From IMG/VR virus record IMGVR_UViG_3300046167_000399, positions 1-33,402 of that record: a DNA stretch of 33,402 nucleotides; one strand, written 5' to 3'. A program made the position numbers and the translations under genes. The DNA comes from a virus. Within the stretch, counting starts at the first letter, position 1, and every line of letters starts with the position of its first letter. The notes beneath the pieces are model-generated. The model did no database searches and was not told the origin of the DNA. It was given only the letters and a program-made list of their open reading frames with translations. Positions 1 through 33,402 of this stretch are shown in pieces.

Positions 1-195
1 ATAAGCAGTAGGAGTTAAGACAATACTCGCTTTGTTAGGTATATCCCTTAATATCTTATCTGTGCCATCAGAGTTCTCGTAATAATCAGAATGTTTATAC
101 AGCTTATTAGTAGCCGCAGGGTCAAAGTACACATCTCCCCAACCTTCAGGTTTAGGATTTCCCCACTGGCTTCTGTGATATATTTCGTTTGGCAT
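1..195 (-). CDS. Virion-module protein, N-terminal 65 residues only
   Basis: The frame is open from an ATG at 195 to the left edge, so only the N-terminus is present. It begins MPNEIYHRSQWGNPKPEGWG and is rich in Trp, Tyr and Asn. It follows the connector-like gene in the same direction after a 63-base gap, so it is probably the next gene of the virion operon, encoding a structural or fibre-associated protein. I recognise the opening as recurring in flavobacterial phage structural clusters but cannot assign a function from 65 residues. Confidence 0.7.
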   Translation of the reverse strand, partial: MPNEIYHRSQWGNPKPEGWGDVYFDPAATNKLYKHSDYYENSDGTDKILRDIPNKASIVLTPTAY

Positions 196-258
196 CTTGC
201 TCTTTATTTAAGTAACACTTTAGTTTTATTTCGTTATCTTTCTTTGGTTTATATTTAC

Positions 259-762
259 TTACAGCATCCATCCGTTAAATAAAGCGTTTTTGTCAGGATA
301 TATTTCCTCGTTAGAATTACTGTAATACTCTGGGAATTTACTTGGCGCATTAAAACTTAAATAGTCAATTAGTCTTTGCGTGTAGTATTCAGCGTAATCT
401 CTTTCCTTTGATATTAAAGAATCAATCTCTTGCTTATCTACAATAGTACTATTTTCAGAACTGTGCTTAAATACACCTCCATTAGCAATAGTGTAAGAAG
501 CAAACGGAAGATACTCAACCATCGCATAGTGAATGAGCATAGGTTGAACATAGTCGTTTACTAACGCCAAATAATCTCCTGCAAGAGAACCAGCAACTAT
601 ATCTGCACTAATCTTATCGTATAGGTCGCTTCCTAAATAGTTTTGAATATGTATCTCTTGTGCTATTTTTATGAACTGAATAAATTTATCAGTATCAATC
701 GAACCGCTTAATGCAGTATTCTTGATAAGGTCGCTTCTCTTTATAAATATTGCTGTTGCCAT
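259..762 (-). CDS. Head-tail connector-like protein (DUF6712-like)
   Basis: A 167-residue soluble protein, mostly helical, starting MATAIFIKRSDLIKN. Its ATG shares one base with the portal stop (TAATG), which indicates translational coupling. Size, helical character and position directly after the portal fit the small adaptor/neck proteins of Bacteroidetes phages that I remember as DUF6712; the family name is from memory and unconfirmed. A role in completing the head or joining it to the tail is inferred from position. Confidence 0.65.
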   Translation of the reverse strand: MATAIFIKRSDLIKNTALSGSIDTDKFIQFIKIAQEIHIQNYLGSDLYDKISADIVAGSLAGDYLALVNDYVQPMLIHYAMVEYLPFASYTIANGGVFKHSSENSTIVDKQEIDSLISKERDYAEYYTQRLIDYLSFNAPSKFPEYYSNSNEEIYPDKNALFNGWML

Positions 763-2015
763 TATTCTACATCTTCAATTTGTTCCTCTACCTTTTCTTT
801 CACTTCCTCTTCTATATCCTTTTTAACACCTGTTTCCTTCTCTATCTCGGCTTCGCTTATAGCATTAGTCAAGTCAGTAAATTCAAGAGGTTGTAGGGTC
901 TTAAAATAGATGTCAAGGTTTATTCCGTTGTACTCAAGTATCTTCTCAAGCTCATCAAGTATTGTAACTTGCATTGGTCGTATAACTGTATTGTCCATAA
1001 GTACAGATGCGGTCTGTAATTCCTCCGCATTGTTTCCAAGACCAGACGTATCTTTTATACCAACAAGCATAGGTGATACGATACGGTGTGATACCATTAC
1101 TTTACGCATACTCTCGTCTGATAAGAACTGATATTGCTGGTGTGCATCTGATAACTGTACTGGCTCAATAGTTGCTGCAAGCTCTTTACTATCGTTAAAC
1201 GCTAGTATAAAACGCCCCGCGTTAGAACTACCACTAAATTTATTTACAATACTATTCTCTATCGCATCTCTCTGCTCCGCATCTGGCGTACCATTGTTAA
1301 AGTTGATAAGCATTGATGGACTCAATCCATTCTGAATATTATTGATGTGATAGTTAGCAATCTCTTCTTCCAACTCTGCATACTGTAACCCCCCTTGATA
1401 ATCTACTGGCGAATAGTATTTATACCCAGCACGATAAGGCTTTATGTATAGTATCTCAATAGCAGCATTAGAGAACCCAAATGCAGGTATTTTAGTTAGC
1501 TTATCCCCTGTGCTTGCTGTACTCCAATCGGAATGATAGTAGTATGCCTCTATTTCGCCTTTAGAGTTACATTTCTCGGCTCTTAACGTCTCTACTGGTA
1601 TATGCTCTACTTGAGCGATTTTAGAGCGGTCTTTGGTGTATATAACTTGCAGAGCAGCTTGACCCATCATTTTATAGTCGTGAGTAATTCTCTTAATCAC
1701 ATCTTTTTTAAGGAGTTCTTTCATCTCCTTATAATCAGCATCATTATCTTTACTGTCTGTCGCATCAAGACCTCTTCCGTATATCATTTCAGAGATGCCA
1801 TTGATTGCAGCGTTATTTGTTGGGCTTCCGTTATACCTGTCTATCAGGTAAGTAAAATAGTCGTTGTCCTCACCATAAGCAACGAAATCATCGTTATAGT
1901 ATTCTTTTATCTCTGGTCTTGAATAAGAACCGAGTTGAACAATATGTATTTTACCCTCTTCTTTATTATTCATAATGGGTCTTTTCTTTGCGTAATGCCT
2001 TACTTTTTTAGCCAT
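762..2015 (-). CDS. Phage portal protein
   Basis: This 417-residue protein is the likely portal, forming the dodecameric ring at the capsid vertex through which DNA is packaged and the tail attaches. Supporting features are a basic N-terminus, an N-terminal region with NNAAINGISEMIYGRGL, a central stem/clip-like stretch (HINNIQNGLSPSMLINFNNG), and SHRIVSPMLVGI followed by a Gly-Asn-rich loop, the order seen in HK97-type portals. The C-terminus is a Glu/Lys-rich charged tail. It is uninterrupted, unlike several neighbours. It ends in a one-base overlap with the connector-like gene and lies 7 bases after the preceding small gene. Confidence 0.85.
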   Translation of the reverse strand: MAKKVRHYAKKRPIMNNKEEGKIHIVQLGSYSRPEIKEYYNDDFVAYGEDNDYFTYLIDRYNGSPTNNAAINGISEMIYGRGLDATDSKDNDADYKEMKELLKKDVIKRITHDYKMMGQAALQVIYTKDRSKIAQVEHIPVETLRAEKCNSKGEIEAYYYHSDWSTASTGDKLTKIPAFGFSNAAIEILYIKPYRAGYKYYSPVDYQGGLQYAELEEEIANYHINNIQNGLSPSMLINFNNGTPDAEQRDAIENSIVNKFSGSSNAGRFILAFNDSKELAATIEPVQLSDAHQQYQFLSDESMRKVMVSHRIVSPMLVGIKDTSGLGNNAEELQTASVLMDNTVIRPMQVTILDELEKILEYNGINLDIYFKTLQPLEFTDLTNAISEAEIEKETGVKKDIEEEVKEKVEEQIEDVE

Positions 2016-2022
2016 CTTATTG

Positions 2023-2376
2023 TTAGTCTATAAATACAAATTCGTTATCATAACTATCTTCTGTCGTGTAATCATTTTTACCAACCTCATATTTAGGATA
2101 GTCTGTTTGATTTGTTACATATACCATACCTCTATATATATCCCCAACATTATCTTTTATTATAAGCGTGTAATATGTTTCTGCTTTAATGTCATCAAAT
2201 GCTGCTGTTATAGTCATGATGTTTGTAGAACCATTAAAACTATATGAATTTGTATAGTTTCTTGATGCTCTTGTTGCCTTGTCAATCAAAGTTAATGTAG
2301 TACCGCCAACAGCAGAGGTTTTTCTGGGCTTAATATTTATATCCTGATTTTCAGTAGATGTTGTTAGTATATGCAT
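2023..2376 (-). CDS. Small virion-module protein, unknown function
   Basis: A 117-residue, beta-rich, Thr/Asn/Tyr-rich protein with no Cys, probably a compact beta sandwich. It has no signal peptide or membrane segment. It lies between the tail-tube-like gene and the portal, 7 bases upstream of the portal start, so it should be co-translated with structural proteins. A terminator-like hairpin lies just upstream of its leader (2417-2444), and a TATATTTG box lies in that leader (2408-2415), so it may be partly expressed from its own promoter. No specific function is claimed. Confidence 0.6.
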   Translation of the reverse strand: MHILTTSTENQDINIKPRKTSAVGGTTLTLIDKATRASRNYTNSYSFNGSTNIMTITAAFDDIKAETYYTLIIKDNVGDIYRGMVYVTNQTDYPKYEVGKNDYTTEDSYDNEFVFID

Positions 2377-2416
2377 ATAAAAGTAATAATCAAATTGTTA
2401 TTTGTTTCAAATATAC

Positions 2417-2444
2417 AAAAAAAGGGGCAATTAAGCCCCCTTTT
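2417..2444 (-). terminator. Rho-independent terminator after tail-tube-like gene
   Basis: On the minus strand a GGGGGC/GCCCC stem with a TTAATT-type loop is followed by seven T. It lies 22 bases past the stop of the gene at 2466-3035 and would attenuate transcripts before the portal segment. Confidence 0.8.
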
Positions 2445-2465
2445 AGATTTATACTCCTATTAAAT

Positions 2466-3035
2466 TTATTCAGGGAATCCCGGGTCTCTTTGAGTAGACT
2501 CATTAGCTGTTGCATTATCTAAACCATCAAATGGGTCTGCATCAGTAGCCCCTTCAATAAAGTTGGGCATATATATCTCATTAGCGGTTAATGTAAGCGT
2601 ATATCCGTTTAAATCCCCCATAGCCTGTCCAGTTACCATAGTACCTCCAGTTACGTCAGCACCATTATCTGCACCTACCATAAGAAACTTATCGTCAAAA
2701 GTTTGAACTACAACGTGAGGTCTGCCATACGTCATAAGCTTTAACTCTTTATTATCTTCTTTAGTTAATTTAGGGAACGTAATGCTCAATACTTGCTCAA
2801 AGAAAGTAGTTCCATTTTCAATAGAAGATGTAATGTTTGTCTCAAGCGAAGAATTTCCTTTTACATCGTATGTGTGATACTCAAAAGTTGCTGCTTCTGC
2901 TGTGTTTGTTATTTGGTCATCAGAATCGTATGTCCAACTTCCTGCTGCTCCAAAATCAACAAAGTGTACTTTTTTTATACCACCGACAGCATCCTTACAA
3001 GGTCTTAATCTTCCGCCAGTTAAATTACAAGCCAT
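2466..3035 (-). CDS. Major tail tube-like structural protein
   Basis: A 189-residue beta-rich protein starting MACNLTGGRLRPCKDAVGGI. The segments RPCKDAVGGIKKVHFVDFG and GADVTGGTMVTGQAMGDLNG recur, in my recollection, in Bacteroidetes phage proteins annotated as tail tube or virion proteins. A role as the polymerising tube subunit around the tape measure fits its size and abundance-type gene setting. It sits between the major capsid and portal genes and is flanked by two terminator-like hairpins, which would allow its transcript level to be set independently. It could instead be a capsid-associated protein. Confidence 0.6.
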   Translation of the reverse strand: MACNLTGGRLRPCKDAVGGIKKVHFVDFGAAGSWTYDSDDQITNTAEAATFEYHTYDVKGNSSLETNITSSIENGTTFFEQVLSITFPKLTKEDNKELKLMTYGRPHVVVQTFDDKFLMVGADNGADVTGGTMVTGQAMGDLNGYTLTLTANEIYMPNFIEGATDADPFDGLDNATANESTQRDPGFPE

Positions 3036-3051
3036 ATCTTTTTCTTTTTAG

Positions 3052-3080
3052 TAAAAGGGGCAGAGTTACCACCCCTTTCG
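3052..3080 (-). terminator. Weak terminator-like hairpin after major capsid gene
   Basis: On the minus strand an AAAGGGG/CCCCTTTT inverted repeat with a roughly 11-base loop lies between the capsid stop and the next start. The T tract is only four, so partial termination or mRNA 3'-end stabilisation is more likely than a full stop. Confidence 0.5.
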
Positions 3081-3092
3081 ATTAAACAATTA

Positions 3093-4073
3093 TTATGCTA
3101 ACGTTAGTAACGTCAAGTCAGAACCGATACCGTATTGTACACCTGCTGTATATCGCATGATGATACGTACATTCTGGCTTCCATCAAGGTCAGCCATGTC
3201 GATTACTTTTACTTCGTTGTGGTCACTTAATAGACCTGTACCAAAGTAGATGTTAGAAGCCTCACCAGCAACAATGTGGTCAGCAGGCATTCCTGGCGCA
3301 TGTTGGATTTTGATACCTTCAAAAGAAAGTGCATTACCCATATTGTACCATTGTTGTCCTTTAGAGTCTGTACCAGCAGCACCTTGTCCTTCTGAAGCAA
3401 AACCGCCTAATGCACGAACATAAGCTTGTAATGCAATAGTTGGAACGTAGATAGTTAAATCTTCTTTACCATAAACAGTAGAAGGAATTGAATCAACTAC
3501 ATTTCCAAGTAGCCCTACAATGTTAGAAGAAGAGAAAGATGTTTCAGAGCCATTTGCAGCATCATTTACATCATCATCAGCAGCCATAAGTACTGTAAGA
3601 CCGTCAAACTCTCCAGCGTTGGCGTTTACACCACCCCAGATGTTTTGCTCTGTCTTTTCAGCAACTTTAGCAGAAACGTGTCCTAGAATAAAGTCAGAGA
3701 AAGATGCAGGCAGTTTGTCAAATGCAGAATATCCCATTTGTACAGCTTCCCAATCTGCTCTAAAGTCTTTTTTACAAAGCTCTAGGTTAACTTGGAACTC
3801 TTCTGGTTGAAGAATACGCTCTGTAAGTGTAAGCGCATCAGCAGTAGCAGAAAAATCACAAGAAGCATCACCGATAAAGTTAGTTGAAGCAACTTTCTTT
3901 ACGACTTCTTTATATTTTACATTAGGTTTGATGGTGATTGCACCTTCAGCTAATGTTTTACCTGTCAAGAGGGCAGCAGAAATGTATTTTCCTGCAAACT
4001 CTCCAGCGTAAGTAGAGGTGATGGTATCAACAGAACCATTACCAGCGTATAGATTTACTTTTTGATTACTCAT
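3093..4073 (-). CDS. Major capsid protein
   Basis: A 326-residue protein starting MSNQKVNLYAGNG. It has the pattern of Bacteroidetes phage capsid subunits: a short N-arm, an Ala/Thr-rich beta region, ERILQPEEFQVNLELCKKDF, a helical stretch with SDFILGHVSAKVAEKTEQNIW, and a C-terminus with VRIIMRYTAGVQYGIGSDL. Its position immediately after an acidic scaffold-like protein and a protease supports the assignment strongly. The frame is intact. The start is 7 bases past the scaffold stop, indicating tight coupling. It is probably an HK97-fold shell subunit; fold membership is inferred. Confidence 0.85.
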   Translation of the reverse strand: MSNQKVNLYAGNGSVDTITSTYAGEFAGKYISAALLTGKTLAEGAITIKPNVKYKEVVKKVASTNFIGDASCDFSATADALTLTERILQPEEFQVNLELCKKDFRADWEAVQMGYSAFDKLPASFSDFILGHVSAKVAEKTEQNIWGGVNANAGEFDGLTVLMAADDDVNDAANGSETSFSSSNIVGLLGNVVDSIPSTVYGKEDLTIYVPTIALQAYVRALGGFASEGQGAAGTDSKGQQWYNMGNALSFEGIKIQHAPGMPADHIVAGEASNIYFGTGLLSDHNEVKVIDMADLDGSQNVRIIMRYTAGVQYGIGSDLTLLTLA

Positions 4074-4080
4074 TTTTATA

Positions 4081-4644
4081 TTATATTAGTTTTGAAAATA
4101 CTCGGTCAAGTGTACTAGCAGGGCGATTCTGACCGAATTTAACCACCTCTTTTTGTTCAGTTTTTTCTGATGGTGCGTGTGCGATTGGCTCGGCTGCTGG
4201 TTCAGCAGATAGCTTTTCGACTTGAGACGAAAGTTCAGCCTTTTCTTGCTCAACTTTATTGTACTCAACCATCATATCTTCTTTAATAGATTTAATCATA
4301 TCCTCAAGTTCTGCGATTTTAGAATCGAAGTCCTGTTTAGATACATAATCCTCTTCTAGCTCTTCAGCCTCATCTTCTTCGGCTTCAGGAGCTTCTTTAT
4401 CTTCTTCAGATTCTTCAGCTAGCTCAACCTCTTCAGTTGATTCAACTTCAGGAGCAGCTTCTACTTCTTCAGTAGCAACTTCTTCAACAGAATCTTCAGA
4501 TAATGCAACTTCTTCTACTTCTGGAGTTTCAGTAACTTCTTCGGCTGCAACTTCAATGTTCTCAACCTTTTTAGTTTCTGTCTCACTAATAGCAGAAAGC
4601 TTTTGCATAATATCGTTTAGAATGTTTGTAGCTTTACTCTCCAT
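4081..4644 (-). CDS. Acidic scaffold-like capsid assembly protein
   Basis: This 187-residue protein is extremely acidic: residues about 25-100 are mostly Glu with Val, Ala, Ser and Pro in loose EEVE/EVEE repeats. A coiled-coil-forming segment follows (residues about 100-145), then a short basic C-terminus (RPASTLDRVFSKLI). This acidic, helical, coiled-coil architecture next to the capsid gene is typical of internal scaffolding proteins, which template shell assembly and are removed by the prohead protease encoded upstream. The basic C-terminus could contact the capsid subunit, as in other scaffolds (inference). Poly-Glu tracts make alignment unreliable, so the assignment rests on composition and context. 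Confidence 0.75.
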   Translation of the reverse strand: MESKATNILNDIMQKLSAISETETKKVENIEVAAEEVTETPEVEEVALSEDSVEEVATEEVEAAPEVESTEEVELAEESEEDKEAPEAEEDEAEELEEDYVSKQDFDSKIAELEDMIKSIKEDMMVEYNKVEQEKAELSSQVEKLSAEPAAEPIAHAPSEKTEQKEVVKFGQNRPASTLDRVFSKLI

Positions 4645-4707
4645 ATTATGTTAATTAACAGTTATAGTTATAGGTAAATAACAAGTATTAAACAACCTGT
4701 TAGATTT

Positions 4708-4848
4708 TTAAGCACGTATTTTTCCAATACCCTGCGCTCTCAAAGTGCCATCACAGCATCTTCTTGAGTATGTTCTTCCGTTTTTACACAAACAACCTCT
4801 CTTTGAGTTTGTCGGCACTTGCCTTCCTACCGTCTCTTTACTTTTCAT
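4708..4848 (-). CDS. Small Cys-rich protein of the capsid module (46 aa)
   Basis: This 46-residue frame starts at an ATG whose ATGA overlaps the stop of the protease fusion gene. It is basic, with a paired-cysteine pattern: GCLCKNGRTYSRRCCDGTL, then RAQGIGKI. I recall similar short GCLC...CCDGxLxAQGIGxI proteins in the same position in flavobacterial phages. The cysteines could bind metal or form disulphides in the particle. Function unknown; coupling to the protease gene and position before the scaffold suggest a head-assembly or minor virion role. Confidence 0.65.
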   Translation of the reverse strand: MKSKETVGRQVPTNSKRGCLCKNGRTYSRRCCDGTLRAQGIGKIRA

Positions 4849-6543
4849 TTCTTGCTTGATTTAGGGTGTTTCTTTGGTAGTAAATCATAATCAGTAGTGT
4901 ATTTAGCGTTTTGCGGTCTACCGTTCTTTAAAAGGTATATATAGGCGTTTACTCTAGCTTGCGCCCATTGTTCTGCTGACTTTACATTAGGGCTATGAGA
5001 TGTCTGAAATGCGCCAACACCACGCTGGTACACAGACTTTAGTTGTCCAACAGTAGTTCCATATCCCTTTTTAGATTTATACTTCTCGTTAAAGTCATTA
5101 GCTTTCTTCTGTAACGACTTTAGCACTCTGTCGGGTACAGTAACTCCCCTTGACTTCCCAGCAGCACCCTTTGGATTGCGATTGCTTCCTCGTTTTGGAC
5201 TAGGATTTGGAGTATCGGAATTTGGAGCTTTCTTGCTTCGTTTAATTCTTCCCTTGTCATCATATTCAGCTAAATCAAGTTTAGATTCGTTTGCGTTAAT
5301 CTCATCTAGCTTACCTTCTGCCCAGCGAATACCCTCTTCGCCTCCCCAAGCATCCCAGAGCAATCCTCCACAACCCTTGTTGTATGGTTCGCCCTTTTTC
5401 TTCTCAAATCTATTGTAAGATGCCATTTCTGATATAAGACATCTTGATAATGGTTTGCCAGCAGAGATTAGTTGGGCAAATTGCCAAGCCTGCGGTGTTC
5501 CGCATCTCGGTTTATTGCTGTCATAGTATGCTAGAGCCCTTTCTAGCGTTCTTTTTAGCTGCATCTGGGTAATCAGAGTATGTTTTGTCGTATAAACCTA
5601 ATTCAAGCTCTTCTGACAGCTCTGTGCAATCGCAAGACAGGTCTAACTCACCTAATTCCCTTAACTTACCTCTACTCCAAGCTAAACCAGCCTTACCGCC
5701 CCATAATAGGTATGAAATTGTGCCACAAGCTTTAGAATCACCTGCATCATAGTATGTTTCAGCTCTTGATAGGTAAGAATACATCCTTTTAATCGTGGAC
5801 ACACTCAATTTTTCACCTCTAGCTAATTGTTGCGCTCTTATTTTCCCCACAGAGGTTGCACAACGGTTATTCACCTTCTTGTTTAGTTCAATACCTCTCT
5901 TGGCGTTATTTCTAACACCACTTCCGTAGTCTCCGTATGTTTTTAGGTTTAACTTTCCAGCTTCAATGCTATCAGCAATCTCCAATAATACTTCAGCAGC
6001 ATCATTCTCTTTCTGAATCATTGACATAGCGACCTTATCAGTAAAGTAACCCTCTATTGAGAACCCTTTTACCTTGCCTGTCTTAACGTAGTCCTTCCAA
6101 ACTTCTTCATTGTTTACTTTCATTGACACCATCCAAGTACCAACAGGCATCTTTAGTCCGTACTTACGAGATTTGTCGTACTGCTCATCTTCTATTATCC
6201 AAGACTCCACAACCGACATTCCTGATAGCTGTGCCTGATGCTCAAGAGTTGACCTGTTTTGGTTTCCCTTCATTAAGAATAACTCTGATGCTCTGCGTAC
6301 AGGTATCTTCAGAGAAGTATATATAGTACTCATCCTCTTTGTCTCTTCTGTATATTTTCTTGTTAGGAACAAGTGCAGCACCCATAAGAATACGCTTCTC
6401 CTTATCAACGTCAGCAAGCTCAACTTTTATTTCTTCTTTTAGGCTACAAAGTTTTCTTCTATTGCAGGTTGTTCTACAATTGATATGGCATCAATGCCTG
6501 AAAACTCTCCCTCTTCGTCTATAAATAATTCTATTACCTTCAT
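4845..6543 (-). CDS. XkdF-type prohead protease fused to repeat and DUF5824-like domains (three frameshifts)
   Basis: Annotated as one gene from ATG 6543 (MKVIELFIDEEG) although the frame breaks three times: one base missing near 6436-6446, one extra near 6306-6308 (ACC T GTA), and one extra near 5536-5541 (AAG G GCT). Corrected, it encodes about 565 residues. The N-terminal part carries GIDAISIVEQPAIEENF, VRRASELFLMKGNQNRSTLEH, ESWIIED and VKGFSIEGYF, as in XkdF-type phage serine proteases that process the prohead. Two related WGG-containing segments follow, then a C-terminal DUF5824-like region (RVLKSLQKKANDFNEKYK ... QRGVGAFQTSHSP). The start lies 10 bases past the tape-measure stop, and the end overlaps the next gene as ATGA, which supports the joined frame. 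The breaks are probably sequence errors. The catalytic Ser/His residues were not pinned down. Confidence 0.8.
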
Positions 6544-6552
6544 ACTATTGAA

Positions 6553-8754
6553 TTAACCGAATGATGCGGTATTTGTTATATTTCTATCTAATTCTTGTTG
6601 TGTTGAAATGTCTTTACCTACTACAAACGCTTTTACTGGCTTTGTCCTGTTGAGTGGCTACTGTTCTGTGCTAGTTGCGATGTTTGAGATGCGCCAACAA
6701 CATTAAAGTCTGGTGCTTGTATTACGTTTCCACTTGCCCCTGCGGAAGATGACTTGTCATTAGGTGTTTTTACTTTCAATATGTTTTTAACATTTCCAAG
6801 ACCAGAAGCAACTGCGGTAGCAGCAGCCAAAGCACCTCTTAATGGTGAATTTGTAGTTGGTATTGGCAAAAACTGTGATTCATACGCTTTTTGAGCAGCG
6901 GAATATGTTGACATAAGCGTACCAGCAACAGCAAGACCTTTCCCAACACCAGTCTCTTTACCAGCTAAATCCCCAAATGCAGTTAAAGCCTTTCCTGTTA
7001 AATCAAAAAGCTGCCTTTTTGACAACGCCTCAAGTTCCGCTATTTTTATTCTAGCATCAGTTTGTTGTTGCTCTACATCGGTAAGCTCCTTTTGAAGCCT
7101 CATTCTGTCTTGAAAGCTTAACTTTTCACTTTCAAGTTGCGCTTCGAGTCTTACCCTTTCTTTTTCAAGCTGCTGATTCTTTAAGTCAAATAACCTTCCA
7201 GCTTTTATACCCTCATTTAAAACTTCTTGGTCTGCTGCTCTTTGGTCGTTTTCCTGTAACTTATATTGTAACTCTCTATCGGCATCTATTATTTTTTGTG
7301 CCTGCTCTATTGTAAGGTTATTAACTTCGGTAGTTTCCTCTTGCTTTAGCTGAACTATATATGCAGATAAGGATTCTTTAGACTTGGCAATCTCTTCGTC
7401 AAACCTCTTTTGAGCCTCCGCTTTCTCTGCTTCGGTAGCATCAGATGCTTTAAACTCATCTAATCTTCTTTGCTGGTCTTCCTCAAATTCCGTTTGCTTT
7501 AATCTAGCCCTTGTTCTTATTCCATCAAACTTTACAGCTACTTTTCTTTTTTCATCCTCTATAAAAGATTTGAGTAATCTCTCTTGAGACTGTTGAGTTT
7601 CTTTCTCGTAGTCTAAATCGGCAGCCTTAAACGTTCTTGACCTTTTCTTTCTTGAGCGACCAGACTTTTCATTTTCTGGTAACCTCAATATCGGTAAACT
7701 CAATAAGAGCGTCTATGTTTTTCTGTGATTCTTCAACCTGCTCGTTTCTAGCTGTAATTAGTCGTAGGATTTGTTTTTCTTCTGGACTTAAATCATCCCT
7801 AAATAACCTTCTTCTTTTTATCTCATTATCCCCAGCTTCAGCCCTTAAAGCCTCAACTTTTTCCTCAAGTTTTTGTAAGTCCTCTGTGCTTTTACCAAAC
7901 TTCTCTCTTGCTTTTATACGTAGGTCTGTCTCGGCTTGTACCTGTTTAGCAGCCTCTTCATCAATCTTATTCTGCGCTGCCCTTGCCATAGCAAGTTTAA
8001 CGATTGACTCTCTATATATATCGTTTTCTTTTCTTGCCTCTTTTGTTCCTTTAGCAACATCATCAAGAGTTAAGCCAGCATCATCAAGTTGTTTTATATA
8101 ATCAGGAAATTCTTTCTTTAATGAATTTATTGCATCTTGTTGTTCCTGTTGTGATTTGCTGCTATCCTGAAGTGTCTTTGTATATGTTTCGAATTTACCA
8201 GCAGTTCCTGTTACCTCTTTTGAAGCATCTTTAAATACATCTGATAGCTTCATTGTTTGTCCTATAAGGCGCATAAACATATCCATCAGTTTCGGACCGA
8301 ATGAGATTAAAAGCTGAACCCCAATAAGAAGCCCACCAGTACCCATAATAGATTTACCCAACTCCCTAAAAGATTCACCAACGCTTCCCTGTGTTTTTAC
8401 GAATGAACTAAACAATGTTACAACCTGCGACAAGTTGTTTGCTATCGCCGTAAAACCATAACTAGCATCAGAAGCTAAACGACCTGTTTCGAGTAAGATT
8501 GCGTTGTTAAGACCAGACTGTGTTCTGCCTTGTTTAGTTGCTTGTGCTGCGGTATTAGCTGCTTTCGCTTGAAGTGTTAGTGCTTGGTCTACTTCTTTGG
8601 CTGATAAAGCTAATTGCTTATCTGCAATTATTTTTTCCTTTTCAGCATCAGTAAGGCTGTGAAAGTTGTCTTTAGTAACCTTTAATTGCTTCTGGGTGTT
8701 GGCAGCCTCCCTATCGTTAATCTTTATTGATATGAGTATCTTTTGTTCAGCCAT
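6553..8754 (-). CDS. Tail tape measure protein (two frameshifts)
   Basis: A joined frame of about 733 residues from ATG 8754. It spans tail length and is ejected during infection in known phages. The N-terminal third has an Ala/Gln-rich helical region and a hydrophobic segment (GTGGLLIGVQLLISFGPKLM). The middle is a long Lys/Glu/Gln-rich coiled coil, and a Gly/Ala stretch (GKGLAVAGTLMSTYSAAQKA) precedes the C-terminus. One extra base near 7672-7676 (A4 run) breaks the frame. One missing base near 6650-6662 gives a premature stop at 6633; the other frame continues as KPVKAFVVGKDISTQQELDR to 6553, the ending usual for this family. By the rule of roughly 0.15 nm per residue the tail would be about 100 nm. 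It overlaps the preceding 53-residue gene by 8 bases. Confidence 0.85.
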
Positions 8755-8908
8755 TCTTGTATGCTTTAGATTGTTTCACTCGTTTCACTTGTCTCTTCGC
8801 CTCATCCCAACTAGAGCATCCTTTATATATTCCTTTGGCGATATCTACGTTATGAGATACGCCATACCAATCAGATACTTGCAATAAATCTATAATCTGT
8901 TTTATCAT
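8747..8908 (-). CDS. Small tail-module protein (53 aa), unknown function
   Basis: A 53-residue protein (MIKQIIDLLQVSDWYGVSHN ...). Its start overlaps the preceding distal tail gene's stop as ATGA, and its end overlaps the tape-measure start by 8 bases, so it is embedded in a tightly coupled block. It is amphipathic and Lys-rich at the C-terminus. The region SDWYGVSHNVDIAKGIYKGCSSWDEAK resembles short helical domains, but I do not recognise a family. Its place just before the tape measure suggests a tail assembly accessory role (inference). Confidence 0.65.
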   Translation of the reverse strand: MIKQIIDLLQVSDWYGVSHNVDIAKGIYKGCSSWDEAKRQVKRVKQSKAYKNG

Positions 8909-11167
8909 AATACGTTCAATAATTCTAATTTAGATTCGCCTGTTTTTAGATTACTATTTATTGAATTTATAGTAAACACTTTGTCTCCAATCTGAAGTCT
9001 ATCATTTAACTTATAATTAAGTAATATACTAGATGGCAAATGTGCTGTTAGTTTGAATATCCTCTTTTTAGCGTCAAAAACATCTTCGATATATGTTTGA
9101 TAGAATTTACTAAACAATGAGTTTGTTGTTCCCCCATAATTAGTTAAGTTCCACTCATCCTCTTCATCATCAAAGTTTATGGTAAAGTCTGGAGGTGTTG
9201 ATGCGCTTCCACTTTCGACTGTATTAGATGGCTTCCAATACGAACCAAGTGGCTGATGAGATGTGCCATTCCAATTTAACCTACCGTCTCCCGAAAGTCC
9301 AGTTATCTTGATGCAGTAAAAGATAGCTGGTGACATCAAAACAGAATCGTAATTACCAGTTTTAGGCGTTGAGCTTGCATCTGGCTTAAAGTTGTCTCCA
9401 GCTGAATATCCCCATTGAAAATTGGTTACACCATTTGTAAATGAACTGCTTGGGTTTACATCTTTAATTCTTTCAAACTTAAAGTGTTCAAATTTGGATT
9501 CAACCTTGTATGGCTTGCCTCTGTCTACGTTTTGCGGTTTGTATATGGCATCACCAAAAACCTCATTAAAAGCCTCTTTGTGCTGAAGCATTAGTAGTGT
9601 CTTTGGCTCTTCGTTCTTAAATTCTATTTCACTAAATGGTATTGTTGATTTAACATCAAATTCAGATGAGTCAACGTATTTAGTTATGTCAAATATACTT
9701 GGGTTATCACTATAATATTCGTCTAACGGTAAAACCCTTATCTTACCATAATCAGCATCACCCCTGTCTTGTACATAGTAGGCAGTTAGATTAAACGTTT
9801 TAAATATGCTTGTTATGAAATCTAATATCTTCATTTTAGGCATCCTTTCTGTGGGCTTAACTAAACCACTTGCTGTCGCTGTAATATTGTCTGGAACGAA
9901 AGTTCCGTCTTTAGTTGTACTTATACTATAACCACTTTCTGTAATCTGTCTTATCCTTAAACTAAATTCAGACTGAAACCCACCTTCAGATGTTACTAGG
10001 AATTTAAGCCCATAAAGTACACTTGTAACTTGTCTGCCCATCTCCAGAGTTACAGTCTGGTCTCCAGTTAAGTTTTCTTCATTTAAAAGAATAGCGTTGT
10101 TATCAAGCGTATCTATTATTTTTATAGAGTAAACTCCTGAAGTTGTATTTATTGTGCTTAAATCTAATGTTGTGTATCGGTAAACTCTTGGTTTTAAACC
10201 AGTAGAAAAACTGTTTGTGGTTAGCAAAGAGTCTGTGTCTGCGCCAGAATCGGAAAAGTTAAACGTACCCTCAAAAGTGCTTAATTGGTCTCCAGATGAA
10301 TAAGAAAAGTTCTTTAGTGTTGTCTCTATTGACTGACCGCCCTCACCACCAATACGACCTTTTTCTCTACTTAACCACATATAAAGTCCTCTATTTGTGG
10401 TTGTGCCATCGCCAATAAAAACCTCCGAATCAAAGAAGTCTCTTGTAAATCTTATATCTGGATATTTTTCTTCAATAGCCTCAATAACATATATCAGCCT
10501 TAATGCTGGTTTTAAATCCTCGAATCTTAATGCAGCATCTTCACTATGGGAATTATTATGATAATACAAGTTACCAGCTAATGTATCGTCATTATGACCC
10601 TCTGGGTTTCTTGTGTCCATATAAAGCCTCTTTGTGTGAGTTAATAATGGAACGACTATTGGGTCGTATTTAACTACGCTGTTGACCGTTTGATTTAGAT
10701 TACCTCGTAAGTCTTGTCTTGGTGTTTGGACTCGTATATTCATATTCAAAATTATCAAGCCAAGTAAGAGACTCAAGCTCATCATCTCCAAGTATGTCTG
10801 GTAAATTTACTGTATTGCCAAAGAATGTTAACCTATAAGACTCTGCCTTATTGTCTTTCATTTTTACACCGTTCAGAAATACCTTCCCCTCCCTAAATGG
10901 TATGTAATTTATTTCTAAAACAGCATCTACTTTTTTTCTAGCATCAAACGCACCATCTGTTATAAAGTAGTTATAAAAGTGCCTAAATATTTTATTGTTC
11001 TTTCTTGAGGCTGGAATCGTAAATGATTGCGAGAAATCGGTAAATACTTTAGATATATCCCTTATGTCTTGTATTTTAGATGTAACAGATATAGTTTCAT
11101 CTTCAAACAAGTCTACCGCCTGATAAACATTATCGGCATCTTTTATGTAAAGTACAACTTTATTCAT
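8905..11167 (-). CDS. Large tail structural protein (one frameshift)
   Basis: About 753 residues from ATG 11167 when a +1 break near 10700-10710 is repaired (extra G in AGG, restoring LTSNLNQT). Taken literally, the first frame stops after 155 residues at 10700 while the second frame is open from 10791. The N-terminus has IQDIRDISKVFTDFSQSFTI and PASRKNNKIFRHFYNYF, followed by beta-rich segments throughout. Family members I recall in flavobacterial phages carry both parts in one polypeptide and are labelled tail proteins. Its place between the tail structural gene at 11167-12345 and the tape measure supports a distal tail/baseplate-like role. The start is coupled to the previous stop. Confidence 0.7.
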
Positions 11168-12345
11168 TATCGAATAGTGTTTATTTTATCTGCTGCAACA
11201 TCAAACTGCATAGTGTATTGTACCAACCTATCATTAACCCTTGTCTTTAATTGCAAAGAATTACTCTTTAGTTTTAGTGGCACAATTTTCTCTTCGTCTG
11301 TAAGTCTCGTCATCCATATTTGCTCGGAAAGCATAAGCTGTTTTATATGCTCGTTACAAGACTCATCAATGTAATCTGTATTTAACGTTACGCTTTCTTT
11401 GCCAACTAAATTTAAGGTTCTCTGCTGGTGAGCTGTTTGGTCGTAGGACAAGCTTGTAAAGTCAAACACAGAAGCCTTAAAGTCTTGACTTGTTATATTT
11501 ATTGACTCATTACTTCTTCTCGTAAAATACAGGTCTTGTAGTGCGCCATACTTATTCACAAATGTAACTCTTATTGGCTCATACTTCGAGCAGTCAAATG
11601 TTTTTACCTTTAACACTTTAGTCTTTGTTTCTGTGTCGTTTGTGTAGTTAACCCAAACCTCATCAACAGCACCTATATCAACAGCTTCCTCAAATGCCTC
11701 AAGACATCTGTTGTATTCAAATGTACCACCATCTTCCAATACCCTCTCTTTGTAGCTGTCTGCTGTTGAATTGCCATCAGATGATATGTATTGGATTTTT
11801 TTACTGGTGTTGTCTGAATCAGATATTCTAATTGAACTTACAGTCTCTCCGTTTAACCTAAACGCTAGGCTGTTTGTTGTCTTTGCGCTAACTGGAATGT
11901 TTACGCTTCTGTCATTGACCCTGTATATAGTTCCTTCAGACATCATTAGCCCTTCGTCAAAGTCAGGGTTTGCCCCTTCCTCAAAGTAACCGTAACCTTC
12001 TGTGGCTATGAATTGACTTGAAACACTTGGGGTTATTGTTGGAGATGTGATTGTTCCTCCAGATTCGTTTGTTGCTGTTATTATTGGATTTACCCAAACA
12101 GCATAGCTGTCGTACTCTCCGTCATACTTGGTTTCAATGTAATCTCTAACAAGCTCGCTTATTTCAAAGACAATAATATTGTTACCTTCAAGCTCCGACT
12201 TCTCTATTGTATATTTGAGGTCAGCAGCATCGGGGGTTATGTCTTTTGTTCCCTCATAAATATATAGTTCTAATTTAGCTGTGTCTAGCGTAGAATCTGA
12301 CACCTTTATGAAAAACGGACTTCTTGTGTTTATTAGTTTTGCCAT
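11167..12345 (-). CDS. Probable tail structural protein (392 aa)
   Basis: An uninterrupted 392-residue beta-rich protein starting MAKLINTRSPFFIKVSDSTL. The N-terminal pattern RSPFFIKV ... LELYIYEGTKD ... IVFEISELVRDYIE repeats in my memory of flavobacterial phage tail clusters. The C-terminal third has SVTLNTDYIDESCNEHIKQL and KIVPLKLKSNSLQLKTR. It has no signal peptide or membrane segment. It abuts the preceding gene (stop and start adjacent) and overlaps the next by one base. A virion role is well supported by context; a precise one is not. Confidence 0.6.
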   Translation of the reverse strand: MAKLINTRSPFFIKVSDSTLDTAKLELYIYEGTKDITPDAADLKYTIEKSELEGNNIIVFEISELVRDYIETKYDGEYDSYAVWVNPIITATNESGGTITSPTITPSVSSQFIATEGYGYFEEGANPDFDEGLMMSEGTIYRVNDRSVNIPVSAKTTNSLAFRLNGETVSSIRISDSDNTSKKIQYISSDGNSTADSYKERVLEDGGTFEYNRCLEAFEEAVDIGAVDEVWVNYTNDTETKTKVLKVKTFDCSKYEPIRVTFVNKYGALQDLYFTRRSNESINITSQDFKASVFDFTSLSYDQTAHQQRTLNLVGKESVTLNTDYIDESCNEHIKQLMLSEQIWMTRLTDEEKIVPLKLKSNSLQLKTRVNDRLVQYTMQFDVAADKINTIR

Positions 12346-12900
12346 TTATTTTGTCTTTAAAACGTATGTATCGCCCTTCTTTGTGTAGCCGACACTTTTT
12401 AGTATTTCATCTAATTTACCTGTTATATCTTTTTTTAGTGGAGGCAGCATTCCATCTACTATATCCTCAAATGCTTTTTCCACAACTTCTCTTATGTAAT
12501 TTGCTGGCGCAATACCACGAAGCGATATAGCCTCGCCAATCTTGTATGCGACAGATGCTATATTAGATTCTGTTCTTGGCATCTCCTTTCCACCAAAATC
12601 TTTCAATGTTACTGGCTTTTGACGAATCCAATCCTTTATAGCGTTCACATTTGGACTAAATGGTGCTGTACCTTCGTCTACGCCCTGCAAGTATGAGTTA
12701 CCGTATAGGTTTATATCAAGACCACCGTTCTCTGCTCTTACGTTTAACGAATCACCACCTTCTCCGCTTGACCTTACTGGCGCATTTATATTACCTACTC
12801 TCTGTCTTGATGTCTGATATGATTCAAGGAAGTACTGAATCAGTTTCGTCTCTGCGAATGATTTAACGTATGCTTCAGTATTTTTGAATCTAATTTCCAT
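12346..12900 (-). CDS. HK97 gp10-like neck/tail completion protein
   Basis: A 184-residue protein. The central part (YGNSYLQGVDEGTAPFSPN, IKDWIRQKPV) and C-terminal helix region (SVAYKIGEAISLRGIAPANY, IREVVEKAFEDIVDG) match the layout of HK97 gp10-like/tail-completion proteins, where a Gly-rich loop and 'R-G-x-x-P' element precede the last helix. These proteins sit at the neck and help join tail to head. The ATG overlaps the previous stop by one base (TAATG). Confidence in the family is moderate, since it rests on pattern recognition only. Confidence 0.65.
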   Translation of the reverse strand: MEIRFKNTEAYVKSFAETKLIQYFLESYQTSRQRVGNINAPVRSSGEGGDSLNVRAENGGLDINLYGNSYLQGVDEGTAPFSPNVNAIKDWIRQKPVTLKDFGGKEMPRTESNIASVAYKIGEAISLRGIAPANYIREVVEKAFEDIVDGMLPPLKKDITGKLDEILKSVGYTKKGDTYVLKTK

Positions 12901-13371
12901 TAGCAGACAGTTACAGCATTATTAGGGATTGATATGGATAGGGTAAGCGCCCAACCAGTCATTAAGTTCTCAAATCTATCTTCAAACATAGTGGCAGTTG
13001 CATCAGTATCTAAAACGTAGTTATCATCGTTCAGGTCTCCACGTCTTAATTTAGATTGCAACCTGTTTATTACCGCAAGCTGGGTGTTTAAAACATCGTG
13101 CTTGTTGTCTAGTCCTTTATATGGCACAGAATTGCTGGCGAACCTATCTTCTTTACTTTCGTCAACCAAGTCCATCGCTATAACCTGAATCGAGAATGTT
13201 ATTGTGTGTTCTCCAAAAACAGCATCCTTGTATGTTTATGTGTGATAAGCGGAATATACTCTGCTTGGATAAGTCAACATCCATAATGTTACCAAACGTA
13301 ACTGTGTTTACAAATTCACTTGAATTTAGTTCTTCGTATATTTTATCTATAAGGTCGTAAAACTCTTTCAT
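12900..13371 (-). CDS. Neck/tail accessory protein (one frameshift)
   Basis: Read literally this is two short frames (13371-13162 and 13175-12900). An extra G at 13226-13227 splits a single 156-residue protein: before it MKEFYDLIDKIYEELNSSEF, after it DAVFGEHTITFSIQVIAMDL, then a helical stretch NTQLAVINRLQSKLRRGDL. In relatives I recall these segments are continuous. The upstream start overlaps the stop of the frameshifted chaperone extension (ATGA), and the end overlaps the gp10-like start. A tail-terminator or tail-completion role is plausible from position but unproven. Confidence 0.65.
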
Positions 13372-13658
13372 CTTTTATATGCTTTCTTTATCATCGCTGC
13401 TTCTAGTTCATTCTTTTCTTTCTCAAACGTTAGGAAGTTGAGGCACTTGAAAATTGGAAGGTTGGTGATTTCGTCAAAGTTGAGAATATTTCCTCCAGCG
13501 AGTGCATAGATTGATTGATACCAGCCCCACTTTGAGCCAAAGCCTGCTTGAGCTGATAAGTCTGTTCCTCCGTCAGATTTTTCTGTATATAACTCGGTAT
13601 AGCTCTCAACAACTCCTTCCCTAAATCGTAAAAAAAAACCATAGCACTCATTACCACA
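13368..13658 (-). CDS. Tail assembly chaperone C-terminal extension reached by -1 frameshift
   Basis: This -1 frame has no stop from 13658 to the TGA at 13368-13370. Its downstream part is strongly coding-like: FGSKWGWYQSIYALAGG, then NILNFDEITNLPIFKCLNF, LTFEKEKNELEAAMIKKAYK. I recognise this GWYxSIYxLAGGxxxxFD pattern from tail assembly chaperone extensions (G-T-like products). It has no credible start of its own, so it must be translated as a fusion from the zero frame. Its stop overlaps the next gene's ATG as ATGA, which argues that this frame is used. Whether the slip occurs at the T9 run or nearer 13545 is open. Confidence 0.75.
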   Translation of the reverse strand, partial: CGNECYGFFLRFREGVVESYTELYTEKSDGGTDLSAQAGFGSKWGWYQSIYALAGGNILNFDEITNLPIFKCLNFLTFEKEKNELEAAMIKKAYKR

Positions 13659-14134
13659 TCAAGAGGCATTTCCCTCATAAGGTTTGACACCTCTTCGCTT
13701 GGGTCATAGGGAGCTACCGTATATTTTTCTTTCTGCTTGAAGTTAACAGGTCGATACAACGCTGCCATAGCTTTATGCATCCTACCCCAGTCTGATATAT
13801 TATCTTCAACGTCTATATATGCGCCAAGAGAAATATTCTCTAACTGCGGTTCAAATCCCATATCTACGCCAAGTAAGTCAAACCTGCGTATTAGATTAGG
13901 CTTTTCTTCAAATGCCTTGTTGATTATGCTTAATACCTTGTCAGCATCTTTAGCTGGAATGTTAAGCACATCCTTTAGTGACACGTTGCAGAATATCTCA
14001 ATGGTCTTTAACGCCAAGAATTCATCAGCACCTTCTCCGTTCTCTTCAATGACCTTCATATAACGCTGGTACTGCCCAAGTGTTATGTTTGATAAGTCAG
14101 TTGGAACTGATAATTCTAATTCTATGGTTTTCAT
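13430..14134 (-). CDS. Tail assembly chaperone, zero-frame product
   Basis: A 234-residue largely helical protein starting MKTIELELSVPTDLSNITLG. The segment LGQYQRYMKVIEENGE, VMSAMVFFYDLGKELLRAIP and GAGINQSMHSLEEIF are the landmarks of a family found before the tape measure in Bacteroidetes phages. Such chaperones coat the tape measure during tail assembly and are made in a short form and a longer frameshifted form. Here the zero frame stops at 13430 while the -1 frame continues to 13368. The upstream region 14135-14342 is noncoding and repeat-bearing. Confidence 0.75.
   Translation of the reverse strand: MKTIELELSVPTDLSNITLGQYQRYMKVIEENGEGADEFLALKTIEIFCNVSLKDVLNIPAKDADKVLSIINKAFEEKPNLIRRFDLLGVDMGFEPQLENISLGAYIDVEDNISDWGRMHKAMAALYRPVNFKQKEKYTVAPYDPSEEVSNLMREMPLDVVMSAMVFFYDLGKELLRAIPSYIQKNLTEEQTYQLKQALAQSGAGINQSMHSLEEIFSTLTKSPTFQFSSASTS
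13630..13638 (-). other. Candidate -1 ribosomal slippery site (T9)
   Basis: In the zero frame the codons read GTT TTT TTT TAC, so a U UUU UUU heptamer is correctly phased for a -1 slip. It lies inside the region where the -1 frame is open (13658-13368). The frame translated directly after it looks less coding-like than the region after about 13560, so an alternative slip point further downstream is possible. Confidence 0.5.
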
Positions 14135-14200
14135 ATCTAAATAATAATTGGTTGTTTAAGTGTACTTATTGATTATGCACCTGCCTGTATGGCACATATA

Positions 14201-14340
14201 TATAACATATATCTTAAAGAGTAATAACATGTATCTTATCTTAATATGCATTTTAAGAAGGTTATGTTTTATAAAGAGTATTAACATGATGCACTCTATA
14301 TAAATAATATAACATGTATTATATAATAACATGAGTAACC
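14201..14340. repeat. AT-rich cluster of TAACATG-type repeats before the tail chaperone
   Basis: The gene-free stretch 14135-14342 contains degenerate repeats around ATAACATGTAT: near 14201, 14222, 14280, 14309 and 14325. Two are almost identical to units of the array at 26151-26265 (TATAACATGTAT and ATAACATGAGTA). No tRNA or convincing ORF was seen here. A shared DNA-binding protein acting at both places is an inference. Confidence 0.65.
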
Positions 14341-14342
14341 AG

Positions 14343-14606
14343 TTATGATTCATAACCTACTTTTTCTAAATGGTTGTCGTAGTATTTTATGTAGATGCGC
14401 CACAAAGCATCAGTCAATTCTTCTTTTTTGTACGTTTGAGGCGATTTAATGCGTTTTAAGCCATTATCTATTTCAATATGGTACATATCTCCACTTGGTA
14501 AGGGATATGCTCTTAAATAGCTTCTAAATGCCCAAGAGATAGCTTTACGAGCTTTGTCTGTGTCTTGTAAATGCAATGGAATGGGTTTTATCTTACGTTT
14601 TGGCAT
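14343..14606 (-). CDS. Small basic protein at head of the virion operon (87 aa)
   Basis: I place the start at ATG 14606 (MPKRKIKPIPLHLQDTDKAR) rather than 14672, because the 22 extra residues are encoded by noncoding-style TATTRAATTC repeats. The protein is basic, with KARKAISWAFRSYLRAYPLP and LTDALWRIYIKYYDNHLEKV, and no signal peptide or membrane span. It is the first gene after the promoter at 14767-14798. A DNA- or RNA-binding regulatory role is possible given the charge, but no family was recognised. Confidence 0.55.
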   Translation of the reverse strand: MPKRKIKPIPLHLQDTDKARKAISWAFRSYLRAYPLPSGDMYHIEIDNGLKRIKSPQTYKKEELTDALWRIYIKYYDNHLEKVGYES

Positions 14607-14608
14607 AC

Positions 14609-14687
14609 TATTAAATTCATAGCTAATATACGAAAAGGGTATTGAATTCACAAGTAAGGGTATTAAATTCATACCTATTGAATTGAA
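14609..14687. repeat. Four copies of a TATTRAATTCAY motif in an operon leader
   Basis: Four copies, at 14609-14620, 14640-14651, 14661-14672 and 14676-14687, of TATTAAATTCAT / TATTGAATTCAC-type sequence, two preceded by GGG. They lie in the leader between the 14.78 kb promoter and the ATG at 14606. The same motif recurs at 18129-18230 and 27940-27970. Confidence 0.75.
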
Positions 14688-14766
14688 TGGCAGGTGGAAA
14701 TGATTAGGTAGGTAGAGAGTGGGGATATAAGGTATGAGTGGTGGACACTCGGCAGAGTCCTACCAA

Positions 14767-14798
14767 TAAAGATACAAATAATTTTCTAACTACACAAA
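14767..14798 (-). promoter_or_regulatory. Candidate promoter for the virion operon
   Basis: On the minus strand TTTG (14798-14795) is followed after 20 bases by TATCTTTA (14774-14767), close to the Bacteroidetes consensus TTTG-N19-TAnnTTTG with one mismatch. It lies between the lipoprotein terminator and the first virion-operon gene, leaving a leader of roughly 150 bases that holds the TATTRAATTC motifs. Confidence 0.55.
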
Positions 14799-14840
14799 TA
14801 ATATGCGTTAATTTATTGTTAATTCTTTTGGTATGGATAC

Positions 14841-14872
14841 AAAAAAAGGGCTGCATGATGCAACCCCCTTTA
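14841..14872 (-). terminator. Rho-independent terminator after the lipoprotein gene
   Basis: On the minus strand GGGTTGCA-TCA-TGCAGCCC forms an eight-pair stem (one G-U) followed by seven T. It lies just past the lipoprotein stop and isolates the micro-gene region from the virion operon. Confidence 0.85.
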
Positions 14873-14892
14873 AACAAAACAAACTAAAAAAA

Positions 14893-15043
14893 CTATTCAC
14901 ATACTTTGTCGCAAATGTCAATATCTTTAATGACTTCGTTTATTACTATTATATCGTTTATCTCTACACATTCGCATACTATTGTTTCTTTATTGTCTAT
15001 GCAAGATGTAAGAAACAGAAGAAAAAAAAATACACCTTTTCAT
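14893..15043 (-). CDS. Small lipoprotein, broken by a T9 run
   Basis: From ATG 15043 the literal frame stops after 17 residues. If the T9 tract (A9 on the plus strand, 15022-15030) had eight bases, the frame would give 49 residues: a signal peptide MKRCIFFLLFLTSC with lipobox LTSC and a short acidic, Cys-containing mature part (IDNKETIVCECVEIND, DIDICDKVCE). The downstream frame is clean to the stop at 14893, and a terminator follows. The product would be membrane-anchored; small phage lipoproteins of this kind often block superinfection (established for other phages, inferred here). The tract may be a sequence error or an on/off switch. Confidence 0.6.
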
Positions 15044-15148
15044 CCTATTTTTATTTTAAATATTTATGTAAATTGTTATCAATAAGCCATTTATAAACTC
15101 TTGCTGCTTGTTATGATTTATTTCTTTGGCTGGTTTTGTTTTACTTTC

Positions 15149-15587
15149 TTTAATTATCCGCAAATTATTTTCAAATATTTTCTTTGTTCATGATTAATTT
15201 ATTTTACTTGTGTATAGATATTTTCTTGCTTGTTTTATTGTTTCAAAATACTTCACTTCATATAATGATGCAACCTTATAAACGTTGTGTATAAACGTTA
15301 ACGTTTTGTTGTTTCTTGTTTGGGCGTATCCACAACATAAAGCGTATTTTGTTAATTCGTTTCTTTGTTTTAATTATCCGCAAATTATTTTCAAATATTT
15401 CTTTGTTCATGATTAATTTATTTTACTTGTGTATAGATATTTTCTTGCTTGTTTTATTGTTTCAAAATACTTCACTTCATATAATGATGCAACCTTATAA
15501 ACGTTGTGTATAAACGTTAACGTTTTGTTGTTTCTTGTTTGGGCGTATCCACAACATAAAGCGTATTTTGTTAATTCGTTTCTTTGT
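15149..15587. repeat. 220-bp near-perfect tandem duplication
   Basis: Copy 1 at 15149-15368 and copy 2 at 15369-15587 are identical by inspection except for one T in a short homopolymer (TTTT versus TTT before CTTTG). The unit covers the 3' part of the 64-residue gene plus its downstream spacer, so copy 1 leaves a start-less gene fragment. Each copy also holds a TTATACACA (minus strand), a match to the DnaA-box consensus. It may be a recent recombination product or an assembly artefact. Confidence 0.9.
15194..15373 (-). pseudogene. Duplicated 3' fragment of the 64-residue gene
   Basis: The left copy of the tandem duplication carries an open frame of 59 codons with the same ending as the intact gene (NELTKYALCCGYAQTRN to KQARKYLYTSKIN). 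It has no ATG/GTG/TTG at its head because the duplication joins it to spacer sequence after a TAA. It is probably untranslated. Confidence 0.6.
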
Positions 15588-15607
15588 GTGTATAGTTTTG
15601 GTTTCAT
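15413..15607 (-). CDS. Small basic protein (64 aa), unknown function
   Basis: Starts MKPKLYTQRNELTKYALCCG and ends KQARKYLYTSKIN. It is basic, with a central Cys pair. Its C-terminus resembles the neighbouring 47-residue protein in general shape (a helix following a short beta-hairpin-like stretch), so the two may be distant paralogues. The ATG lies 2 bases after the stop of that neighbour. Its 3' half has been tandemly duplicated. No function is assigned. Confidence 0.55.
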   Translation of the reverse strand: MKPKLYTQRNELTKYALCCGYAQTRNNKTLTFIHNVYKVASLYEVKYFETIKQARKYLYTSKIN

Positions 15608-15609
15608 GA

Positions 15610-15753
15610 TTAATATATTTCCCGTTTACTTATATAATAATTGCCACCACTTAACCTGTATTCATTAAGCAGATATAATGCTTCTTTTTTTGTTTTGGCT
15701 TCATCTATCGTTTCAGTTCCAAATGTTTCGTGCTTATGGTTTATATAGTACAT
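15610..15753 (-). CDS. Small protein (47 aa), unknown function
   Basis: MYYINHKHETFGTETIDEAK then TKKEALYLLNEYRLSGGNYY, ending ISKREIY. It reads as a beta hairpin, an amphipathic helix and a final strand. It begins six bases past the stop of the 273-residue gene and is followed directly by the 64-residue gene, so the three form one transcript. No family recognised. Confidence 0.55.
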   Translation of the reverse strand: MYYINHKHETFGTETIDEAKTKKEALYLLNEYRLSGGNYYISKREIY

Positions 15754-15759
15754 TTGTTT

Positions 15760-16581
15760 TTATATTAAGTTAGATATATATTGTATTTCTTCTTTACTTA
15801 TATTGTGGCAACCAATTCGGAGAAGTTTGTCAAAAGATATTGTAGTATAGTTTCCTATTCTTTGCCCTCTCATTATTGCACCGCTTTTAAGGAGCTTTAA
15901 ATAACGTTTAGCCTCGTTTACATCTATCTTTACCCCTTGCGAGGTTTCAACGAATTGAGCGCATTTAGAAAGCCTCAAATAATCTTTGCCACCTATACGA
16001 AAATAGTTGCTTTCGCATGCCCTAAATTTAGCAAGGCTTTTAGTCAATTGCTTTTTTTGCTTTTCTCGTTTCTTCTTTTGTTCTTCTTTTGCCCAATTGC
16101 GCAAATCTTCTAGGCTCGTTTCCTCTTGCAACGAATCAACAAATAATAGCAGTTCTTTGTACTCATTGTATTTTCTTAATTCGTTTTTTTTGCGCTCATT
16201 TATATATTCATTAAATGAATTCCAAAGGCTGTATATTTCGCTAATATACATTTGAGGCTTTCGAGCTCTTGCTAGCTTACCCTTTAAATACATTATTTTA
16301 TTATGTACTAAATATATGTTTACTTTTGTTTTGTAGTATTGTTTATATTGAGAAGTTGCGCCAATTAACAAACCTATATGTTTGCCTGTTGTGGGGCTGT
16401 AACCTTCATCGTTTATCAATATAGTTTTGTCGTCTAAAAAGCGTCCCAATTCGTAATGATACCCATACGAATATATTTTATCCCCCTCAAAAAATATATT
16501 GTTATTTGAGGTACGTCCATTGTCTTGTGTCCGTTGTGCAAATGTATGCACACAATCAAAGTTGTTAAATACTGTTTTCAT
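15760..16581 (-). CDS. Conserved phage protein with coiled-coil middle (273 aa)
   Basis: N-terminal region (residues 1-80) has CVHTFAQRTQDNGRTSNNNI, FFEGDKIYSYGYHYELG and GYSPTTGKHIGLL, a pattern I recall from unannotated phage proteins where 'YSYGxHF' and 'GYSxTTxKH' are conserved. A highly charged helical segment (RKKNELRKYNEYKELLLF, EEQKKKREKQKKQLTKSLAK) occupies residues about 128-190. The C-terminus (KDYLRLSKCAQFVETSQGV, RIGNYTTISFDKLLRIGCHN) looks like a compact alpha/beta domain. It has no signal peptide or membrane span. Function unknown; it may bind nucleic acid given the charge (inference). Confidence 0.7.
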   Translation of the reverse strand: MKTVFNNFDCVHTFAQRTQDNGRTSNNNIFFEGDKIYSYGYHYELGRFLDDKTILINDEGYSPTTGKHIGLLIGATSQYKQYYKTKVNIYLVHNKIMYLKGKLARARKPQMYISEIYSLWNSFNEYINERKKNELRKYNEYKELLLFVDSLQEETSLEDLRNWAKEEQKKKREKQKKQLTKSLAKFRACESNYFRIGGKDYLRLSKCAQFVETSQGVKIDVNEAKRYLKLLKSGAIMRGQRIGNYTTISFDKLLRIGCHNISKEEIQYISNLI

Positions 16582-16593
16582 CTTTGTTTTGTT

Positions 16594-16689
16594 TTATTGT
16601 GTTAATATAATGCGAAGGGCTAAATATAGCGGAACAATGTATAAAAGTAGGTGTACCGCTTTTTTTGTTAGTTTGTCAAGTGTTTTCAT
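16594..16689 (-). CDS. Membrane micro-protein (31 aa)
   Basis: MKTLDKLTKKAVHLLLYIVP then LYLALRIILTQ: a basic N-terminus and a single hydrophobic helix (residues about 11-29). It lies four bases after the preceding 47-residue membrane gene and just before the 273-residue gene. Length alone cannot prove coding, but the hydrophobic segment and tight packing support it. Possible membrane-acting host-modulation peptide (inference). Confidence 0.45.
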   Translation of the reverse strand: MKTLDKLTKKAVHLLLYIVPLYLALRIILTQ

Positions 16690-16693
16690 GTTA

Positions 16694-16837
16694 TTAGAAA
16701 TTGAATGATACTTTGTCAATGTTTAGTAAAATATACCCAACCCCGATAACAGTTGCAATGCTGTAAATTGTTGCAATGATTAGCGCAAATGTTTCAATTG
16801 TTTTTTGTGTTCTGTTGTTTTTGTTGTTTGTTTTCAT
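16694..16837 (-). CDS. Membrane micro-protein (47 aa)
   Basis: MKTNNKNNRTQKTIETFALI followed by IATIYSIATVIGVGYILLNI: a polar, basic N-terminus and one transmembrane helix (residues about 16-38). It is the first gene downstream of the promoter at 16875-16905. No family recognised. Confidence 0.55.
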   Translation of the reverse strand: MKTNNKNNRTQKTIETFALIIATIYSIATVIGVGYILLNIDKVSFNF

Positions 16838-16874
16838 GTTTGTTAATTTATATTATTATTTGTTTTTGTTAGTA

Positions 16875-16905
16875 CAAATATACGACAATTTAACAAACTG
16901 CCAAA
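16875..16905 (-). promoter_or_regulatory. Bacteroidetes-type promoter TTTG-N19-TATATTTG
   Basis: On the minus strand TTTG (16905-16902), exactly 19 bases, then TATATTTG (16882-16875). This matches the primary-sigma consensus of Bacteroidetes. It lies about 38 bases upstream of the 47-residue membrane gene and should drive the 16837-14893 transcript. Confidence 0.75.
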
Positions 16906-17135
16906 GATATTGACATTTTATTGACTATTTATATAAATTCTAAATAAGCAATACAATATATATATATACTATATGAACGGGCGCACGTATACTACAATAA
17001 TTTTGGCGCATATCCAAATATGGGTGCTTATTCATATCCAGTCTAAATAAGGGCAACAAGGCAACCGTATACAATTACCCTATGAAATTACCACCTATGA
17101 AATTACATATATATTGAATTGCTTATATATTAAAT
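16906..17135. other. AT-rich intergenic stretch with degenerate repeats
   Basis: This 230-base stretch holds no convincing gene. Near 17082-17140 it contains two copies of CCTATGAAATTACC-like sequence and two TATTGAATT/TATTAAATT words, possibly degenerate members of the dispersed motif. No strong terminator hairpin was seen for the micro-gene at 17136. Confidence 0.4.
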
Positions 17136-17198
17136 TTACTTTCCTGTCAAATATAAAAATACGCCAAGAAAAAACATTGCACAACCTAACTCAATCAT
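17136..17198 (-). CDS. Tiny membrane peptide (20 aa)
   Basis: MIELGCAMFFLGVFLYLTGK: one short hydrophobic helix with a C-terminal Lys. It begins three bases after the stop of the zinc-knuckle gene at 17202-17342, the same close packing seen across this cluster. At 21 codons it may be chance; only conservation would settle it. Confidence 0.35.
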   Translation of the reverse strand: MIELGCAMFFLGVFLYLTGK

Positions 17199-17201
17199 AA
17201 T

Positions 17202-17342
17202 TTATTTTATTTTTATTTCTGGTAAACCAAAATCATTTATATCTATTTGTAGGTCAAAATCAAATCCACAATTTTCACATAAGAAGTTATCCTTATGGTT
17301 ATTGTGCCAACAAACTTGGCAACATCTTTTAAACTGTTTCAT
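17202..17342 (-). CDS. Zinc-knuckle micro-protein (46 aa)
   Basis: MKQFKRCCQVCWHNNHKDNF then LCENCGFDFD and an acidic tail. Two Cys pairs (C-C-x-x-C near residues 7-11 and CENC at 22-25) form a four-cysteine zinc-ribbon-like arrangement. Its ATG overlaps the stop of the upstream gene (ATGA), and both carry Cys pairs, so they look like a coupled pair. Such small zinc ribbons often bind nucleic acid or RNA polymerase; no target is claimed. Confidence 0.6.
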   Translation of the reverse strand: MKQFKRCCQVCWHNNHKDNFLCENCGFDFDLQIDINDFGLPEIKIK

Positions 17343-17464
17343 ATTATATCTGTTATATATTCATCATCCACACAATAGTGGCTCATCACCTCTCCTTTAA
17401 ATTCTCCATCATCATAAACTCCTTCGAACCCACAATAAGGGCAACTATCATAATATCGTTTCAT
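17339..17464 (-). CDS. Zinc-knuckle micro-protein (41 aa)
   Basis: MKRYYDSCPYCGFEGVYDDG and a C-terminal half with a further His-Tyr-Cys. CPYCG is a classic zinc-ribbon half-site; the second half (SHYC) supplies His and Cys candidates. Encoded head to tail with another Cys-pair protein through an ATGA overlap. Probably a small metal-binding regulator, function unknown. Confidence 0.55.
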   Translation of the reverse strand: MKRYYDSCPYCGFEGVYDDGEFKGEVMSHYCVDDEYITDII

Positions 17465-17504
17465 TTACTATATTTTTATCTTTATTTATTTATGTGTTAA
17501 TTTA

Positions 17505-17560
17505 TATGCAATGATTATCCTTGTATGCAATGATTATCCTTGCGTTAATGATTATCCTTG
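17505..17560. repeat. Three tandem copies of a 18-19 bp repeat
   Basis: Units at 17505-17523 and 17524-17542 are identical (TATGCAATGATTATCCTTG) and the third, 17543-17560, differs at its head (CGTTAATGATTATCCTTG). The third unit encodes the end of the 72-residue gene, including its stop at 17552-17554, so the array begins inside a coding 3' end and runs into spacer. Confidence 0.85.
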
Positions 17561-17770
17561 AATGTTATCTACCTTATGTTTCAATTGCAGAATCAAATCA
17601 TCATCATCTTTTTTCTTTTGCTTCATGGTTACTTCAATAATACTCGGAAGCCAATCGAACAATGCCTGTGGGCGTATTGTTACTATGTTAAGGTTATTAG
17701 ATAAGCAAATGCCATCTTCATTCGACCATAGTGTTATTATCTCGTCAATATATATTTCTTCGTTATTCAT
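17552..17770 (-). CDS. Small acidic protein (72 aa), unknown function
   Basis: MNNEEIYIDEIITLWSNEDG, a middle with LFDWLPSIIEVTMKQKKKDD, and a final helix LILQLKHKVDNIQG. No Cys pairs or membrane span. The last codons lie in the tandem repeat, so the C-terminus may have been set by repeat expansion. It follows the terminator-like hairpin at 17787-17804 without an obvious own promoter. Unknown function. Confidence 0.55.
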   Translation of the reverse strand: MNNEEIYIDEIITLWSNEDGICLSNNLNIVTIRPQALFDWLPSIIEVTMKQKKKDDDDLILQLKHKVDNIQG

Positions 17771-17786
17771 CTTGTGTTTATTTTAA

Positions 17787-17804
17787 GGGGGAGGTAATCC
17801 CCCC
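17787..17804 (-). terminator. Terminator-like hairpin after the 48-residue gene
   Basis: A GGGGGA/TCCCCC-type stem with a very short loop lies 5 bases past the stop at 17809. The following minus-strand sequence is TTAAAAT, a poor U tract, so partial termination is likely. Confidence 0.45.
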
Positions 17805-17808
17805 ATTG

Positions 17809-17955
17809 TTATTTTATTATCTTACTAATTATGTCGTTAATTTCATTATGATATTTATCATGATTTTCAGCAGTATCTGCGTATAGCACCTCCTTCTCAT
17901 TTCTTAAGGCTATCTTTATTATCTTCGCTTCTTCTTTTGTGATATTTAGTATCAT
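17809..17955 (-). CDS. Small charged protein (48 aa), unknown function
   Basis: The open frame extends upstream, but I choose ATG 17955 (MILNITKEEAKIIKIALRNE) because upstream residues would be antisense to the plus-strand gene and overlap the divergent promoters. The product is an amphipathic, helix-rich peptide with KEEAKIIKIALRNEKEV and a His/Asn-rich C-terminal half. First gene of the leftward transcript from the divergent control region; early regulator or inhibitor is a guess. Confidence 0.6.
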   Translation of the reverse strand: MILNITKEEAKIIKIALRNEKEVLYADTAENHDKYHNEINDIISKIIK

Positions 17956-17978
17956 TGTATTTATTTTTATGTTCAATG

Positions 17979-18050
17979 CAAACATACGAAGCCTAATGTT
18001 ACCCAATGTTAAGCCAATGTTAAGTATTTGTAAAATATTTACTATCTTTG
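17979..18050. promoter_or_regulatory. Divergent promoters with phased AATGTTA repeats
   Basis: Leftward: TATGTTTG on the minus strand (17986-17979) with TTG 17 bases upstream. Rightward: TATCTTTG (18043-18050). Between them CC(T)AATGTTA occurs three times with the CC at 17992, 18003 and 18014, a spacing of exactly 11 bases, so all copies face the same side of the helix. The repeats cover the upstream elements of both promoters, an arrangement typical of an operator that controls both directions. Confidence 0.65.
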
Positions 18051-18075
18051 TATAATGATATTTAAAGGCAAATAT

Positions 18076-18468
18076 ATGTATAAATGGAATAAGCAGGGGG
18101 ATATTGAAGCAATCCCACAAGAACAGGGTATTGAATTGCCACAGGGGGGTATTGAATTCACAGAGGAAGAAACCCCTATTAAATTCACAAGGAAACAAAC
18201 TCCAATCTTTACAGGGGTATTGAATTACTTTCCCGATGCAATTCGAGAAGTTGCAAAGTGTTCTTACGCTGGACAACAACAACACAATCCAGATAAACCT
18301 CTAGCGTGGGATAGAAGCAAGTCAGGAGACGAATTAGATGCGCTCTCTCGGCACTTACTTGAAGCAGGTACAGTTGATACCGATGGCATTAGACACTCCG
18401 CTAAAGTAGCTTGGAGGGCGCTGGCTAACTTACAAAAGGAAATAGAGAATGACAATGAAGCAGTTTAA
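18076..18468 (+). CDS. dATP/dGTP diphosphohydrolase-like protein (DUF5664-like)
   Basis: I choose ATG 18076 (MYKWNKQGDIEAIPQ) over 18055: AAAGG lies 8-13 bases upstream, and 18055 would sit only 5 bases past the TATCTTTG box. The product is 130 residues. The C-terminal two thirds match the small all-alpha domain known in phages as dATP/dGTP diphosphohydrolase N-terminal or DUF5664: FPDAIREVAKCSYAG, GQQQHNPDKPLAWDRSKSG, ELDALSRHLLEAG, and RHSAKVAWRALANLQKE. These are helical nucleotide-pyrophosphohydrolase-like proteins thought to act on purine dNTPs; substrate here is unknown. The N-terminal 50 residues are encoded by four TATTRAATTC motif copies and give a repetitive (G/P)I(E/K)F pattern. 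It lies on the plus strand in an otherwise minus-strand genome. Confidence 0.75.
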   Translation: MYKWNKQGDIEAIPQEQGIELPQGGIEFTEEETPIKFTRKQTPIFTGVLNYFPDAIREVAKCSYAGQQQHNPDKPLAWDRSKSGDELDALSRHLLEAGTVDTDGIRHSAKVAWRALANLQKEIENDNEAV

Positions 18469-18580
18469 TCAATACTTACGCACCTGTTTAGATAATGGGT
18501 GTGATGAGGTTGTGGTTAAGTTTGACAGGCAGGGTATAGTTTCTGTTGAGCCTATTATCGAAGCACGTACATCCCTTTAG
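18449..18580 (+). CDS. Small plus-strand protein (43 aa)
   Basis: MTMKQFNQYLRTCLDNGCDE, a strand-rich middle (VVVKFDRQGIVSVEPII) and a short tail. It overlaps the end of the diphosphohydrolase-like gene by 20 bases and converges on the large terminase gene, overlapping its 3' end by 26 bases. Start could be ATG 18449 or 18455. Coupling to the upstream gene is the main support; function unknown. Confidence 0.55.
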   Translation: MTMKQFNQYLRTCLDNGCDEVVVKFDRQGIVSVEPIIEARTSL

Positions 18581-19773
18581 GTACAGTACGTTCAAGGGCG
18601 TATTGAATTGCGTAGCGGCTTCCGTCGATGCCATGATTCCAAGAGTCTCTTGGTATGCTACCCTTTAACTTCCAAGCATAATTGTTAAACTCTCGTATTA
18701 AATTCACAGAGTCCTTATCGATTATTATATTGTAGTCCTGCATAAGAGCGATGCCTGATAAGATGCTACCTTTCTTTTTTATAGTAGGCGTAATGTTTTT
18801 AAGTCCTTTAGTCTTTAACTCCGATATAAGTCGAGGCTCACTATTGTCGCACACAATCAGATTATTCCCTGCATACCTTCTACACATCTCAAATATATTA
18901 GAAGTAGATAGTCCAGCCTTGTAGAAGTGTTCTTTTATCCAGATAGTCTTTCGTAGCTTATCTACCGCAATTTCAGTTAGGGTTGAGGGGTCTACCGAGA
19001 ATCCGAAATCAAGTCCAAATATCGTATCATACTCGTTATTGAAATCGCCAATCTCCCAATGAGTAAACACAACTCCCTCTGCTTTCTCAAGCCACCCTCC
19101 TAATATCTGGTGCTTGTATTTCTCTGGTCTACGCTGGCGCATCACCTCCACTTGCTCTACAAAAGATGGAGATAAGTGTTGCTTGTTATCAAGGTAGGTT
19201 GTGTGTATATAGCTGACGTTCTCTTTAACGCCATTGTAACCGTCTGTAATGCCTCTATTCTCAAAAAACCTCTCGTATATCCAATGCTGTTTAGTTGTGG
19301 GGTTTAGAATGAGGATACAGCGATTCTGCTTTCCAGTAGCACGAACAGAGTAGTCTATCTTTTCAAACGATTCCTCGTCTGTAAGTTCCTCTGCTTCATC
19401 CAAGACAAATGTCGTAACGCCTTGAATAGACTTGAGCTTGGCGGTCTGGTCTCCACTCGCAGTCTTAATACCACTAAACAGAATGCTGCTTCCTGTTAGG
19501 TTATTTATAATCTCATTCTTTGTAACAGGTAAAGTTCTCTGCTATACCCATAAGCTCAAGCTTCTCCAAGAACTCTGGTATAATAGACATAGATGCCGAA
19601 GTCATTGTATATCGAGTAAACAGTATGCGATGCCCTGTCTCGTATGTTAGAAGCACCAAGAATGTATTTACGCCAAAAGACTTACCACTTCCCCTACCAC
19701 CTGTAATTACAAAGTACCTACTTGGGTCTCTGAACAGAGGATTGTACTTGGGGTTAAGATTTACTTTCCTCAT
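18555..19773 (-). CDS. terL: Terminase large subunit (one frameshift)
   Basis: About 405 residues from ATG 19773 after repair of an extra T near 19535-19540 (ACC T GTT). Packaging motor: Walker A GGRGSGKS (residues 25-32), a Walker B-like FVLDEAEELTDEE, an NPTTKQHW coupling-type motif, and a C-terminal RNase H-like nuclease with LDFGFSVDP, VCDNSEPRLISELK. The literal frames end at 19513 and resume at 19403; the bridging frame reads VTKNEIINNLTGSSILFSG, which is fully coding. It overlaps the small subunit gene by 20 bases. It meets the plus-strand 43-residue gene tail to tail with no terminator between. Confidence 0.9.
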
Positions 19774-20203
19774 CCTTTATCTCTGTTGCTTCAATATCAA
19801 TAGTCTCTTCTGGTTGCAGGAAAGATATTACAGGAATGTTTACCTCCTGCTTTACGTTAATGTCCTTCTGCTCTTTCGGCTTACCATACTTGTATTCCCA
19901 CAGTAGGCGTAAGTGTGCAAAGGAATCCTTACTCATCTCTGCAAGTGCCTCCCAAGCTTTCTTCTCGCTTCCAAAGGCTCTCTTCATTGAACCTAGCGCA
20001 AAGTTCTTTATGTCCGCTTCTTTGGCTTTAGGCTTTCTCCCTTGCCCTCTGGACACTCCTTTTATCGCACCGTTGTTTCTACGCCCATCTGAATACGGAA
20101 CGTGTGGTTGCTTCTCTTTCGGCTCTGGCTTTGGCTTAATCGGTATTCCTAATTCAGCTTTCTTCTCGTCTGATATTAGACTTCTCTTCTTTGGTCTTGG
20201 CAT
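19754..20203 (-). CDS. terS: Terminase small subunit-like protein
   Basis: A 149-residue protein with a basic Pro/Lys-rich N-terminus (IPIKPKPEPKEKQPHVPYS), a Gly-Arg segment (GVSRGQGRKPKAKEADIKNF), a helical core (KKAWEALAEMSKDSFAHLRL) and an acidic tail. Position immediately before and overlapping the large subunit, its size, and the LLWEYKYGKPKEQKD element support the DNA-recognition subunit. No classic helix-turn-helix was pinned down. Confidence 0.75.
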   Translation of the reverse strand: MPRPKKRSLISDEKKAELGIPIKPKPEPKEKQPHVPYSDGRRNNGAIKGVSRGQGRKPKAKEADIKNFALGSMKRAFGSEKKAWEALAEMSKDSFAHLRLLWEYKYGKPKEQKDINVKQEVNIPVISFLQPEETIDIEATEIKDEESKS

Positions 20204-20277
20204 ATTTAAATAATAAAGTTCATACCAAAGTGTTTAACTATCTGATTTACTGTGAGTAATACCTAGTCATCAATGTA

Positions 20278-20397
20278 TCAATCTGACTGATTGTAGTACA
20301 TAATTACATCATCGTTATCCTCTTTCTGTTGCGCCAAATATAATTGGTCTTTAAAGTAGGCGTATGCCCTTATAAATGTATTCTTCTTTAGTTTCAT
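20278..20397 (-). CDS. Small protein between DnaA-like and terminase genes (39 aa)
   Basis: MKLKKNTFIRAYAYFKDQLY then LAQQKEDNDDVIMYYNQSD. A basic amphipathic helix followed by an acidic tail. It begins 7 bases after the DnaA-like gene's stop. No known family; plausible because of tight spacing. Confidence 0.5.
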   Translation of the reverse strand: MKLKKNTFIRAYAYFKDQLYLAQQKEDNDDVIMYYNQSD

Positions 20398-20403
20398 GTC
20401 TTA

Positions 20404-20880
20404 TTAGTATATTGAACCACTTATTCCTTCAGAGGCGTAATAAACCTTTGTCTGTTGGTTTCTCGGTTGTATGTTATTAGATATAGCTTGCTTCAAATCA
20501 TTATTCAGCTTCTCAATATCCTTCTTTAAATCAGACACTTCTAGTTTAAGTCTCATGTTCTCTTCCTCAAAATCAATCTCTGGCTCTCCTGCAAGACCGC
20601 AAAATTCATTTCGTATTGAATCAAACTTCTTCCTGAACAACTTGTCTTGGGCGTAGTCTATTTCAAATTGATTTATCTGATGCAATACAGTAGCATGATT
20701 CTGTTTTAAGGGTAATGTCTGTCCTATTGAGTGAAGAGACGTTTTCTTGTAAAACTCCCTAAACAATTTGTAATACATTCTTCTGGCAAAAATAACCTCT
20801 CTCTTTCTGGTTTTAACACCCATATTAACACCAGTCTTTTCCTCTACTAATCTTTTAAGATATTCTATCTCCAATTCCAT
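20404..20880 (-). CDS. DnaA domain IV-like DNA-binding protein with coiled-coil tail
   Basis: A 158-residue protein. Residues about 20-75 (VKTRKREVIFARRMYYKLFR ... SLHSIGQTLPLKQNHATVLH) follow the DnaA C-terminal domain: basic first helix, then SIG...-NHATVLH aligned with the DnaA box-binding signature (typically GRDHTTVLHA). The DnaA-type AAA+ ATPase domain is absent. The C-terminal half is a predicted coiled coil (NMRLKLEVSDLKKDIEKLNN). It could bind phage origin DNA, regulate terminase genes just downstream, or compete with host DnaA (inference). Confidence 0.75.
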   Translation of the reverse strand: MELEIEYLKRLVEEKTGVNMGVKTRKREVIFARRMYYKLFREFYKKTSLHSIGQTLPLKQNHATVLHQINQFEIDYAQDKLFRKKFDSIRNEFCGLAGEPEIDFEEENMRLKLEVSDLKKDIEKLNNDLKQAISNNIQPRNQQTKVYYASEGISGSIY

Positions 20881-21055
20881 CTAATTCTTGTTTATATTCG
20901 TTATACGCTTCCATAGCACCTTGTATGCACTCATACTGCTCTGTATCTTTAAAGTACTGTATTAAGAACTTAACTTCGTTAAGAAGCAACGCTCCGTCTC
21001 TCAATGAGAGTAGTACATCCTCTCGGCACTCTTCTTTAGCTTGTTGATATGTCAT
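20855..21055 (-). CDS. Small helical protein (66 aa)
   Basis: MTYQQAKEECREDVLLSLRD then GALLLNEVKFLIQYFKDTEQ. Acidic, helix-rich, no membrane span. It overlaps the DnaA-like gene start by 26 bases and the upstream 44-residue gene end by 20 bases. Similar short 'LRDGALLLNEVKFL' proteins recur in flavobacterial phages as I remember; function unknown. Confidence 0.6.
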   Translation of the reverse strand: MTYQQAKEECREDVLLSLRDGALLLNEVKFLIQYFKDTEQYECIQGAMEAYNEYKQELDGIGDRIS

Positions 21056-21170
21056 CTTTCTTATCTTCTGGCAATTTTTGAATTACAGCTTGAAGCATGG
21101 CGTACATCCTTGTAACCGCCTTCTCAAGCATCTCTATTCTATGTTGCTGTGTTAGTTTCTTTTTTCTCAA
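21036..21170 (-). CDS. Small helical protein (44 aa), TTG start
   Basis: Frame from TTG 21170, whose TTGA overlaps the exonuclease stop: LRKKKLTQQHRIEMLEKAVT then RMYAMLQAVIQKLPEDKKDD. It is a basic helical peptide. The alternative start is the internal ATG (MLEKAV...). The four-base overlap is the same coupling signature used elsewhere in this operon, with TTG in place of ATG, which is the reason for choosing this start. Confidence 0.5.
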   Translation of the reverse strand: MRKKKLTQQHRIEMLEKAVTRMYAMLQAVIQKLPEDKKDDISTS

Positions 21171-21952
21171 AGTATTCCTTTTATAATATATTCGTCTATA
21201 TTTTTACCGCCTTCAGAAAACCATTCTCTGTAAGTGTTTATTGCGCTAACAACTAATTCTTCGCCTTGAAAGTAGAACTCTTCGCTAACATCGTATACTG
21301 CAATATCTTTAGTGTCCTTACATATACACAAGAACTTAAAGTCTTGGTATTCGACACCGAATAAATTACAGTAAATGAAAACCTGACTGGCGTAACCATA
21401 CTTTCTAGCATTGTAAGGGAAGCTACCCTCCGCAAGACCTGTTGTTGTCTTTAGGTCTACGATTCCATTCGCACCAATAGCATCTGCTTTAGCCCTAAAA
21501 GGAATACCGTTAATATTTCCGATAGCTGGCTTCTCGTAATCAAGACCCTTTATTAGCATTTCAGCATCATAATTACTATATATAGCATCAGACATTCTCA
21601 TAGTATCTTCATACTCTTTACGCAAGAACGTCATTGGATTGTCGGCAAATGCTTCCTTATATATCTTGGTGTTTCTTGTACTAGCATCTACCCAATTAAG
21701 GTGTCCAAACTTCTCGGGTTCAAACACAGCTAGGTGTAACAGCCATCCAGCAGTCATAGCGCTTGTTCGCTTATTAGCAAACCTTAAAGACTTTGCGTAT
21801 GCTTTAGGTGATTTGTTAAGTAACTTCACGCTACTGCTACTCAATGCGTTCTTTCCCAAGTATTCATAGTAGAACTCATCATTGTCCATTTGCTTTAAGA
21901 TAGAGTCTTTATCCCAAAACTTTCCGTCTAGTGTAACTATCTGATTACTCAT
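21167..21952 (-). CDS. RecE-like PD-(D/E)XK exonuclease
   Basis: A 261-residue nuclease of the putative exodeoxyribonuclease VIII type. Signatures: GWLLHLAVFEPE (residues 69-80), a PD-(D/E)XK core FRAKADAIGANGIVDLKTT (Asp157, Asp166, Lys168), and the helix motif YGYASQVFIY (185-194). Such enzymes resect double-stranded ends to give 3' single strands for an annealing protein. The partner here is probably the ERF protein at 26847-27416, although the two genes are about 5 kb apart. ATG at 21952 overlaps the preceding gene by 8 bases. Confidence 0.85.
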   Translation of the reverse strand: MSNQIVTLDGKFWDKDSILKQMDNDEFYYEYLGKNALSSSSVKLLNKSPKAYAKSLRFANKRTSAMTAGWLLHLAVFEPEKFGHLNWVDASTRNTKIYKEAFADNPMTFLRKEYEDTMRMSDAIYSNYDAEMLIKGLDYEKPAIGNINGIPFRAKADAIGANGIVDLKTTTGLAEGSFPYNARKYGYASQVFIYCNLFGVEYQDFKFLCICKDTKDIAVYDVSEEFYFQGEELVVSAINTYREWFSEGGKNIDEYIIKGIL

Positions 21953-22184
21953 CTATTCTTCTTTTAGCTAGTTCGGGTGCTATAAATTGCATTGGGTGAA
22001 ATTGCTCAAACACTTTGTTTAGTGTGTACTTAATCTCCTCTCTATTCTTTTTAGCCTCCTCTGAATACTTCCACTCGGCAAGTTCCATTTCTTCTTGGTA
22101 GCTTCTTTCCATTCTATCTATCTGCTCATCAGAAAGAGAACCTCGTTCTCTCATCTTCTGAAATAACTCATTTGTTTTACTCAT
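21945..22184 (-). CDS. Small coiled-coil protein (79 aa)
   Basis: MSKTNELFQKMRERGSLSDE, charged helical middle (QIDRMERSYQEEMELAEWKY) and C-terminus with MQFIAPELAKRRIDE. No cysteine, no membrane span. It overlaps both neighbours by a few bases (22181-22184 ATGA, 21945-21952). Unknown; possibly a regulator of the adjacent nuclease. Confidence 0.55.
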   Translation of the reverse strand: MSKTNELFQKMRERGSLSDEQIDRMERSYQEEMELAEWKYSEEAKKNREEIKYTLNKVFEQFHPMQFIAPELAKRRIDE

Positions 22185-22375
22185 TTCAATTGTTTTATTA
22201 GTAACTTAATTAACCTCTCTATCTTATTTAAAATCCATCTCAAGGGAGAATCAAGAACATAGTGTAGTATCATTAGCGCACTCTCAAGCATCCAGAATAT
22301 GAATACCAGAATGATTACAAATACTAACTTCAGTAAGTTTAAGGGGGATAATATGAATCTTAATAACTTGTCCAT
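22181..22375 (-). CDS. Membrane protein (64 aa)
   Basis: MDKLLRFILSPLNLLKLVFV followed by IILVFIFWMLESALMILHYV: one long or two short transmembrane helices in residues about 10-45, then a basic amphipathic C-terminus (KIERLIKLLIKQLK). First gene after the promoter at 22393-22424. Holin-like or inner-membrane effector are possible; no family recognised. Confidence 0.6.
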   Translation of the reverse strand: MDKLLRFILSPLNLLKLVFVIILVFIFWMLESALMILHYVLDSPLRWILNKIERLIKLLIKQLK

Positions 22376-22392
22376 TTACTTATTATTTTAAG

Positions 22393-22424
22393 CAAATATA
22401 CAAACTATTTAGTAATTAACAAAA
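22393..22424 (-). promoter_or_regulatory. Bacteroidetes-type promoter TTTTG-N19-TATATTTG
   Basis: Minus-strand TTTTG (22424-22420), 19 bases, TATATTTG (22400-22393), a full consensus match. It sits between the terminator at 22432-22463 and the membrane-protein gene and should drive the transcript toward the exonuclease, DnaA-like and terminase genes. Confidence 0.8.
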
Positions 22425-22431
22425 TATAAAC

Positions 22432-22463
22432 AAAAAAAGAGGGTCAATTAAAACCCCCTTTTA
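22432..22463 (-). terminator. Rho-independent terminator
   Basis: On the minus strand GGGGGT...ACCCTC pairs across an AT loop and is followed by seven T. It lies about 80 bases after the 51-residue gene and directly before the next promoter, so it ends the replication operon. Confidence 0.8.
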
Positions 22464-22543
22464 ACAATAAAAATGTAAACCGAAAAAACTTATTGTGTCC
22501 GTAAAAGACATAGCAAATATAATACTATTTTTTATATATGCAA

Positions 22544-22699
22544 CTATTTTTTTGGGTTAAAGTTCTCTTTCCATATAGTGTAGCATACCGCCATTCTCTG
22601 GTCGGTATCTTTGTATTCAGAAGCCATTTTGGCGTTACCTATGCAACGCACTACAAAATCTTTCTGCTTCTCGTATTTCTTTGGTTTAATTAGTGGCAT
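22544..22699 (-). CDS. Small conserved phage protein (51 aa)
   Basis: MPLIKPKKYEKQKDFVVRCI then GNAKMASEYKDTDQRMAVCY and TIWKE. The pattern RCIGNAKMxxEYxDxxQRxAVCxxxW is one I recognise from many small phage proteins near replication or head genes (paired Cys, basic N-terminus, terminal Trp). Function unknown. Last gene before the terminator at 22432-22463. Confidence 0.75.
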   Translation of the reverse strand: MPLIKPKKYEKQKDFVVRCIGNAKMASEYKDTDQRMAVCYTIWKENFNPKK

Positions 22700-22719
22700 A
22701 CTAAAGTAACAAATATATT

Positions 22720-23223
22720 TTAAATCGTTTCAATACTGTTTAAGTCAGAATTTTTTATCTCATAAGTAGGTGCTTTCATTTTAAAGGTAGTTCCATCTGC
22801 TCTTGTTCTTATAGAACCCTCTTTGTATAATAAAGACCTATCCATTAACTCTTCTTTAGTAACCCAACCACAAACAGTAAGGTAGCTTGTTTTCTTGTTT
22901 ATAGAACAAAATATATAAGCATCACAATCAAAGTCCGATTGATAAGATATGAAGTTGTTTACATAATATGGTTTTGGGTCAACCGTTCTGCCCATAGTCT
23001 TAACATCTACCTTCATTCCATTATATTCAAAATCAAAACCGCCATCAAAGCCATTTTTAAGATTACTATTTGCGCCAAAATGATTCTTAACAACGGATTC
23101 TCCCAACAGACCGACATACTGCTCTGTCTTATTTCCGTTAGCCCTGCTTCTATTGCCCACGTTATTATCTTTCAAGAAAGACCAAACACGCCTTTTTAAG
23201 CCATCATTTATCTTTATAATCAT
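22720..23223 (-). CDS. PD-(D/E)XK nuclease-like protein (167 aa)
   Basis: Contains VGLLGESVVKNHFG (Glu42) and FDGGFDFEYNGMKVDVKTMG, an Asp64 ... Asp73-x-Lys75 arrangement as in restriction-endonuclease-fold proteins, followed by SDFDCDAYIFCSI and LTVCGWVTKEEL typical of DNA-cleaving members. It may act on replication intermediates or host DNA. ATGA overlap with the previous gene. Confidence 0.7.
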   Translation of the reverse strand: MIIKINDGLKRRVWSFLKDNNVGNRSRANGNKTEQYVGLLGESVVKNHFGANSNLKNGFDGGFDFEYNGMKVDVKTMGRTVDPKPYYVNNFISYQSDFDCDAYIFCSINKKTSYLTVCGWVTKEELMDRSLLYKEGSIRTRADGTTFKMKAPTYEIKNSDLNSIETI

Positions 23224-23612
23224 GATTTCTTATTAAACTCATTGTGTATCTTTAGTAGTTTCTGCTTTACAGGTTTGAAACAACTGCTGCAATTTGTGGG
23301 CTGCAATTTATCATTAAAGATACGATTATAAACGGAATAAATCTCTTTAACCATACTACCGCTAATCGTGTTCCTTGACCTCTCAAATAACCATTGAATT
23401 GTGTCCAACTCTTCATCCGTTGGCGCATTGTATTTTCCATAAGGGAATAATGAATTTAGTAGTTCTTGTCTCTTATCACAACCGCAATCCTCTCCTAGAA
23501 CTGCCTTCGCTAATTTATCAATACCAGTCTTGCGAAACACTTTCTCTACTGTATCGCCAAGACCTGTTGACTTAATCTCTTGTGATTTCTTTTCTGATTG
23601 CTTCTTTGGCAT
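23220..23612 (-). CDS. Conserved phage protein with Cys motifs (130 aa)
   Basis: Basic N-terminus, then GLGDTVEKVFRKTGIDKLAK, LGEDCGCDKRQELLNSLFPY (Cys-x-Cys) and NCSSCFKPVKQKLLK (CxxC). I recall this GLGDxVExVxxxTGIDKxAK/EDCGCDxR pattern from flavobacterial phages, but with no assigned role. The cysteines could bind zinc. Start overlaps the sigma-like gene by 41 bases. Confidence 0.65.
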   Translation of the reverse strand: MPKKQSEKKSQEIKSTGLGDTVEKVFRKTGIDKLAKAVLGEDCGCDKRQELLNSLFPYGKYNAPTDEELDTIQWLFERSRNTISGSMVKEIYSVYNRIFNDKLQPTNCSSCFKPVKQKLLKIHNEFNKKS

Positions 23613-24111
23613 TTTTCAATGTATTAAATATGCTACTTAAACTTATTTTAGTTTCTCTGGCGATATCCCTCATAGACATACCCCTATGATAATAAAGATT
23701 AAAGATACCTTTGTCGTACCAATACCAATCCTCAACCAGAGTTTCAACTCTTTTAAATAGCGCCTCTTCTTTTTCCTTTTCTTCGATAGAATCCAAGCTA
23801 TCTTCATACATTCCTTTAAAATTATCATCCGTAATCTTATCCGTTGAAAATACGATTGGGTTCTTTTTACAGCTTGTGTGTATATTTGCATAATATAAAT
23901 TTCTTAACGTAATGTAAATGTAAAAGGTGTTAACCTCTGTATCATTATACATAATTTTTTGTGGGTCTTTAACATAGTCAAAAATCCTAACAAACATCTC
24001 CTGAACAATCTCCTTTGCCTGCTCACTTGAAATGTCAAAAGACATAGCCATATTGTACCAGTCATCATACTTATTTGCGAGTTTTTTTAACAACTCTTCC
24101 TTCGTCAACAT
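23572..24111 (-). CDS. Sigma-70-like transcription factor (179 aa)
   Basis: Region 2-like helices (residues about 30-75: SSEQAKEIVQEMFVRIFDYV and TFYIYITLRNLYYANIH) and a C-terminal helix-turn-helix resembling region 4 (GIFNLYYHRGMSMRDIARET, SLSSIFNTLKNAKEAIRKE). The layout is that of small ECF-type sigma factors, with a charged linker. It could direct RNA polymerase to phage late promoters such as the one at 14767-14798, or be a sigma-like replication accessory (inference). Overlaps both neighbours by 41 bases. Confidence 0.75.
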   Translation of the reverse strand: MLTKEELLKKLANKYDDWYNMAMSFDISSEQAKEIVQEMFVRIFDYVKDPQKIMYNDTEVNTFYIYITLRNLYYANIHTSCKKNPIVFSTDKITDDNFKGMYEDSLDSIEEKEKEEALFKRVETLVEDWYWYDKGIFNLYYHRGMSMRDIARETKISLSSIFNTLKNAKEAIRKEITRD

Positions 24112-24388
24112 AATCTATTAAAATTAAAATTTGTTCAATCGAATTACAAACAGCATAATTACCATTCCACTTCTCTTGAAATTGCACCTCATCGGGTGTT
24201 AGCTTCTGTTGACTCTTTGTTTTATTTCCGTCTTTCAACTCAATCATATAGTTATTATTTCTATAACCTAGTATTAAGTCTGGCGCACCTCTACCCAGCT
24301 GATGGGTATGTAAGACTGAAACGCCTAAATCTCTTAATTGTTTTACTACTTCTTTTTGGTTTGCATCTACTCTTGCTTTTTTTCGCAT
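24071..24388 (-). CDS. VRR-NUC domain nuclease
   Basis: A 105-residue protein with the compact VRR-NUC fold: GAPDLILGYRNNNYMIELKDG (Asp37, Glu50-x-Lys52), KSQQKLTPDEVQFQEKWNG and a final helix with CNSIEQILILIDYV. Standalone VRR-NUC proteins act as Holliday-junction resolvase-like or structure-specific nucleases. It overlaps the primase-helicase gene by 22 bases, consistent with a role in processing replication or recombination intermediates. Confidence 0.85.
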   Translation of the reverse strand: MRKKARVDANQKEVVKQLRDLGVSVLHTHQLGRGAPDLILGYRNNNYMIELKDGNKTKSQQKLTPDEVQFQEKWNGNYAVCNSIEQILILIDYVDEGRVVKKTRK

Positions 24389-26112
24389 CTTTGAACATCT
24401 ATATCTTTAAATGGTGTGTATCCATCAAAGTAATACCTTTGTTCTCTTATGTTAAAATTGATGCCCTCTACGTCTTGAGGAATACCAACTAGCTTTTGTT
24501 TCTTAATCTTTTGTGAACCAAAGATAACACTTGTATCCGAGAAATCCAAAGCACGATTAGGTCTCCATACAAACATCACATTATCTGCCTTGTCTGAAAA
24601 CGTACCGCCACCCTTAATTCTATTCACATCAGGTTTATAATACCTGCCACTTTCATCTTTTTGTGGTGTAACTTGATGCGCCACTAAATTTACAGATATA
24701 TGGTTCTCAATAGCGAATCTCTTTAACTCACTCATGAAACGACTAATATACAAATCTTCACGCTCACCCTTGTACATCTTATGTTGTACCGTATTGTATG
24801 GGTCAATGATTAAAGAACGAATACCCTTTGTCTTAACAAGAAACTTTGCTCTATCAAATATAGAATCCAAGTTAAAGTTCTTTCTAGGGTATATTAGGAA
24901 AAAGTGTTTCTTTACAAAGTTAATCGCCTCATAATACTCATCCTTTGTCATCTGATTATTCTTGTAGTATGGGTCAGCACTCTTGCCAATGTACATCTCT
25001 ACAATGTCATTAAAGAAGTCTTTCATCGGCATATTCTCTGGACTAAATACACCAAACTTCCAACCATCGTGAAACGCCTTAACAGTAGCAAGCTGGTTCA
25101 GAAGCAAAGACTTTCCTTCATTCTGGTAGCCTGTCCAGATATTAACCTCTCCCATTCTCCAAGTCCAAGCCTTATCTATGTGAGGAATGTATGTACTTGA
25201 ACCTCTTTCTTGACCGTTCTCAAAACCATCCATCATAGAGTCAACAACATCATCAACGTCAAAGATACCCTCTACTTTGGGTGCTTCAGCCGTTTTAAGG
25301 CGATTACGGAGACTTTCTACACCTTCCTTAACCAAAACCTCATTGGCATCCTTAAACGGTCTTAAATCGACTATTTTACACTTCTCTGCGCCAAAACGTC
25401 TAATTAACTCTTGTTGCAAGTTTCTACCATTGTCATCATTATCAGTAGCAATATAGATAGTAGATGCCTCATCAAAAACATCATAACAGGTTGTTAGACA
25501 CTCAAGTTTCTTGTCAATACTCTTGTCTCCAACATTGGGCGCACCCATATTAACAGAGGTGTGGTAAGGAATGCCAATCACTTCCCAACTCAAAGAATCA
25601 ATCTCTCCCTCGCATATAACAATCTTTGGTTGACCTTTAACACCATCGTAGTTGTATATGATTGGTTTTGCATCTTTAGCTTGAGCAAAGAATTTACCGT
25701 CTAAACCTCGTTTCTTGTAGTTTACAAGTTCGCCATCTTTTATATAAGGAAAGAAAATGTTTCTGTCATCAGAAGATGATACAATCTTATTCCTTTCAAT
25801 AACCTCATCGGTTATACCTCTTCCGTTAAGGAATTTGCGCCCCCTATCAGAGATTCTCTTCATATTTGTTTTAGATGGCTTTGTGTATTGTTTCATTGGT
25901 TTCGTGTATTGTTGCATTTCTTTTGCTTTTTTTACTGTTCCTTTGTATCCGCATTTGTGGCAATTATATACGCCCATCAATATGTTGATAGACAGGCAAG
26001 TGTCTTTCCAGTTCTCCTTACCTAAAGACTTGCATTTAGGGCATTTAACCTTTTGTTCTTCACTATTTCCCTTCGGTTCTACGCCTAAATCTAAAAATTC
26101 TTGTACAAACAT
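24367..26112 (-). CDS. Bifunctional primase-helicase (Twinkle/gp4-like)
   Basis: 581 residues. An N-terminal zinc ribbon (Cys24, 27, 51, 54), a TOPRIM domain with IVICEGEIDSLSW (Glu168/Glu170) and ATDNDDNGR (about 222-230), then a DnaB-like helicase: Walker A GYQNEGKS (328-335), Walker B LIIDPYN (434-440), and AHQVTPQK (478-485). This is the T7 gp4 layout and would both prime and unwind at the phage fork. Uninterrupted frame. It is preceded by the 17-bp repeat array at 26151-26265 and followed by nuclease and sigma genes in one operon. Confidence 0.9.
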   Translation of the reverse strand: MFVQEFLDLGVEPKGNSEEQKVKCPKCKSLGKENWKDTCLSINILMGVYNCHKCGYKGTVKKAKEMQQYTKPMKQYTKPSKTNMKRISDRGRKFLNGRGITDEVIERNKIVSSSDDRNIFFPYIKDGELVNYKKRGLDGKFFAQAKDAKPIIYNYDGVKGQPKIVICEGEIDSLSWEVIGIPYHTSVNMGAPNVGDKSIDKKLECLTTCYDVFDEASTIYIATDNDDNGRNLQQELIRRFGAEKCKIVDLRPFKDANEVLVKEGVESLRNRLKTAEAPKVEGIFDVDDVVDSMMDGFENGQERGSSTYIPHIDKAWTWRMGEVNIWTGYQNEGKSLLLNQLATVKAFHDGWKFGVFSPENMPMKDFFNDIVEMYIGKSADPYYKNNQMTKDEYYEAINFVKKHFFLIYPRKNFNLDSIFDRAKFLVKTKGIRSLIIDPYNTVQHKMYKGEREDLYISRFMSELKRFAIENHISVNLVAHQVTPQKDESGRYYKPDVNRIKGGGTFSDKADNVMFVWRPNRALDFSDTSVIFGSQKIKKQKLVGIPQDVEGINFNIREQRYYFDGYTPFKDIDVQRCEKKQE

Positions 26113-26150
26113 TTGGTAGTCTCGTTTTTATTTTGTTTTTTTTACAATTA

Positions 26151-26265
26151 TATAACATGTTACGTATTATAACATGTATCGTATTATAACATGAGTATTA
26201 AATATTTATAATATGTATCATATTATAATTCTTTATATAACATGTATCGTTTCGTAACATGTTAA
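26151..26265. repeat. 17-bp iteron-like array, candidate replication origin
   Basis: Units resembling TATAACATGTATCGTAT start at 26151, 26168, 26185 (degenerate), 26207, 26224 (degenerate), 26236 and 26253 (partial). The first two abut exactly with 17-base period. The ACATGT core is palindromic. The array fills the gap between the winged-helix gene and the primase-helicase gene in very AT-rich DNA, the usual setting of an iteron origin or an operator array. Related units occur at 14201-14340. Confidence 0.75.
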
Positions 26266-26540
26266 TGCTTGAATTGAGGGTTAACATATATTCTACGTTG
26301 CTTCCCATCAAAACCTATACTTTTCGTTTCACGTCTAATACAGGCGCTCTCTTCAAGTCTATTTAAGATTCTATACATTGTCCTGTCTTTAACAGACATC
26401 GCCTCGCACAGATGCTTATTAGTCGCAAAGCAATACCCTTTGTCCGATGATAAGGACTTAATGTAAGAGAATACCGCTTTTTCTACAAATGAAAGTTTAC
26501 TTAAACCCTCCATATCTACTTTTATGTAATTAGTTTTCAT
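26262..26540 (-). CDS. Winged-helix DNA-binding protein (92 aa)
   Basis: MKTNYIKVDMEGLSKLSFVE, helices then YCFATNKHLCEAMSVKDRTM followed by YRILNRLEESACIRRETKS and a beta wing (GKQRRIYVNPQF). This is the layout of replication-initiator-type winged helix (HTH_36-like) proteins. It directly precedes the iteron array, so it is the best candidate for the protein that binds those repeats, acting as initiator or autoregulator (inference). It follows the terminator at 26545-26573. Confidence 0.75.
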   Translation of the reverse strand: MKTNYIKVDMEGLSKLSFVEKAVFSYIKSLSSDKGYCFATNKHLCEAMSVKDRTMYRILNRLEESACIRRETKSIGFDGKQRRIYVNPQFKH

Positions 26541-26544
26541 AGCT

Positions 26545-26573
26545 AAAAAAAGGGGGTTTTTACACCCCCCTCT
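26545..26573 (-). terminator. Rho-independent terminator after SSB-like gene
   Basis: On the minus strand GGGGGG/CCCCC with a TGTAAAAA-type loop and seven T, a few bases past the SSB-like stop. It separates the recombination operon from the winged-helix gene. Confidence 0.85.
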
Positions 26574-26579
26574 GTTTAT

Positions 26580-26843
26580 TTAGAACGGAAAGTCATCATC
26601 GACTTTAACTGGTTCTTGTTTTGGTTTATTGTTCGAAGATGGTTGCCACTCGTCAATGTAAACACTATGAGTTTTACCATACTGGTCTGCCTCTTTCTTT
26701 TTAGAGACTCCTAATCTTAAATAACGCTCTCCGTTATATTCACTCCAAAAGTCTTTAACTTTGGATTCTGCGATAGAGATGTTTACAATCTCCATTCCAT
26801 TGGGTGCTTGTCGACCTGTGCCAACATACTTTTTTTCTGACAT
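26580..26843 (-). CDS. SSB-like single-stranded DNA-binding protein
   Basis: 87 residues: a small beta-rich body (KVKDFWSEYNGERYLRLGVS, KKKEADQYGKTHSVYIDEWQ), a disordered linker and the acidic tip DDDFPF, the classic SSB tail that recruits partners. It is shorter than bacterial SSB, so it is SSB-like rather than a proven OB-fold SSB. Its gene follows the ERF gene by 3 bases and precedes a terminator. Confidence 0.65.
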   Translation of the reverse strand: MSEKKYVGTGRQAPNGMEIVNISIAESKVKDFWSEYNGERYLRLGVSKKKEADQYGKTHSVYIDEWQPSSNNKPKQEPVKVDDDFPF

Positions 26844-26846
26844 AAT

Positions 26847-27416
26847 TTATGTATTTAATAATTGTTCTACTTTTTTATTTACTTTGTACTTCTTTCTGAT
26901 ATCATTCATTGTAAAGCCATCTTTTAAGGCTTCTTTTGCCCTGTCAAACGCTTCACCAGATTCAGGCAACCACTTTTTATCATCTATAATCTCTTTTACC
27001 TTACTGGTATTAAGATTTGTGGAATTGTGATTGTTAGTCGAATCGGCATCCTTTGTATCATCTATTAAGAATAAACCATTTAGGGCGTACTTTCTAGCGT
27101 AAGATGAACTACTACCAAAGCATTGTGCCACATCCATACCCTTTCTATTAGGGTCGATACCTGCTTGTGCTGAAACCTCAATAACACCTTCAATGTCCTT
27201 GAATTGTGCTGTTGATTCAACAAAAGAAAGTCCATTGTCCAACTCTATAACCTTGTCAGAAATAGTTAAGACAACTTTGTGTTCTACTAATAGAGGCTTT
27301 ACTGCTTCCAGTATATCCTCACAATTACGGTACTTATACTTACCGAAACTATTATATTGATTTTTTGGTGCTTTCAGTCTCCCCTGAATGTCCACCAGTT
27401 TTTCATATATATTCAT
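26847..27416 (-). CDS. erf: ERF-family single-strand annealing protein
   Basis: 189 residues with the ERF core: NQYNSFGKYKYRNCEDILEA, LTISDKVIELDNGLSFVEST, and the hallmark GSSSSYARKYALNGLFLIDD. The C-terminal third is a linker and a small helical DNA-binding-like tail. ERF proteins anneal single strands during recombination, usually with a 5'-3' exonuclease; here the RecE-like gene at 21167-21952 is the probable partner. First gene after the promoter at 27421-27451. Confidence 0.9.
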   Translation of the reverse strand: MNIYEKLVDIQGRLKAPKNQYNSFGKYKYRNCEDILEAVKPLLVEHKVVLTISDKVIELDNGLSFVESTAQFKDIEGVIEVSAQAGIDPNRKGMDVAQCFGSSSSYARKYALNGLFLIDDTKDADSTNNHNSTNLNTSKVKEIIDDKKWLPESGEAFDRAKEALKDGFTMNDIRKKYKVNKKVEQLLNT

Positions 27417-27420
27417 AGGG

Positions 27421-27451
27421 CAAATATATAAATTCCAACTGACACTACAAA
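27421..27451 (-). promoter_or_regulatory. Bacteroidetes-type promoter TTTG-N19-TATATTTG
   Basis: Minus-strand TTTG (27451-27448), 19 bases, TATATTTG (27428-27421), an exact consensus match placed 5 bases upstream of the ERF start. The transcript would be nearly leaderless. It overlaps the 3' end of the upstream PD-(D/E)XK gene. Confidence 0.8.
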
Positions 27452-27831
27452 ATAATATCGAAATTATTGAAGTTTTCTTTGTATTTATTCTCTAAAGACA
27501 ACCTTACAGCTGTCTGTTCTTCGTTCTGAACAATAAAGAATCCGTTATATGAATCGACCCATATAGCAAAATAGTCGCATAAATGCTTTGGATAAAATTG
27601 CTGGGTTCTTGCTAAAGTAACTCTATATGTGTTTCTTCCAGAAGTATAAGGACTCTCCTTCCTATCATGCCCTACATATTTAACTTGTACCTTATACACC
27701 TTACCGTTCTTTTCCAATATACAGTCGTATGTGGAGGCATCTAATAAGGGCATAGATACGTTAAATCCATTCTCCATCGCTCTTGTGGCGAACTTGTATT
27801 CTGCAAAACAACCCTTCTGATTTCTATCCAT
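27445..27831 (-). CDS. PD-(D/E)XK endonuclease-like protein (128 aa)
   Basis: Gly7/Glu11 helix (GCFAEYKFATRAMENGF), Asp36 and the Gln49-x-Lys51 of VYKVQVKYV form a PD-(D/E)XK core like that of PDDEXK_5 endonucleases. The C-terminus has FYPKHLCDYFAIWVDSYNGF. It could process phage or host DNA. Located just after the terminator at 27844-27878 and before the ERF promoter, so it may be expressed separately. Confidence 0.75.
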   Translation of the reverse strand: MDRNQKGCFAEYKFATRAMENGFNVSMPLLDASTYDCILEKNGKVYKVQVKYVGHDRKESPYTSGRNTYRVTLARTQQFYPKHLCDYFAIWVDSYNGFFIVQNEEQTAVRLSLENKYKENFNNFDIIL

Positions 27832-27843
27832 TCAACTAATATA

Positions 27844-27878
27844 CAAAAAAAGTGGCAACCTAAAAAAGCTACCACTTC
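27844..27878 (-). terminator. Rho-independent terminator after lysis block
   Basis: On the minus strand AGTGGTAGC and GGTTGCCACT form a stem with G-U pairs around a T-rich loop, then seven T. It lies about 100 bases past the last lysis-block gene and isolates it from the recombination genes. Confidence 0.75.
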
Positions 27879-27939
27879 TATGAAACAAAATAAAAAACAA
27901 ATGAAAACAGGCTTAACCTGACACAAGACAAATATACCC

Positions 27940-27970
27940 TATTAAATTCATAAAGGGGTATTAAATTCAC
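27940..27970. repeat. Two copies of the TATTRAATTCAY motif after the lysis block
   Basis: TATTAAATTCAT at 27940-27951 and GGGGTATTAAATTCAC at 27955-27970 lie in the spacer between the stop of the 41-residue gene and the terminator. They match the motif at 14609-14687 and 18129-18230. Confidence 0.75.
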
Positions 27971-27978
27971 AGAAGTTA

Positions 27979-28104
27979 TTAACGACCTTGCCCTCTGTAT
28001 TTTTTCTTATAACCCTTCTGACCTACTGATGCGTTCTTTGAGTGAACGTTAGGTCTTTTACTCCTAGAGTCTGGAGTATATGCGTTAATTATCTTCCTTG
28101 CCAT
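27979..28104 (-). CDS. Small basic protein of lysis block (41 aa)
   Basis: I take ATG 28104 (MARKIINAYTPDSRSKRPNV); the longer frame from 28347 is antisense-like and unsupported. The rest reads HSKNASVGQKGYKKKYRGQG. Very basic. The SKRPNVHSKxxxS ... KKYRGQGR pattern recurs in Bacteroidetes phages next to lysis genes, as I recall. It overlaps the holin by 20 bases. Function unknown. Confidence 0.7.
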   Translation of the reverse strand: MARKIINAYTPDSRSKRPNVHSKNASVGQKGYKKKYRGQGR

Positions 28105-28486
28105 TCTTTTTACTTTTTTCCCAAGTTCTTCCAACAAAGTACGCACCATATACGGTAATGAGCAATGTTTGAAAAATAGGGATATATTCTTTCTGTATGC
28201 TAAACTCTCCAATGTTTCCATCGGTAAATGCCAATAAGGTAAACATAACCGTAAGAAAGACCAGAGTAAGCGGTCTAATGTTTTTCGACAGCCAGCTATC
28301 GCTTTGCATATCATACTTCCAACGCTCTGTAACTTGTTGTTGTGCATCTTTATCAGCTTCTTCTAATAGTTCTTGAATACGTTGCTTGGCTTGTAGGCGT
28401 TCTTCGTCAGTAGTGGTTAGTTTGTCTATAACACCACCAATATCCTTTATTAAACCGCCTGTAATTAGTTGTAGTAACTTTTTCAT
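28085..28486 (-). CDS. Holin (3TM superfamily-like)
   Basis: 133 residues: an N-terminal amphipathic stretch (LIKDIGGVIDKL), a charged helix, the SDSWLSKNIRPL motif, and two clear membrane segments (residues about 71-88 and 102-119) ending VYGAYFVGRTWEK. This layout fits phage holins that perforate the inner membrane to release the endolysin. Its ATG overlaps the corrected M15 peptidase stop by one base (TAATG). Confidence 0.8.
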   Translation of the reverse strand: MKKLLQLITGGLIKDIGGVIDKLTTTDEERLQAKQRIQELLEEADKDAQQQVTERWKYDMQSDSWLSKNIRPLTLVFLTVMFTLLAFTDGNIGEFSIQKEYIPIFQTLLITVYGAYFVGRTWEKSKKNGKEDN

Positions 28487-28843
28487 TAGTAAGTCCAGAT
28501 TACATTTTTCATCCTTGTCAGGGGTCTATATCTATATGTATAAAGTTATCGGCAATACCAATACGATTTATACCAACCTTCAAATAGGGCGTTTATTAGC
28601 TTAAATCTCATTCTTGAATGGCGAATAGCTATGTCTACCTGCTAAACCCTTTAAGTGGCTGCTGGATTCAACACCGCCAGCAGATTCATTGTGAGCAGGC
28701 GTTCTGAAACCAGAGGTAATTATTATTGGCTCTCCAACAATCTCTCTCACTTCGTCTAGCATCTCTAGTAAAGTCTTGTCCATAAGCTGTCCGCTACCCT
28801 GTACATCAGGGCTATCAAACTCGCTATAATTAAAGTACTTCAC
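28486..28843 (-). CDS. M15-family peptidoglycan peptidase, endolysin (four indels)
   Basis: Start GTG 28843, which overlaps the upstream stop as GTGA, giving MKYFNYSEFDSPD. Literally the frame ends at 28601; removing one extra base at each of four homopolymers (28638-28639, 28577-28578, 28521-28524, 28505-28509) restores a clean 117-residue protein ending VIWTY at the holin's TAATG overlap. Zinc-site motifs are in place: SGFR (Ser44), SSHLKGLAVDI (His63, Asp70) and IHIDID (His102, Asp104). Such enzymes cut peptide cross-links in the cell wall. It lies in a lysis cassette with two holin-like genes. Confidence 0.85.
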
Positions 28844-28995
28844 TTTTTCTTTTTTAACTCGTACCACTTTTGAACAGTATAACCAATAGTAACTACTAAT
28901 AAAAGTATTTTAAGGCTATCTTCTAATATATCCATTGTACTAACTGTAATAGCTGACAAATTTAATACGTAAAGTTTAAACGAGTTTAAGTCCAT
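28840..28995 (-). CDS. Small holin-like membrane protein (51 aa)
   Basis: MDLNSFKLYVLNLSAITVST, then MDILEDSLKILLLVVTIGYT and a basic C-terminus (WYELKKKK). One strong hydrophobic helix plus a weaker one. I recall similar KLYxLNxSxI ... LKILLLxVxIxYT peptides next to endolysins. A pinholin or antiholin role is possible. GTGA overlap with the M15 gene. Confidence 0.65.
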   Translation of the reverse strand: MDLNSFKLYVLNLSAITVSTMDILEDSLKILLLVVTIGYTVQKWYELKKKK

Positions 28996-28997
28996 AA

Positions 28998-29354
28998 TTA
29001 AAAGCTTCTACCTGCGAAGGTGTGAACACCGTTACCTTCTACTTCTATCTCTTTAGATACCCAACCATAAGGATAGTCAATCTCTTGATTGCCTTCTTCA
29101 TCAGTTTCAGTAATCTCTGATGCTCTCCATAGAACATCAACAGAATACATATCCGATTGTACTCCCTCTGTTAGTAGTTCTCCATCTTCATCAAATGTAG
29201 GTTGCTCTGTAAAGATATAACCTAATTTAACAACCGTATGGCTGTGCGAAGGGTGTTCGTTGCCTTCCTCATCTTCTGTATGTGGTAATGCAGCTATTCT
29301 TGTTTCAGCCAAATCTTGGCTTTCAAATTCATATTTCTTAAATATATATTTCAT
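28998..29354 (-). CDS. Small conserved protein after the tail fibres (118 aa)
   Basis: 118 acidic residues starting MKYIFKKYEFESQDLAETRI with EDEEGNEHPSHSHTVVKLGY and DYPYGWVSKEIEVEGNGVH. Beta-rich, no signal or membrane span. Phage genes of this shape commonly follow fibre genes and may act as fibre chaperones or tip proteins; that is inference. It starts nine bases after the last LamG-like gene. Confidence 0.6.
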   Translation of the reverse strand: MKYIFKKYEFESQDLAETRIAALPHTEDEEGNEHPSHSHTVVKLGYIFTEQPTFDEDGELLTEGVQSDMYSVDVLWRASEITETDEEGNQEIDYPYGWVSKEIEVEGNGVHTFAGRSF

Positions 29355-29363
29355 TGTATTAAA

Positions 29364-30539
29364 TTAACTTGTTAATGCTTGTAATTCGCTATCGCTTAAT
29401 GCTGTGTTGTAAACTTTTAAATCCTTAATGTTTCCGTAGAAATCAGCAGAACCTCCGCCATCATCAAAAGAAATTTCAGACATACCCGTTGGTATGCTTC
29501 CGCTTGTTTCGGTGTCTTTTTCAACGCCATTGACCCAAAGTGCGAAATCACCTGACTTGTATTTTAACGCTATTTTTAGATATTTTATTTCGGTTTGTGT
29601 TTCATCAAACAAATCAGCTTGGTTTATTCCGCCTACTTTCAACAACCCCCTTAATCTTGTGCTTGAAGCATTAAATAATATCTTTATGTTGTCTGTTGAG
29701 TTTCCGATGGTTATCTGCCTATATGAACTATCAACACCAAGAGCTGCAATCTCTGCATACAATACCCCCTCTGTTGAGTTTATTACTTGCTCATTACCTG
29801 CATTATTACAAGTTTCCGCACTCCTTGTAGCAGTACTTCCTGATGTTGGTATATACGAAGTGGCGTAGCTTCCTTCTTCTGCTTGATGACCCCAATAAGC
29901 TATTGAAGAATTGCCTATACCTATAACTGAACCAAAATACATTCTTATTATACCACTTAAAGAACCATCTGTTACATTGAAAGTAGCTGAAAATCTATCA
30001 TATCCATTTATGTTACTACCTATTTGTATTGTAGAGCCAACCTGTGTTACGTTTACCAAATTAGTTGGTCGCAAATCTCCTAAAAAAGCTGTTGATGTGG
30101 GAGTAGATATTCTTTTTCTAAACCAAGAATAAGTCAATTTTGTATTAGTAGAATAATCTCCGCCTGAAAAACTGTAATTGTATCTATCAGAATTACTATC
30201 AGGTACAGGAATAACAGCAGTATTTGTTCCATCAGGTGCAATAGTATTACTTTCTGAAGCAGGGGCATTTCCATAATTACCTTCAGCACTATAAGTAATC
30301 TTATTCTCTCTACTCGGCTCTAATAACAAATGCCCTTTAGTGTTGTTTAGAAAGTCAATACGTGGCTCGTCTACGCCTACTGTTTCGATTAAACCATCTT
30401 TGTTAACCCTTGTAGCTGTTGAACCCCTGTCAAAGTCAAAAGGTAGTGGTTTAAAGTTGTCGTTTTCGGCATTATACGCAAGTAGTGCTTCCTCTTTTGT
30501 TGCCCAATTACCGTTTCCTAAATTAAATGTATTCGCCAT
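29364..30539 (-). CDS. LamG-like tail/receptor-binding protein, copy 3
   Basis: 391 residues. A short N-terminal region (NFKPLPFDFDRGSTATRVNK) leads to a carbohydrate-binding-like domain with LLLEPSRENKI, the SYIPTSGSTATRSAE segment (shared with the other copies), and a C-terminal LamG-like half (EGVLYAEIAAL to LKVYNTALSDSELQALTS). Repeats of this architecture suggest fibre or adhesin proteins that recognise host surface glycans. No chaperone gene is obvious. Confidence 0.7.
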   Translation of the reverse strand: MANTFNLGNGNWATKEEALLAYNAENDNFKPLPFDFDRGSTATRVNKDGLIETVGVDEPRIDFLNNTKGHLLLEPSRENKITYSAEGNYGNAPASESNTIAPDGTNTAVIPVPDSNSDRYNYSFSGGDYSTNTKLTYSWFRKRISTPTSTAFLGDLRPTNLVNVTQVGSTIQIGSNINGYDRFSATFNVTDGSLSGIIRMYFGSVIGIGNSSIAYWGHQAEEGSYATSYIPTSGSTATRSAETCNNAGNEQVINSTEGVLYAEIAALGVDSSYRQITIGNSTDNIKILFNASSTRLRGLLKVGGINQADLFDETQTEIKYLKIALKYKSGDFALWVNGVEKDTETSGSIPTGMSEISFDDGGGSADFYGNIKDLKVYNTALSDSELQALTS

Positions 30540-30541
30540 AA

Positions 30542-31792
30542 TTAACTTGTAAGTGTTTGTAGTTCGCTATCCGTTAGTGCTTCGTTGAACACCATTGCTT
30601 GGTGTATTTTGCCTTCAATAAAACCACCAGTGCCATTAAAGTCAGAAAATTCAAAATCTGATAAACCAATAGGTGTATTTCCGTTTGTATCAGAAAATAC
30701 TTGTGTGCCGTTTATATACGCTTTAAAGTCGTTTTGTTTATATTTAAAAGCTATTTTATTTCTTTGATTAAAAGTATATGATACCGCAAATGAACTATCT
30801 GCCTGTACAGAACCATCACTTGTTAAATAAAAACGTATTCTATTTGGAGAGCCAAAAGTGCTGCCATAGAACAAAATTGTTATCCTATTGTCAGCAGAAC
30901 CAGAACTCAAAGTTAATTCCCTTACTGTTGCATCAAAGTTTTCTAAATCAACAAACAGCGTACCTTCACTGTCGTTAAACAAATTAGCATCTCCTGCATT
31001 TAGGCACTTGTCTACTGTCCTTGTAACTGCTGAACCGCTTGTTGGGATGTAGCTTGTTGGGTAGTCTCCTGCTTCTAATTGTGCGCCAAAAATATACGTT
31101 TTATCCGTTCCGTTTCCTGTATAGTTTCTGTCGTTATAGGTTGCGCCATTCATTAAATAAACATTACAGTTTAAGTTTCCTGCTGTTGCGGTTGCTGTAA
31201 CAGAAATTCTATACCATCCATTAGGATATTCCTCTATACTTGTACTATCAAAAGAACCTGTTGCAGTTGTGCCTGTTCCATTTTCTAAATCAACATTAAA
31301 CATTGAAGTAGAAACTACACCACTTAATAATAGGGCAGTATATCTTTTATCGCCCTTTTTCATAAATAAACTATAAGTAACACTACCTGCGCTTACGCTT
31401 ATTGTATCATATATAATTTTACCACCTGTTGCTGTACCCTCAATTAAAGAATAAGCGTTTGTACCGCCATCAGGAGAAGATATACCGCTGCTTACGGTTG
31501 AACCTGCCGCAACCCAATTAGTAGAAAAGTTTTGACTTTCAGGTAGGCTATTAGTCCTTGTAGGTTCTAATAATAGATGTGGGTCTTGTGGACTAGAAGG
31601 GTTATAATTTAATCTTGCTTGGTCTGCTACTACGCTTTCTATAAGACCGTCTTTGTTTACTCTTGTAGCTTCGCCCTCTGGGTCACCTGTTACTGTAAAA
31701 TCTCCATCAGCAGTATTAGGCACAACAGAGTATAGTGTACCACTTTTGTAGCCACTAGGTATTTGTACTAAAGATGCCTTGTCGTATATCAT
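30542..31792 (-). CDS. LamG-like tail/receptor-binding protein, copy 2
   Basis: 416 residues beginning YDKASLVQIPSGYKSGTLYS, an opening I recall as the usual start of this family, then EATRVNKDGLIES, LLLEPTRTNSLPESQNF, SYIPTSGSAVTRTVD, EGTLFVDLENF and a C-terminus ending AMVFNEALTDSELQTLTS. It overlaps copy 1 by four bases (ATGA) and precedes copy 3 by two bases, so all three are translated together. Confidence 0.75.
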   Translation of the reverse strand: MIYDKASLVQIPSGYKSGTLYSVVPNTADGDFTVTGDPEGEATRVNKDGLIESVVADQARLNYNPSSPQDPHLLLEPTRTNSLPESQNFSTNWVAAGSTVSSGISSPDGGTNAYSLIEGTATGGKIIYDTISVSAGSVTYSLFMKKGDKRYTALLLSGVVSTSMFNVDLENGTGTTATGSFDSTSIEEYPNGWYRISVTATATAGNLNCNVYLMNGATYNDRNYTGNGTDKTYIFGAQLEAGDYPTSYIPTSGSAVTRTVDKCLNAGDANLFNDSEGTLFVDLENFDATVRELTLSSGSADNRITILFYGSTFGSPNRIRFYLTSDGSVQADSSFAVSYTFNQRNKIAFKYKQNDFKAYINGTQVFSDTNGNTPIGLSDFEFSDFNGTGGFIEGKIHQAMVFNEALTDSELQTLTS

Positions 31793-33402
31793 TCTAATGT
31801 ATATTCTAAATCAGTAGCCATTTCTGTAAAGCTAACCCAACTTGTTAAATTTTCCAACTCTGCATCTGTTAATGCTTCTTTAAATACTGCAAGTTCTTTT
31901 GTTTTACCTCTAAATTGTTGTGTACCACCACCAACATCAAAACTTATATCATTAAGTGTATTTGCTGTAAAAATACTTGTTTCAGAACTACTACTAATTT
32001 TAGTACCGTTTAAAAAGAAGGCATAATCTCCACTTTTGTATTTAACTGCCAATTTGTTAAACTGCTTTACATCAGTTAATGATGTCGTAAAAGATAGATT
32101 TATACCTTGTGTGTTACTATATACGATTGCTCTTAATTGATTGGTATTACCACCAAGCAACAATGCCACCCTTTGATTACTTGTTCCATTGGTTAATGTT
32201 ATATATCTATTTTGTTCTACTGTATCAGTACTAATAAAACCTTCTATTTCCGCATACAAAACCCCCTCTATTGAGTTTATTAAGTCAGCATTACCGCTAT
32301 TGTTTGCTACGTCAGCAGAGCGAGTTACTGTTGAACCGTTTGTTGGTATGTAGGATGTTGCGTAGCTTCCTGCTTCTAATTGGCTACCAAAAACTGAAAT
32401 AACTTCTCCACTTGCAGATGGAAAAGAACCACTTGGATTATATATTCCAATACCTACTTCATTATAAACTGCATTTAATAAGTTTACTGATAGTGATATT
32501 CTAATCCAATCATTTGAAAATTCACTATAAGATGTATTAGTTATAGGAGAACCTACATTACTAATTGTTGTAAATGTTTTATTTATTGTATCAAAGTACA
32601 CACTTGCTCTATCTCCATCATAATCTGCTATTGATAAAGAAATATACCTTGACTGATTTATTTTAACAAAAAAACTTAACGTATATGAACCATTTAAAGA
32701 AACATTTGTCAATCTTGTGTTTGGATTATTTGATGAACTTCCAGTATGTGAAATTTCGTAGTAACCATTTATTCCTTTTGGGTTAATGTTGTTTGATAGT
32801 GTTTTAGTTGATTGCCAAGTACTCCAAACTGATTGACTGAAATCTTCTGAATAAGTAATTAAATTAGTCCTCTGTGGCTCTAATAACAAACTACCAAACC
32901 CTGATGTGTAATCTATTCTTGGTAATCCACTTGCAATACTTTCTATAAGCCCTTGCTCGTTTACTCTTGTAGCACTTGAACCTCTTGAAAAGTCAAAGTC
33001 GGCTTCTTCAATTACTTCAAATTTTATATTCGTAATCTCTCCTGCAAAGTCTGTGCTTCTATTTCTAAACCTTAATCTACCGTCTACTGATGTTTTAGTA
33101 AAACTATAACTACCACTTTCGCTAATATTAGATGTTATGAAAGGTCTATAAATATCAAATGAACCTGCTGTAACAACTGCATCAAAAGACACTCTAACAG
33201 TTTTACCAACATAATCACCAAAACCACTAAAAGTAGCATTTTTATTAATACCTGTCCAAGTCGCTTCCGCTACAAGTTTATTGTTAGCTTCATCAATAGA
33301 CCAACCCTCTTGTAAACTACCCCATTCAGAAGTAACAAAGGGTATGTTATTAATGTAACTCGGTGCGTAAGGCGGTATAACAGTATTTAAGCTGCCATCA
33401 CT
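31789..33402 (-). CDS. LamG-like tail/receptor-binding protein, copy 1 (5' truncated by window)
   Basis: The frame is open to the right edge, so the N-terminus is missing; a GTG at 33192 is internal. The first visible residues (SDGSLNTVIPPYAPSYINNI, then GFGDYVGKTVRVSFDAVV) look like an extra carbohydrate-binding beta domain not present in copies 2 and 3. The rest matches them: DFDFSRGSSATRVNEQGLIE, LLLEPQRTNLITYSEDFS, ATSYIPTNGSTVTRSAD, EGVLYAEIEGF. The C-terminus has an extra 18 residues after the shared DAELENLTS element. Likely the main receptor-binding member (inference). Confidence 0.7.
   Translation of the reverse strand, partial: SDGSLNTVIPPYAPSYINNIPFVTSEWGSLQEGWSIDEANNKLVAEATWTGINKNATFSGFGDYVGKTVRVSFDAVVTAGSFDIYRPFITSNISESGSYSFTKTSVDGRLRFRNRSTDFAGEITNIKFEVIEEADFDFSRGSSATRVNEQGLIESIASGLPRIDYTSGFGSLLLEPQRTNLITYSEDFSQSVWSTWQSTKTLSNNINPKGINGYYEISHTGSSSNNPNTRLTNVSLNGSYTLSFFVKINQSRYISLSIADYDGDRASVYFDTINKTFTTISNVGSPITNTSYSEFSNDWIRISLSVNLLNAVYNEVGIGIYNPSGSFPSASGEVISVFGSQLEAGSYATSYIPTNGSTVTRSADVANNSGNADLINSIEGVLYAEIEGFISTDTVEQNRYITLTNGTSNQRVALLLGGNTNQLRAIVYSNTQGINLSFTTSLTDVKQFNKLAVKYKSGDYAFFLNGTKISSSSETSIFTANTLNDISFDVGGGTQQFRGKTKELAVFKEALTDAELENLTSWVSFTEMATDLEYTLE

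Follow-up and report, generated by a model that had tools for sequence, protein, structure and literature searches.

A 33.4-kb stretch of DNA from a marine bacterial virus (an IMG/VR record, hereafter the window), in which nearly all genes lie on the minus strand, carries two arrays of palindromic sites ~12 kb apart: array 1 (26148..26265), between the genes for a small winged-helix (wHTH) protein and a primase-helicase, and array 2 (14203..14336), in front of the presumed structural genes. We favor the reading, with a probability of roughly 0.6, that array 1 is an origin bound by dimers of the wHTH protein and that array 2 is a second binding region with a role like that of its counterpart in phage SPP1. 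An initial annotation of this DNA had proposed an origin at array 1 and had missed array 2 at 14203-14336; its interpretation is supported in part, and the presence of a second, co-diverging array means that a system of paired sites has to be considered in place of a single origin.

Array 1 was called at 26148-26265 by TRF as well as by a repeat finder, and the G+C content of this region is 19%. It consists of six ACATGT-type palindromes of the unit TAACATGTTA (five strong, one weak), which form two triplets lying ~29 bp apart and separated by A and T only. One triplet comprises site 6 (26151..26164, TATAACATGTTACG, core 26155-26160), site 5 (26168..26181, TATAACATGTATCG, core 26172-26177) and site 4 (26185..26198, TATAACATGAGTAT, core 26189-26194). 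The other comprises the weak site 3 (26216..26225, TAATATGATA on the minus strand, core 26218-26223, with another possible register at 26209-26218 and core start 26211), site 2 (26238..26247, ATACATGTTA on the minus strand, core 26240-26245) and site 1 (26255..26264, core 26257-26262), a perfect palindrome that overlaps the stop codon of the wHTH gene. The core-to-core spacings are 17, 17, 29, 22 and 17, and therefore a strict 17-bp period holds only within the triplets. The motif TAACATG occurs seven times within 112 bp of array 1, both strands considered, versus 12 times in the whole 33.4 kb. Array 1 contains 24 repeated 9-mer pairs, a number reached by none of 2000 dinucleotide shuffles of local AT-rich DNA (mean 1.2, maximum 13). 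No genome-wide enrichment of the consensus was detectable in the window when two mismatches were allowed; the signal is the clustering. Thus, the repeat array claimed upstream of the primase-helicase gene is real, and the dyad-symmetric, palindromic cores agree with the dimeric binder that had been suggested. The estimate of five to seven units can be narrowed to six, while the assigned 17-bp period is retained within the triplets and lost across the array.

The gap of array 1 harbors a candidate DNA unwinding element (26199..26238), which represents the least stable 40 bp of the 33.4-kb window in a nearest-neighbour energy scan of 40-bp stretches, a computed measure only; the third least stable 40 bp coincides with array 2. 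The AT-rich context described initially is thereby confirmed as a stretch of extremely low stability inside array 1. Array 1 also holds the contig's least stable 40 bp in 15 of the 20 contigs that have this array, and array 2 takes ranks 1-7 in 19/19 contigs scored. Since promoters also show low stability, the data support an unwinding element without proving it. The GC skew, which had been suggested as a check, runs monotonically across the window with no turn at 26.2 kb or at array 2 of the kind that bidirectional replication could leave; it is uninformative here because nearly all genes lie on one strand.

The gene overlapping site 1 (26262..26540, minus strand) encodes a 92-aa protein with a winged helix of the HTH_36 type (E 3.6e-11), which is likely the initiator that binds the array. 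Immediately downstream of array 1 follows the gene for a TOPRIM primase - DnaB-like helicase (24367..26112, minus strand; phrog_239, E 7.8e-84), so both neighbours are as the initial annotation had named them. The PHROG matches of the wHTH protein are replication initiation proteins. In its AlphaFold model (pLDDT 87.7), the best four PDB matches are DNA-binding domains of initiator/Rep proteins (4pt7, two chains of 4pql, and 5kbj), with E-values of 5.6e-4 to 8.2e-4, a TM-score of about 0.6 and 14-17% identity, and replisome organizers and protein O are among the matches to viral folds. The closest solved folds are thus replication initiators, in line with the initiator-like character that had been ascribed to the gene. 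Many MarR-type regulators follow close behind in the fold matches, and hence the fold alone is not decisive. No match to the RepA_N family was obtained at the cut-off; Pfam assigns HTH_36 and only the fold is similar. A C-terminal domain for helicase interaction or loading is absent, as the protein stops after the wing at 92 aa. Array 1 combines hallmarks of iteron-type phage origins of the lambda/RepA style: a short repeat present several times in a non-coding/initiator-gene context, an AT-rich element beside them that is easily melted according to its computed stability, and an adjacent or overlapping initiator-type gene, here the wHTH gene reaching into site 1 and encoding the putative binder. 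This anatomy supports well that array 1 is likely a phage replication origin.

A BLAST search of the array 1 region against the window returned one other match, at 14305-14337 (88% over 33 bp), which lies in array 2. Here, the array 1 unit is present in weaker copies with cores at 14205, 14227, 14284, 14312 and 14329, plus weaker ones in between; TAACATG copies start at 14225, 14282, 14310 and 14327, with weaker ones at 14203 and in between. Apart from a lone TAACATG at 16687, the unit was found nowhere else in the window. Array 2 is located between an ORF (14343-14612) and gene 13430..14134 (minus strand; phrog_32199), with which the presumed structural (late) operon begins, and lies upstream of this operon. 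Its repeat content was reached by 1/2000 local shuffles for 7-mers and by 19/2000 for 9-mers. Taken alone array 2 is modest, and its conservation across relatives makes it solid. Between array 2 and gene 13430-14134, a conserved dyad resembling TGCCA-N3-TGGCA occupies positions 14182-14194; divergent lineages such as G011 and G015 also carry the same dyad at array 1, where the wHTH gene has its 3' end. At 15149-15587, a 219-bp unit is present in two tandem copies with 99% identity, reflecting either a recent duplication or an assembly effect.

The relatives of the window are environmental virus contigs. Among phages with a name, those closest to it have Flavobacteriia as hosts; the primase-helicase points to Tenacibaculum phage JQ (51%) and the portal to the Nonlabens phages P12024S/L (42%). 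Scanning bacterial genomes for prophages or hosts yielded a single MAG contig, whose label was no more precise than Bacteroidetes. The primase-helicase, used as a query, retrieved 80 loci. Where these include upstream sequence, the primase-helicase gene is again preceded by repeats or an AT-rich gap and, before that, by the wHTH gene; ~75 related contigs possess array 1 or a repeat-bearing gap in this slot. The unit TAACATGTTA is common to the window, G001, G003 and G004, whereas the unit is of the TAATATG type in G002, TACACTTAGTGTA in G019 and L028, and GTACAATGTAC in G008, G009 and G018. In L028 and L030, which have an unrelated unit, the first sites of array 1 reach into the wHTH gene at its 3' end. 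In the two lineages with divergent units, TACACTTAGTGTA and GTACAATGTAC, the triplet-gap-triplet layout is retained at both arrays. The spacings are 19,19,30,19 at array 1 and 19,16,29,19,19 at array 2 in G019, 19,17,30,19 and 17,29,17,19 in G008, and 19,17,30,19 and 19,16,30,17,19 in G018, the array 1 values omitting the last site, which was trimmed off. The layout of array 2 is looser in the lineage of the window. Conservation in the relatives examined, another check suggested at the outset, applies to the slot and, where units diverge, to the layout, while the unit itself changes.

Array 2 recurs as well: 55 loci were retrieved with gene 13430-14134 as the query, and array 2 is present upstream in the majority of them. 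Every 150-bp stretch of 20 longer contigs and the window was scored with 8-mers taken from array 1 only. In 17 of the 18 contigs having both arrays, array 2 was the best other place, and the distance to the downstream homologue of gene 13430-14134 was at most 300 bp; G015 gave a tie. The motif underlying these scores is a genuine sequence motif in nine contigs and mostly TATATA, which is weaker evidence, in the rest. Mean similarity between array 1 and array 2 was 0.158 within a genome and 0.059 +/- 0.013 between genomes (0/20000 permutations), although permutation overstates independence as the genomes are related; with one genome per motif group the test gave 1/100000. It fails in G007, G015 and G016, and in the divergent lineages G007 and G010-G016 array 1 is nearly pure AT with a low-complexity repeat signal. 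Judged from these comparisons, descent of a single locus from a common ancestor does not account for the resemblance of array 1 and array 2 across loci. Both arrays change sequence together in the relatives, which suggests that one protein binds both. The residues DRTxYR of the wHTH recognition helix are almost invariant though the array unit changes strongly between lineages; consequently, specificity would sit elsewhere in the wHTH protein, or another protein binds. Protein identity correlates with motif similarity for all conserved proteins (0.76 for wHTH, 0.62-0.89 for other phage proteins), so that wHTH is not singled out and the correlation does not decide the binder.

The main rival is transcriptional control of two operons, with both arrays serving as operators through which a phage regulator, wHTH or another protein, would switch the primase-helicase and structural operons together. 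The second array 12 kb away keeps this reading alive: each array immediately precedes a gene on the same strand that is able to start an operon, a dimeric regulator would suit palindromic sites, and regulators of the MarR/PadR/SlyA type are frequent among the sequence and fold matches of the wHTH protein. Nevertheless, we regard it as unlikely, given that the other operons have no sites in front, that six sites with a fixed AT gap of 29-30 bp and the lowest stability of the genome exceed what operators need, and that replication initiators make up both the top four fold matches and the PHROG matches of wHTH. A natural control, consisting of one closely related phage pair only, points in the same direction. 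Nonlabens phage P12024S has structural genes in common with the window, and a search for homologues of wHTH and the primase-helicase in this phage returned none; gene 13430-14134, located downstream of array 2 in the window, does have a homologue in P12024S, where it stands immediately next to the terminase gene and no array intervenes.

The arrays might also be of the origin type and be bound by a phage protein other than wHTH, in particular by the product of the gene at 20404-20880, in which a part resembling domain IV of DnaA (Pfam E 3.7e-7, just under the cut-off) is combined with a coiled coil. This protein was found in all contigs examined, and the wHTH recognition helix does not track the motif. 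However, in G001, where the array unit is unchanged, the DnaA-IV-like protein is down to 37-40% identity, which disfavours it as the binder; its correlation with the motif (0.62) is the lowest of ten proteins tested, and its gene is ~5 kb or more away from either array, whereas the wHTH gene touches array 1. We hence consider such a binder quite improbable. Separately, a 19-bp repeat, TATGCAATGATTATCCTTG, occurs in three copies at 17505-17564 and in several relatives too; it includes TTATCC, the first part of the DnaA box, and could be a site of the DnaA-IV-like protein.

Packaging, partition or structural signals (pac/cos or parS-like) are a very improbable explanation, since no ParA/ParB was present among the window proteins scanned and the distance to the terminase is >4 kb for array 2 and 6 kb for array 1, even though array 2 is on the terminase side of the genome and paired palindromic arrays can serve partition. 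In the window, the large terminase is split into two ORFs (18555-19403 and 19513-19773), a single gene in P12024S, which may reflect a frameshift, an intervening sequence or a sequencing error. Close by, a gene on the plus strand (18055-18468), running against the other genes, encodes a protein with a dATP/dGTP diphosphohydrolase N-terminal domain (Pfam E 5.8e-9).

The origin reading finds a close parallel in phage SPP1, whose gp38 (G38P) binds two regions 12-13 kb apart: oriL, which lies within gene 38 itself, and oriR, which belongs to the late region. Both are composed of direct repeats and an AT-rich DUE; at oriR, gp38 was proposed to stall the fork and thereby cause recombination-dependent concatemer synthesis (PMC6316719, PMC3485210). 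Likewise, the window has two regions of repeats plus AT-rich DNA ~12-13 kb apart, one at the initiator gene and the other, array 2, presenting the same repeats in the distant late region. It also encodes an ERF single-strand annealing protein (26847..27416, minus strand) and its partner, an Exonuclease VIII-like (DUF3799) protein (21167..21952, minus strand), both assigned by Pfam/PHROG and relevant to the SPP1-like model only. In contrast to SPP1, the host phylum is different, the wHTH protein stands alone with 92 aa and no recognised loader partner, a fused primase-helicase replaces gp39/gp40, and the sites are six palindromes in a triplet-gap-triplet order.

Other systems resemble array 1 in part. 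The N-terminal domain of lambda O is a winged helix. The lambda iterons are 19-bp imperfect inverted repeats that are bound by O dimers and lie beside an AT-rich region (PMC7466680). Array 1 likewise places inverted-repeat iterons beside an AT-rich region at the initiator gene, but it occupies the 3' end of the wHTH gene and the DNA beyond it rather than a mid-gene position, an O-like C-terminal domain is missing and a second array exists. Plasmid initiators of the RepA_N family recognize semi-palindromic iterons (PMC7145576), and those of pSK41 and pTZ2162 as well as PLE RepA (4pt7, 4pql, 5kbj) share the fold of the N-terminal DNA-binding domain with the wHTH protein, which differs from them by its low identity (14-17%, TM-score about 0.6), its HTH_36 assignment by Pfam and the lack of a C-terminal domain. 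In Tenacibaculum phage JQ, a phrog_270 initiator (QIG62317.1) also adjoins the 51%-identical primase-helicase; that protein is full-length, with 247 aa and a C-terminal domain, in contrast to the 92 aa here. The linker-coding part of the JQ gene contains 12-bp repeats, AAATAGAAGTAG (L200:36735-36779), as in lambda O. JQ was rejected as a candidate for a named relative sharing both arrays, because the 12-bp repeat is different and a second array was not seen.

According to our preferred origin model, each of the six palindromes of array 1 would be bound by a dimer of the 92-aa wHTH protein and the A+T-only stretch between the triplets would melt, allowing the adjoining primase-helicase to be loaded. 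The same protein would also bind array 2 in front of the structural genes, which by analogy with SPP1 oriL/oriR may function either as another origin or as a barrier to forks. A barrier could trigger the switch from theta to recombination-dependent concatemer replication, using the annealing protein and exonuclease of the phage. A protein binding both arrays would probably serve to start and steer DNA replication. A bolder version is possible, though we lean against it: a minimal two-origin system of marine Bacteroidota phages, in which a loader-less wHTH domain binds two six-site arrays 12 kb apart, whose site sequence is rewritten in concert to give each lineage a private origin code.

A search of the flavobacterial phage literature for paired arrays or iterons found nothing relevant, and few replication origins seem to have been described for uncultured marine Bacteroidota phages. 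If our reading is true, a family of ~80 contigs would have its origin, a second copy thereof and the likely initiator readable from sequence. The family would provide a natural series of site changes in which to follow the co-evolution of initiator and site and, as an independent instance of the two-origin plan of SPP1, would allow tests of why a phage maintains both origins.
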